A model generated the notes under the pieces. It had not been told where the DNA came from, did not search any database, and was given only the letters and a program-made list of their open reading frames with translations. A stretch of 64,000 nt of DNA from Aquanectria penicillioides (lineage: Eukaryota > Ascomycota > Sordariomycetes > Hypocreales > Nectriaceae), in contig PYIU01000001.1 of assembly GCA_003415625.1 (NCBI GenBank), positions 7,504,210 to 7,568,209 of the forward strand, written 5' to 3'. Shown here piece by piece: positions 1 to 64,000 of this stretch (within the stretch, counting starts at the first letter, position 1; the number at the start of each line of letters is the position of its first letter). Position numbers and translations under genes: made by a program.

Positions 1-439
1 AAACGTGTGATGTTGTTGAAATACCTTGCATCAATGTTGTGCTTTTTAATTCCGTTTTTGAACCAATAGATTAATTATACCAAGTTAATTGAATTAAATG
101 CTTAAATATATTACACCCCCGCTGAGGATTATCATCAAATCCCGCTAGTTCGGCATGATGGTCCTGGGAGCCGCGTTACGGAGTTAGACCACAAAGGATC
201 TGGAGGTAACACATTTACTTCACGGCTGGGCCCCCCGGCCGTGGGCGGCATTTCTAATGTCAGCATGTCAGGAGGAGCAAAGTTTCTTTGTGCCTCCTCA
301 TCATTAGGTTCTGTTTTGTCGAGACTTAAAAACCTCAAACATCGTTTCAGGGCTGTGCGCCTCAGTGACAACATGAAGTTGGACTGGGACGAATGGTCGA
401 AGATCCGCTGAATGGTTGCATCTGGTTTGCAGTATAGCC

Positions 440-1490
440 GAATTGGTGGTGTTATAGCAACGACATTCGCAGAGGTGAATTTTGCCAGAGACCTTGACAA
501 TCTTCGCGATGAGATCGGCCATGGACAGTTCGATATGGAGCTTGACAAGATAAGCCAGAGGATGAAAAATAACATAGCTTGAATTTAATTAGCGATACTA
601 GCCTTATCACGAGACACTGGGTTATGGAATGCACATACATGGATGTGTTGCTTAATGAGATGGCCGCAATAATGAGAATATGAGTATGTAGAGTGAGGGT
701 GGAGACAGCGTGAGCGTAGTGGGAATATTCCTTACATCCATTGAAATAGACGACACGATCATGATGAGATTGAATCGATACAATACGGTGTATCTAACCA
801 ATCCCAGTTCAATAAGCGACGACGCACCAAAATATATGAAGTAACGGTTGAGACATAGGTCCAGGATGGCGAAGATGGCCTTCTCAGCGCGGTCAAATAT
901 GTCGTTTGTGTGAATCTACATAGGGTCTATTTGAAGCCTAGCAGAGATCTACAAGATGCCTGCCCACAGCGGTGGTAAGAAGAGCTGAAAAGGCAAAACA
1001 CCCTAGCGTAGTCGGAAGATAAGACTTTTGGATATAGTGAGGAGGGCGATGCGGTTGATGATGATCTGCATCTTGTAGTGAATTTAGGTCATCCAAAAGA
1101 CAACTGTTGAAGGGCTCTTGTTATAATAATTGGCATAGATACGGCGTGGTTCATGGTAACTTACAAATGAATAAGAAGAGCCAAAGACTATGAAGAAGTT
1201 AGACTACTAGAACAGTTCAAAGAGCTATGAACCTACCTAAGCTCGACTGTCCCAGAGATGTAGCCCCATCCCAAGCTTCCGATAACGGAACTCTCAGCCA
1301 GTTCCAACCATATTAAAACCATATACGCAGTGATTCTGTGTCTGCGCCTCCATTTCTGATATGTCTGGGTTCCGCTGCGAATGGCGGCGAAGATGGTAAG
1401 TACGAGCGATATGCCCCAAAACACGCTCACGACCGATCGATCCTCGCGGGACGGCACATCGGTATGATACTATGGAGGTATAAACAAACC
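440..1490 (-). pseudogene. Decayed fungal multi-pass integral membrane protein
   Basis: Separate frames on the minus strand give pieces in the right order for a fungal seven-helix integral membrane protein of unknown function. They are a first hydrophobic helix with a Lys/Arg-rich loop (about 1450-1233), a middle piece with DRAEKAIFAILDLCLNRYF and the following helix (about 900-720), and a late piece containing HPLAYLVKLHIE followed by SMADLIAKIVKVSG (about 575-450). Stops and frame changes separate the pieces, for example after the first helix near 1233 and again near 720. The family link is from memory of similar annotated membrane proteins and is moderate. Decay is well supported by the order of the pieces. 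No start codon or splice chain restores one frame. Confidence 0.5.
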
Positions 1491-3160
1491 TCATATAGGG
1501 TCATAGCAACTAGAGCAAGACCAACCAGCACGTCGAGAATATTTAGAACCCAGTCCAACGTAAGTCTATGCGGCGAAAAGAGGAGAGTGGGCTGCTGAGG
1601 TTCTAGGTTAAGGAAAAGTATGATAAAGTTACTTAGTTATAAGTATGCGAGACAAGGGAGCAGCAGCTTAAGTATGGGGATATTGAATACCACTTTTGGA
1701 GAGGAAAAGGAGAGCAAGGGAGGGCAACAACGTGGTGGGGAGGAGGGGCGGAGGTGGAGGAAAGAAATGAACAGGAGAGAAATGACAGGAGCAAACTTGA
1801 GGGCGCAGATGGGAAACGAAAAAGGCCAGGAAGCATTGGGTAGGGGGATGTACACAAAGTTGCTTCGGTTTCAACAACGGCGTGCTGGAAAGCAATCGTT
1901 TCTTTCAACTGATGAACTCACTACGAATCACTGAGACAGACATGCTCATGACCCACAGCCATTTTCAGCGCACAAACACGTCGCACATAGTCAAGTCAAG
2001 CTGTGGCAGATTTGGGGGCTTGGTGGCGTCTCGTAGCGCCTGTTTCCAACTTGAAATCAGATCGACTGGCGCACGGGGCAAACAACAACCCGGCCGATGG
2101 TTGCCTCGTCTGTCGGGATGGGATGTGTTGTTACTTATCACCCAACACCTTTTGGCGGGGGTGGCGCCTGACCGAACGGTCCGGGATGTTGACCTTGTGA
2201 AGGCCGGGTCATGTCGATTCTCAGCCGGTGATGCTTGGAACAGCCAGTCGGGACATTTTAATTTGCTCTGTCGTTGCTTTGGGCCACACCTAGTGGCTTC
2301 TTGTCCGGAAACGAAGGCTGAGCACTTCGAATCCAAGGGGAGATCACCAGGTCGCGCCAATTGCAACAGCCCATTAGTTTTCACTTGTAGCATTTGAAGC
2401 GAGGATCTCGAGACCCTTGTTCCAGCTTAATCCCGAGTGCCGGGCCTATATGTGCGCACGCTTGCGTGAGAGGAAGCCCAATTGGGCCATGGCAGCCACA
2501 AATCAAGTCGCCGTGGTGGGTTTCGTGTAAGGCGGCATGGATGGAGCGAAGGCCGCTGAATAGCCTGAGACCGAGGGACACTCGAGCAGAGCGGCTCAGG
2601 ACAACATAACGAAGCGAAACCACAGTGCGGTTTGTTCCACTCAGAATTTGCAATCGTGCGTTCCCAAAAGTGCCCCGAAAAGCCGCCGGACTCTGCTGTG
2701 ACGTGAACCTGTCGCTGTGTCGTCGATCACGGAGATGTTTTCAAGAAACATTTTGCGCAGGCAAAGGCCTAGTCAGAGGACGGAGATTTTGCAGCGCCTA
2801 CGACGTGAGAGACATGACGGCCACTGGGGTCTCCAGACGGGGGATTATCTGTCAACAACACAAGGGAACGAGCGGTATACGCCCCGCATCGTCTGAAGTC
2901 AACCATGAGATAAAGATGGGGGGAGGGGGTGTCTCAGAACTGGCATATGCGCTGATCAGCCTCGCAGTATGTACTATCATGCAAGCCTCAGTGGGGATTG
3001 ACGTTGCAACCGAGATCGCTGTCCAATCGTGATATGCCTGGCGTTCGCCATGATGTAGCAGGGCCTTGGCAACACCAATGGGACAGTGGGTGCGCTTGTC
3101 ACTATATAAGAAGACCGAGTTAACAATGAATCAATTCAATCAAAAATCGCTAGGTCTAGT
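1491..3160. other. Intergenic, no gene recognised
   Basis: Several open frames of 60-170 codons overlap on both strands around 1620-2650, but none shows a domain, a splice chain or a known motif. The stretch 1670-1800 is purine-rich (GGAGAGG-type runs), which explains the long open frames there. A TATA-like string lies at 3104-3109 on the plus strand with no gene behind it. Confidence 0.5.
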
Positions 3161-4762
3161 CTATAATTTCGAAAAGACGACTGAGTAGTAGTCTCGTATT
3201 CTCTCGCACTCCTCAAGCAGTGACTTTTCACAGTTTGCTTTGATGATCTCCTCCCAAATGACCTTCTCAAGGTCGTATCCGGCCATCTTCACGATGAAAT
3301 CAAGATCCGACCCAAACAACCTCGTGAACTTGTCATCGCTGTCCGTTGATAAGAGGTCGCCTGCTGACAGGCTGAGCCGTCGACTATCGATCTTGATGCG
3401 GTTGAGATGGGCAAACATTGTTGACGTGATCTTTCCTCCCTCCTCGCTCTCCCGCTCCGGATGCCGATCCTTGGACGTCGCATTCACCGCATCCGCTGCG
3501 CTCGAGTGCAGGAGCCAGTCCTGTTCCGGGTCGGCTTGCCAGATGCCGCTTCCGTAGTTGAGATTCTCGGTTGTAAGCATTTGTGGTGGCGTTCGGACGT
3601 TCCAGGCGGGATGGCCAAGCGCCAGGGCGCCCTGCAAAAATGTTTCCTTGTCTCCCGACCCCCACGCGCCCTGGGACTGGAGCTGGTAATAGTATCTCGG
3701 GCCGTAAAAGTTGTAGTACACGGCAAGCAGTAAGCTGTCTGCATGTCGAGCCTTGTCGTACAACATCATTCCTGACTCTGAGGCTCGTGAATCCAATGTC
3801 ACTTCCGGCCTTTCCATGCCTGTAATGTTGTAAAACAAGGGCGATATTGTAGGTATCCAGAAGTCTGGCCATGTAACCAGGCCGTGGCTTCGGTACGGTT
3901 CGACCTCGAAGAGGTAGTCGGGTGTCCTTATGGGGAACGCGTCGGCGTCGAGGAAGAGCATTTCCTGGAAGCTGGAAAATAGGAGGGAAAAGACCTTGAA
4001 CTGAAATTTCTCCAAACCTGGGGTCGTCATGTTGGTGGATTCGGGGAGGTGCAGAAAGTCGTCCATGCTCAGGCATCTCACTTTTAGTGATGCTAGTGAT
4101 CTGTCGCATAGTTGTCGTTCATGGTCGTTTGTGGAGTCGAGAAAAAGCTGAATGGGGAGTTTGGACCCAACATGTCTGAGCATCAAGATGGCAGTGACGG
4201 CAATACCGAAGCTGGAGGACCGTGACGTGATGACTATCCCTCGAGTCCCCCGATCGTAAGGCAGCTTGGGGGCGAGCGTTTTGATACCCTCAACATAATC
4301 TTCATGGTTCTGTCGCAATGACTCGAGTTGCTCGTCCGGTAATTCGATGGCGTCTAAGCCGATTTTTGGGTTGGCTGCGTAAGGATCAAACTCTTCTCGT
4401 GAAAGGCCCCGCGGGGCTGAGATCTGGCTTGCGTTCGGCTCGGCTCTGTAAAGCTCCCCAGCCAACTGGCTCCAGAACTCGACCATGTCTGAGGCTGGGC
4501 CAGTCATCTGGGGCAAATCGGGGGAAGTGGAGGCGGTTGGTCTACTATGCTGCCCTGATGATGAAGTTGAGGCATGAGAGTGGTCGGGAGTTGAGGTGGC
4601 ATAGTGGTAGATTGATGTCCAAGAAGACGAGAACTCCCACATGCCAAGAATACATACGAAGAGGAGAAAGCCAGCGACCAATTTAAGAGGCGGTTTTCGA
4701 AACAGCCACAGGTGAGCCACCACCGTGGAGTATACGGCCCCGTCTTTCCACCACCGAGCCAT
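3161..4762 (-). CDS. GT71 (MNN1-type) alpha-mannosyltransferase, type II Golgi membrane protein
   Basis: Single-exon gene of 533 aa. The first ATG (4762) gives a short basic cytosolic tail, one transmembrane anchor at about residues 27-45 and a Ser/Thr-rich stem to about residue 90. The lumenal catalytic domain follows. It contains GIVITSRSSSFG (start of the nucleotide-sugar fold), QLFLDSTNDHE, and the metal-binding DxD in MLFLDADAFP at residues 272-274, then TWPDFWIPTISP and an acceptor-side region ending near residue 500. These are hallmarks of the MNN1/MNT GT71 family, which adds terminal alpha-1,3-mannose from GDP-mannose to N- and O-glycans in the Golgi. Length and layout are normal for the family and no break is seen. 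Exact acceptor specificity cannot be read from sequence. Confidence 0.88.
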   Translation of the reverse strand: MARWWKDGAVYSTVVAHLWLFRKPPLKLVAGFLLFVCILGMWEFSSSWTSIYHYATSTPDHSHASTSSSGQHSRPTASTSPDLPQMTGPASDMVEFWSQLAGELYRAEPNASQISAPRGLSREEFDPYAANPKIGLDAIELPDEQLESLRQNHEDYVEGIKTLAPKLPYDRGTRGIVITSRSSSFGIAVTAILMLRHVGSKLPIQLFLDSTNDHERQLCDRSLASLKVRCLSMDDFLHLPESTNMTTPGLEKFQFKVFSLLFSSFQEMLFLDADAFPIRTPDYLFEVEPYRSHGLVTWPDFWIPTISPLFYNITGMERPEVTLDSRASESGMMLYDKARHADSLLLAVYYNFYGPRYYYQLQSQGAWGSGDKETFLQGALALGHPAWNVRTPPQMLTTENLNYGSGIWQADPEQDWLLHSSAADAVNATSKDRHPERESEEGGKITSTMFAHLNRIKIDSRRLSLSAGDLLSTDSDDKFTRLFGSDLDFIVKMAGYDLEKVIWEEIIKANCEKSLLEECERIRDYYSVVFSKL

Positions 4763-7465
4763 TGGAAAGGTGTATTCGTATTGCAGTGGGTTGAAAGGAA
4801 GGGCAAGCAAAGAGATGTAGCTAGTAGTGTGGGGCTAGATACTTTCGAGTCTTGGTCGTCATACAGAGGTCATTAAATCGTATCTTACAATTCCCAGAAG
4901 GTCATGGCTGAGATATGGGTTGGGTTGTCCGCGTGGCAGCTGGTGGTGGCAGGTTTCCCCTTTCCTACGAACAATTAGCAACGAGCGGGGAGCCATCAAT
5001 GACGATATGTGGTCCGTATGATGGAGAGAAATAGATTGGGGTCTGGATAGAAGATATGCACAATACGGGGAGTAGAGGAGTAGATGGCAAGGGTCAAGTA
5101 TACTCTGCGCCTCCCAATTGTAGATGATGGCACCATCACTCACCAGATATCAAGAGCAAGAATATTCCATATTTTTTTTTGGAGGCCCGGGGAAGAAGGG
5201 GACTCTCGAACATTGGGTTTTACATGGCCAAAAGGTCGAATAGAACTCTTCTCTCCTGTTTAATTACTCATTTGCAGCGCGTTAGTCCCGTGATAAGGAC
5301 TCGTACTGCATTACGCAAGCCTCCTCGTCGCAATAGAATGCGCGACACTACTCCGGAACGGCTCCACCTGCGATTAAGCGGGTCCTTAGAAACGAGTGTC
5401 AAGACAGGCTGACTTGCTACCCTTGTCCTCCGACCTCCATTGACGATGGCTCCACAAAGGTGGGTGCGCTGACCAGTTCGGTGAGGCCAGTAAAATGACG
5501 CACTCTAAACATAATCACAATAGCAACATAATTGTCACGTTCGCGCTGGCAATATCGGCCATAGACTTTATGGCAGTTAGCTCTGTGATGCTTCATTGTT
5601 TTGGGCCTACGTTGGTTTATACCAGCGTGTTTCTGGCTGCTTTGTTTTGGTTGCTCTGTGGCTGATACGCCCCCACCCACGACAATGTCCGGGATTGCTA
5701 GCGCCGATACCCGACTCGCGTCTCTGTGTTTTTGCTCTCGGCCAGCATCATCCTTTTAGTTGCGGGGGCTTCACGTCCCATCTTTCGACGTTTTTTATTG
5801 TTCTGTTTGTTGTCTTGGTTGCTTTTGCTCCGTTCTTGCTTGTGTGGTTTGACGCGGGGTGGCGCCAAGTTTTTTATGTTCAGGCTGATTGGAATGTTTT
5901 CAACACATAGAGCGACACGTTTAGTCCAGTTTTACGAAATGCTCCTTTTTAGTTTGTCTGCAGGCATTACTGGGATTGATGGGTTATCGTTGTGCTTTGA
6001 GTTATGAGTTACCACTAGGAAGAATAATGAAGTTTATTGGTTTTTGGTCTCGCGAAATGCCACCCTCCTATCGGCCAGAACAATAATCTTTCTACTTGCG
6101 ATGTGAATGTTGATAAAAATGCACTACTAATAGTTGTGAAATGTCCATGAAAGAGGGCTTCTGTATGGTGGTGGTAATTTGTCAGGTCCAGGAATGCCAC
6201 TGCCAATAATCATCAATAGACTAGTACTATACCACCGCCTTCATCTAATATCCAACCAGAAATTATACCAACGCGGAAAACAACTCCCTGTGTATAATAT
6301 CGGGTGGTTAAAAAGGTATCTTCCTATATGCCCTCATCATATCGTCAGTCCACCAAGTTGCCGGTTGCTGAAGACGGTAATCGTTTTTAGAATGCCCGTC
6401 GATTTTGCAACCATGCTCACAGTGCCTTGTGGTTACCTGCTCAAGCCTCCCTGTGTGACCATTGTGGATGCAACGAACCAGGTAGTTTTGGGTTCCACGT
6501 CTCCGATGCCCCGTTTGCGTGCAAGGCGTTCCACGTTCTTGACGTGTCCTATTGATAGATTAGATTATATATCAAAATTACAGAAACGCTTAAATGCGAT
6601 CAGCCATACCAACAATTTTGTCAATGTTGTTGCCACACTAGCACTGGTCCAAATTACAATCTCGTAAACTAATGGTAGGTAGAGTAGTCGTGGAAGAAAA
6701 CAAAGCCACCGCTGACAAAAAGCTAGTACAAATTGTTGCGAACTTCATCGATTTTTTTCTAGGTGGTTGATTAATCGCCAAGCAAGCTAAGTCGTGGTGT
6801 GGTTTCTGAGCTCAAGGCAGGCAGCTGCTTTCGTAGGATCTTATGGACAAATAGTGAGAGAGGCAGTGGATCGTACATACTTATATTGTATAAGCTTAGC
6901 TGCCTAATGGCTGAAATGTCTTGAAAACCCTGAATGCCACTTTTAAGTCCACTAAGTGCGAGTCAAGGTGCTTCCACCAGACAATGGAGTCGCAGTGTAC
7001 GGAAATGGATACCAAAAGCTAAGAACACCAATGCACCATCAACAAGCGAACTTTAACAGTAAGATCCGCCTCTATGGTATCCGTCGGCATAATTAGGTCA
7101 CACGTCGCTTGAGTTATACCGTATAATACCACAACAAATGCACCAAGACTAACGAAATGCTAGCAGGAATATTGCAAAGCAAACGAGGCAACCACCAAAA
7201 CCTCTCTCTTCAGCTCTTCTTCCTTTTTTGGCTCTTGTGCCAAAACCATAAGCAATGCAGGAGAGGTGATCTCGCAGATGGACCGGAAGAATACCAATCA
7301 GACTATAGATTGAATAGTATGTTTGATCTGCACTGGAAGGGAAAGCCAATTCTAGAAATATTGATGAATAAATACAAAGATGAATAGAATAGAATGAGTT
7401 TTAATAGTCAAAACTAAATTCAATACGTATAATTATAGAATATGTCACTTGAGTTCCAAACATCC
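4763..7465. other. Long intergenic spacer
   Basis: About 2.7 kb between two minus-strand genes. It holds T-rich open frames around 5596-6007 that translate into Leu/Phe/Ser-rich strings, but no start context, domain or splice chain. Nothing coding is supported. Confidence 0.55.
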
Positions 7466-8980
7466 TCAAGTTTGTGGCTCTAAAACTATATGAACCTCGG
7501 TAAGAACTTCAGTTGAATATGTCTGGCTAAACTTGGCCAAACTTCCAGTTATGCCAAGAAAACCCACGCTTGAATCCCAGAACACAGTCGCTGCAATGGA
7601 AGCTTTGGGAAAGAAAGTCAGCACACCCACTCTCTAACAAACAAATAGCCACACGACATCTTTACTTACATCCATCATTATTTACCCAAATGGGGGTGGC
7701 TTGAAATGTACCAAGGTCGACTGACCACTACAAGATACGGTGAGAATGACGCCTTCTCATAACAGCACTCACACTCGGGAGACTTACGATAGCAGACTCG
7801 ACAAAATTTGTATAACCAGCGTACCTGGTGATTGCATTATCAACGTTGCTTTGCGGAATGCTTCCTGGGGAGGCTGCAAGATGTGAGTCTTAATCAGTAA
7901 AGGGCGAGGAAAAGGGACATACTGGACACGGACGAAGTAAGATATGCGTAGCTATTAGGTTGGTATTTGTCAGATCCAAAAAGCACCTCTCATCAATTGA
8001 AAAACCTACTTCAGGGAAGTTGTCGAAAAGCTCGAACCGGAGTTTCCGCTTCCCCCGATCGCACCCAGGCGGGTAAGACCGGCAAGTGTACCACCGGGAT
8101 TGGCATGGACAAAGTCCACCTGTGACACGGAACTTGCTCCAGGGGTTGATGTAAATGTGATTGCTAGAGCACCGGATTTGGCGCCTTGAGATCGATAACC
8201 AGGGTAGGGAATCGAGCTCGCAATGTAGCCCAGCGTGGATCCATCTGTCTTGTCCAAACGGAGGAGATACGGAGTAGCAGTAGGGCCACTTGACGTGGTT
8301 GTTGTCGCCAAGGTCGTTGGGGTAACTGTGGATGTAGCAGAGGTCGTGGTCGATGGCGTGGCGGACGGCGTGGTAGATGATGTAGTAGTCGTTGTGGACT
8401 CACTAACGTAAGATGTCGGAGTGCTTGACTCGGTGGGCGTTACAGGTGTTCCGGTTGTTGATTCGGTAGACGACCCAGTGCTCATCGTCTCACTAGTTGG
8501 GGTGCTTTGCTCAGCGGGTGTTGTGGGTGTTCCAGTTGTTGATTCGGTGGTGCCCGGTTCCACCGACTTTGAGGGGGTAGTTGTCGGGTGCGTTGTCTCT
8601 ATCGGGGTACTGGCAGCCGGGGTAGTGGTTTCGGCGCAATCGATATCATAGAAGGTAAATGGAGAGCTTGGGTCAGCCTCGAAGTCGACGGCGACATGGC
8701 TAGAGAACAACAGGCATTTGGAGTTGCCGATGCCATAGCTCTCGCAGCCGTCAGTGGCTATGCACAGGTCTCGGCAGTTGTACAGACGACATTTTGCGTT
8801 CTTGGTGGCAAAAGGTCCAGGTTTCGACCCGACGACGCCGCAGGAGAGCGGGACATCCCTCGACGATATGTCCGATGTGCCGAAGATGCCAGAGTTGTGC
8901 GAGTCTGGAAGGGACGCGGCCAAGACAGCGTGCAGGCCAACGCCCAAAAGGGTACGAAGACGCATCTTACGAGAGGGCAC
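7466..8980 (-). CDS. Secreted Thr/Ser-rich glycoprotein with Cys-rich N-terminal domain
   Basis: Five exons on the minus strand: 8980-8010, 7951-7923, 7864-7788, 7727-7670, 7602-7466. The four introns are 58-67 nt with GTAGGT, GTATGT and two GTAAGT donors. Exons total 1272 nt (423 aa). The second ATG (residue 6) starts a good signal peptide ending near ALAASLP. Residues about 45-115 form a Cys-rich, PAN/apple-like module (CRLYNCRDLC, GCESYG, KCLLFS, DIDC). Residues about 118-230 are a Thr/Ser/Pro mucin-like linker with two 27-residue repeats. The C-terminal domain (from LLRLDKTDGSTLGYIAS) runs through all later exons to EVHIVLEPQT and looks lectin- or adhesin-like, but I do not know the family. 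Likely extracellular and O-glycosylated. No enzymatic motif is seen. Confidence 0.78.
8414..8576 (-). repeat. Tandem 81-bp coding repeat (two units)
   Basis: Two in-frame units of 81 bp encode 27-residue Thr/Ser/Pro blocks sharing ESTTGTPxTPxExSTPTS. They lie in the mucin-like linker of the secreted glycoprotein. This is the kind of minisatellite that varies in copy number between strains. Confidence 0.7.
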
Positions 8981-10127
8981 GAAAATTTAAAGAATGAACG
9001 AGTGTCGGTAGAATGAGTGACTGTGGAATGAGCGACAGAAAATGAGCGACAGAAGTTTGAAGAGCAAACGAAAGGACGGCGTCCCTTCACGCCGGGAGCT
9101 CAAGATGTAATAACCCACAACAAGGTTCAATGCCAATCAAACTAAGTTGACTACGCAAAAGCATTTCTTTCCGGCATCTCAGGCACGGCTTGCTGACTGG
9201 ACGAGATTGGCTGGATTCGGAGTCAAGACTGTGGCGTTGATAGACGCGCCTAGGAGCCGGGTAGGGGTTCAGATTTGGATTGGCTTGGCACTTGTAAGAT
9301 TTTGGGCGCACTACAGGGGACGTTGAGGTCGTGGGGATGCGGCTGAGCGGAGGCCATCTGCCAGACCATCGATTATTTCCCAACTAGTTCGACGCGGGGC
9401 TTTCAGCCCCTTGCAGCAGAATCCAGGGGGGATGCGCTGTCGCCCTACCTTCGGAAGCATAGGGCCGAGGGGATTGAGGGGCTACCCCGTAGTTAGTTAT
9501 TGTCCAGACCGTCCAGCGTGGAAAGGCGAGAGACTGCTTGTGACAGAGCACATGGGATGACAGCTCTCAGAAAATACGGGATCCCGTCCGCTCTCTCACA
9601 GGTAGTCAAGTTGAGAGGCGGCGAATTCTTACTCGGGTCGGTGGCAACCGGGAAACCCTCGTTGTCGTATGTTATTTTTGCCTTGTGTATTCCTTTTTCC
9701 GCTCTGTTGTGTGAAATCACATTCGTTGACAGAGTGTCAGCGAGCGGGTGCGCCACTTGGGAACTTGCGATGATTACATGGATATTAGTGTGGTCGACCT
9801 CAGACTGTTGTCGCACAGACAAAATACTGTACACACCACCCAATCCAAGCAGCGCCATTCCATTTTTAGTCTTACTGCAATAAAATCACAGACCAACTTG
9901 CTGCCATTTTACGGTAGTTTCTTTCACTTCCAGACGTTTAGAGGCGTGGAGGTGCATCAATTGGTCGTCAATTGCGCTGAGCTACCCTATATCATTACCA
10001 TGCCAACCTGGTGCCCGGTCCCCGCGACCATGGTCATGTCAGAAGCAAATTGGAATTGATCTACAAAGTCGTGTGAGAATTAACTCTTATTATATGCACT
10101 GACTTCGTGGAGAACAAGCTTGAGGTA
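8981..10127. other. Intergenic spacer
   Basis: Contains the 5' flank of the secreted-glycoprotein gene. Overlapping open frames of about 120 codons occur on both strands at 9490-9880, mirror each other and show no motif. No gene supported. Confidence 0.5.
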
Positions 10128-10472
10128 CTAGGGGGGATCTCTAAACCGACCCTTCCCTAGTGACAGATTCTCAATCACAGGGGGGTCATTAAGTTGGAAA
10201 AGCGACAGCGATTTGGAAAAAGTCCAGTACCTCTGTCACTAGGTATATAACTTATTAAGTATTTTAGGTCACTATGCACCATCGAGCCCCACTTTCTTTT
10301 TATATTTTTGTCCACCAAATTTAGTCAGAAATGTACATAAACTACAATAGAAATTAGGCGAGGCTTGAGGTCACTATTTTTTTCCAAATTGTGGTCGCTT
10401 TTCCAACTTAATGACCCCCCTGTGATTGAGAATCTGTCACTGGGGAAGGGTCGGTTTAGAGATCCCCCCTAG
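10128..10472. mobile_element. MITE with 79-bp terminal inverted repeats and TA target duplication
   Basis: The left arm (10128-10206) starts CTAGGGGGGATCTCTAAACC. The right arm (10394-10472) is its reverse complement with one mismatch over 79 bp, and weaker similarity continues inward. A TA dinucleotide flanks both ends (10126-10127 and 10473-10474), as expected for a Tc1/mariner-type insertion. The 187-bp centre is AT-rich and non-coding, so the element is non-autonomous. It lies 236 bp upstream of the gasdermin-like gene's ATG. Confidence 0.88.
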
Positions 10473-10708
10473 TAGGGTCACTATCACACCTGAGGTAATG
10501 AATGACCTTGCTTCTGTGTCAAATCCAACGGGCCTAGTGGCGGTGCATGCATGCGCTGAAAACAACATGCTGGCAAATCAGATCAAATCTCGTCGCTTAG
10601 GTACTCAATCCTGCTGCAAACACGACCGCTCTCGACTGCCTGAAATGAGAGTTTTCCTGCATCACCAGCTTCCACCCATCCCAATCTACACGCAGCGCGG
10701 CTTTAAAC

Positions 10709-11626
10709 ATGGTGAGAACCTATGTCCTCGCTCCCAACTGGACAACTGCTCCCCCGCCGGATGGACCAATCAAGCTCGGCCATATTCTAGATGACCTGAC
10801 CGAATTCGTGCCTCTCAACCGTCGCAACGTCCTTGAAATACCGGAAGACGACAAGAACCCCGTCGACACCAAGTCTGGCTTCACGACCTCTCGAAGCGAA
10901 CTTGTGTCTGGCGAACTCGGCGTCTTCGCTCGAGTCTTGGGCCTGGTGGGCGTTGGGGCAGGGGCTGACGTCTACTTCAAAAAGGACAAGAGTGATGTTC
11001 TGTCCTGTAAGAGATTGGACACAATGACTTTTGATCCCACCACCGACTACATTGCGAAAAGCGTCGAGTTTCCGGAAGTTAGCCAGTACCTTAAACTGAG
11101 AAAGTTCAAGGACCCCGTTTACAGTGAGTTGCCCTACCAAAGGTGGTTCATCTTGGCGATGAACCCTGAACATCTCTAGTCTTGAGGCTCTCGCTGACAT
11201 TGGGGGCCAGTGATAACTGGACTCAAAATTGGTCGCGAAGGCTCTCTCCAGAGCAGCCAGAGCAAGGAGAAAGGCCTCAAGTTGGACGGCGGCTTGAATC
11301 TTCCCGGAGCCCCCGTCCAGATCGGTGGTAAGGGTGGCTTGTCAACCTCGTCCGTGGAAGGCGAAAGCTGGGAGGACTCGACTGATTTCATTGTCGCTTT
11401 CCGCGTCAAGAAGATCTGGTATCATCGCGGAGCACTGCGGGACAAGACGTATCGGGACAAGGCCGTGATGCAGGATGGAGGTGCCCCCAAGGCCGCAAGC
11501 GCCATGGTTCTTATGTCTGATGACGATGTTACTGTTGACGACGTGTTTAGCGACCAGAGTTTGACTGCGTTGACGGAAGCCGAAAACGGAGAAGAAGTGG
11601 CTTGGATCGTTCCCCAGGTCGACTAG
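10709..11626 (+). CDS. Fungal gasdermin-like (HET-Q1-type) pore-forming protein
   Basis: Two exons, 10709-11123 and 11211-11626, joined by a GTGAGT..CCAG intron of 87 nt, give 276 aa. There is no signal peptide. Features matching my memory of fungal gasdermin-like proteins are an N-terminal GPIKLGHILDDL and VPLNRR segment, a hydrophobic Gly-rich stretch (FARVLGLVGVGAGADVYF, about 73-90), a strand motif PVYMITGLKIGR rebuilt across the splice (about 136-147), and a Gly/Ser-rich amphipathic region (about 160-185). An acidic tail begins near residue 241 (SDDD). Podospora HET-Q1 has a closely similar length, as I recall, and is cleaved in its C-terminal part by the subtilisin HET-Q2. The convergent neighbour here, 44 bp away, is a subtilisin gene. 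Once freed of its tail the protein would insert in the plasma membrane and kill the cell. The family call is by motif and context, not by alignment. Confidence 0.75.
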
Positions 11627-11670
11627 AACATGCAGATTGTCGCAAAATGACAGCGAGAAGCACACTTCAT

Positions 11671-14509
11671 CTACACATTCTTCAACGCCTCCTTCATCTT
11701 GCTGACTACGTCCGTTATGGTTGAATCCTTACTCCACATACTTCGCCACGGTGTAACAAAGTCGTATCCATCCCGGGGCTGCGGCTCACACATTGCAAGC
11801 ATGATGCACCTCATCCCCGAGCAACTGTAGGCGCCCATGCGCTGTGACTGCGTCATGAAGCCCTGGTCTGTCGCGTGCTGCACGAATCTGAGAACATTGG
11901 CCACAATGCCAGCAGCTACGGGGGCTGCGTAGGAAGTGCCCGAGATATACTGATCTTCCTCCCCTTGCCACTCGGACGGAATACACACGCCAAGGGTGCT
12001 GAGATTGTCCCTCCAACGCAATGGAGTGGGATCCAGCCCGCTCTTGTTGCCGTTTCCATCCCCCGCGTGGATGCAAAGCACTTGGTCCAGCTTTGCCGGG
12101 AAACATCTCGTCTCATTGCTGCCGTAATTTGACGCTGCTACAGTGCAGATAATCCCTGCCGACTCTGCGTCTCTAATGGCCGCTCTGATTGCCGCATTGC
12201 TGCTCGACATCCCAAAAGACATGTTGATGATGTGAACGTCGAGATCTATGGCCCATCTAATTGCCTGCACGTCTTGTTAGTACCTGCTGAGACGAGTTTG
12301 ATTAGTGGGAGTAGAGCTTACATCAATTATATGGTCCGTCCCCTCAACCTCATGACCGCTTGCAATCTTAGCCACGTACAAGTTGACCTCAGGGGCCATC
12401 TTCAATACAAGGGCGGCGACATTGGTCCCGTGTCCATCAGTATCGACGGCTGGGACGCCAGGAAGGAACGATTTCTGAAGCACAATTGGATTGTCGCGTT
12501 TCCTCCTGCTTCTCTTCGCTGCTCTGAAAAAGACATTTCTGTCATCAATACCAGTATCAAGAATAGCAACGTGAATACGCTGATCGCTAGGTAAGTCGTT
12601 TATGTGTTTTGTGTAGAAGTCATCAGCTCGCTCGAGAAAATCTTGTGCCCAAGTGCAACTGAAAAACACCGTCAGCTTCATTCATAACCCCCCCAGTGTT
12701 CTTCAGACCCTACCGTGAATCCATACATCCCTCGAGCAGTCTTATCCTAGTTTCATCAAATAGACCATGAGGCAGAGAAGGAGTAATTTGGGATTGGACA
12801 ATTTGAGTTTGGACGATTGTAAGGCGCTGCTCCTGCAATACTTTGACTGAGCCATTTTGACGACTGGGAATTTGTTGCTCCAGAACATCTCGAGGAACTT
12901 TAAGCGTCTTTGGCTGGTTGACGTCGCCCTTGGTTGCATAAGCAGTGCTCCAGGCCTCCTCGAGGTCTGCAACCGCGTCTCGGATAATATCTCTACATTG
13001 CTCCTCCTCGCTCTCATCCTCATCGTCATCCTTATTTGCCTTGAGACACTTCCTGACTGCGTACACGTATGCTGCCACCACATTTTCAGTAACAGTCCCT
13101 TTTTCTAGTTCGGCGAGTAATGAGATCTCTGGGCGGTCTGGACGTCGCTCGAACGGACCCAGGATTTTGCCGCATGCAATCTCCAGGAGTAACTTGGCGA
13201 AAGCGACCAAGATGGGAAATTTCCTCGGCGATGTAGGACCTATAGGTTTACCTTTGCCAGTGATGTAATAGTTTAGGTAAGGGTTATATATCTCGCAAGC
13301 GGTTTGCTGAGAGGACTCAAAGAGAAAGAAAAGATCTTCAGATGACCAGACGCAGCCGTCCATTCCCGTGCCGTACATGCGAAGTAGCATCCGACCCAAA
13401 TTCAATGCTAAGATCACTTTATCGTAAGGTCTGAGAGGATCCAAGTCAGACTTGAGAATCTCAGCCAATGAGAGAGTCGGCCACACAGGAGGACACTGGA
13501 TAGTTGTTGAGGAATCAGGATTCCATAAAAGGCCATCTCTATGCGAGAAAACATCCAGGGTCTCTTCGTTATCCAGATGATCTCGAATGGTTTTGCATGC
13601 ACGTTTCATAACCTTCAATGGACGCTTTGCAGGTGGCCTAGATGTGTTGTCAGTTGTATTTCAAGCTGATGAAGTTGATGGTTAGACTTGCAGTTCCGCT
13701 ACGACTTTACAAGTGGTCTGCTGCCATTTGTCCTCAACAGAGGAACATGAGAGAAACAGGTTGTGATCAAGGCCTTCTAAGATTTCAGTGCTCCACTTAG
13801 GCTCCCGAACCTGGATCTTGGCAACGTGCTGATGCTCGCAGCAATCAGCCTCGATGTTTTCCTTCAGACTTGTGATCAGACTCTGAAACGGTTCGTGGGA
13901 TGTGGAAGTGGATGTTTTGTCAGCCAAGTCTGGCGTGGATCGATACCAAGCATCCTGTCCCTCAGGCTCTTGTTCATCAGCGTCCTTCTTCGCGCATCTT
14001 TTTGAGTTATTGGTGTTGAACCTGGTCACTGCCTGCTCTGCTCTGCGGGACTCTTCGTTCGTGTCTGGGATATTGATGAGGTGAGATAGGTCTGTACCGT
14101 CCAAGTTATCGGTTGCTCGTCTGATCAAGGCCTTGAGCTTCGGAAACGCATTTGTGTCTGCAGTTTCACGTTCTTGATCAGTGGATGATGATTGTTTCTC
14201 AACTTGTATGTCAGTTGAACTTGACCCGGTAAGCACCTGATCGTCGATGAAACCCTCTAGCAATAGCCTGAGCTCCTGGAGGTCTCTCAAAAACTGCTTG
14301 TAGTCGTCCAGACCCATTTGTTGGTCTTTCCGTAGATGGAGAAACACCTGGTCCAGCTCAAAACTCATGGCATCCCTGGCATTTAAAACTGCCAAATTCG
14401 TACCATGCTCTCTCGCAGAAGCGATCCGTTTTGAAATGAGAGGCATTAGCTTTTGTCGAATGTCGACCAGCGCCTCTATTTCTGGCGCGTCTAGCTCCAT
14501 AGGCGCCAT
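11671..14509 (-). CDS. Subtilisin-like (S8) protease with N-terminal helical and DUF7580-like region, HET-Q2-type
   Basis: Four exons on the minus strand: 14509-13688, 13624-12714, 12658-12322, 12264-11671. They sum to 2664 nt (887 aa). Introns 2 and 3 are clear (GTAGGG..TTTTTCAG, GTAAGC..GTGCAG). The first is less certain because its donor and acceptor are weak. The cytosolic protein starts with a helical region (1-270), then a DUF7580-like middle (about 280-560) with an acidic DDDEDESEEE stretch. The subtilisin domain has Asp612 (ILDTGID), His654 (DTDGHGT), oxyanion Asn736 (AASNYG) and Ser801 (SGTSYAAP), all intact. There is no signal peptide or propeptide, unlike secreted subtilisins. An unusual basic run KRSRRKR lies between Asp and His. 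Likely role: cleaves and activates the neighbouring gasdermin-like protein. It shares a 295-bp promoter with the NACHT gene. Confidence 0.85.
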
Positions 14510-14804
14510 GGTAGTAGTGGTTGGAGTTTGAGGGAACTCTCTCAGCACAGGATCTGGGGCTTAGTTAGGTCAGTTGATCTGCCAGCCGGTGAGATGTTTA
14601 GCCGCGGGTCCTCCAGATCTCAAGTCAAAGAAAACCAAGTGATTGGCTGCAATAGGAGGCTGTGTCCCAGCCTTACCTGATGAGCAAATTTCATCTGCCC
14701 GCCCATGTCAGCACGCCAGTTGGAATCGCCTAGGGTTGGATGAATCTATTCTAAATTTCACATGGAATCTTGCGTGGGGCGGTTTATGCCGTGTCCACGA
14801 TCAA
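14510..14804. promoter_or_regulatory. Shared divergent promoter of S8 protease and NACHT genes
   Basis: Only 295 bp separate the two ATGs of the head-to-head genes. A reverse CCAAT box (GATTGG) is at 14641-14646 and a CCGCGG block near 14601. Such spacing suggests co-regulation. No TATA box stands out. Confidence 0.5.
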
Positions 14805-17800
14805 ATGACAACTTCCGCCTCGATCCAAGGAGTCGGCCACATTGGAGGTGAGCGCGCCGACGCCACCGAGGAAACGCGTGATATTTTCGATATCGCCGAA
14901 ACTTGCAAGGACTTGTTTTCCAACTATACAAGCGTTCCTTCGTCATGGTCGGATTCGCGCGCGAAGGCAGACCTTCAGCAGCAGCGCTTTTATGTCTGGG
15001 CGTCTTATCTTGGTGTGTTTGCTCCGTTCAACGCGTCGCTCGACAAGCGCCTGCAATATAGCGATGAAATCCGCAACCTCGTAGTGCAGATGCTGTCAGT
15101 CCTGCGAAGAAATTTGGAATTTCGTGAGTCTTCGGTTCACTATACAAAATCCTCATCGAGATCTGTTGCTGATGTCATGGTAGTCGCCTCGACGGACCAT
15201 GATGTTTCCGCCCACGACAAAGTCACCAGCACGGAGGGACTCGAAGGAACGCTCTCGGAAGCATTAGAAGCGATTGAAACCAGCATAAGCAGACTCAACC
15301 GTCTTGGAGCTACCATCAGAAAGTACTCTGCGTCCAGTCTAGATGAGCGCGTCAACGCCTTCACTCGAAGGCACGGGGACGAAAACTACACTCAGCTGGC
15401 AAGACACATTGTTCGGTTCAAGTACAAGACTGCGACTTCATCACTCCAGGAGCATCTGGCTCTCAGCATGTCATCTCGACGCCAGCGTCTCCGATACCTC
15501 CACAGACACCAATCCAAGCTCGCTCGTCGAATCAGCCCCGCGCCTAGTGAGAGGAGAGAGGAGAAGAGGGCTGGCCCCCGTACCTCACTAGCTCCAATTG
15601 TCGAGGACATTGAAGGGAAAGCACAAGAACCCTCCAACGATCCCAGGAGAAAGACACTGGCTTTGAGAAGGCGGCATCTTGGCCATTCTCCATTGCAGGG
15701 GGGGCGTTCTGAAACTAATGCCTCAAAGTTCATACCAACCCCGTCTGTGATTGCGAGGCTCAGACGAGGCGACGGCGCATCTGTTGTGTCCTCCTCGAAT
15801 CAGAGCTCTACATTTATGGCCGAGGCAATCGAACAATATCCAGATTCCCCCAAGCACGTCCCTGACCAACCGGAGCCCCCATGTCCGTATTGTTGTCAAC
15901 CACTGGAAGAAGGGGAGAGTATGGGGATAAAATGGGTGTATGTTTCTCTTTGGAAGTCTCTCAGACGACTCAGAATAGTACTCTACTAACGTTTCTTGCA
16001 GATGTCATGTTAACAAAGACATCCGCCCATTCATTTGTCTTTCGAACAAGTGCACACAAGGGCCACATAGCTTCGAGTACTTTAGCACATGGGCCAAACA
16101 CATGAGAGATGCCCACACAACCAAATGGCCACAGCAAATCCACAAGCCAATCATATGGGCTTGTGATGTTGATCACGACATGGAGGAGTTTTGCGAAGAG
16201 GACCTGTTCCAACAACACCTTGCCTTGCAGCACTCGGATTGCAAGGAGGAGGAAAAGCATGCAATTGCCGAATCTTGCCAGATAACTCGTAAGAGGCCGC
16301 GAAATATTTGCCCCATCTGTGGTTACGATCTTTCAAATGGAGAAAATTCTGACGAGGGGGGTCCCAAGATACGCGCAGCTGACGAATTCGCTCAACTTGA
16401 CGTGATGGCGAAGCATGTGGCAGGGCACCTTAGGCAGCTAGCATTCGACAGCTCCAAAAACCTTGAAGATGAAATGAAAAAAACGCCAGAGACAAGCTTG
16501 GTCACATCCGAAGCTGACCTTGCGGATAGAGACTCCGAGGTCCGTCGTCCTAGTGGAGCTGATCCGCTGGATGGCATCTCCTTGGAGTTTACGTCGACAG
16601 AGGCTAGCTTTGGCGATGCTCTACAGCAAATGTTGCATGACCATGATGGCCAGTGGTCATTGGACGAATTTCGAAGCTTGTTGGAGTTTCCAGAAGACCT
16701 CTCACCGGTGGCTGCGCAAGAATGGTCTGAAGTGCAACATGAACTTTCGGCATCGACTGACACAGAAATCGACACAGGGGCTCCAGATCCAATATTAAAG
16801 CACTTCCGACATCAGCAAAAAGGCAATACCATCGATCAACTCAAGGCCATACTTGAGCCTTCTCCATTTCCCGAAGATTTCTTTAGGTCTATGAATAGAT
16901 CTAGAGCTGTCGGGACCGGGGACTGGTTTCTCCATGACGAGAGCTTGCGCGCATGGCTGAACGGCGACAGACCATTCCTCTGGGTACCTGGCGCAGCCGG
17001 TACTGGTAAATCGTTTCTAATGACTCGAATACTCGCTTGGGGATTTGAAAACCTCTCTCATATGGGTTACTTCTACTTTCGAGACAACAATCCGGAAACA
17101 CGATCCGTTCGCCAGGCCCTCCGTGACGTCGCGTACCAGATCGGCGAGGGCAATGCCTTTTACGTTCAGCAGTTCCTTGACATCGTCGATAGTGGAGATC
17201 AACTCAAGACGATTCCAAGTTGCTTTCGGCGCTTGCTTGTGGAGCCATTCCGGGAAGATCCACAGATGAAGACCATATATATCTTCTTCGACGGTGTTAG
17301 TGAGGCGGACAAGGGTGAAGTCGATCAGCTACTTGAAGAACTCAGCGCATATTATGCGTCAGCGGAAAGGCCAGTTTCTCACAGACTGCAGATCGCTCTC
17401 TTTGGAAGATCTCATCTGACGGACACTGTTGCTTACTCACTTGATCCTATGGCTCAAGGCCGGTTGATCATGACTCACGTCACGGTCGATCGCTGCGCTA
17501 CTGACGTTAGCACTTTTATCACTGAAAGCATTCTTCATATGCCAGTATTTAAACGACTTTCCCAGGAGTTCGCAAATGAGGTCATTGATGCAATGATCGC
17601 ACAAGCAGATGGGCTATTCATCCTCGCTAAGTTTATGCTCGCCGAAGTTTCTCGCCAACGACACCCTCGCTCTATCCTGCAGAGCTTGCAATCGTATCCA
17701 AAAGAGATCTACGGCATGTTAATGCAATCTCTCAGACACCTTTCATACACCCAGCCCATTGATGAAATGTATGATCTCAATGAGATACTGTGCTGGGTAG

Positions 17801-18906
17801 CTTTTTCAGAGGAAGTATTGAGCCTGGGTCAACTGGAAGCCGTTCTCGCCCTCAAATTCGGCGATCCTCCGCTTTACTTGGAGAATATGCTTCGTGCGCA
17901 GTATGCTTGTTTTTTCGAACTCCAGCGGGAGGATGGTAAGACCACGGACGATTTGATCTCCTCGTTCCAACAGGGTCGCCGCCTCGAGGTCGCTTCAAGA
18001 AATCGTTCTCCACAACGTCCGGGGCCGCTCAATACTCCTGTCCGCCTCGGGGCCCCGCCCAGTTCTCCTCTTGGTCGCCGTTCATCGGACCTTTTAGACC
18101 CAACGACGGAACTTGAATTTCATTCCGATAAAGCGACTACGCGGGTATCATTCTTCCACAATTCAGTACAGGAGTTCTTCAGGACGCATGATTCCACAAG
18201 TCTTACTTCAGTCCCAGATGGAGTATCAATTGGGATTAATCCGGCTAATGCCAAGATAAACATTCTGGAAACGTGTCTTTCTATGTTAACAGACAGATCG
18301 TGGGTTGAAAAACATACAATGGGCACCAAGGGCGAATCAATCAGAGAATACGCAGCGTATTATTGGCAAGAACATCTCATATCCGTCGATCTAGACACAG
18401 TACCCTCTGATACCAAAGAAGATCTCGGACCCCAGTTATTCAAAATGCTCACAGATGATGACGTGATCCTTGAATGGACCCTTAAGTTCAACAATGTTGA
18501 TGAGGGTCATAAAGTCTTCACATATAAGAGCATCAAGGTTCTCGAAGAGTGGATGACAGACCGAGACGTTCTTGCAGGTCTATCAGCTGAATCCAGTGCT
18601 TGGGTTTCTGAAGAGGTTCCCAAGCGGCCTGGAATTTTCAGGCCCATCGGAGATCTGTACGCTCAGGCATGGCTATCTGAAGATTTCCCCCGAGATATCT
18701 CAGCCAGATTCTGTTTTGAGGTCGTCAGCGTCATCGCATTCATGGAGGATGGCTACCCCTGGTCTGATGCTACAACCCAGTTGACCGATATTCCCATCAA
18801 CGAAAGGGTTATTAAAGCGGCTGCCTGGGCAAATATCAAGGAGACGGCTCACTACAACCGTCGTCTCAAGATGTGTATGGTTGAAGGTCAATCTGAGTCT
18901 AGCTAG
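14805..18906 (+). CDS. Zinc-finger NACHT STAND NTPase (NLR-like sensor)
   Basis: Two exons, 14805-15937 and 16002-18906, with a GTATGT..CTAAC..GCAG intron of 64 nt, give 1345 aa. The start is the first ATG in frame (14805). Residues 1-230 form a helical N-terminal domain found in many fungal C2H2/NACHT proteins. About 230-350 is basic and low-complexity. About 360-520 holds Cys/His pairs of degenerate C2H2 type (CPYC, HMRDAH, CPICGYD, HVAGH). The NACHT domain follows, with Walker A GAAGTGKS at 708-715 and Walker B IFFDGVSEAD with its first Asp at 808. A winged-helix-like region ends in VSFFHNSVQEFFR. No WD40, ankyrin or TPR repeats follow, so the C-terminus differs from classical fungal NLRs. 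Predicted role: nucleotide-dependent oligomerising sensor that signals to the co-expressed protease. The link to the protease is inferred from gene order. Confidence 0.85.
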
Positions 18907-19361
18907 AAATCTCTAAAGAGTCGATATTGATAATGATATAAGATTTATGAGTTTTCCGCTCAGTTGATCATGTAATGGGCATGATACTCTCTACTAGGTA
19001 AGCCTAGGCTGTTAGCAAAAAGAGATTCCCAACCAACATACTAGGATATCATTTTTAGCGAGACTTGCTCAGCACGTCTGGGCACCTGTGAACTACTGAA
19101 TTATGTGAAGAGACATCCGATCAGATGATAATGGATGTCAAGGCAACCGTCACTGTAATTCAATATCAAATAATTCATATAATGATACATAAGGACACCT
19201 CTACATCGTTTATATCCGACAAACATTAAGTGGGCCATCTCTTAAAAGGGAAAGGTAGGTAGCAGTGAAATATAGCTATGTACGCAACTAATCCAAGTGC
19301 AATTTGACCATGTGATGGAATTCAAATTCTGCTAAAAGACCAAGATCATGAGATCAAAATA
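18907..19361. other. Intergenic between convergent genes
   Basis: AT-rich 3' flank shared by the NACHT gene and the NmrA-like gene. No coding signal seen. Confidence 0.5.
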
Positions 19362-20291
19362 TTAACCCGATTGTGGGACTTCACTTTTGACCCATTCTTC
19401 AAATGTGGTTGGCTCAAGATGAGTCCGTAGCCAGGAGAGGTCTGCGCCGTAGGGTCGCTCATTGATGAAAGCAAACATTGTGTTCAAATCTTTGACCATC
19501 CAGATAACAGACCGGGCCAGAAATCCATACGTAGTTGGTACTCCATGTCCAGTGTGCTTTCGGAAAATATCGTCAACGTCTTGAAAACTCAGCTCGTCGC
19601 TCGCAATTGTCAGAGCTTGGTTTCGAATGCCTGTCCTATCGGGTCTCGCCAGACCTTCAACCGCCCATCTACCAATGTCTTTCGTTACCGTCACCTGCAT
19701 CCTCTTTTTATTCATATTATCCCTCCAGCCAGTCATGCAAAGCTGTCCTGGGAACCCCCAGTGAGCATTGTCTGCAAACCAAGTAGGGCGGAGAATGGTG
19801 TAGTCCATCTTGTGACCTTTTGACAAGCTCGAGCTGCATACCGACTTGAGATGCTGCTCAATGTAGAACTTATCAGAAAAGGTCTTGCAATATGATGGGT
19901 CCTCGTCGCTTAGCTTGCGACCACCGCGGTCGACAGAAGAATAAACAAAGTAAGGGATCGAATTTGAAGCAGCGGCATCAATAAATGCTTTGGCGTCGTC
20001 GAGCTCTGTTGGCCCATGAGCCTGGGCTAGGAAGACGCCAGTCTGATTGATGATGTTCTTGTCCAGCTGTTGGAAGATCCCTTGGGGGTTGTTTAAGTCT
20101 CCAGAAACGACATTGATACCGTCGAACTTTTCGCGGAGTCGTGTGGCCCCGGGGCCAGCTGCCTGGCGAGAAATCGCATAGACTTGGCTGGGATTAATCT
20201 TGAGGTCTGGATGCGTCAACAGTGCATTTACAACAGCACCACCTTGGCGACCAGTAGCACCAGCAATGAGATAATATTTGACGCCTGGCAT
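19362..20291 (-). CDS. NmrA-like NAD(P)-binding protein
   Basis: Single exon, 309 aa from the ATG at 20291. The open frame extends upstream, but MPGVKYYLIAGATGRQGG is the normal NmrA start and places the dinucleotide-binding motif GATGRQGG at residues 9-16. Further family features are an acidic SGDLNNP strand, VFLAQA, YFVYSSVDRGG and the DYTILRPTWFADN segment. NmrA relatives sense NAD(P)+/NADP(H) or act as reductases. The atypical SDR lacks the Tyr-x-x-x-Lys catalytic pair in the usual place, as in NmrA regulators. It is convergent with the NACHT gene and has a GC-rich upstream region with CGCGCG blocks. Confidence 0.85.
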   Translation of the reverse strand: MPGVKYYLIAGATGRQGGAVVNALLTHPDLKINPSQVYAISRQAAGPGATRLREKFDGINVVSGDLNNPQGIFQQLDKNIINQTGVFLAQAHGPTELDDAKAFIDAAASNSIPYFVYSSVDRGGRKLSDEDPSYCKTFSDKFYIEQHLKSVCSSSLSKGHKMDYTILRPTWFADNAHWGFPGQLCMTGWRDNMNKKRMQVTVTKDIGRWAVEGLARPDRTGIRNQALTIASDELSFQDVDDIFRKHTGHGVPTTYGFLARSVIWMVKDLNTMFAFINERPYGADLSWLRTHLEPTTFEEWVKSEVPQSG

Positions 20292-20556
20292 TTTTGCGGT
20301 GGGAATGATGATCTGAAATTGAGGGAACGGCAATGATGAAGAATGAGAAGCATATTTATCCTTCTCTGTCAGTAGATTATCAGCTCCATGCTCAAGCTCT
20401 ACACTTTTACCGGTTATCTCCATGATCACCAATACAGCGAGTGAAATCACCGAGGCAAAACACTGACTATACTACTACATTAGGCTGTCTCCCATTACAA
20501 TCTATGGCGCCAATTCGCCTGCTAGTTTAGGCTAATAATCGTGGATCTCAAGAGTT

Positions 20557-20650
20557 GCGCGCGCGATTGTTCCACTAGTTCCCGATCTGTATGTCGTTAC
20601 CGCGCGCGATTTGCGTCAATGAGGTTAGCGCACCTCGCACTTCCGCGCGC
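20557..20650. promoter_or_regulatory. Three spaced GCGCGC blocks upstream of the NmrA-like gene
   Basis: GCGCGCGCGATT (20557), CGCGCGCGATTT (20601) and CCGCGCGC (20643) recur at about 43-44 bp intervals in otherwise AT-rich DNA, 270-360 bp upstream of the ATG. The first two share GCGCGCGATT. Such spaced repeats could bind a regulator. Confidence 0.3.
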
Positions 20651-21642
20651 AGCCTGACTAATCACGATGAACTCACACATTTGATGTAGTCTAATGCACG
20701 GAGACATTCATGTGCACAGTGAGATGAACCAACAGAGCAAATTGGTGGGACGATCTGGTTTCTTTTCAGTGCACAGACATGGTTGGTAAGCCAGGGTTTT
20801 GAAACTACACAATCCCCATTCTAAATGGCCGAACCTCCTCGCTCTTTTGCACAATACTGGTATGTTGCAATATCAATCTCAAAGAAGGCTCTTCATCAGA
20901 CTAACTAGGTGTAAGTTTGTCTTGCTTTCAGACTATGCCTTGAGCTGAATGCGATGTCGCCTCAATCAAGCTCATCCCAAAATGTAGATTAAGGTAGTAG
21001 ACACAGCACGAAATCATAAAGCCTGGAAACATCACTAGAAGCTGACAGCAATGAGTAGGTTCTAGGGTGACTGGTTCTCTGTTATCACTTGGCTACTCGC
21101 CAAATTCCCTGGACATAAGAATAAACATAAACGAAGTTGCAGTGCAAACCTTTGCACAGGTCATATTCCAAGTCTTGTGAGGTGGGCCACCGAGGCATCT
21201 GGATTAGTAAATTCCATCCCAAAAACTCATCCTGTCGGTCAATCCCCATTGAAGATTGTATTAAGGTCTGTTTCGGCCTGTGGAGCAGCCAGATCTGAAT
21301 CTGTTGTCCAAACCAATTTGTTGCCTGCCTCTGGCCTACCCGAGAGAATTATGACCCAACCGAGATACCCCCAAGAGGAATAGGGAAAGTTTTATCCACC
21401 TTCCATGAAATTACCCCTCTGGGTTCACCATTAAGTCCCACGACAGATTGGGCTGTGAATATTGGCCCAATCACCTATTTTGAACACCTCGGTTGGCGGT
21501 AAAACCTCGCGGGGAGGAGTGGATCTATGCCACGTTGCTGCGGTCGGCCCATCTCGAAATTCACTCATATCTCTCGGGCTGAGTCTTGAAAGTCATCTTT
21601 TTACTTTAATATTCACAGTTATATGGTTTAGGCTGGCTGAGA
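20651..21642. other. Intergenic between divergent genes
   Basis: About 1 kb between the NmrA-like gene (minus) and the epimerase gene (plus). No motif-bearing open frame. Confidence 0.5.
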
Positions 21643-22770
21643 ATGTATGGAGACAAGATTCTGCTCGCTGGTGCCACCGGTTTCGTCGGTGGCACCGTGC
21701 TTGACCATCTCATCAATTCCACCGAACCGAGCCTTCGCAACCTTTCATTTGACCTTCTTGTCCGCGGGGAAGATCAAGCAAAAAAGCTCCGGGAAACATA
21801 TGGGGACCGCGTTAACCCAATTATGTATAAGGGCTTGGAGGATGTCGACTTCATCACTGATGTTGCTGGCAACTACGACATCATCATCAACACTGCCACT
21901 GGATTTATGCCAGCGGGTGCACAGGCCTTTGTGAACGGGCTGGCTCGTCGTCTAGGGTCTAAACCAACCCCCTGGTATTTTAATATCGCTGGCTGCACAA
22001 ACATTGCAGACAGACCAATTTCAGATCAAGGATACCCGGGCAGAGAGTGGGATGATGCTGACGGAGAGGCAATATACAATTTTATGCAGGAGGAGGAAGC
22101 AAAAGACCCTTACCTCCAACGCGCTGCCGAGCTTGGGGTACTGACGGCTTCTGATGAGACTGGAGTTCCGGCAGTCAGCCTTAATTGCCCTGCAATCTTC
22201 GGAGAGGGTAAAGGGCTATTCAACAAAGGAGGTCTTGTGATCCCGGTAGCTATTCGTTATGTTGTCCGGCATGGATACGGATATAAAGTGAACGAAACCT
22301 GCAATTACGATTGGGTTCATGTTGAAGATCTTGCTGATCTTTATGTCCTACTTGTTCGTGCTGTTTTGGAGCGAGAGGACCGAGGGGTGGGATACATTCC
22401 ATCCGGAAGGAAAGGAATCATCTTCCCTGTTGCCGGAAGAGCCTTACAAACCGAAATATTTGAGAGATGCCTTGATGTTGCATTCGAAACTGGTGTCCTT
22501 CCACGCGAAGACACTCCACAAACCAAGGAGATTCGCATTGCTAAATTGCAAGATATTGCAGGTGAGGTGTTTAGCGGCATGGTACAGGTTGCTGAGCGAG
22601 GTGCCGTTGGTCACAAAGCTCAGAAGGGAACTGTTGCAAGGAGGTTGGGATGGAATCCGACCCGTCTCGACGATGCTTGGATACAAGATTTTACTGATGA
22701 ACTAAGCGCCTTGAAAGAAGGGAGGAGAGGCATTACAATGGCAAATTGCATTGGTGTGTATAAAGAGTGA
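21643..22770 (+). CDS. NAD-dependent epimerase/dehydratase-family protein
   Basis: Single exon, 375 aa. The N-terminus KILLAGATGFVGGTVLDHL carries the GxxGxxG cofactor loop at residues 10-16. The middle has IIINTATGF and WYFNIAGCTN, the strand before the active site. The C-terminal half contains YDWVHVEDLADLYVLLV, a conserved extended-SDR signature. In the expected catalytic position there is no clear YxxxK, so activity and substrate are uncertain. Similar fungal proteins are annotated as NAD-dependent epimerases of unknown function. It is divergent from the NmrA-like gene, so the two Rossmann-fold genes may share control. Confidence 0.82.
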   Translation: MYGDKILLAGATGFVGGTVLDHLINSTEPSLRNLSFDLLVRGEDQAKKLRETYGDRVNPIMYKGLEDVDFITDVAGNYDIIINTATGFMPAGAQAFVNGLARRLGSKPTPWYFNIAGCTNIADRPISDQGYPGREWDDADGEAIYNFMQEEEAKDPYLQRAAELGVLTASDETGVPAVSLNCPAIFGEGKGLFNKGGLVIPVAIRYVVRHGYGYKVNETCNYDWVHVEDLADLYVLLVRAVLEREDRGVGYIPSGRKGIIFPVAGRALQTEIFERCLDVAFETGVLPREDTPQTKEIRIAKLQDIAGEVFSGMVQVAERGAVGHKAQKGTVARRLGWNPTRLDDAWIQDFTDELSALKEGRRGITMANCIGVYKE

Positions 22771-23436
22771 TCTAATTAGTCTAAAGGATAAGGACGGACT
22801 AAATGATTTGTTTTCCTTGTCCGTCAAGTCCTCTAATCCATGGCTTGTTTCTGGAGCTCTGTACTCGCGATCTCGACGGGCATTTTCTCCGACAAGCAGT
22901 AAGAACGTGAAGAGGGCAAGAAGGATGCACACTAAGAAGCACATCATGATACCCAAAACGCTTCCTTCATAGCAAGGGGCATATTTCCTGTCTTGAAATT
23001 AGCTGTAACTCTACCAATGCATTGGACCTATACTTATGCATTAAAGAGCAAGAGGCTAATAATGTTGCTTAATGAATGCCCTATAAATGTTCTCGTAGTA
23101 TATATAGCCCTCTTTATGTACCTAACAATATTTAATATACCTAAGCCAATGTATTGAACCTAAGCTAAGGAAAAGAAGCAGATAAAATAGAAGCCCATAA
23201 AGCAACCAGCCAGCCTAGAATTGGGCAGTTTCTGCCTAAAAAGGTTGGTCAGTTATGGATGCTCTAAATGACACTGATTTTAGTTAACTTATAGAGGTGT
23301 ACAGCCCAATATAAGTAGCAGGCATAAGGGTGCGGTTATATATAAATGAGAACTAGGCGGCTTCGGGCAGTATACACTGATCTAAGCATACAGTGAAATG
23401 CCATAACCCCAACTAAAATATTGAGGAAAAGGGAAT
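22771..23436. other. AT-rich spacer
   Basis: Follows the epimerase gene. Strongly AT-rich from about 23000, with repeated ATA/CCTA strings, and no coding signal. Confidence 0.5.
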
Positions 23437-23730
23437 TTAAAGGCATAAAGCCCATACCGTTAAAGACAATAGACCTTGAAGAAGCACATCGTTCGTCAAT
23501 TGTCGCCGATCCAAGTACTCGCGGGCAGGAATTGGTCCTTCTATGAAGAGCTCGCCAATGCATCCAAGGGGAAGGAGATTTTGATAATTAGATGGGTCAA
23601 CGACCCAGGCGACCTGCCCAGCTCCGATTCCAATGCACTCAGCCTCTGCTGAGTATGTAATCTCATGCATTGTACTAGCTCCTGGACACTCAGACTTGCC
23701 GTATGTATTGGGAACTCCAACCTTGCCAAG
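23437..23730 (-). pseudogene. Relic of an NRPS adenylation domain
   Basis: One minus-strand frame of about 95 codons reads through adenylation-domain core motifs. NTYGKSEC (the A5 motif, normally YGPTE/YGPAEC) is followed at the usual distance by GQVAWVVDP, LLPLGCIGELFIEGP (A6) and ARxYL. An in-frame TAG lies directly upstream and no A1-A4 or A7-A10 region survives nearby in frame. It is a short remnant of a nonribosomal peptide synthetase, not a working gene. Confidence 0.75.
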
Positions 23731-24036
23731 CTAAGGCAAGGCACCTGCACTACGATTCAACCCTACCGGACGACCCAAGTCGTCAGCCGCTATCGGAATC
23801 CATGCGCTGTACAGAATGAGAAGCAGGAAATTGGAGCTGGAACGAAAATTACATAGGTTTACTGGGTAAATATTGGTAATTGGTTGCATAAAGTTTTGGG
23901 CTAATTGGATGAAAAAACGGAGTGGGTATGTAATTTCTCCGACATGGCTTCATTTGATCGGTAGTCGGTCGATGCGAAGAGAGAGAAGCCGGTAGTAAAG
24001 GGCTATCACTTTCATCTTGATGGGTAGCCACCTAAA

Positions 24037-24273
24037 ATGAATTGGTCTAGAAATGCGAGGGCCTTCCTCTACGAGGAAAACAGAAGTGTCTATTTGCCCT
24101 GCGAAGAAGATATTGCCAAAGTTGTCATCCTTGATCTTGGATACAAGGGGCGGGTATCTCTTGAGCCCTTTTCTCGCGCTATGGCAGAGGAAAGGAAAAA
24201 CGTTCCCTCGGAGCATGCGCAAAGGGGTATCAAGTTTTGGAACAAGTTTGTAGAGAGATTAAAGTTAGAATAG
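24037..24273 (+). pseudogene. C-terminal relic of a dehydroshikimate-dehydratase-like TIM barrel protein
   Basis: A 78-codon frame encodes ARAFLYEENRSVYLPCEED, then ILDLGYKGRVSLEPFSRAM and VPSEHAQRGIKFWNKFVERL. This resembles the C-terminus of fungal sugar-isomerase-like barrels including 3-dehydroshikimate dehydratase (Qa-4/QutC type). The remaining 250 or so residues expected upstream are absent, so this is a truncated relic. The family call is from recalled motifs. Confidence 0.5.
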
Positions 24274-24553
24274 TCAGCAGGAAAAATCACTAATCCATCG
24301 ACATCAAGGTTGTGAACGGCACTACCTGAAATAGTAGGTTATATGGCATAGGGCACGTTGAAATGGCCATAGCTGAGCGACAATGAAGTTTTCTGTGTAC
24401 ACCCCAACGACACTTGAATGAGATTATGCTATCGAGAAACGACAGTGAGCCTGTTCTCTTTTATGTATCTCTCCAGTACATTCCTGCCGCCTTTGCTAAA
24501 GCTCTACATCCTGTCAGAAAGCCCCAGGTCCTCAGGTTGTTGTATTCACCGCG

Positions 24554-24853
24554 CTACCGAACATAAACCGGGATATCTGTTGCACAGCCATCTTTCACCA
24601 TGATCGCGTCAAATGACTTGCCATGGGCATCTTGCAGTGTTGCTCCCACACATTGATCGGTGTTAATACCAGAGAAGACGAGGGTTCGGATACCCCGTTT
24701 CTCAAGAAAACCAGAGAACTCAGAGCTTTGATGAGCTGATCTTGAGCCTTATACATACTTGGTGACGTATCGGCGCCAAGAGCCTGAGCCAGGGCAATAT
24801 TTTGCATGTCGATGATCACAAGCGCTGTTTTGTCCTCGTCGAGCAGACGTTGC
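24554..24853 (-). pseudogene. Frameshifted, internally deleted isochorismatase-family hydrolase
   Basis: The first frame begins TALVIIDMQNIALAQALG, the N-terminal strand with the catalytic Asp of cysteine hydrolases. Near 24720 the reading shifts by one frame into GFLEKRGIRTLVFSG, then INTDQCVGATLQDAH (the catalytic Cys loop), AIMVKDGCATDIP and a stop. The middle third of the domain is missing between the two pieces. Two independent lesions make it a clear pseudogene. Confidence 0.78.
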
Positions 24854-25871
24854 TAATTTCACAATCGAGATTCATGATGGATTTCTAGGGCTTTGAATAT
24901 GAGTCTTCTAGGTGGGATAAATCCCAACCACACTCCGGAGACCAGATCCAAAAGTTGTCGGCCGAACCAGCCAATAGTCTCCCATGAGAAGTTCTGACGA
25001 GTCTGTGTGTAGGCATATTATTGGAAAGAAGAAAAATGGCAATAATGGCAACATTGAAGTGGATTAGCCACTGTAAATACTTGCAGGAGACCTAGTGAGA
25101 TCAGCGATGGAGAGCGATGACGAAGTAACCTGCAAGGGGAAATTGGATTAGAGAGTTGGAATCAAACCAGAATGTAAATATGGCGACTGGAAAAGGCTAT
25201 TCAGTTGCCTTGCATGGGCTGTTCTTTTCTGCAATGACATCACATATGTTTCGCGATCCAAAGTTATTCTTGCATGAGAATACGCAATGTTAATATTAGG
25301 CTAGGTTCGTAGGCGACTAAGGGAGATTAATCGTCATTTCAGCTAGTTCTTTGCAGCAAACCTTAGCCTAACTCTGTCATCCATTTGTGTGGCACTTCAG
25401 TCTACTCCACTGCCTCATCACTGTATCTTATCCGCCAGAGGGCACCATATTGTCCGCCACTGCACCGAATAATCTAACCGAAGGGTATACCCGGTAGCAA
25501 GCGCTTTGGTAGCCGGTTTGAGGATTAGAAGACCCGTTCGGGCGTGGAAATCATATGGACCGTCTAGGAAATGGCCGTAGTTAGGGTTTTACCAAAGCCT
25601 TTTTGAATGCAGCGTCAGATTTTTGAGATAAGTGGCCCTCTCCGGTGTCAAGAACCCTACTAATAAGTTTGGGCCATCTGCACCTCCAGGTTCAGGTTAA
25701 ATCTACGTTCCACATGGCACCACACTTGACAATAGTTGCCTGGGTCAAGGCGCCCATTGTTACTTGAAACAGAACAGGTAATACACGTACGGATAAAGTT
25801 GTTATATACATTATATACAACGGAAATGATATACCTAGAAGGTTAAGTATCGGGTGCCACCTAACGGTCCA
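24854..25871. other. Intergenic spacer
   Basis: About 1 kb with no open frame above 60 codons that shows a motif. Nothing seen. Confidence 0.5.
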
Positions 25872-26714
25872 TTAATTCAGAGAGTACATCGCGTATAAAA
25901 CTTTCAAGACACCCAGTTCTGCATTATATGCTTCCACGACAGTCTCGACTGCCTCCAGCAGTCGATATGGAACGGAGAGGAACGGGACGTGGCCGGAATC
26001 GAGGACCACGGAAACAAGGTCCCGGCCGGCTTGTTGAGACATCAATCGCTGTATCGGATAGGGCACTGCATTATCCTTGGTGCAATATATGTACGCGATG
26101 GGGATGGAATGAGCCCACGGTTCAAAGTTCGAGGGCGTCGTAAATATCTCTGCCGAAGAATGCGTCATCTCTGCTAGCAATCTATCCTGATCTTCCCTCG
26201 CTAGATCATTCAAGGCGATATCCGGCAACAAGTCAGGTACCCCTGATAGTCTGTTTTCCTGGTGGGTCTTAGCTTCCACCTTTTTTCTCTTTTGTCAGTT
26301 TCTCCGACTTACGCTCATTATCATCCATCGTAGTGGCTGGCCACCGAGAATGTCCAAAACAGACTTCTCCACCGGAATCATAAATCCGGCCAAGAAGATA
26401 ACTTGGCAAACACCCCCGCGTAGGCCGTTTGCCATTCGAGAGACCGTATCGAGACCTTCGATTGCGTTGCTCGCAACAACTCCCCCTACTGCATGGCACA
26501 GTATTCGAACATGTATCCCCGAGTTGATCAAATGATTAAGACGGTTTCGTAGCGCGGCAATGTCGTCAGCGAGTCGGGCTTGGCCTCCCAACGATGGGAG
26601 TTTGACGTATTCCGTAGAGTAGCCTGCATGTCCGAGGATGGAAATGAAGTTTCCCCAAGATGAGGGCGGGTACCACGCACCAGGCACAATAACAATTGTC
26701 TGCTTTTTTTTCAT
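25872..26714 (-). CDS. Alpha/beta-hydrolase fold protein lacking the nucleophilic serine
   Basis: Two exons, 26714-26313 and 26267-25872, give 265 aa with a 45-nt intron (GTAAGT donor, CTAAG acceptor). The acceptor is the weakest part of the model. The fold is clear: IVIVPGAWYPPSSW (oxyanion-side loop), LPSLGG, the nucleophile-elbow region VRILCHAVGGVVASNAI, then AYIYCTKDNAVP (acid Asp) and SGHVPFLSVP (catalytic His). The elbow reads CHAVGG where relatives have xHSxGG, so Ser is replaced by Ala (codon GCA for TCA). The Asp and His remain. It is probably catalytically dead as an esterase, or a very recent loss. It sits between gene relics and the esterase-like beta-lactamase gene. Confidence 0.72.
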
Positions 26715-29700
26715 TATATTATTGGGATTGGTGAGTTCGTTCACATGTATTTCCGGAGCATCCTTCCGTGCCTATTTATTGGCACAGCCCACTCCATATA
26801 GGAACCTCTTAAGAACTAGGCACCCGGAAACTCCGGATCGGAATCCGGCATCGCAAGTTGCATGAGATAACAATAGGCCCGTGCTGGGGAATCTACATTG
26901 ACTTTGCAGCAACATGGTTGAATTCTGCCAAAATTTAGACCTCGGCAACCGTTCCACGACCCTGTACAGCGCTTGATCAAACACTAGTGATGAGCGCTGG
27001 TGCATTAGAATTTTTTCAGAGTAACCCCTTCTGTCAGAGAGATTCAATTAAATTAACCCCAGAGAGTGTAGATAACCAAACCCATCGATCAAGCGGACGG
27101 AATAAGAAATCATGAGCCTCAATGTTGAGCGTGCAGGTCGATAACTTTCTCAACTATACATCTCAACCATGTTCTCTCATCACAACATCAGATCAGTGAG
27201 ATGTACGTAAACGGTTCACTAGTTCTAAATGAAACTAGTATACCTGATCAGCCTCCATGATGCAAGGTTCTAAAGACAAAGACCGGACATTTTCGTATGT
27301 CGGAGATGCATATGCCGCGACATGATTGTTAAGCAAGCTGAAAAGTGAGCCAAGCGCCCGTGGCCCATGCAAGACTTTGAAACCTGCCTTGAAATTTTCT
27401 TTTTCTTTTTCATGGCCTTTTTTCCTCCTTGGTCCTCAATTCTCTGTTATATCGAAAATGGGGTGCTTTTCTCCCTCCGTTTCCCACTTCTGGAAGTTTC
27501 GTCGACGCCACGTTCGCCTGTTTCATCGCTTACTGGATATCTGTCTGCAAATACCTTGGCGCACTGACTCGGGGACTTTTGGGAATCGAATTTCCGGCTT
27601 CCAATCGAATTATCCTGACAGCGAAGCCACAGATCTGCCTTAATGAGGCTGCAACACTAACAGGGTTGCATATGCAGAGCAACTCTAACTATCAAGTCAT
27701 CACACCATCGGCGGATGTGCCGGATGAGTTTCCACCAGTTAGATGAGTGTATTGAATGCCGATGCATAGTATTCCATAAGTGTTAAGTGTTGAGAGCTTT
27801 GGTTTCCATTGAGAGATGTCGCGCGTGTTGACTGACAGTTCGTTCGAGTCCCACTTCTCTTCCTTATGACATTGGCCTACAAGCGCATCATCCCGAGTCT
27901 CCGTGACAGGGTTTATGATGGCGGCGATCTAGATTACGGGCACAATAGTTATCCGACGGACTTTATGATTCAAGCCAACGCCGTACCCAAGCTGACTACC
28001 GTAAAAACTCAGCAAATTCGACCACCTTAGTTTCTTCAAGAAAGTGCAGAAAAGGTACACACAACCAATTATGTGACGGGGAACTTTCTTTTTATGGTAA
28101 AAAATGGAGATCCCGTCGACGCTAAAGTGGTCGAATTTGCTGAGTTTTTACGGTATATGGGACAAACCGGGAGGTCTCTTTGTTGTTTTCCGTCAGACTT
28201 GACAAGCTCTTGGACGTCCACCATCTTGGCATATTTCTCCCCTAAAGTCAATCCTGTTAATTCCCATGTCAGGTCAGAGGGGAACAGACTTCTGGGCATG
28301 GAGGTAGCTTTGTAGATCGATATTAGGCAGTGGTTGAAAATGTCTGCAGAGAGGCGCACATTGCGTCAACCATCAACTGATGACCTGCTACAAACGGAAG
28401 TGTACTCCGCCATGACACCTACTGCGCCACCTCTTTGAACATGACTACAACCAACACATGCTAAAAGCTCAGAAACGTACTTCCGCTCAAGCTCAGCGCC
28501 CATGAAACTTGTAAATCTAAGTCCCTGCCACGCCTGACAATGGCAACACCTTCATGGTCGACAACTAATCTCGGGTCAACCAAACCCGTTAACTTCAATG
28601 CATATCCATCCTTCCAACGGTCTTAGCTTGTGGCAAAAGACAAGCATAGACACGGCGTAGAGCCATCAACTGTTCGCCCGAGTTCTGAGCCATGAATAGA
28701 AGTTGGCGTTTGCGCGGTGTTGAACCAATAGGATCCCCTTCCCAGAAAAAAAGCGTCGCCGCCAACGTTGCATTCTTGGCGTTTCATGGCTGTTCGCCCG
28801 AAATCAAGTTGCCCGGCGCCATCAGCCACTGCATTGAGAAGGGCGGACTCGAGCGGGCGATGCGCTCGGCCCTATTTCGTGCCCAGTACGGCCCAACTTG
28901 TGCAAAGAGGTTCATAAGCACAACCCTTCAATTAGTTCAATATCGACAGTTTCTAAATGCTGGAACTTTCTTCAACCCCTCTCTTGGAGACATAGTGGTC
29001 TGTGACTTAAATCCTGCCTCTTGCACGAGGTGGGTTAGCTACCCTATAGCCGGCGTCCACAGTACTATGATAAAGAGTAAAGCTGTAAATAGTATATTGA
29101 ATTCTAATTTTAAGCTGCCCCCTTTAAGCTTTATACAGGCGCCTATGCGATTGCAATTATTGACCAGCTAACGCAAGGAATAAAAGTGTTCAGGATGCTT
29201 TTATTAGCTACTGGCTTTATAACAGCTACCTTCTGTGCTATGTAGTTGCGGGAAACCTCCCACACCTGTCACCTCCACTTTTCGGGATTTAGATGGGGCA
29301 GGCGATTGGAAGTGGGGGTTTTCCGTCCATGTCTAACTATAAAACCTTCACAGCAATAAGTGCCGAGATCTCCCAACCACCTCAACCGTCCTGGTTCCAA
29401 GGAAAAACTCCACAAAACCAGCTGCCACCCAGCTAACCAATAAATAAAGCCGACAATTGCACCGCCCGCAGCCCCCACGATCAAACTTAGCTTTGCGGTA
29501 TAAATCAATTTCTATGGACGGTTGTTGGAGGAATGCTCGCCACCTATTCAACCCCCAACTCTGTTGCTTAACTCTTGGTGAACAAGGTCAGACCTCTATA
29601 GAATTAGATGGACGCTCGTTACTAAACGTTCCTTAGCACTAAACTTCCTTATCCTTATCCCTCTAGTTCAGTGGTTGAAGTGAAATCTCCGGTGACATAC

Positions 29701-29757
29701 TGGCTATATGAAAACAACACAGGCAATTGTCTCGATATACGCCAGTATCACTCTAAG
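26715..29757. other. 3-kb spacer without a supported gene
   Basis: Open frames at 27326-27746 and 28692-29171 have no domain, and neighbouring frames are equally open. A 33-bp inverted repeat is listed separately. The segment may include decayed repeats. Confidence 0.45.
27998..28154. repeat. 33-bp inverted repeat with 91-bp spacer
   Basis: The arm 27998-28030 (ACCGTAAAAACTCAGCAAAT...) is matched by the reverse complement at 28122-28154 with a single mismatch. It could form a hairpin, or be the remains of a palindromic element or a small inverted duplication. No TA or other target duplication is evident. Confidence 0.7.
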
Positions 29758-31069
29758 ATGGCCTCGTCGTTTAGTGAGACCCTTCGTATCCATACGGATC
29801 CTGAGAAAGATGATATTTTTGGCGTTGTAGTAGCAGTGGCTGATGAAAATGGTACAGAACGAACAGGATTATCTTGATCATATTTTTTGCATCTTGCTAA
29901 TTGATTTATATCAGGCCAGCTTATTTGTACCGATTCGGGTGGTAGGGTCAAATGGGACAGTTCTGACCGTCCTGATCTCGACACAACATATTGGGCTTAC
30001 TCCTTTACGAAGCTTCTTACTACCATATCAGTACTTCAGTGCACAGAGCGTGGGATCATTAGCCTTGATGACACTGTGGAGGGCATTCTGCCTGAGCTTT
30101 GTCGAGACATCATCGATGAGGGTGGTATTCAACCTGGACCCAAGTTCACACTCTCTCCAGCGACCGGAAAAGTCACGTTGCGCCATCTACTCACACACAC
30201 GAGCGGCGTTGGCTATGATATGATGAATCCAATACTTAGCTCTTGGAGGAAATCTCGAGGGGAATCCGATAAGAGTATGTGTGGTGATGTGGTCCAGGCA
30301 TACTCCACACCGCTTCTGTTTGAGCCCGGAGAGTCTTGGGAGTATGGCGGTGGATTAGATTGGGCTGGATTGGCTGTAGAACGTCTTACAGGATTGTCAT
30401 TGGGAAAGTATATGGAAATCGAGATCTTTGAGAAGCTGGGCATGAATAGCACAACCTTCAGCATAGCAGAGAAGCCTCATGTGAGGGAAAAGCTTATGGC
30501 TATGGCTATGAGGACGCCGGAAGGAAAGCTAGCACCCATGGACATGGATAGCATGTATCCCGAGATTGCCAAGACTGATTGCGGTGGCATCGGTATTCTA
30601 ACCAGCGTGGCTGATTTTATCAAGGTAGTATCGGACCTAATTAAGGAGCAGCCAATTTTATTACAGCCGGGCACAAGGGACAAGATGTTTGAACCTCAAT
30701 TCGAAGCCAATAGTGCCCAAGCTAAGGGTATGATGAACATGGGAGTAGGTCCATCCCATAAATATGTTTTATTGCCTTCTATGACGAATGCTGATCGGTG
30801 AACAGTTTATGCATGAGAATTTGACAGGAGGGGAGAAGACTCTAGGCGCTCTATCATTCGGCCTTGGGGGTTTAGTTACGGTAACAGACACACCAAACTT
30901 GCCCAAAGCCACGTTGAGTTGGGGTGGTATGCCGAACCTGGCCTGGTTTGCGAACAAGGAGAAGGGTATTGCAGGTTGCTATGGATGCCAAATGATGCCT
31001 CCGTCAGATAAGAGCAGCATGGATCTTCTTTCAGAATTCGCCAAAGAGGCCTGGAAACACAGCAGATAG
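29758..31069 (+). CDS. Beta-lactamase-fold (class C / EstB-like) hydrolase
   Basis: Model with three exons: 29758-29851, 29915-30765, 30806-31069 (402 aa). Intron 1 is convincing (GTACAG..TATCAG, 63 nt). Intron 2 is only 40 nt with donor GTTTTA, and could instead mark a one-base frameshift. Motifs: WAYSFTKLLTT contains the catalytic SxxK (Ser-Phe-Thr-Lys), then VTLRHLLTHTSGVGYD, FEPGESWEYGGGLDWAGLAVERLTG (second catalytic Tyr) and the C-terminal TLSWGGMPNLAWF in place of the KTG box. Fungal members hydrolyse or transfer esters or lactones (EstB, LovD relatives). No signal peptide, so cytosolic. It sits beside the aromatic-type cluster and could supply the esterase step that follows a Baeyer-Villiger oxidation. 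That is inference. Confidence 0.78.
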
Positions 31070-31689
<620 letters not shown>

Positions 31690-32733
31690 TCAACGTATGA
31701 ACTCACAGATGAGATCCTTTTCCACTGGTCTTGGGTTGCCGTATTGGCCTTTGGCTACTGCCGTAGCGGAGTCTGCAATATACTTTTCTTTCAATCTATG
31801 AACCTTTGGGGCTCGCTTTACTTTGAACCGATCAGGAAGCTTATTCAGACCTCCTATGGCTTCTCCGTTGGCACCTACAGGGGCTTCAGCAAGGCTTTTT
31901 ATGGCCTCTAGCGCAGCACTACTATTGTATGCGGTTGTATGTGGCAACCACATCGTATGAGTCTCGGCGTGGGGAAGGTTCAACGAGCCTCCGAGTACAT
32001 GGCATATGTTGTGATGCAGGTACATTTGTGTGCTCCTCAAGCATACGCGACATAGCCAAGCACCGTTGAGAGCCTTACTTCGCGCGTCCGTATCTTGGCT
32101 TGAGCCGACGATGATAGGTAGTGCCTCGGACAGAGGTTTGACTCCTTCTTTTGCCAGTAACTTGATGATAGGATTCGTGTTTGGTGCATAAAGGGCTTCA
32201 ATTGCGTGGGCAATTGCGTTGACGACGCTTATTTCGATCAAAATAGGGGGCAGGGACATGCTTGGTGCAACATCCTATATGACAATGTTGGGAAGGATTT
32301 TGGGATCCATTCGCGTTAATTTTACTCCGCCCCGGGTTTCGCCTAGGATAGGTGTCATCTCACTTCCTGCGTATGTGGTCGGGATGCAGATATGTGGGAG
32401 TCGACTGCGGACACTGATTGCTTTGCCAAGCCCTATTGTGCTTCCGCCACCAACCGACACAATACTGTCGGCTCCCAGCTCTGTTGACACTGGTAGACCT
32501 TCATCCGTAACCTCTATCGGGGTATGTATCGTTGCATTTGAGAAGACTCCGACTGTATTGAATGATGACAATTGCTGCACCTTTGCCGCAAGCGCAACCT
32601 GCTTTGGCGGAGAGAGGATCAATGCTGTGCACAGTCCTTGTTGAGCAAGTTCATGCTGAATATCTGACAAAACTCCCATGCCAAATATGACATGAATTAG
32701 TGATGCTTGATAGATGAGAGAATCCATTGCCAT
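31690..32733 (-). pseudogene. Maleylacetate reductase (Fe-ADH family) with an in-frame stop
   Basis: One frame runs from the ATG at 32733 to the stop at 31690 and is interrupted only by a TAG at 32277-32275. Before the stop come HVIFGMGVL, LGADSIVSVGGGSTIGLGKA (NAD(P) loop) and PTTYAGSEMTPI. After it come NAIAHAIEALYAPNTNP and LHHNICHVLGGSLNLPHAETH (metal-ligand histidines). The TAG replaces the Tyr expected in the IVIYD strand. Maleylacetate reductase makes 3-oxoadipate from maleylacetate in the hydroxyquinol/resorcinol routes. With the stop only a 152-residue fragment is made. It may be a real null allele or a base error. Confidence 0.82.
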
Positions 32734-33750
32734 AATGAATCGAGGGTATTGAGGCAGCAGACAGGTATTCTCGTGAGAGTTCACTTGGAAGTGGAGGTTC
32801 AAATTTGACCTGAGCTAGGAGTGGGGGACTGAGCAATTAGGTACCTGTGGGAAGTATAAATCCTTTCTAGGTTTAAATAGAATGAATTTCAATCAACCTA
32901 GACTTTAGAATATAGTTGAATTGAAGAATGCCGGCGATTGAGTAGAGTGTCATTATCACAACGATTTGTAGCTGAACATGTGGTGCCTTCTACCTAACTA
33001 ATTCATTGTAACGGGGTTTTCTCGAACTTATGTAGACTAATCTAAAGCCTCGAAATCACCTTTAGTACAATGGGCTTTAGTGAGTTGGCTCTCTTCTACA
33101 GTCTTTGGGAGATGATCCCCCCCTTTGCTTTTCACCATCGCCTCTCCCGCCTTGCGCCGGATGTGAGACTTGGAAGATCTCTTACCATCTAAATCCCTAA
33201 AATATTTCATTCGAATAGTACATGAGAGGCCCCTCGGGCCCAGGTATCCTATGGTCGGATAGTGAGAATGAAACACGCATCGAATTCCTCCCCGAAGCAG
33301 AATTGCACATCATGTCCTCCAACTGCCAAGCAGCAGCGCTATTGGCGTGTCCTATTGCAAGACATCTAGACTAGTTCCGGAAATGAAATATGGTTTAGCT
33401 GGCCCCGGAGAACCTCCCACTGGCGCCGGAAATTGTTCTCTCTCGAGCGGCGAAAACCCCACCTCCTCAACCCCAGGTCTCACAAGTCCAACCATGGTGT
33501 GGAGAGAAGCCGCTGTGGAGAAAAGCCGCCTGCAAGCCACATGAAAGAACCCTGGAGTAACTGATTCTGTGTCTTTCCTAGGCTGGCAGGCTAATCTCGT
33601 GATGCTAACAATCATGGGACGAAGTATTATAATCCATGGACTCGCATTCACCGATCTTGATATTACATTCCACAATGTTGTTCTAGATACACACGCTGTC
33701 ATCTACATCTATCATCACACTTAGAAACTCTCTTAACGCTGGTGGAAGCA
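32734..33750. other. Intergenic between divergent genes
   Basis: 1 kb between the maleylacetate reductase pseudogene and the P450 gene. A minus-strand open frame at 33352-33702 (about 115 codons, Pro/Gly-rich end) is not recognised and has no splice partners. Confidence 0.45.
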
Positions 33751-35456
33751 ATGGCGATTTTACAGCTTCTAGACTTCTTATCACCATGTGCGCTGGCTTT
33801 GCTACCTGCATCTTTTGCAGCGTACTGGTTTTGTTGGATTGTGTATGCACAATGTTTTCATCCTCTGCGAAAAATCCCGGGTCCGTTTTTAGCCTCAATC
33901 AGCCGCATATGGATCTCAATTCAACTGCACAAGGGCTCGATGGAAAAGACCCAGAGGGCTCTCCATACTAAATATGGGCCTCTCGTCCGAATCGCTCCAA
34001 ATGAGATTGCTTGTGCAAGCCCAGAAGCTATTAGGGTTATTTACCCAGTTGCAGCGCCTCTGGAGAAGACCGACTTTTACCCCGTTTGGGGCAACAAATC
34101 GTTTAGCAAATATCCCGATCACTTCAGTGGCACGAATGAAAAAGTACATGCCGAACGGAGGCGTATAGTTAATAATGTGTACAGCCTTTCCAACGTCTTG
34201 AAGTCAGAATCTTACATCGACAAATGCTCCCAATTGTTTATAGAACGACTCGGTCAGTTTGCCGATGCGAATGAGGTGGTTGATCTGGGGACTTGGCTGC
34301 AGATGTAGGCAGTGGCTATACCCTTCCTAGTTGTTCGATCTACTAATACGATAGGATAGGTACGCTTTCGATGTTATTGGCGAACTATACTTTGGGGACA
34401 TGTTTGGTTTCATGAGGAATAAACATGACTACGGCACCTTTATTGCCTCTTTGGACACCTTGATGCCCCCTTTGTGTCAAGTAGCAGTGGCTCCGACATA
34501 CGCTCGCCCGTTCATCTTAGGCTCGTCAATTCTCATTCCTGCCGTTCGGAAAGCCTTGGAAGCAGTCAACAATATTGCCAAGGCGGCAAAGACCTGTGTG
34601 ACTAAACGATGTGAAGACATTGCTGCAGGAGCGCAACCGCGGTCTGATCTGTTGCAACAACTTCTTGATATACGTCAGGAGAAATCTGGGAAGTTTGACT
34701 TTGATATACCTGAAATCCAACAAGAAGCATATGTAGCTATGTAAGTCCGATGTAGTATGAGCCCACTCCCAGTACTTAAAATGTTGACTAGGTCGTGGTT
34801 AGATTCGCCGGGTCCGATACCACAGCCATTGCCCTACGGGCGGTATTCTATTATCTATTGAAGAATCCTGACGTCTACCGCGAGCTGATGGCTGAGCTCG
34901 ACAATGCTGCAGATTCTGGGATATTGAGCACTCCAGTGAAGTATTCAGAGGCCATCAAACTACCGATGCTGTGTGCATGCATCAAAGAGGCTATGAGGCT
35001 CCATCCAAGTGTCGGGTTGACGATGCCACGAATTTCACCTCGTTCTGGGTTGAACCTATGCGGCCAATATATTCCTGCTGGGTACCGAATAGGAATCAAT
35101 CCAGCCGTGGTCCAGCGTGACACATCAGTGTTTGGATCGGACGCGAACGCGTATAGGCCAAGAAGGTGGCTGGAAGAAAACAGAGTGATCATGGATCGAT
35201 TCATGATCCCTTTTGGGGCCGGGACCAGAACTTGCATTGGAAAAAACGTGGGTCATAGAAATTCGCGATTTCACTGTGAACACGCCAATTCACTGACATT
35301 CGATACTAGATTTCGCTCAGTGAGCTTCATAAGCTGGTCCCGCAGCTGCTCAGGACGTTTACGTTGGAATTTGAGTCCCCTGATCTAGAAGTGAAGACTT
35401 ACAACAACTGGTTCAACAAGCAAACCGGCTTGAGAGTGTTGGTAAAAAGGAGATAG
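33751..35456 (+). CDS. Cytochrome P450 monooxygenase (pisatin-demethylase-like)
   Basis: Four exons: 33751-34304, 34360-34732, 34792-35247, 35310-35456 (509 aa). Introns are 55-62 nt. The second uses donor GTAGCT, because the nearby GTAAGT would break the I-helix frame. An N-terminal anchor (about 8-35) precedes the Pro hinge LRKIPGP. The I-helix oxygen motif is AGSDTTA, the K-helix CIKEAMRLHP (ExxR), the meander AYRPRRWLE and the heme loop FGAGTRTCIGKN with the axial Cys. All are intact and the length is normal. ER-bound, it would hydroxylate or demethylate a small molecule using cytochrome P450 reductase. Its place next to ring-cleavage genes suggests action on an aromatic substrate. Confidence 0.9.
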
Positions 35457-36031
35457 TGCGTATATATGGGTTTGGCAATTATGAAGCCCGCGAATGGCTC
35501 CAAGACTGTACACGACGGAATGGAACTAACAGGTATGATGGAGAATATCAGGCCAGGCAAATGGATACTACAATTGATGTGTTTTTACCAGATTTGCCAT
35601 GTCTTCTTCATACCTTGGAATATCCCTCGTACATTACCAGGTCACAAAATCGGCAGTCCAGCTAATAAGTCTTTCCTCGCCTGTGCTGACCGGAAAATAG
35701 AGTAGTGGGGCGAGAAGACTGCGTAGGAGCCACGGTGGCAACCAGCACAATGTGTGCTTGGCGGAATTGAATCTCTGGGTCTCGGAAATACTCCCAGGGC
35801 CGGAATTTGTCGCCTCGCTGGACATTCTTGTTACTCGGTAAATCTTGATTTAATCAAGTAGTGTGATGCTATTTCTTGGTATTTTCTAGCTGTAGGGTAT
35901 CTTCTCGAGCACAGAACACTTTTTTGGATCACTACTTTGAGGCTTGATTATTTTCATCGAATGAGTCTTCAACGGCTAAACGAAAATGCTTGTTGCACCC
36001 TGCCGGGAGCTTATGAGTGCTAAACTACAGC
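35457..36031. other. Intergenic between convergent genes
   Basis: 3' flanks of the P450 and of the minus-strand SDR gene. No coding signal. Confidence 0.5.
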
Positions 36032-37204
36032 TTACTTTGGCCCCAGCTTTCGCCCTATTTCGGACATGTTTAGCGCAGTCTACGAAGGGGGAGGGCACGA
36101 GTAGGCTCGGTTTTTGATGATCAATTTTACTTACCGAACCCAAAACCTTTTGACCTTGTTCCATTGCCTTAGCCATTTCTTCTCCGAGCCATTGAGGCTC
36201 CAGGTCGTTGATACCTTTCTCAATGTCGACTCCTCTTCCGCCTCCAACAAATACTGCTTTTCCATTATGTTGCTCGCCTGTTGCCAGCTCGCAGATGATG
36301 CGTGCCACATCTTCTGGCCTGTTCATTGGCATATTCGTCGCTACCCATGCCTTTTTTACCTCGCCCAACATTTGAGTGTCAGTCGCCCAAGGGCAAACCA
36401 CGTTAATACGAATATTGAATTTGGGAAGTGTGTATAGACGCAAAGCGCGCATAATACCGATCACGCCATGCTTAGACGCCGAATAGGCAAATAGCCCTGG
36501 TGACTCCTTAAAGCCGGCAACCGACGACAACAGTATGATGGACTTGGAGGTTCCTTCCCTTAACCCATGAGGCCGCAAATATGCGAGTGCAAGCCGCGTG
36601 AAGTATAACGTGCCCTTCAGGTTAATGTCAAGAATGGTGGCCAGAGGCGTTGGAACCTGCGGCATACAGTTAATATCGTGAGTAGGATAGTGTGCTGCTC
36701 GCTCAAAGCATGCATCATTGGCGATGCACATTAGAGATGACAGCCCATTCCTGAGCCAGAATAACATACGGTTCTGACGGTCTCCAGGTTCAGGTTATCA
36801 GGCTCAAACCAACCCGGTTGTTCGCCTACGGCGGCGCAACAGATTGCAACATCCACGCGCCCGTGGGTTTTCATAGCTGTGTCAAATAGCGCCAATTGTG
36901 AGCCGTAATTTCTGATGTCAGTTGTAACAAACTGAATGCTACCAGTGCCATCTGGAATCTCGGTGGATAAGGCATTGTTGAACTCGCGACCCCGAGCTTG
37001 GTTCCAATCGCCGTAAACAACATGACCACCTGCTCGGTATAATGTGGCAACTGTCGCAGCTCCAATGCCCTGGGCACCGCCTGTGCGTGCATTAATGACC
37101 CTCCTAGTCGTACCAAAACTCGCTGAGCGTGACTTACCTACGAGGACAATTACCTTGTCCCGGACAGCAGAAAGATGGAGCGAGTTTAAAGTTATCTCGC
37201 TCAT
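36032..37204 (-). CDS. Short-chain dehydrogenase/reductase
   Basis: Four exons: 37204-37138, 37080-36770, 36656-36135, 36079-36032 (315 aa). Introns of 57, 113 and 55 nt have GTAAGT or GTATGT donors. The last encodes only a short tail and is the least certain. The cofactor loop VLVGGAQGIGAATVATL is rebuilt across the first splice (TGxxxGIG type, with Val-Gly replacing the usual Thr-Gly). It is followed by DVAICCAAVG (NAG equivalent), DINLKGTLYFTRLAL, SSVAGFKESPGLFAYSASKHG with the catalytic Ser/Tyr/Lys (YSASK), and INVVCPWATDT. This is a classical SDR oxidoreductase. It is divergent from a second SDR across 332 bp, so the pair is probably co-regulated within the aromatic-type cluster. Confidence 0.87.
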
Positions 37205-37536
37205 GTTTTTTCTAAACGGATTCCTTTGACGTGAAGAGAGTAGATTTCGAGTCTTTGCGCAGTTCGTACTAAGCAAATACACCGCGAGGCTAGGCCTTGT
37301 CCATATAGTCAGTTGCTTTTATTAGTATACTGTTTGTTTTCCCATAGTGGATCGGAGCATCTCTTGGGAGAGGGGGTTTTCCCGAGCTTGCAGCTTCAGT
37401 CGGCGAGTGGATTTCTCAGAGTTTGGGGGGCCATCGTCCTTTGCGGGATAACCCCACAGGGCGAAGCCCAAGCACCATGCCCTTTATTGATTAAAAATTG
37501 GACTATACGACCTTCAACCAGGTGAGCAACTGTGAG
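37205..37536. promoter_or_regulatory. Shared divergent promoter of two SDR genes
   Basis: 332 bp between the two ATGs. A TTCCCGA (reverse of TCGGGAA) is at 37379-37385, a sequence also found in two other promoters of the cluster. No obvious TATA box. Confidence 0.45.
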
Positions 37537-38560
37537 ATGGTAAAGCGAGAAAACATGGCAGGCGAAAAGAAAACCATTATCGTTACAGGCAAGCGTACCC
37601 CTACCAAGCTCTCAGATATGCGTTTTTAACACCAACAAGGCGGCGCATCCGGGCTCGGATTGGCCATGGTGCAATCTTTTGCTTCCGATGGCAACCGCGT
37701 CGTAATCTTCGATATCAATGGCTCTACAGGGCCCAAGACTGCTGAAGAATTAGGCAAAAGGTTTCCAAACTCGTCGGTTGCGTTTGTGCGCTGTGATGTT
37801 CAGTCGTGGGACCAGCAGCTCCTTGCTTTCAAAGAAACAGCGGAACGGTATGGGCAGATCGATATTGTTGTGGCCAATGCAGGCATCAGCGAGGTGGAGA
37901 TGCTCCTGGAGGAGAGCAGCGAAGAGCCAGTCAAGCCAGCTTTGACCACGCTGCATGTTAATCTCCTCGGGCTGATATACAGTAAGTAGTCGGTCGTCCC
38001 CCTGTGGCAATATTGCTCTTATCGGATTGGTCATGGTGATTATCTTGCTCGTTTACAGCTGTCAAGCTTGCGGTCCATTATATGAAGAAAAACAGCCCGA
38101 GTCCAAGCTCCCAAGGAAGCAGAGGTTCCATCATATGCACCGCATCTAATGCTGGCATCTATCCGTTTCCGGTAGGGCCACTATATAGTGCGAGTAAGTT
38201 TGGGGTGGTAGGTTTGGTCCGGTCGTTAGCCCGACCTCTGGAGCAGAGCAAGATTCAGATCAACGCTCTCGCCCCAGCCGTTTTCGGTAAGTTTTACCTT
38301 GTCGCTCTAGACTTATTGCTGCTTACGTATTGGTTCTAGAAACAAATATCGCGGCCGACAAGACTCTTTTCCAGCATATGAAACTCACGCCGATATCAAC
38401 CTTGATTGGAGGGGTGAAGACCCTAGTTTCAGACACGTCAATCACGGGTGCAATAGCAGAATTGCATGGGAATACCGTAACATATCGGCCCCCTCATGAA
38501 TGTGTGGACGCAGACACTGCTAGCAACTTGGAGATGTTCTGGACTTTGGGGCATGCTTAG
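37537..38560 (+). CDS. Short-chain dehydrogenase/reductase, with a GC-AG first intron
   Basis: Four exons: 37537-37588, 37640-37981, 38059-38286, 38340-38560 (280 aa). The first intron starts GCAAGC and ends AACAAG, a GC-AG intron. Using it restores the cofactor motif IIVTGGASGLGLAM exactly. Other introns use GTAAGT. Signatures: FDINGSTG (acidic residue favouring NAD), IDIVVANAGIS, LHVNLLGLIY, SIICTASNAGIYPFPVGPLYSASKFG (catalytic Ser and YSASK) and INALAPAVFETNI. It is most like 15-hydroxyprostaglandin-dehydrogenase-type SDRs. It is a classical oxidoreductase of unknown substrate, paired head-to-head with another SDR. Confidence 0.88.
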
Positions 38561-38648
38561 AATAACGTCGTGCGCCCAGGAATATCGCGAGTTAAATGCC
38601 AAGGTTGCACTTGGAGGGCGCGAAATGTAATTCTCGCTGGAAGCTATG

Positions 38649-41091
38649 CTACAAGAGAAGCTTCAATGACTTCAATGGGTCCTCGCACTTGACCTCTATA
38701 CTCTTCACCAAGTCTGTAGCCTCTTGTTTCTCAATCAATAAATGCGCCACGAGCCAAAAGTTGTACGCGTTTCTGTACATGCCAGATGCCTGCCACGCGT
38801 CTTGCGGAGTGTTAGCTCGGACCGCCAGCCACAACGAGCGCCAGCGCTTGAGCGCATGTTGCGCTGCCGCTGTCATTTGATCAGTGCCTTCAGTCCACGC
38901 GGGCTGCTCGCCAGACGCCGAATTCTGGCGCTGTTGGCCCATCGCGGCGCACAGAGAACGCCGAAGGAGCATGTTTGTACGTATGAACACGTAGAGCACT
39001 GTGCCCATTGTCAACAACAGAACAGGCAAACCGTGGGAAAAATAACAATAAAAGCCTACAGTGGATAGTCAAGAATAAATCAAGAATGTTACAAGTGCCG
39101 CCGGCAGTTTGGACGCCATGATTTGCGCAAGTTCCGACGTTGCACTCCTGCTGCGCGGACGATGGGTCCGTCTGTCCTCGAAACAAGTCTTCAAAGGAAT
39201 CAGATGTGGTGGAACTGCGGCGAAAGCGGAAATTTTCTTCAGCAAATGGGTGCTTCGAATTAAATATCGAATTGTCACACGGGAGGTCGCTCCCTAGCTC
39301 AGAAAAGGAGAATTTGCAGGGATAATTCGAATAGAAGAGAAATGCGCAATCTAGCAGTCGCATCATGGCGATTGTGCTTTAAAACAGGTTAGAGCGCTCA
39401 GCAAAGCCGATATGAGTCGGAACATGCAATAAGACCTACCGTACTTGCGTCTCTTTCCAAATCCACAATTCTTCAGAGATTCGATCTTGAGGTAGGTGTT
39501 GAACATGCGTTAACCCGCACTTCCGGGCAGCCTATGCTATGTCAGCTCTCAACCTTGGTCCTTGGGTCACATGGTAAAAAACCTTGACGATCTCGCAGAA
39601 TCGAATTTCCATAGCACGACTTTTTGCCTGTGGCGTTCCAGCCCAATATTGGGCCGTTACTATTAGATACCCCGCCTGGATTTGTTGGAACTGATGCCGA
39701 TCTAATGCTTTTTGATTTGCAGTCGGGTCATCGGAAGTGTGCGTAATTTCGTGAGACGTAGCAAACATGTCTGCCGAGAAGACGACTAGTTCCACAATAT
39801 CCAGAAGCTTCCGCGCCGCTAGACGGTCGGCCTTGTCGTGAGAATACATTGCCCCGAAACAGATGACGGAAATGAGCAGCTCCGTTGCTACAAGCTCTGT
39901 ATCAAAGGACGGAGGATGTAAGAGCGGGCAATTTGGGTGCCAGTTTAGGAAAAACAAGCTTACAAAGGTATCTACCTTTGGCTGGCAGCAAAAAAAGCTA
40001 ATCAATGCGCTCAGCTCGACAAGGGAACTGGAGTGAAGATTTAGCCTTTGAGCATTGCGAAACATGAGGTCTCTCAAGGCGGTTATTTGAGTTGTCTCCG
40101 CCTTGCTCCCTGGAGCCGGAGCAGGTTGCTGGAAGAGGTTTGGTGCAGTTGCGCGCAAAAGCCAGTCTAAATCTCCTTCACCAAAGTCGCCCATCCACGG
40201 CTGCGTTGTCCCAAATGGTCCCGCCCAGAAGTCAGCCATTGGGTTCGTCAAGAACTGAGGACTTTCGAGAGGCGCAAGGCTGGGATGTAGATGACTCCTG
40301 ACACCGACAAAATCCTCTAAAGCTGGTGCGAGAGGCGATTGCGGGGCTCCAAGGTCTCCTGTTTCATCTTCATGTGGAGGGAGATTGAACGTCTCGGTAA
40401 AGCTTTGCGTACCGTTGTTGAGAAGAGCTTCGATGGATCTTGTATCGGTTGTAGAATCAGAGATCTGGCCGCTGTCCGCAACACGTTCTTCATCTACCTA
40501 GCATCAGCCGGAGTTATAACACAGATGAGTATTGAGAATATGCGCACCTGGAGTACTAGTATTTGCAGGCCACTCAGATCGGGTGATTCTAGAGGTATCA
40601 CAATTGAGATTCTTCCTCCGACAGTAGTTGCAGGGCATGCCGCCATCGCATCGCAGTTTCGAGGCTGTGCACTAGGCTCCGTGTTAATTGGGCACAACTG
40701 TTACCATGCTGGCTGGCTTATGTATACTAACCGCTGAGCAAGCGCGCCGACGTCTTCCTCTCGGGGCACTTCTCGGAATCTCGCGGTCGCCCCTCACGTC
40801 ACAGTCATCATAGTGATCCCGGAGGCGGTCGCTCCTTGTAAAGCTTTCGCCGCAGTAGAGACATGAATACGGCCTCACGCCAGTATCTATATTTGCGAGT
40901 CAGTGAGCCATGCCTCCAGAAAGCGTAGAGGGAAACGAGCACGTACGACTCAGAACGTGTCTTCGGAGATGGTCGGGACGGGAAAACTCTCGGGCACAAT
41001 GTGAACACTGGTATGACTTCTTTGCAGCGCCCCCGGGTTCGCTGAAGAGGACTGAAAGGTCCTGTTCTTCGGGAACGGCCTGCGTGGACAT
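38649..41091 (-). CDS. Cluster transcription factor with two C2H2 fingers plus Zn2Cys6 and fungal_trans domain
   Basis: Seven exons: 41091-40947, 40886-40732, 40671-40548, 40493-39583, 39531-39440, 39376-39060, 38998-38649 (697 aa). Introns are 51-63 nt. The first three splices rebuild known motifs exactly: YQCSHCAREFSRPDHLRRH followed by HVLSHTGVRPYSC and CLYCGESFTRSDRLRDH (two C2H2 fingers), then ACSACTASKLRCDGGMPCNYC and NLNCD, a complete Zn2Cys6 cluster. The middle-homology (fungal_trans) region spans about residues 250-600, with WHPNCPLLHPPSF and RISEELWIWKETQ. The C-terminal helices end at HALKRWRSLWLAV and YNFWLVAHLL. Nuclear regulator, likely controlling the flanking enzymes. The C2H2+C6 combination is known in fungi (for example ‘C6 and C2H2’ regulators) but uncommon. 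The donors GTTAGT, GTGCGC and GTTTTT are weak. Their reading frame is supported by the motifs. Confidence 0.87.
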
Positions 41092-41540
41092 CTTGTAATG
41101 GTGCTTGAGATGATGGCAGCTTACAAAACTTGCAAATAAAGAACGGCCTGCTAGATTTCCGGGGTAGACGAGGCGGTTCGATTGCCGAGCTAAATCGTGC
41201 GGGGGTTGGCGCTATATGCAACCCCATGCTCAAGATCCTCCTCCCCAGTATACGCTAACTACATTCCTACTTATCTCATGCTTTATAATAGGTGCCAGGT
41301 ACAATGATTCGTCCCCAAGGATTTCCCCAGACCACCTCGCTTCGAAAACCATGCCAAGTCGCCTAGCAGTTGCTCCACTCAATCACATGGTCCGACTCAG
41401 CCCAGGTCTCCCCAATAAAGACACCGTATTTGTAACCTAGTATTCTAAACAGTCTAGTATCCCTGCAATGGGAGTGTGAAAATGTCGCACAAGAGCGGAC
41501 GAGTTCACACAGTGTCCCCCCATCGAATGCACCCCTCCTT
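41092..41540. other. Intergenic, promoter side of the transcription factor
   Basis: 449 bp between the transcription-factor start and the 3' end of the monooxygenase gene. No coding signal. Confidence 0.5.
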
Positions 41541-43548
41541 CTACAGTTTGCTCCCTTGAGATTTGGGAACACCTGGTATCGGCGCCGGCACTGGGGGGAA
41601 ATCTATCTGGCTGTCGTCCAGGTAATCTACGTTGATGGCCTTTTCCTTTTCATTCTGCGTCCATCCGTTGCCAATCCAGCCGTTTGAATTGTCTTCCCGG
41701 TACCGATACTCGAAATCCTCCCACCGCGGATGAGCAAAGACTTCCATGGCGTGTAGAGATGAACCTGCAACTCGTGTTATCCTCGTGAACACATAGTTAT
41801 GGCCTTTAGAAGCTCACCTGGCCAAAGTGCGTTGATCCTCCCATCATATGTACCGCCCTTGTACCAGCTGCGGCAGTGGAGCGTGAACACCGTCTTCTCG
41901 AAGTAGCTGTCGCAGTATTTGGTGAATCGCTGCACAGCTTCTTTTTGAGGCGCCATAGCAACAATGTTGTCTCGTTGCATCTTCGCCACACACGTGGTGA
42001 AGTAGTCCATGGTTTTTTCGATAAGCAAGAGCAGGTTCCCAGACCCCAAAGCCCCATTTGGCCCCAGGCTAACAAAGAAGTTTGGAAACCCATCCGTTGA
42101 CATGGAAAGGTAAGTTTCCGGAATAGCTTTCCATCTCTCAGCTAGTAGTATACCTTGACTTCCAATAATTGGAAAGCGAGGCATGAATGAAGTATCAAAG
42201 CCAGTAGCGCAAACAATAGCATCTACGGCGTGATGCTTCCCATCTTGTGTTTGGATGCCCGTTTCATCCACTCGGGCTATGCCTTCCTGGATAACACTAA
42301 CCCTGTCATCGGTGAGAGCCTCCAAGTAGCCTGGGCCGGGTGTAAGCCTGCGACATACAGGCGGAAACGAAGGGATGAGAGCCTCCGCCAACTCTGGCTT
42401 CTTCTCAAGTCTTTTCTTCATTGCCGCAGTGAAAAACTCTACTGCGCTAATCTGCTCAGGCGTGCCCCTGATGGTAGATCCGTGCACGGATTGCAGTTCA
42501 AGTTCGATGTCTAGATGGCGGATTAGTGGGAAATGTTTGCTAGCAAAGGGTATGGGCGATGCTACTTTTTCTGAAGGTTTGATACGCGGATTTGTTGTCC
42601 TTGAACTCGGCCTTTTCCTCATCGGAGAATGTAACTGTTTCTGTCTCAGTTTTTTTTCACGCTGTTACTCGGGCAGAGTAGGACTTACAGTTATCAATGC
42701 CTCCTCGGCGTGCATCTATCATTGCTCGAGCAAACGTGGGCGACAACCAAGTCTTTCCTCGGACATAGTGATCTATATGTGACACTTTTGGTAGCATTGC
42801 CGGCAGGATCTGTATTCCACTAGATCCATTACCGATGATGGCCACTTTTTTGCTCTAAAAAACGTCATCAGCGTGAGTTTGAGAATCGACGAGATTCTAC
42901 TTACCGTGTAGTCATAAGACTCGTCCCAGGCCGCGCTGTGTAACAGCTTCCCCTTGAAATTCTGCAATCCTGGGATATCTGGCCACTTCCATGAATTCAA
43001 AGCACCTGTTGCATAGATCACAACATCGCATTGATCCGTGTATTCGGAGTTGGTATTCAGGTCTTGAATCTGGCAAGTGTTATCCCGATTGCCGCATCAC
43101 GACCCACGGTCCGTTCGCTTACCTTCAACATCCATTTGGATTCCCGATTGTCCCAGACGGCGCTGACTACCTGCTGGCGTAGCTTTATGTACTTCATACA
43201 ATCATACTTATCAGCAACCTTTTTCCAGTACGCATGAATCTCCCTCGATGATGCGTAGAATTGAGACCACTCATGGTTCGGCGAAAAGGTTGCTTGGTAT
43301 GTATGGGCTGGAATATCGCAGGCACAGCCTGGGTACCGATTCTCGAACCAAGTGCCTCCAATGTCTTCGTTCTTCTCGTAGACCACCAAAGACAAATTTT
43401 GAATTCTTTGGGGGAAGCGGATTGAGGCAAGTATTCCTGATATGCCTGCGCCAATGACAACCACGCGGATTGGTCGGCAGTCATCAATGGGGCGATCCGC
43501 CACGAAGCTGACTTCAGGGTCAATTCTAGTTTCATTTTGTAGCTCCAT
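41541..43548 (-). pseudogene. Baeyer-Villiger flavin monooxygenase with an apparent frameshift
   Basis: Exons 43548-43123, 43069-42905, 42854-42689, 42634-41818, 41764-41541, with introns of 50-54 nt. The first three exons are intact: VVVIGAGISGI (FAD loop), IGGTWFENRYPG, the Baeyer-Villiger fingerprint FKGKLLHSAAWD, and VAIIGNGSSGIQ (NADPH loop). In exon 4 the frame that reads TFRKSSIAHTL hits TAG at about 42543-42541. The family's next segment (SKHFPLIRHL, then TPGPGYLEALTDDRV, IVCATGFDTSFMP) continues one base out of frame. No plausible intron fits the 27-nt gap. As read, the product stops near residue 285. It could be a true lesion or a single-base assembly error. The enzyme would insert oxygen next to a ketone. 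Confidence 0.82.
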
Positions 43549-44068
43549 CGAAATGGTAATTGTTATATCGAGATATGGGGGTTTGAAGACTAATGATACG
43601 GCAAGGCGTAATAAAATATGGTTCAAGATATCGAAGACTTCGAGGGCAGCATTATCATATTGAGGAGCTTGCTTCGGCCTTCGGCGGCTACCAATTTGTA
43701 CCAAGACGGAGTAGGTCCTATGGTTTGATTAAACGACTACTTCTCAAATGTTCATGTCTCACTGGACACTTCCGCTGACCCCACACTGTCCGGGAAATCG
43801 GTGGGTCTGGTCGTGATAGGTCGTATTCGGTCGGGAATCCCCCCAAAACCCCGCGATATCTCCCGGAAAGCTACGAAAATCTGTATCCTTCAAGAATCCT
43901 CGTGATCGAGGTATCATTCAACCCTAAATCAAGACTTTTTTTTCTTGAAGCTTATATATACAAGATATCTTGCTTTGGCAGAAGAACAAAGTGCGTGCTT
44001 GACGCTCAATACTAGTGCATTGTAACCCAGCCTTAGCGAATCATCATTGCTTTCAATTTTTTCACAAA
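43549..44068. promoter_or_regulatory. Divergent promoter region of monooxygenase and homogentisate dioxygenase genes
   Basis: 520 bp between two divergent starts. CGG-type motifs cluster at 43789-43867: TCCGGGAAATCGG, TTCGGTCGGGAATCC and, reversed, TCCCGGA. A TATA-like CTTATATATA at 43951-43960 lies about 110 bp before the dioxygenase ATG. CGG triplets are typical Zn2Cys6 targets, and such a regulator is encoded next door. Confidence 0.5.
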
Positions 44069-45844
44069 ATGTCTTCCACGAACAAAAGTGACGAATATCA
44101 AAACATATTTCATTGGGCACAGACTCAAAATAATGGAGAGATACCGTCCTTCAATACCAGAAAGAATGACCCATACAAGGTATGACTCACTTGAACTTCG
44201 AGAAGATGGCGAATACTCACTACTACTAGTACCAAGAGGGGTTTGGGAATTCGTATGTTGTCGATTAAAACTCTATTAGTTGAAACTAGGTGCTGAGGTT
44301 GTGATGTAGATTCTCCTCAGAGACTATTCCAGGCACGCTGCCTCAAGGCCAAAATAGTCCGCGCAATGTGAGATTTGGCTTGTACGCCGAGCAAATCACG
44401 GCGACAGCCTTCGTTGCGCCACGACATGTCAACAGGAAGGCTTGGCTCTATCGTGTGCGGCCTGCTGTCGCCCATGAGGGATTTGTATGATATTTCGCAT
44501 AATTTCACCTGCTTTGTAGTGCTGATTTTGGGGTTCAGGTCGATATCCAACAGAACCCATCTGTCGAATCTAATTATCTGCCTAGCAACCCGAAAGTTCA
44601 CATTTCTCCAACGCAGCTAGCCTGGACACCGATGGACATCCCGGAGTCTGGCATGGTCGACTTTGTTACTGGAATCCAATCCATTGCCGGGTCGGGCGAG
44701 CCGACCCTTCGTGAAGGGCTTGCGGTTCATGTATACACCGCCAATGCGAACATGACCAACAAAGCGTTTGTGAATGCCGATGGGGATTTTCTAATCGTAC
44801 CACAACAAGGCGCACTAGATATACAAACTGAGTTCGGTAAGATATTTGTCCAACCGGGTGAGATTGTTGTTATTCAGAAGGGAATCCGGTTCCGAGTCGA
44901 ACTCCCCGATGGACCATCGAGGGGCTACATACTTGAAATTTGGGGCTCGAGTTTTGAACTGCCAGAGTTGGGTCCCCTCGGTGCCAATGGACTTGCCAAC
45001 GCACGTGATTTTTTGACTCCTGAAGCATTCTGTGAAGTCAAAAAAGAGCCTTGGGAGATCATTTTCAAAGTTTGTGGGAAACAATTCAAGAGCACTCAAA
45101 ATCACTCGCCCTTCGATGTTGTTGCATGGCATGGAAACTACGTATGTGTTGCGATCTAATTATCTCACGTTGAAATAACCTTCACGCTAAAAAGCACCAG
45201 GTTCCGTTCAAATACGATCTGACCAAATTTGTCAATGTTGGTTCTATCTCGGTTGATCACATGGATCCCTCGATCTTCTGCGTCCTGACTGCCAAGTCTC
45301 GGGATCTTACGGCGCCGCTCGCGGACTTCCTCATCTTCTCCCCACGATGGGATGTAGCATCTCGTACGTCCCTACTGGGTCAATCTTAACGTTAGAATCT
45401 AATCGTTCCCTAGATACTTATCGACCTCCGTATTTCCACCGGAACGCTGCCTCCGAGCTGATGGGTTTAATCTATGGGGACTATGGAGGCCGTTCTGACG
45501 ACTTTCGACCTGGAAGTATCTCTTACGAGTGCGGAAGTACGTCTTCGTCTGAAAATAACATGAAACCGAGTAATGCTGACACGAATTTGGTAGTGGTGCC
45601 GCATGGAGTGGCATATCAACAATTCAAGGAAGCAACAGAATCCGAACCACCCGTGATGCAAATCTCAACGGGTTCAGTGGCTTTCATGTTTGAGTCGAGT
45701 CGGCCGTTCACTATTACAGAATATGCCTGGAAGAGTGATAAAAAGCACGAGCATGAGCCAACACTATGGAATGACCTTGTGGACAACTTCTCGGCGCACG
45801 CAGATGAAATAGAGAAATTGCTTGCCGAAAGCAAGGCCAAATGA
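44069..45844 (+). CDS. hmgA: Homogentisate 1,2-dioxygenase
   Basis: Seven exons: 44069-44179, 44230-44252, 44310-44484, 44539-45141, 45201-45363, 45414-45536, 45594-45844 (482 aa). The second exon is only 23 nt. Spliced motifs match the family end to end: YQEGFGNSFSSE, TLPQGQNSP, FGLYAEQITATAFVAPR, PQQGALDIQTEFG, EIVVIQKGIRF, ARDFLTPEAF, FDVVAWHGNYVPFKYDL. The iron ligands are in RPPYFHRNAASELMG (His and Glu) and CGMVPHGVAY (second His). The enzyme opens homogentisate to maleylacetoacetate in Tyr/Phe catabolism. In fungi its housekeeping gene usually sits with fahA and maiA, which are absent here, so this may be a paralogue serving the local cluster. The sixth intron (57 nt, no stop) keeps frame if retained. 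Confidence 0.92.
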
Positions 45845-46848
45845 AAAAGCCGAGGGAAGGATTGGCCTATCCTTATTCTACCAATGCTTTTGCTTTTTTT
45901 TCATTAGTTCTACGTTAGTGAAATAGAGCACTACTTCTATCTTAATGGCACCCTTTGTGTTTAATACTTTATCGTGGATTCTCCATAAGCCAGGTTACTC
46001 GAAAGAACGAAACAGGGTTCAACAGCTGTGAAATTGAGGCCACTCCGAGGAGTACTTTCGATGAGGACAATAATCTGTGCAAACTATGCAATAATCCTAT
46101 AGGTATAAGGCATATCTAGCATAGCCAGCATGCAGGTGTTATTGGGAACCTTTCTTCCTATCTCTTGAGTGAGAGGGGATTTGTGAGTACACTGAGACAC
46201 CGTCGAGAACCAATCATGCAATTTTTGTATGGGGTAGCAAGGTGGGTCCTGGACCTGCAAAGTGCTCCAAGGAGATTATGGATTATTCTCTTGATTATGC
46301 ATCCTACTCTACATGGATCACATCTAGACACATTCCAAAAACGGAAAAGAAGCTTTTTGTCCTATGGATGACCGGGCGCATGTACAAGATTCCCCTCGGT
46401 TCAATCGGAATATTCCCCAACGTGCGCCCTGTTGGAGTTGTAGAGAATGGCTGAGAGGAGGTGTGAGCTTGGGAGTCAAAGGAGATGGGGGTTAATCCGA
46501 GCATGAAAGTTTGATAGCTTCAACAAGCTCCGAATCTAAGTGGCAATTTCCACCTTACCACAAAGCCAGTTTACAATCCCTGCAAGCTTCCCCACGGGGA
46601 ACCAAGGAGTCCGACCAGGGCACCCTGTTACCCCGCTTTCTTTCCTGGGGCTCCTAGTAGCCGTGTCATTGGGAGGAGGCTTTGGCAAGGTATCTACACA
46701 CGGCACTTGGGGGAGGATTCCCGAACCCCAATAACCATGATGCCAATATAGTTTACCGAGGGCTAATACGATTACTATGAAAACACCAGGAGATTTCTCC
46801 AAGTCTGGCCTTTTGTTCTGTGCACCAAATTTTGTCACTTCTAACATC
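45845..46848. promoter_or_regulatory. 1-kb intergenic with MFS promoter
   Basis: 3' flank of the dioxygenase and 5' region of the MFS gene. GGATTCCCGAAC at 46716-46727 is the reverse of GTTCGGGAATCC. Its TCGGGAATCC core also occurs in the promoter between the monooxygenase and the dioxygenase. No coding signal. Confidence 0.4.
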
Positions 46849-48548
46849 ATGTCTCAGGAAAAGCCTGATGTCGCCCTCGTCGAGGATTCCACCACTACTG
46901 AGGACCAGAGTGCCAGAAACTTAGGTTCTAACGGGAGAAGCAATGAGGCAGTCTTGCTTCGGATCGATACCGAAGCAGGGAACCCTGACTACTCAGTGAA
47001 GCTTGCTAAAGATGGCCATGTAAGTTCGTGAGCATCACGGGTTGTTTCACAAACAAATTCACTGACATCGGTCGGATAGACGGTGCTAGTGCCTCAACCC
47101 ACCGACGATCCTGATGATCCTCTGAACTGGTCATGGGCCAAAAAGCATATGATCCTATTCATCGTGGCACTATCTGCCTTCTGCGGAGATTTCTCATCTG
47201 GCGCCGGTGTTCCCACCATTGTTCCACAAGCTGTCGAATGGGATATGGACCCAGTTCACGTTAACTATGCTGGAAATTTAAACGTGATTATGCTGTGAGC
47301 CCTCCCTACTATTTAGTTCAATTCAAAGCTCACTCTCTCTTGCGATATAGCGGAATTGGTGGCTTGTTTTGGATTCCACCGATTTACTTTTGGGGCCGCG
47401 CACCAGTTCTGTTTTGGACCCAAGTCTGCGGTACATGCTTCGTCCTCGGATCCTGCCTCACCACCGATTTTAGCACTTATTACGGACTAAGAGCACTTAC
47501 TGGCTTCACATTAACAGCATGCCAAGTCATCGGTCTTTCATTCATTAAAGATATGTTCTACTTCCACGAACATGCTCGGAAAATAGGCTTGTGGGCAGCT
47601 CTATTTCTGCTCTCTCCATACTGCGGTCCCATGTTCGGCAACTTCATCATTTCTGGTACTGGCGAATGGCGATACGTCTTCTGGCTTGTCTTTGCAATTT
47701 GCCTCTTCGACCTTCTTCTCATTGTGCTATTCGCAGACGAGACCTGGTATAGAAGAGACATTCCAAGAGAGGCACAGCCTGCACGTGGGACTCGGCTCCT
47801 GCGTGTCATCGGCATCTGGCAAATTCGCAATCACCATGGTTATTTTCTCCCATTAGGGCGATCCTATTTTCGCCTCATTGGTGTGTTTACCAAACCAATT
47901 ATTCTCATCATTATGCTGTACTACGGCCTCAGCTTCATGTGGGCGATCGGGATTAATGTCATGTCCTCGATTCTGCTGGGTGCATCCGAATCATCCGGCG
48001 GTTATGGCTTTGGCCCCAAAGCTGTAGGATTTGTTTACTTCACTCCTATTGTTGCCGTAGTTCTTGGAGAGCTATTCGGACACTTCTTCAACGATTTCGT
48101 CGCCAATAGATACATTAGGAAGCACAAAGGCTTGTTCAAGCCTGAAGCACGCCTTCCAACATGTATTCTAGGATCGATCTTCATGATTCCAGGGTTGATC
48201 CTGGTCGGCCAGGCCCTGCAGCATTTGTTGAATTACAGTGCCATCGTGATGGGTTGGGGCATGTACGTATTTGGGGTTATGATTGCTTCTGTTGCTGTTA
48301 CGGCTTATGCACTGGACTGTTATCCCGATGCGTCGGGCGAAGTCTCCGGGTTTCTCAACTTTGCCCGAACCATCAGCGGTTTCTCTGTTGGGTACTTCCA
48401 AGCCGATTGGGGCATGGCTCAGGGCTACGGTCAGTCCTTTGGCATCCAGTCTGCAATAGTTGCCGCGGCAACCATGATCCTCATTGCTGTTATGATTTTT
48501 GGGGAGCGGATCAGGGCAAATAGCAGACCTCTAAAGTTGGGTCTTTGA
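46849..48548 (+). CDS. MFS transporter (12 TM, DHA-type drug:H+ antiporter-like)
   Basis: Three exons: 46849-47019, 47080-47294, 47351-48548 (527 aa). Introns are 60 and 56 nt (GTAAGT and GTGAGC donors). The cytosolic N-terminus ends in PTDDPDDPLNWSWAKKH, the conserved pre-TM1 motif of fungal DHA carriers. After it, about 12 hydrophobic segments follow, with GIGGLFWIPPIYFWGRAPV (motif A region between TM2 and TM3), LRALTGFTLTACQVIG (motif B region) and a central loop around residues 270-300. Plasma-membrane carrier that probably imports the cluster substrate or exports a product. An upstream ATG at 46777 is possible, but the 46849 start fits the family better. Confidence 0.88.
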
Positions 48549-49904
48549 AGCTGGGCAAATTCTCAGAACTGTTGGTCAAATGATAGAGTAGCTTTTCAAT
48601 TCTGAGGAGCAAGTTTCAGCTCAGATACTTTAGCTACTATTTGGCCTACATCGCGCCAGCGACATCTCTCGCAACTCAATAGATGTAATGATCTAATTAC
48701 TCTCGAATTATTTTGATACAAACGCAGAGACCTACTAGGTGACAATAATCCTATCCTGCACTGTGAAGCTTCGTATTGCACTGTTATGAGCGATCTGGTC
48801 GTGCGCTATCATATGATAGTCAAGTCGTCATATCATTGATGAAGGAATTTGTCACTTGGGAGATATTTTCTACAACAAACAAGACTCTGCTCTCTACTAG
48901 CTTTCATTAGTCATGTTCAACAAATTAACTAGTATCTGGATATCGACCGGTCAGTGTCTTTTGGGATTTGATCCTGGGTGCATGCGAGCGTGCCCCCCCC
49001 CCCCCTCGTCCCACGCAGCGCCAGACTTTAATTTCAGACTAACACTAGGAGACGCGTCTCTGCGGGATTTCCCCCACCCCCGCACATCCAAGCACACACC
49101 CGAGGCAGGCTCGGCAGTTGCTGTTGAGCATACTCCGGTCGGTTAGCATGGTCACTTGGCGAGGAAGCCAGATGTCAAACAAGCTGATGGATCAAGGTCG
49201 TAGGGAAACTCTTAATTTCGTATCAAATGAGGGACTGGCTAGGTTAGCTGGTGTGGAAGGCCCGAGGAATTGCGAATCCTGATACGAATACATCATGATT
49301 GCTTTTTATCGGGATACAATGCATATTGATTTGCAAGGGGAAAGTTCTGACAGCTAGAAAAGTTGTTCCAGCCGAACTTAACACAGTACGCCTACTAGTA
49401 GTGGCTGTACTATAGTCATAACGTTGAATAGTATTTGACAATACAGCCATGTGACAAAATGAACACAGAAATCTAAACCGAATAGAAAACTACAGATGGT
49501 AGCCACTCATATTTATGCACCCTAAATAGAAAGGAAAGAATTAATATTATTTTCTCATACTTTACCACTTTAGAAGTTTGCAGACTCTTTATATATTAAG
49601 ATATCTAGCAAATTAGTCAAATAATACAGTTTACAAAGCTAATTGTCGCATACCCTATAGTCTGATTTATTCCCGCCCGGTCTAGGTGGTTGGATAAGCG
49701 CAGACCCCAGAACGGAACAGCATGGGATAATTTGTAGTATATGTTGCTAAAATAACCTTAATTAACTTTGAGAATTAGTATGACTCGGTCTTAAATAGCC
49801 ATTTCTAAATTTGTGTGCGCCTTTCTCGGCCTCCAATTGGGCTATTTCCACATCCTGAGTTCTTGGTAAAGCTACTGACTGCAATCGCGGGTGTTATTGT
49901 GTTC
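48549..49904. other. Intergenic, with poly-C tract
   Basis: Ends in AT-rich DNA (49500-49750). A run of 13 C lies near 48991-49003. No gene supported. Confidence 0.5.
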
Positions 49905-50330
49905 TGAAACTCACCGCCGACATGCTTGGCGATTTCTTCCCAATCCTTGGAACTCTGGACACTACCAAATGTGCCATCCTAGCATTCGATATTGATGTAA
50001 TCAAAAGCCCCTCCGTTACCGCCGTTTCCAAGTGAGATCAAACAAGTTGTATACCACCTCGTCAATTACGCTTGGCTTAGTTGTGTCGCGGAGCTTAACC
50101 GTCTGCAACACAAGATTCGTAGTGCTTGCGGGGCTCAGAAGGAGAGTCATACCCAGCGAGTCGTCCAAGCCCTCGAATCTTGGAAATGGAGCTTTCAAAT
50201 ACAAGGCAGTTTCTTCTTGTCTCAGCTCTGGTGGGCATTCAAAGAGTCGAAGACCATAAAACTCAGCTTCCAAGTCTTTCCAGCCGCTGACCTGGTCTGA
50301 CAAACACCAGCACAACCGGATGGCATCTCC
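49905..50330 (-). pseudogene. Decayed gene of unknown family
   Basis: A minus-strand frame of about 105 codons (KYGDAIRLCWCLSDQVSGW, YLKAPFPRFEG, VYNLFDLTWK) then shifts by one base at about 50020 into GGNGGAFDYINIEC. It meets a TAG near 49990 and reads on through DGTFGSVQSSKDWEEIAKH. The pieces join smoothly across the two lesions, so this looks like one broken gene. I recall similar unnamed fungal proteins but cannot assign a function. Confidence 0.5.
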
Positions 50331-50852
50331 ATATTTAATTTGCCCGGAGTCTGCTTTTACACCGACTCACTAACTCTCAAATCTGTGGGTATATCATGAT
50401 AGTTAACTTATTTCCTCTCCTTACTTGACTGCGACAGTATCAATACTCTAGTTTAACGTTTATCGCATTTCTTGACCCATGAAGCATTCTCGACACTATG
50501 GAGTTCTGTGAATCCAACAGATCCTCAGAGTCTGGTATCCTTTTAATCCGTCCTATTTTTCCCTCCGAGTTTAATCATAACATCCCAACTAAATCTACCC
50601 ATGGCTACCAAATCCACCCACGGCATCGAACCCAGTAACAACAACCATACCATCCCGCCACAAATTCGGCCTCCTCGCCGAGAAATATTAGAAAACACCA
50701 CAATATAGTCAGCGAAAAGTCTTTCATCCAGCTCACTAAGTCAGCAATCATTGGCGACTCCAAAACTCAAGCCTCTCGACTGGCTACGGCTCTTGGTGAG
50801 TACGGACGAAATGTCTTCAACGACTTCATCCCTTCGATCGTATTTGTGAGCC

Positions 50853-51554
50853 TCATTCATTGATGGCCTGTGCAGTGAAGAAAATCGAATTGAATATGGT
50901 GTCTGTCCAATCTTCATACTCGACACGTTGTTGTTCGATTCGTTTCTTGGGCACCGGCTCTGGTGTGACCTTGGGGGCCTTCAGCTGTGTCTCGGTCATG
51001 TATCGCAACATGTCTCGAGGCAACCGTTCTTCCTCCACTGTGAAATTTCCGTGGAGAAACTCGAACAGGTCTTGGCGTTCATCCTGTGTTGCCCTGAGGT
51101 TGTTTAAGACGGAATATTCCCAGACAGTCTCGGATTCGTCATATTCTGATGCCTTGTCGTCATGGAGGTCGGGAGATGGGTAATGTCTATCTGATAATGT
51201 CGGGTAGTGTCTATCGTCATCATCGAAAATATCATCTCGAGGATCGAGACTAGGTGTGAGTCGCGATAGCCTGTCATTGGATCCTTTGTGGGTAGAACTG
51301 GCAGGTCTACCGGACCGACATTTCCGGCTGGTGGAGAGGTGGTCAAGGGTTCCTCTCATTCTTTCTTTGTCGAGAACGCAAAGGGCACCAAGTAACGAAT
51401 CTGATGTGCATTGGCACATGGCATGCTTGTCTTCGGCTCTATGACCAGTTTCATCTTCTGAGTGAGTGGATGAAGGAGCCCTCGGTTTCAATCCCTGCAT
51501 ATTCCATTCAGCTGTATGCACCACAGCGACTACCCTCCGTTCTGCAGCTCGCAT
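50853..51554 (-). CDS. Hypothetical protein, hydrophilic and acidic
   Basis: Single open frame of 233 aa from an ATG at 51554. Composition is hydrophilic with Asp-rich middle parts (DPRDDIFDDDDRHY) and a tandem DRHYPTLS/DRHYPSPD. A C-terminal half has coherent helical spacing (VWEYSVLNNLRATQDERQDL, FLHGNFTVEEERLPRDM). No signal peptide, TM segment or known domain. It could be lineage-specific. The opposite strand is partly open too, which lowers confidence. Confidence 0.45.
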   Translation of the reverse strand: MRAAERRVVAVVHTAEWNMQGLKPRAPSSTHSEDETGHRAEDKHAMCQCTSDSLLGALCVLDKERMRGTLDHLSTSRKCRSGRPASSTHKGSNDRLSRLTPSLDPRDDIFDDDDRHYPTLSDRHYPSPDLHDDKASEYDESETVWEYSVLNNLRATQDERQDLFEFLHGNFTVEEERLPRDMLRYMTETQLKAPKVTPEPVPKKRIEQQRVEYEDWTDTIFNSIFFTAQAINE

Positions 51555-52795
51555 GGTGATATCAACGGCTCTATTGGACGTCCAACAGGTAGCTTAGTGT
51601 ATTTTGCTGCTTTGCAGGTCTACTGTGGTAGATATATTGCAGCATGTGATGTGTTGTGAGCAATCTGGCAATCGTTGGCGATTTTCCCAGAACGGAAATA
51701 CAAAAGCAGATAATGTCAGGGTTGCAGGGCTGAGAGAACAAGCGCACTAAACAAAGGCATTAGTGATAGAAGCAGATTGCCGCTCGGTCCTCTACAAGTG
51801 CCGGGACGAAGAGATGTTATAAAACTAGGACAGATTAGATTTTGTAAGGTTCACCAGTGCCGACGTAACGTGAAACTATCTCGCAAGATGGTAGACATAG
51901 CAGGTTAGGAATTAAACTCATCATCCACCTGGACTGGCGCCTCGGTTATCTGAATCTGGTTTACCGAGCTTTGGATCTCGCAAATAACCAACGATGGGCC
52001 CATCTCGACGGACTCCCTAGGCAGTGGGACCGCCGTCCCCGCGGGATTGAGACCGTCCTATTGGAGGCTAGGATACCCAGTTTCCGAATGAGCCGAGGTT
52101 GAAACCCACCGACCTCGAACTGCCGTGTCACAGAACGGGACATTGCGGATTATGTCCAGCTTGGCAGAGTGCTAAGCCGATTGAGGCTAATTCAGGTCTG
52201 GGGGGCTACGTCTATTGCCCAAGCGATCGGTTCATGAAACCCCTGCTAAGGTAGTGCGCTTCTACCCCACGGGGCATGGGGGTTGGGGAACTCGCGCAAC
52301 TAAGGGGGTGGGGTGTAGGGTAGGCGTTGGCCATTTCAATTTTGCAATGTGTTATAATGCTTCACATTGCGAAATCTGGATAATAAGGATATTTCCAGCG
52401 GTATTCTAAGTGGTGGACGATTCATAGTAACTAAAATGGAACGCGAAGTTGGTTGTAAAAAAACGCTTTGCTTGGCGACAGTTCGGCTCTAAGCTTGTTA
52501 GCCTCCAGAACTGCAAAGGCTACGTTTGTGACCGAGCCATTTCTTGTGAACAACGAACATTCCGATTTGTTTGAGGTTTTAAATCAAGTTTTTATTTAGG
52601 ATCGGAACGCTATTCCAGAAGCTATGCAATATACCTCGAAACGGACTTTCTATTCTTAAACTCGAATTCAAGGTCTCCATGCAATCCCACGCCACATCAG
52701 TACCGAGCGCATTCTTGTGCAGCGAGAGAAGTACTTCCTGATATCCCACCAAATTGAAATCAGTTGCAGCAGGTATTGCGGCGTTGAAAATGGCG
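51555..52795. other. Intergenic spacer
   Basis: No coding frame with motifs. G-rich strings occur near 52260-52330. Confidence 0.5.
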
Positions 52796-54099
52796 TTAGG
52801 GCACAGTCGAGAGGTTGTAAATCTTCTGATGCCACTGTAGCCATGACCTGCTGCTTCTTGTAAGATGATTCGCAGTGTGTAGTGCTAGCAAATCAAACTG
52901 AGCCTGGGAGGTTTGGTTAGAGAATCGCTGTCTCTGCCTGGCCCAATTTACCAGTACAGCATAGAGGGTCTCTGAGTGGTCTGGACATTGTGATATCTGC
53001 TCCATTTCTGATGAGGGCTTTGAGCGTGTGCTTGCATTCTCTCATCACCACTATATGCATAGGAGCGTGTCCATCGCCGGTCAAGGCTCCAAGATCCGCA
53101 CCCGTTTCAACTAGAAGGTCAATCATCTTCACCTTGTCAGTACTTGCCGCCCACTGAATTGACATACCATCATTGGAAGCTAATTGGTTAATGGGCGCCC
53201 CATTCTCCGGAAGAAGCATCGCGATTTCAACATAGCTGTTCAGCGCAGTGATGTGAAGTGGCGAGCCTGCATTGATCTGGTCAGAGAACTCGCATTTCCC
53301 CTAAGCGATGAATTGATTGCTGCTACATCCCCTTTCTCTGCTGATGCTATCAGAGCCCTCGAAGTTCCGTCTCCTAAAGCAGTTCCATGATTTTCAGGAG
53401 CTTCTGGACTCGATCCACCAGTCCAATTGTTGTATCAGAATCTCTCCCAGCAGCCAAGGCCTCATGAAAGCCTTCTGCTTCCGTTGAGTTGATATGGCAT
53501 GCAGAATTAGCCCCCTTGCTAGGAAGTAGCTTGGTGAGGTCAACGTTGCCTGCAGACACCGCAGTACAGAGTGGAGTTAGATTCCGCCCTGTGGCGAAAT
53601 CAACATTTTCATCCCCGTCCAGGATAAATATGGTAATCTCTCTGAATTCATGAAGTACAGAAAGGTAGAGAGGAACCATTACTTCACTGTTTGCGGCTTG
53701 GAGGTTGGCTCCTCTCTCAACTAACAACTTGAGAACCTCGCGTTGGCCGAAAATTGTCGCAATAGGTACTGAGGTATTCCTAAAGTCATCATTGACTTCC
53801 AAGTCTACAAAAAGCTCCTCAAGCATAAGTTTTACTACTTCGACACGGCCGTTTTTTGCGGCTTCATGAATCGGCGCGGTTCCTTTCTCAGGGCGGATGT
53901 TGGGATCAGCGGCACCCTCCATTACTAGAGTTCTGATGAATTCCACATGACCCTGTGTTGCTGCTGAGTACACCAATGACCATTTCTCTCTTGGCCGTGT
54001 ACCAGCAAAACTAGTTTTACCGGGAAACGACAACCAATGGGCCCATTTACCAACGATCCCATTTGGGAGAAAGTCTGGGAAGCAGGCGAACATGCACAT
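52796..54099 (-). pseudogene. Ankyrin-repeat protein, broken by frameshifts
   Basis: The longest frame (54099-53374) carries ankyrin units such as YSAATQGHVEFIRTLVMEGA, APIHEAAKNGRVEVVKLML and VLKLLVERGANL. It stops near 53375, but the next units (ALIASAEKGDVAAIN, then SPLHITALNSYVEIAMLL, then IQWAASTDKVKMIDLLVETGADL) lie in shifting frames down to about 52800. At least three frame changes (near 53375, 53295 and 52960) are needed to join them. A relic, or a very error-prone stretch. Ankyrin repeats are protein-interaction modules and are often the sensor part of fungal NLRs. Confidence 0.7.
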
Positions 54100-54503
54100 T
54101 AATCTTACAAACGAACTTCTGGGTGTACTAGGAAAGACTCAAGATCAACGACCAAACTAGCAGCGGATTCGAGGAGGCCTGAGAGTACGGCTATTAGATC
54201 AATTTCTTTGTCATCTGAACCCGTTGTTGAGGTTGAACTCGAGGAGCTACTAAATTAGTTTCCAGAGAGCCCAGTCTATTAGCGATATCTGACTTACTCG
54301 CTGAGAACAACATCCAGAATCATAGGTGAATTTCGTACTCAAGACTGAACCCACTCGTTCCTCAACGATGGCTGTGAGTCTCGCCACTCTTCTGGAATGG
54401 GTAGCAACATTGACCGAATAAATTCCTGCCCGCTCGTGCTGACGGTTTCATTCAATATGTTTCGAGGAAATAAGCTGCAGGGTAAACGCTCATTTATCTA
54501 GCT

Positions 54504-55506
54504 GCACGGGGGGCATGTTGCAATGGTTAAGCTCCTATTGGGGAATGGCGCAGATACGAGCGCTCTCCCTGATTTTGGGCTAACATTACTAATGTTTGCT
54601 GCTTATAATGGACATCTCTGTCCGATGTCGTGATGGTCAGACAATATTAAATGCCGCGGCCTAGAAAGACCATGTTGAGGTGGTCCAATTCCTCTCTGAG
54701 AAAGGTGTCGATATCAACACACCAGGCAACCGTCTATGGATGCCGATCAATGTGGCCGCCCAGAGCGGCCATGTGGAGGTGGTTGAATTTCCTTTCGAGA
54801 AAGGCGCCGACATAAGCATTTCAAACAACCTGGGGCCGACGCGGATCCTTGATGCCTCTCATAACGGTCATTTAGTGTTGGTCAAGCTTTTCTTCGATAA
54901 AGGTGCCGATATCAATCTCCAGGATGACAGTCAGTGGACACCGATCAATGACGCTGCTGGATCTGGCTATCTAGAAATCGTTCGCTTCCTGCTTAAAAAG
55001 AATGCGGATTTTAGTATCGAAGCACAAAGTAACATAGCGCCAATTAATGCAGCAGCAGAGAATAGTCATATTGAAGTAGTCAGACTTCTAGGTGCAAAGG
55101 GTGCGGATTTCAATAATGCTACCGCTGTTGAATGCACGCCATTGAATGCTGCGGCTAAAAACGGTCATCTGGATGTGGCAAAGTATGTATTTGAACTCGG
55201 ATCTGATGTTAATATGTCGGATATGAACGGACTGGTGCCCATAAATTCGGCTACAGCGGGTGGGCATTTGGACACTGCCAGGTTTCTCATCGAGAAAGGG
55301 GCGGATGCTACGGTTCCGGACCGTGATGGACGCACTCCAATATCTACAGCAGCTTCCAAGGCCATTTTGATTTGGTCAAACTGCTTCTTGCGCAGAAGGT
55401 TACGAACTGGGGTCTTCAATTTCCAGCCAGGGTAATAGGCTGTATGTACGACAGCGAGACTGTACGGCCAAGTTGGCTAGGTTTTCGGGGCTCGACTGTA
55501 ATGTAA
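54504..55506 (+). pseudogene. Ankyrin-repeat array with nonsense and frameshift
   Basis: Repeats run from HGGHVAMVKLLLGNGADT (54504), through LNAAA-TAG-KDHVEVVQFL (the TAG at about 54662 replaces a sense codon), then seven or more 33-residue units (INVAAQSGHVEVVEFPFEKG, INDAAGSGYLEIVRFLLKK, LNAAAKNGHLDVAKYVFELG). A one-base shift near 55362 moves the last unit (HFDLVKLLLAQKV) to another frame, which ends at 55506. Together the lesions make it a pseudogene. It is divergent from the other ankyrin relic across about 400 bp. They may be remains of paralogous NLR-type sensors. Confidence 0.75.
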
Positions 55507-56838
55507 AGAGGTGAACCGAAGGGATCTAAAAGCAGGGAAAGTCTCTTTAGCCTTGCTGATAACCCAGACATACAGGGGCTTGGGATCCCAAAATTTAACT
55601 AGACAGGCAGCTCACCTTAAACTTGGTGGTAGCTCAGCTAGGGAAGGGGAAGAAGATTTGGATAAACTTGGATCTGATCTCCAATTGTAGTAGTATCAAG
55701 AGGAACCCCGGTTCAGGAGTGGCAAACTGCCGTGACGGAGGTCATGTGCCATACCCTGTTGCCTCCCAGGATTATGATGATCTGAGGCGGTACAGAACCC
55801 TCCGCCACAATTTTATCCAATATGACAAGGATTATCAATGATATAGACCTCGACTGTGATGGTGGGCCCGAGTAATGCTGTGGCGGACGTCTATCCCCAA
55901 ATGCAAGCGGGTTTGGCCGCGATTCTATGTATCCAGGCGTCATAATTTCCATGACTTTGTACCCTTCTCAAATCATTGTTCTACTTGAGTTGGCTTGATT
56001 ATACAACTAGACTGCTGTCGCCTTGCGATAAGATAGGTTACAACTAACTACGAGGTTAGTGCTCGATATCATATTATCCTTGGATTTTTTTTTTTTTTGG
56101 GAACGCGTCTTGTTCATGTCTGTGGTGCAGAATTCTGAACCATGCACAGCGTCAAAACCCTCATTCGCAGAGCCGGAGTTTTGGAGTACTCCGATATCAC
56201 AACCACGACGGTATTTGGGGCTTGTAAAATAGGTGGCAACTTGCGGGGTCACGTAAAGACCCCCCTAATAACAGTGAGATTCCAAATGCCGCTCTGTTTC
56301 CCGGTCAGATGAGGGCTGCGCTCACAAATGAGGGCTCAAAAGACCGCGGGCCGCGGTGTAGGGACCCCTGGTGGCGACTGACTGCGACTGACTGGGCGCC
56401 ATCAACTGTAGATGGGTCGATTGGTTCCGCATCAGGAAATTGACACGTTGGATGCTCTATCAGTGGCTGCGACCACCAACTCCCCCGAGGCAAATATCCC
56501 CGCATCCTGTTGGAGCCCGGAGGGCCGTGGTGCTAGGACTCGGAGGGCCGTTGGCTGTGAGGGACGGAGCGCCGTCACGCTAGCAACTGGCTGGGGTAAT
56601 CTGGGGTAACTGGTCGGGAGCTGCGATCCTGGTCGAGTTCGGATCAGCGGGGAAGCAATCTAGACTCCCCCAGATTCCCCAGGTTTTCATATGATAGTCA
56701 GGCAACATAAAACATAAAGAAGCGCGACATGACAGCTTGAAGGTTGAGAAGGACGACCGAATCTCCCACCCATCCAGCTCACCACTCCCCTCGACCAGCC
56801 TCAGCGTCAACGCCAGACACTGTTCACAACCGCCCGTC
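55507..56838. other. Intergenic and promoter of the Dal5-type carrier
   Basis: A poly-T tract lies near 56087-56098. The stretch 56330-56680 is more GC-rich, with repeated CTGGGGTAA and GGAGGGCCG strings, but no motif-bearing frame. Confidence 0.5.
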
Positions 56839-58546
56839 ATGTCTAAGAAGGACGACTCCGGTACACCTGGGCAGACAAACCTTGCCCCCAGTGTTACTTG
56901 CGAAGAGGACATTGAAAAGGTTCAGTTGTAAGCGTTCTCTTTCCCGAAGATTCCCATCCACAGTGCTCACTCATTACCTTGTAGCTCCGGTGAAATCGAC
57001 GCAAACCTCGTCATTAGCGATGCCGAGAAGAGACTTCGACGGAAAATCGATCGATACATTGTCCCTACGGTTGCCACGCTATATCTGTTCTGTTTCATCG
57101 ATAGAGCCAATATCGGTATGTAAAGTTCAATCTTCGACAAGACGCTGCACAGTTCCTTCAACAGCTAACATGATGCGCCATTTAGGCAATGCACGACTCG
57201 CCAACCTTGAAGCGGATATTGGCCTCGGAGGAAGCGATTACAACATCATTCTATCCATCTTCTACGTCTCTTACTGTCTCTGCGAAGTCCCGATGACTCT
57301 GTCCTGCAAACTCCTCGGACCCGGCCGCTTCCTACCTCTCACGACTCTCATGTTCGGCGTTTGCACCGTCGCGACGGGTTTTGTTCAGACCAGGGCGCAG
57401 ATGATTGGCGTGCGATTCCTTCTCGGCATCTTTGAGTGTGGTGTGATGCCTGGCATCGCCTACTATCTCTCTCGTTGGTATCGTCGATCTGAGCTCTCGT
57501 TTCGATTGGCTATGTATATGGTCAGCGCTCCCGCGGCTGGTGCCTTTGGCGGTCTTCTGGCTTCCGGAATCCTAAAGCTGGATCATTTCGGCTCCATGAC
57601 GAACTGGAGGATGATCTTTGGCATCGAGGGAATCATCACCATTGGTCTATCTATTATGTCCTACTTTACGCTTACGGATAACCCTGCCACTGCGCGCTGG
57701 CTCACCGAGGAGGAGAAGGATCTGGCCCTCACCCGAGTCAAGTCTGAGCGTATCGCCCAAGAAGTTGTGATTGACAAGATGAACGCTACTAAGCTCAAGA
57801 ATGGTGTGCTCAATCCCATCACGCTTGCTACATCGCTGGTTTTCCTTCTCAATAACATTGTCGTGCTGGGCATCTCTTTCTTCCTGCCGACCATCATTAA
57901 GGCCATCTACCCCAACGACTCGAGAATCCAGCAGCAGCTTCTTACCGTACCGCCATATGTTGTCGGAAGCTTCTTCCTACTCTTTGTTCCATATATCGCT
58001 AGTCGTTATGACACGCGACAAGTCTTCCTCGTCGGCAGCGCTCCTCTAGTCATGGTTGGATACTGCATCTTGCTCAAGGTCACAGACCCTAACGTGCGAT
58101 ATGCTGCCATTTTCTTGACCGCCAGCTCGACCTTTATCCCTGGCGCCCTATCGAACGCACAGGTTAGCGCCAACACCGTGTCTGACACTTCGCGTAGTAT
58201 TGCTATCGCAACCAATGGTACGTTTCTTCCAGTTAATGCCCAACGTTTGAGATGCAATTTCTAACAATGATGCGCAGTGCTCCTTGGAAACATGGGTGGT
58301 CTCGTTGCTACATGGACGTATCTCAAGTGGGATGCCCCGATGTACCCTATCGGCAATGGCCTCAACCTGGCCATGTCGTGCTCCTTCGGCTTGGTTGCCC
58401 TGGGAGCACTGCTCTGGATGAAGATGGACAATGCACGACGTGATCGATTGACTCCTGAAGAGAGGCAGGCCAAGTTGGCTGGCCTCACCCGCGCGCAGAT
58501 TTCGGATCTTGATTGGAAGCACCCCGACTTTAGATGGAGGCCTTGA
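56839..58546 (+). CDS. MFS transporter, anion:cation symporter (Dal5/allantoate permease type)
   Basis: Four exons: 56839-56927, 56985-57115, 57186-58217, 58278-58546 (506 aa). Introns are 57-70 nt with GTAAGC, GTATGT and GTACGT donors. The cytosolic N-terminus leads into AEKRLRRKIDRYIVPTV and FCFIDRANIGNARL, the diagnostic ACS signature (D-R-x-N-I-G-N-A). Motif-A-like and TM4 residues follow (VRFLLGIFECGVMPGIAYYLS). Membrane segments run to about residue 465, with a basic cytosolic tail ending KHPDFRWRP, also typical. It takes up a carboxylate-type nutrient (allantoate, nicotinate, pantothenate or similar). The substrate cannot be told. Confidence 0.9.
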
Positions 58547-61500
58547 TCGATTTCTGGGTTATTGTTTTCGCAAGCTCTTTGCCGAGACAGGTAGTTTCGG
58601 TACTATGCACGGCCTAGTGCTCGCACAAATACACTTCTCATCGCATCATGGCACGTCCATGGATGTTGACTATTTGCACTATCTCAAAACTATGACTTCA
58701 TCGGTGATTGAATTTGATCTCATTACTTCGGTGCAACTGTATCAATCTCACCGACAATCTGGCAGTCTGGGGTCCAGACTCCACTGTGCACTGCACTCGG
58801 AGGTCCGATCCTGACATGCTAGATTCGCCAATCTGGCGGTCCGTCGCCGTTGACTGGTCAACTAACGAACGTACCGGGCCTCCGTAGACGGCTTGGCAAG
58901 TTTTCAAGCCCCGTAGATCGCGTTCGATTTCAAATGATGAATTGTTATCCCAACTACAGGTGTGATTCTTAGCGTCTAGACCCCCGCGTATAGCATTACT
59001 CCCATGTGCCAGTCTACGCAAGCTGTGGTTTGCGTGTCAAAACGCCTTTTCTGCAGACAAATTGCTGTAGCCATTTCTCCACTTCCCCGCCCGAGGTTCG
59101 TGTGGAGCTGAAGCTCCCCGCACGCACTCTTCGTACGATTCTGGGCTGTGGAACCGGTGGTGCACTTTGACAGCACGTGGGCTAGATTTCCATGCCATGG
59201 GGGGTATTGATTCGCTACCGTCATACGGCTGGGAGGGTGGCTGATGCAGTGGGCCGTTTGTTGGATTTTATTCATGCTTAAATGGCTCTATTTTCACAAG
59301 CACAGATCTTGAGCACCACCTGTCCGCCGATGACAGGAATATTTATCTCAATAACATAGGATATCAAAGCATGCAAGTCTCCAGCTAAGCTCACCGCTAG
59401 TTTAGACATTCGATAGATGGCTGTTGTTGTGAAGTACGGCTGATGCTCTCCCCTCGACGCCTTCATCCTCGTCATATTCAAAATGTCCCCCTGCATTTGC
59501 GCCGAAAAGGGAACGCCCATGCGTCTATTTCATTCGTAGAACCAATATCTTACCCGAGCCTGCAGAGAAGCATACTATTGGTCCATGAAATGAGGGTACG
59601 TCAGCGCCGAGCTGCGTGAGGCCCGGGGGCTGTTCGTAGGTGCTACTCCAAAGGGAAACGAAGCAACGCATGACAACGCGTGCTTCCTATCTTGACCAAA
59701 ATAACGCCACTCTACTAGTCGTAGGTAAACAATCATGATCTCATATGGATATTTTTGGCTTCATTTAGGGAAGTTTCTCCTATTCGCCCTTCTACATGTG
59801 AAGTAGTTTTAATGATAGCGACTTATTCACCCAGATATATCATTAAAAAGCATCCAAAGTACAGATTTCTCAATAGTGAAACGTTCTGTGTTAAAAATAA
59901 CCTAAAATTAAAGACCCTGGTTGTCAACTTTCGTAAAAGCTACCTAGCCAGCTGAAATTTGGGGGAAATCGGAGTTCCGACAAACCAATGCACCCTGTCA
60001 GCTCTAGCCGCGATCAGATCAGGGCTTGTCCGGTGGGTGCTGAGATCTCTAGATTCCGCAATTTAAGTCATGATCTCGATGCTACCGGATATGAGATAGG
60101 AATATAGCTGGCTTGTCATGGAAATCTACGGGTTATTATCGTTTGACTGCCTCCAGTAGTTAGATGCAAGGCGCTGTTCGAAGATCTAGGCATAGAACCC
60201 CAAAGGCAGCTGAGTCCTAGCAACCTCAGTAAGTTGAGGCTTGAACCCATCGCCCACTTCCTCTAGAGCAGGCGGAGATACGATTGCCCTCATCTTGTTG
60301 TTCGGTGCGCCAATCTCATCTCCCTCCTCATGGGAGCTTGCTTCTGGAGGCATGGGATATCCTTGCAATATGGTTGGCACAACCACCAGAGGTTTTGACA
60401 TCATTCTCCACACCGGAGTCCCGGCCAAGACTTATCAGTGACTGATCGGCGGTCCGGTCTGACTATTCCTTTCAACTGACCTGCGATCGTGACGTGTCAA
60501 GTTCCATTCTTGAGTATCCGGAACGGAAGTCGACAGATAATGTGTCTATCATTGTCGACCCTCCTCGACTTGACAGAACTCCATTGACCTTCCAAAAGGC
60601 AGTTTCGAGAGGGCTGTGGGGTATTCGAATGCTAGATATTGTTTCCCGCGGGCGTTGGTTTGCTCTTTAAGTTTTTCCATCTGAATGTACCGTATCCTTT
60701 GGTCGCAGGACTTGATCGAGTTTATGTCTTCGTTCTTCTTTGCTTTGTTTACTATCATCATCACCATTATCCTGTATCTCCGTGACAACCAACGCATCAA
60801 ACTATCGACCCAAGCACCTCAGCCTTCGACATCTTTCTGGAGCTCAACGATATTAAAGGATGAACTGTGTTAGCCACTGGTATTGGTCTAAGAAAGCCAT
60901 AGGATGTTCTTATCTCAATAAATAACGGCTGGTGTATACGTTCAAGATCTGAGGTTGCTGTTTGTATGCGTCTGATACTAAAGAAGGGATTAGGATCTAA
61001 TGAAGCGGGTTCCGCAGTTACTATCGCCACCATCGAAGCAGTAGAAATGAATTCACCCTCGGTTCAGGTGCAGGTCAACGACAGCATGAAAACACGACCC
61101 GGTCGATATCGTTGTACGCAATATGAGGCAAACATTGGCACCAAACATAAAGCCTGTGGATGAAGGATATTGAACTGCTAAGTTCGCCTTGATTGAATAG
61201 CTGTCTACCACCTGCATCACCGTGTGCTTTGAAGCAGCGCCATCATCGATAACACGCCATCACGCCACCAATCGACAAACATCTTTCCTCGTATGAGATA
61301 GATGAGCTACAGAGTCAAATTACGAGACTATCAAGGTCGCAAGACTTTTGCCATGATCGACTTCCTCCTCAAATGCGCATTCAGATTTCGTAGATAGTAT
61401 ACTTGATCATTTGGCGCTGCCTTGGTGTGTTTTTCCTGACCACATCGCGTGCACCATCTACAACAATCGTAGCCTTGACTTGTGATGGCTGCTCATAATC

Positions 61501-63887
61501 GACAGTGTTGTAATAGTCATTGTTGTTCTAGTGGCCGCCTCGTAATTTTGGATTGCCATCCACGACCAAGTGGATTTCCCAAGACGAGCGAGCTCTCATG
61601 GTGGTCTCATGGTGGCACACCTCCTCAAGAACGAGGGTAGAAATGGGTATAATAATAAAGTAAGGTGAGAATTGAGCACGAACGTCACTGGCTATGGGTT
61701 ATGACTTTTTATCCTTCGTAATCCTTTAACCAAGCTGTTGTTTTCGTTTCTAACCTTCTAATGTTACTTGCACATCCTCTTACTTGGACAGTAAGTATTG
61801 CATGGTGTCTACACAAGAAGCGCACTATATCTCAGCTATAAACTCCACACTTAGATGCATCCCAAAAGTGAAGGCTCTCTGAGGCGACAGGTTGTTGTAA
61901 AACTGGGTGACTTGAAGTCGATATGAAAGCTGCCAGCGCCTAATAACTCACTTAAGTGGCGATTCACCCACCATTTTACACCTAGCCTACCCTAACAGTC
62001 TCAAGAATAGGGATAAACGATGACAGGTAGTTCTAAATCAAGTTGGCTCTGTCACATTGGCTATCAACATCTAGTATTTCCTTCCCATAGCTGGTTCCCA
62101 ATGATCCAAAAATGAATATTACAAATTACCACGTACTGTAGTTGAGCATAGGGAGCGATGAGATGGTAAAATAGGGGAAGCTAACCTAAAGTCACAGACG
62201 TATGTGGCCGGGCCAGCGATAGAAGATGATCATTGATCCTTGCGGCCTTGTTTTCCAATTAAAGGAAAGTCACCCATGCAGCCGCATCATTCTTCCTCTC
62301 TACTCTGACATAATAGTATCCGAAGTCGTTAGGAGCGATTCGCTTCTCCATTATGCTCGCTGCGAACCTCTCAGGGGCGATGGTGCACCATATAATCGCG
62401 TTGGAAATTTTCTCTGAACAACAAAAACCGGAATTTATTCTACTCCGTAACTGACCCTAGCAGATTCTCGGTAGCCGTTGACACAAAATTCCACGAGTGA
62501 CCGGGGGATACTTACGTTTGGTGGAACCGTGGAGGCCTCATGTCTTCTGGAAAGATGAATATGGTGGGTTGCTGATTACAAGGCGACCCTTGCCAGGACC
62601 CGTCACTACGGGCGAAATACTGGCTAGCCCAGCACGATTCCACAAATTACACGGGGTGGGGTTACCAAATGCAGGGCCCCAGCATGTGACTGGCAAAATG
62701 CCTCTAGAGATTATAATCGGACCGCTTCTAGGGGTGTTATCATTGCGTCGCATGACGCTAATGGGGCGAAGCCTCTGAGCCATAACACAGCTGCTTGGCC
62801 AAGCAACGATTCAGCTTCAACCTTACGATTCAAGAATAAATGTATCAAGGAGGTACTTAGGCGAGATGTATGGTTGTCAGAGTTTTTACAAGGAGAGAAA
62901 AACCAAGGTTGATACACACCATGTGGCCTTGGGTAATGCTGTTGTTTCTGCTCGTCCAGCACGTGGCGGTCGATGATGCCTTCTCGGGTTTGGGCTGTGA
63001 TGGAGTGTTGATTGCATCCTTGCATCTTCTGGATGATAATTTAAAGGGACATCAATCAGGATCGATGAGTGCATGAGGCATTTCCAATTAGGTGACGTAG
63101 TTCTTGGCTGAATGTGGGACTTGATGGTCTGTTGCTGAAAAGGGATGACATTTACTTGGTCGGTGAAGGGAGTTTTAGCGATGCCCGACAGCCACCACCA
63201 CCGACTGAATGGGTCGCCCCAGAAAAGATGCTCCTAGCAAGCATTCCATGGGGGGACAGCAAGGGCGCCGCATCTTTCGATCCGCGCGTGACATTGAGCT
63301 GTCACCAGAGAGCAACTGTTGGTGCGGTTGTCCGTATTCTCAGACAACCCATGCTGGTCCATTAAGCTTAGTATGCTTAAATCAATTCATCTCGTTAGGT
63401 TGTTCGGCCCATTCCCGTCGCCTGTGCCTCATCCCAGCATGGCTGGATTTAATACGCGGATCCACGGGCGGAAACGGCTAGGATCGTGACAGAATCACCC
63501 GGGATGATTGGCGGAACCTCATCTGGCGAAATCTGAAACACCATCGTCAGCCCTGCTTGGCTCCCCCTTGCCTGTCCGGGCTGTTCAACCGAGATACGTG
63601 GGTTTGCGGGTGGAACTCGGAGTATTCGGGCGGTTGGTTCGGAATGTCACCAACGGGAGAATCTCTACTATTGTTCTATTCCGGGTAAGGGACGTGTATG
63701 CCACTGCTGTGCTGGATGAACGAGATGTGATGTATATAAAAGACCTAGAAGCCAGAACCGTTGAGAGAAGAGGTGTTGTATCAGCAGTGTCATTCAGTTT
63801 CTATATTATCGGGATCCTGGCTTGATTCCTAATTCATGCTTTATCCAACACATTCGAGTATTGTTAGACATCTTTATCTGCATCATC
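58547..63887. other. 5.3-kb region with no recognised gene
   Basis: Many short open frames overlap on both strands. Minus-strand frames at 60186-61033 and 62711-63025 have no domain. No tRNA-like structure was found by eye. The region may contain decayed repeats or non-coding transcripts. Confidence 0.45.
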
Positions 63888-64000
63888 ATGCATTTCTCTA
63901 CGCTGGCGGTTGTCGCCACGGCTTTTATGCCTTCGGCTATGGCCTGCCTGGGATACACTGGCGGTGTCCCCAAGGCCACCAGCACCAAGACCAACTCCAA
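63888..64000 (+). CDS. Secreted protein, 5' end only (possible pectate lyase)
   Basis: The ATG at 63888 opens a frame of 37 codons cut by the window end. MHFSTLAVVATAFMPSAMA is a strong signal peptide with cleavage near AMA-CLG. The mature start CLGYTGGVPKATSTKT resembles family PL3 fungal pectate lyases, from memory. Too short to be sure. Confidence 0.45.
   Translation, partial: MHFSTLAVVATAFMPSAMACLGYTGGVPKATSTKTNS

What the first reader, a model, noticed from the sequence alone, without database searches (positions are those of the whole stretch)
10709..18906. Gasdermin-like, subtilisin and NACHT genes form one cell-death island
A gasdermin-like gene lies tail-to-tail with a cytosolic S8 protease carrying all catalytic residues, and that protease shares a 295-bp divergent promoter with a zinc-finger NACHT protein. 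Fungal gasdermins are known to be activated by adjacent proteases (Podospora het-Q1/het-Q2). A separate NLR-type gene beside the pair suggests a full sensor-protease-pore pathway, analogous in logic to animal inflammasomes. I infer the three-part circuit from gene order.
Basis: partly seen in the sequence, partly recalled or inferred. Interest (0 to 1): 0.92.

Follow-up and report, generated by a model that had tools for sequence, protein, structure and literature searches.

The report
Fungal gasdermin, protease and bait-sensor genes
A fungus carries a compact cell-death kit: a pore protein, the protease that probably unlocks it, and a zinc-finger sensor gene whose constant half recurs in its genome with the tail swapped, some tails resembling other cell proteins, which suggests how such kits detect danger.

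The parts
10709..11626 (+). Fungal gasdermin gene, exons 10709-11123 and 11211-11626, 276 aa; core to about residue 210-220, then a variable linker and an acidic tail with an EEVxWIxP-like end
11671..14509 (-). DUF7580-subtilisin (S8) executor gene, exons 14509-13688, 13624-12714, 12658-12322, 12264-11671; 887 aa in the model used (intron 1 uncertain)
11627..11670 (.). 44-bp tail-to-tail spacer between gasdermin and protease coding regions
14510..14804 (.). 295-bp head-to-head intergenic region between protease and sensor start codons (candidate shared promoter)
   Evidence: promoter function not tested
14805..18906 (+). Helical/zinc-finger/NACHT gene, exons 14805-15937 and 16001-18906, 1345 aa
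14877..15533 (+). Helical part of the constant N-module (residues 25-243), predicted helical; weak HeLo similarity
15882..16427 (+). Zinc-finger array of the constant N-module (residues 360-520, spans the intron): C360 C363 H380 C390 C395 H411 H416 H425 C432 H436 H450 H455 C481 C484 H516 H520
   Evidence: each position kept in at least 17 of the 17-19 sequences aligned there; metal binding not tested
16911..17369 (+). NACHT/NPHP3_N domain (residues 682-834), Walker A at residue 708

Best explanation
A three-gene regulated-cell-death unit of the fungal gasdermin kind, in which the protease is an executor and a head-to-head partner gene is the sensor. The sensor has a constant half (helical region plus zinc-finger array) that communicates with the DUF7580 half of the partner, and an exchangeable C-terminal half that sets what is detected. 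Here that half is a NACHT ATPase without repeats; in sister units it can be a relative of one of the fungus's own signalling proteins. When the C-terminal half is disturbed (ligand or nucleotide-driven assembly for NACHT; binding or modification by an intruder's protein, or a mismatched allele, for the copied domains), the constant half releases or clusters the DUF7580-S8 protease. The protease then cuts the gasdermin in the linker after the core (about residue 210-240), the acidic tail is lost, and the pore domain assembles and kills the hyphal compartment. Shown here by sequence: gene structures, domains, catalytic and Cys/His residues, gasdermin fold, recurring linkage and orientation, co-divergence of the constant modules, swapping of both outer arms, and the association of gasdermin with the S8 arm. 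Inferred: protein contacts, direction of signalling, cleavage, pore, and the bait role.
For: Gasdermin sequence and fold. Protease D/H/N/S present in the window. Consecutive locus tags for all three genes in F. nematophilum (ACJ41O_015088/089/090) and F. lateritium (ACHAPT_009169/170/171), and a gasdermin two tags from an N-module protein in three more species. In this genome two queries chosen without regard to pairing find 13 N-module loci, 11 of them within 5 kb of one of 15 DUF7580 loci; binomial null 4e-26. A third query, itself from a paired locus, adds one more paired locus (distance taken by hand), giving 12 of 14. In 11 of the 12 pairs the 5' ends face (strands). Distances between DUF7580 domains and between N-modules correlate over 12 pairs (Mantel r 0.44, 3 of 10,000 permutations as high). 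Gasdermin lies beside 6 of 7 DUF7580-S8 loci and was seen at 0 of 8 without S8. C-terminal swaps. The RhoGEF arm is 52-66% identical, piece by piece, to a free RhoGEF of the same genome, the RasGEF arm 49-50%. Window versus F. lateritium: helical and zinc-finger parts 76-79% identical, NACHT and C-terminal parts 52-54%.
Against: No biochemical or genetic evidence. The islands may be old duplicates of one linked unit, so the binomial null overstates independence; linkage kept at roughly 20-40% identity is suggestive, not proof, of joint function. 2 of 14 N-module loci and 3 of 15 DUF7580 loci are unpaired. 4 of 12 gasdermin loci show no S8 in the short flanks held. 11 of 18 N-module homologues in the database gave no sign of a gasdermin neighbour either way. 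One DUF7580-S8 pair (C12:3.155M) has no gasdermin in the 12.4 kb read. Of the 8 DUF7580 loci without S8, three were only scanned, and the genome-wide scans did miss one real gasdermin (C8). In some islands (C12:3.24M RasGEF, C7 HBS1_N, C8) the C-terminal domain sits in a separate open frame, and fusion across an intron is assumed. The helical part is not securely HeLo. Only two of the copied domains were compared with free copies.
Confidence: 0.62

Rival explanations
1. Inflammasome-like NLR reading: the NACHT protein is a true NLR that assembles on a ligand and recruits the protease by proximity; the zinc-finger half is only an adaptor, and other islands are unrelated versions.
For: Intact Walker A and a Walker B-like stretch; a NACHT-bearing relative linked in F. 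nematophilum and F. lateritium; NACHT in the C3:2.20M island and an NB-ARC-like stretch, by eye only, in C8.
Against: NACHT is one of at least eight C-terminal types found on the same module; no superstructure repeats found in the window protein; the closest NACHT relative in the genome (C9, 52-62%) showed no N-module match.
Confidence: 0.25
2. Ordinary two-gene HET-Q1/HET-Q2-like pair; the third gene is a bystander that happens to share a promoter.
For: Reviews describe gasdermin-protease two-gene clusters (PMC10197012 section 15; PMC12881547 passages), and the passages seen mention no third gene for HET-Q1/HET-Q2.
Against: 12 of 14 N-module loci next to DUF7580 loci, 11 of 12 pairs with facing 5' ends; co-divergence; three consecutive tags in two other species.
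Confidence: 0.08
3. Allorecognition (het) locus: the exchangeable arm detects allelic partners of fungal self rather than intruders.
For: RCD-1 and HET-Q1, the two gasdermin systems described in the review passages, control allorecognition (PMC12881547); the NACHT and C-terminal region differs more than the N-module between species.
Against: No within-species alleles were available; copies of signalling proteins look more like baits for foreign effectors. Not exclusive with the best explanation, since it concerns the trigger and not the circuit.
Confidence: 0.25
4. The zinc-finger gene is a transcription regulator of its divergent neighbour.
For: Conserved Cys/His positions in C2H2-like spacing; divergent promoter.
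Against: Fusion to NACHT, RhoGEF-CNH, annexin, kinase and CHAT-TPR arms fits a cytosolic receptor better; the two Pfam C2H2 matches seen in sister copies are below cut-off, though one database homologue (P0013) bears Pfam C2H2 domains.
Confidence: 0.06

Closest known systems
Podospora anserina HET-Q1/HET-Q2 and fungal gasdermin-protease (Q2L) two-gene clusters
   Same: Gasdermin with a short C-terminal tail beside a multidomain S8 protease; proteolytic activation reported there (PMC10197012 section 15 and PMC12881547 passages; the primary paper PMC8851545 is not held)
   Different: A third gene family, mostly head-to-head with the DUF7580 gene, with a constant zinc-finger module and swappable arms; sister units lack S8 and gasdermin and carry PNP_UDP or nothing recognised
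Plant head-to-head sensor/helper NLR pairs with integrated decoys
   Same: Head-to-head pair, one partner executing, the other carrying extra domains thought to act as decoys (introduction passages of PMC12258605; of PMC4246468 only the listing with the start of its abstract was seen)
   Different: The executor is not an NLR, several sensors have no recognised NB domain, and the output is a protease plus gasdermin
Fungal NLRs with putative integrated decoys, Sordariales survey (PMC12258605)
   Same: Kinase domains proposed as decoys in fungal receptors
   Different: That survey examined NLR-NLR pairs, found 13 head-to-head among 225 two-NLR clusters and called them rare; the pairs here are not NLR-NLR and would not have been counted (passages read)
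Animal inflammasome - caspase-1 - GSDMD
   Same: Logic of sensor, protease and pore as separate proteins
   Different: Subtilisin instead of caspase; no PYD or CARD match found; the constant module is a zinc-finger/helical domain

Membership tests
Fungal gasdermin (RCD-1/HET-Q1 kind) | Gasdermin N-terminal pore-forming fold | tested here: met
Fungal gasdermin (RCD-1/HET-Q1 kind) | Short C-terminal region after the core | tested here: met
   Roughly 60-70 residues after the FIVAFRVKKIW core end in the 25-row alignment; that part is low-confidence in the model
Fungal gasdermin (RCD-1/HET-Q1 kind) | Activation by cleavage (HET-Q1) or allelic partner (RCD-1), and pore formation | not testable with these tools
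   needs experiment
HET-Q2-like (Q2L) S8 protease of a gasdermin cluster | Complete S8 catalytic residues | tested here: met
   D612 H654 N736 S801; Peptidase_S8 2.8e-23
HET-Q2-like (Q2L) S8 protease of a gasdermin cluster | Gene adjacent to a gasdermin gene | tested here: met
   44 bp apart; adjacent tags in F. nematophilum and F. lateritium, and in F. solani for a DUF7580 homologue without a called S8
HET-Q2-like (Q2L) S8 protease of a gasdermin cluster | Cleaves the gasdermin | not testable with these tools
   needs experiment
NLR / STAND receptor (window third gene) | NACHT or NB-ARC nucleotide-binding domain with Walker motifs | tested here: met
   NPHP3_N 6.8e-24, Walker A GAAGTGKS
NLR / STAND receptor (window third gene) | C-terminal superstructure repeats (WD40, TPR, ANK, HEAT) | tested here: not met
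   No repeat family in the 1345-aa protein in the Pfam scan to E 0.1
NLR / STAND receptor (window third gene) | N-terminal HeLo-type death domain | tested here: inconclusive
Paired head-to-head sensor/helper receptors with integrated decoys (plant kind) | Recurring gene pair with facing 5' ends | tested here: met
   11 of 12 pairs (strands); in one of the 11 (C2) a gasdermin lies between
Paired head-to-head sensor/helper receptors with integrated decoys (plant kind) | One partner carries swapped-in copies of cell proteins | tested here: met
   RhoGEF-CNH, annexin, RasGEF, kinase, HBS1_N arms; free relatives in the same genome shown for RhoGEF and RasGEF only; that they act as decoys was not tested
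Paired head-to-head sensor/helper receptors with integrated decoys (plant kind) | Both partners are NLRs | tested here: not met
   No NB domain in the DUF7580-S8 protein
Animal-type inflammasome | Death-fold (PYD/CARD) adaptor and caspase | tested here: not met
   No such Pfam match in the three proteins to E 0.1

The most novel reading that the evidence does not exclude
A previously undescribed class of fungal paired immune receptors: a DUF7580 executor and a helical/zinc-finger sensor encoded head-to-head, with both outer arms exchangeable. Executor arms (S8 plus gasdermin, or PNP_UDP) set how the cell responds; sensor arms are integrated copies of hub proteins (Rho and Ras exchange factors, annexin, kinase, HBS1, HSP70) that act as baits. 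Fungi would thus have arrived independently at the plant integrated-decoy solution and wired it to a gasdermin.
Probability: 0.45. Interest if true: 0.94.

Novelty: new variant of a known kind. Interest (0 to 1): 0.86.

Why it matters
A 2025 review calls the nature of the stimuli that activate fungal cell-death sensors, gasdermin-linked ones included, a major open question (PMC12881547, passage read). Here a sensor gene can be named by position, and its exchangeable arm gives direct candidates for what is guarded: Rho-GEF, Ras-GEF, annexin, HSP70, kinases. The same arrangement splits into testable halves: constant module against executor, arm against trigger. If the bait reading holds, the integrated-decoy principle of plant immunity would also exist in fungi as gene pairs, where a recent survey of NLR-NLR pairs in Sordariales judged head-to-head pairs rare.
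Full report
WHAT IS THERE. The window lies in a 53.8-Mb, 13-contig fungal genome. The closest protein relatives are from Fusarium nematophilum and F. lateritium, so it is probably a Fusarium-like Nectriaceae; the species is not established. Three genes occupy 10709-18906. The gasdermin gene (276 aa, one intron) and the protease gene end 44 bp apart. The protease and the zinc-finger NACHT gene start 295 bp apart in opposite directions.

THE GASDERMIN. Pfam is silent, but phmmer against solved structures gives RCD-1-2 at 2.6e-8 and RCD-1-1 at 2.7e-5. 54 database proteins match at E 1e-3, the best at 85% (F. nematophilum) and 79% (F. lateritium). The spliced window protein was not folded; its orthologue P0019 was, with mean pLDDT 68: several core blocks are above 90, while residues 63-84, 167-186 and most of the tail are below 50. 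Foldseek and VIA put gasdermins first. After the core a variable linker and an acidic tail follow; a WI.P-like end is recognisable in many of the 25 aligned rows. I take the linker as the likely place of cleavage; for HET-Q1 a review reports loss of about 5 kDa, likely by a cut at F238 (PMC12881547, passage).

THE PROTEASE. DUF7580 (residues 206-492) and Peptidase_S8 (605-820); D612, H654, N736 and S801 are present. The same four residues are present in five sister proteases (C12:3.155M, C10, C3:2.20M, C1:8.07M, C2:2.07M) and in C1:0.65M, whose neighbour is also a gasdermin; in the C8 copy D, H and N are seen and the Ser region was not covered.

THE THIRD GENE. Residues 25-243 are predicted helical. 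Residues 360-520 hold sixteen Cys/His positions, each kept in at least 17 of the 17-19 sequences aligned there. Residues 682-834 are NACHT/NPHP3_N; no repeat family follows. Its NACHT and C-terminal part are 52-62% identical to a gene on contig C9 that no N-module query matched, so NACHT and N-module have been joined or separated in evolution.

LINKAGE IN OTHER FUNGI. Locus tags show three consecutive genes in F. nematophilum (ACJ41O_015088 zinc-finger NACHT, 015089 S8, 015090 gasdermin) and F. lateritium (ACHAPT_009169 gasdermin, 009170 S8, 009171 zinc-finger NACHT). In F. solani a DUF7580 homologue (NW759_009034, no S8 called) is next to a gasdermin (009035). In Neocosmospora mangrovei, Conoideocrella luteorostrata and Hirsutella minnesotensis a gasdermin lies two tags from an N-module protein; the gene between was not seen. 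In Coniochaeta sp. 2T2.1 and Colletotrichum destructivum the two proteins report the same longest contig length, which suggests but does not show one contig. The other 11 of 18 N-module hits gave no evidence either way. Adjacency from tag numbers is an inference. The protease search scored only part of its candidates and returned six proteins, five of them from Fusarium.

LINKAGE WITHIN THIS GENOME. DUF7580: 19 matches, merged by me to 15 loci. N-module: two queries (the window's, and a Trichoderma protein's; E 0.01) give 13 loci, of which 11 lie within 5 kb of a DUF7580 locus; random placement gives 4e-26, a figure made too small by duplication of linked units. A third query, taken from a locus already known to be paired, adds C2:2.07M, also paired (about 3.2 kb, by hand). 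Totals: 12 of 14 N-module loci and 12 of 15 DUF7580 loci paired. Unpaired: N-modules C6:4.35M and C10:3.79M, DUF7580 loci C12:3.29M, C6:4.18M and C7:1.19M. Counts from such scans are lower bounds. In 11 of 12 pairs the 5' ends face each other (in the C2 pair a gasdermin lies between); in C8 both are on + with a divergent gasdermin between. Over the 12 pairs the distance matrices of the two families correlate (Mantel r 0.44; 3 of 10,000 permutations reach it), so pairs have tended to stay together. For example C8, C12:3.24M and C2 are close on both sides, as are C1:8.07M and C3:1.68M; C7 and C1:2.44M are close on the N-module side and less so on the DUF7580 side.

BOTH OUTER ARMS SWAP. Executor side: an S8 match within 5 kb of 7 of 15 DUF7580 loci; PNP_UDP_1 in the same frame as DUF7580 in C12:3.24M and C3:1.68M; nothing further recognised in C7 (Pfam) or in the frames read of C1:2.44M and C1:7.79M. 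Gasdermin: 6 of the 7 S8 loci (window, C1:8.07M, C3:2.20M, C10:3.52M, C2:2.07M, C8:4.21M); none seen at the 8 others, of which five were read and three only scanned. The C8 gasdermin is weak (E about 1e-4 in the local set) and was missed by the genome-wide scans, so the scanned-only loci are weak negatives. Sensor side in this genome: NACHT (window), WH_RGF3-RhoGEF-CNH (C1:8.07M), NACHT_N-NACHT-WD40 (C3:2.20M), annexin (C10), kinase (C1:7.79M, C2; weak in C12:3.155M), RasGEF (C12:3.24M), HBS1_N (C7), NB-ARC-like by eye only with no Pfam match (C8), coiled coil by eye (C1:2.44M); the C3:1.68M arm was not read to its end. Zinc-finger part and arm share one open frame in the window, C1:8.07M, C10 and C1:7.79M. 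Fusion is likely for C3:2.20M, C12:3.155M and C2, and assumed for C12:3.24M, C7 and C8. In database proteins: CHAT-TPR, HSP70, FHA, transglutaminase/Rad4 and a weak S33 hydrolase (seven of the 18 scanned), and kinase plus HET by precomputed Pfam. CHAT is itself the other gasdermin-linked protease class (PMC10197012 section 15), so in Coniochaeta, Hirsutella and Conoideocrella the sensor module is fused to a CHAT domain (for one, precomputed Pfam for the others).

WHY BAITS. The RhoGEF arm is 52-66% identical, over three pieces, to a free RhoGEF at C8:3.17M and the RasGEF arm 49-50% to a free RasGEF at C7:1.93M. Between the window and F. lateritium the helical and zinc-finger parts are 76-79% identical, the linkers 59-66%, the NACHT and C-terminal parts 52-54%; against F. 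nematophilum 71-78% and 54%, with most of the C-terminus missing there. A slowly changing coupling module with faster-changing or replaced outer domains is what a sensor of changing threats should show. This is inference; the kinase, annexin and HBS1 arms were not compared with free copies.

GASDERMIN COUNT. 12 loci in all (10 at E 1, one more, one; C3:1.84M is only E 0.18). Six are in three-gene units, two more have an S8 neighbour without an N-module seen (C1:0.65M, C2:1.66M), and four have no S8 in the short flanks held. At one of these four, C8:4.75M, a stop-containing gasdermin lies beside a weak N-module-like hit.

COMPARISON WITH THE LITERATURE. Reviews describe gasdermin-protease two-gene clusters (about 63% with S8, 19% with CHAT) in which the protease protein is the sensor (PMC10197012, section 15 read). 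The 2025 review repeats this, mentions 'two- or three-gene clusters', and calls the activating stimuli an open question (PMC12881547, passages). A Sordariales survey found 13 head-to-head NLR pairs among 225 two-NLR clusters and judged them rare, with C-terminal kinases as good candidates for integrated decoys (PMC12258605, passages). The pairs here are not NLR-NLR and would have escaped it. DUF7580 occurs in no paper of the library.

VERDICT. Observation confirmed.

Noticed in passing
window 10126-10474: Inverted repeat, 96-nt arms 96% complementary with 157 nt between, just upstream of the gasdermin gene; looks like a small foldback or MITE-type element.
   Followed up: no
G000 C8:4753019-4754518 (L018, L019): Gasdermin-like stretch with in-frame stops beside a weak N-module-like match; perhaps a decayed island.
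   Followed up: partly
G000 C9:3507620-3511801 (L032, L033): Long open frame with a NACHT and following region 52-62% identical to the window's but no N-module match; apparent relative of the window's NACHT arm.
   Followed up: partly
G000 C12:3234568-3240889 and C3:1680233-1686567 (L045, L034, L046): Pairs in which DUF7580 carries PNP_UDP instead of S8 and no gasdermin is seen: a possible non-gasdermin output of the same pair design.
   Followed up: partly
P0004-P0006 (Coniochaeta, Hirsutella, Conoideocrella): The N-module is fused to CHAT domains with TPR-type repeats, the caspase-like class also linked to fungal gasdermins.
   Followed up: partly
window 3161-58264 outside the island: Ten further frames scanned: mannosyltransferase, NmrA, epimerase, beta-lactamase fold, short-chain dehydrogenase, two MFS, one ankyrin frame (53374-54099), two without match; none is recognisably a further cell-death gene.
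   Followed up: no
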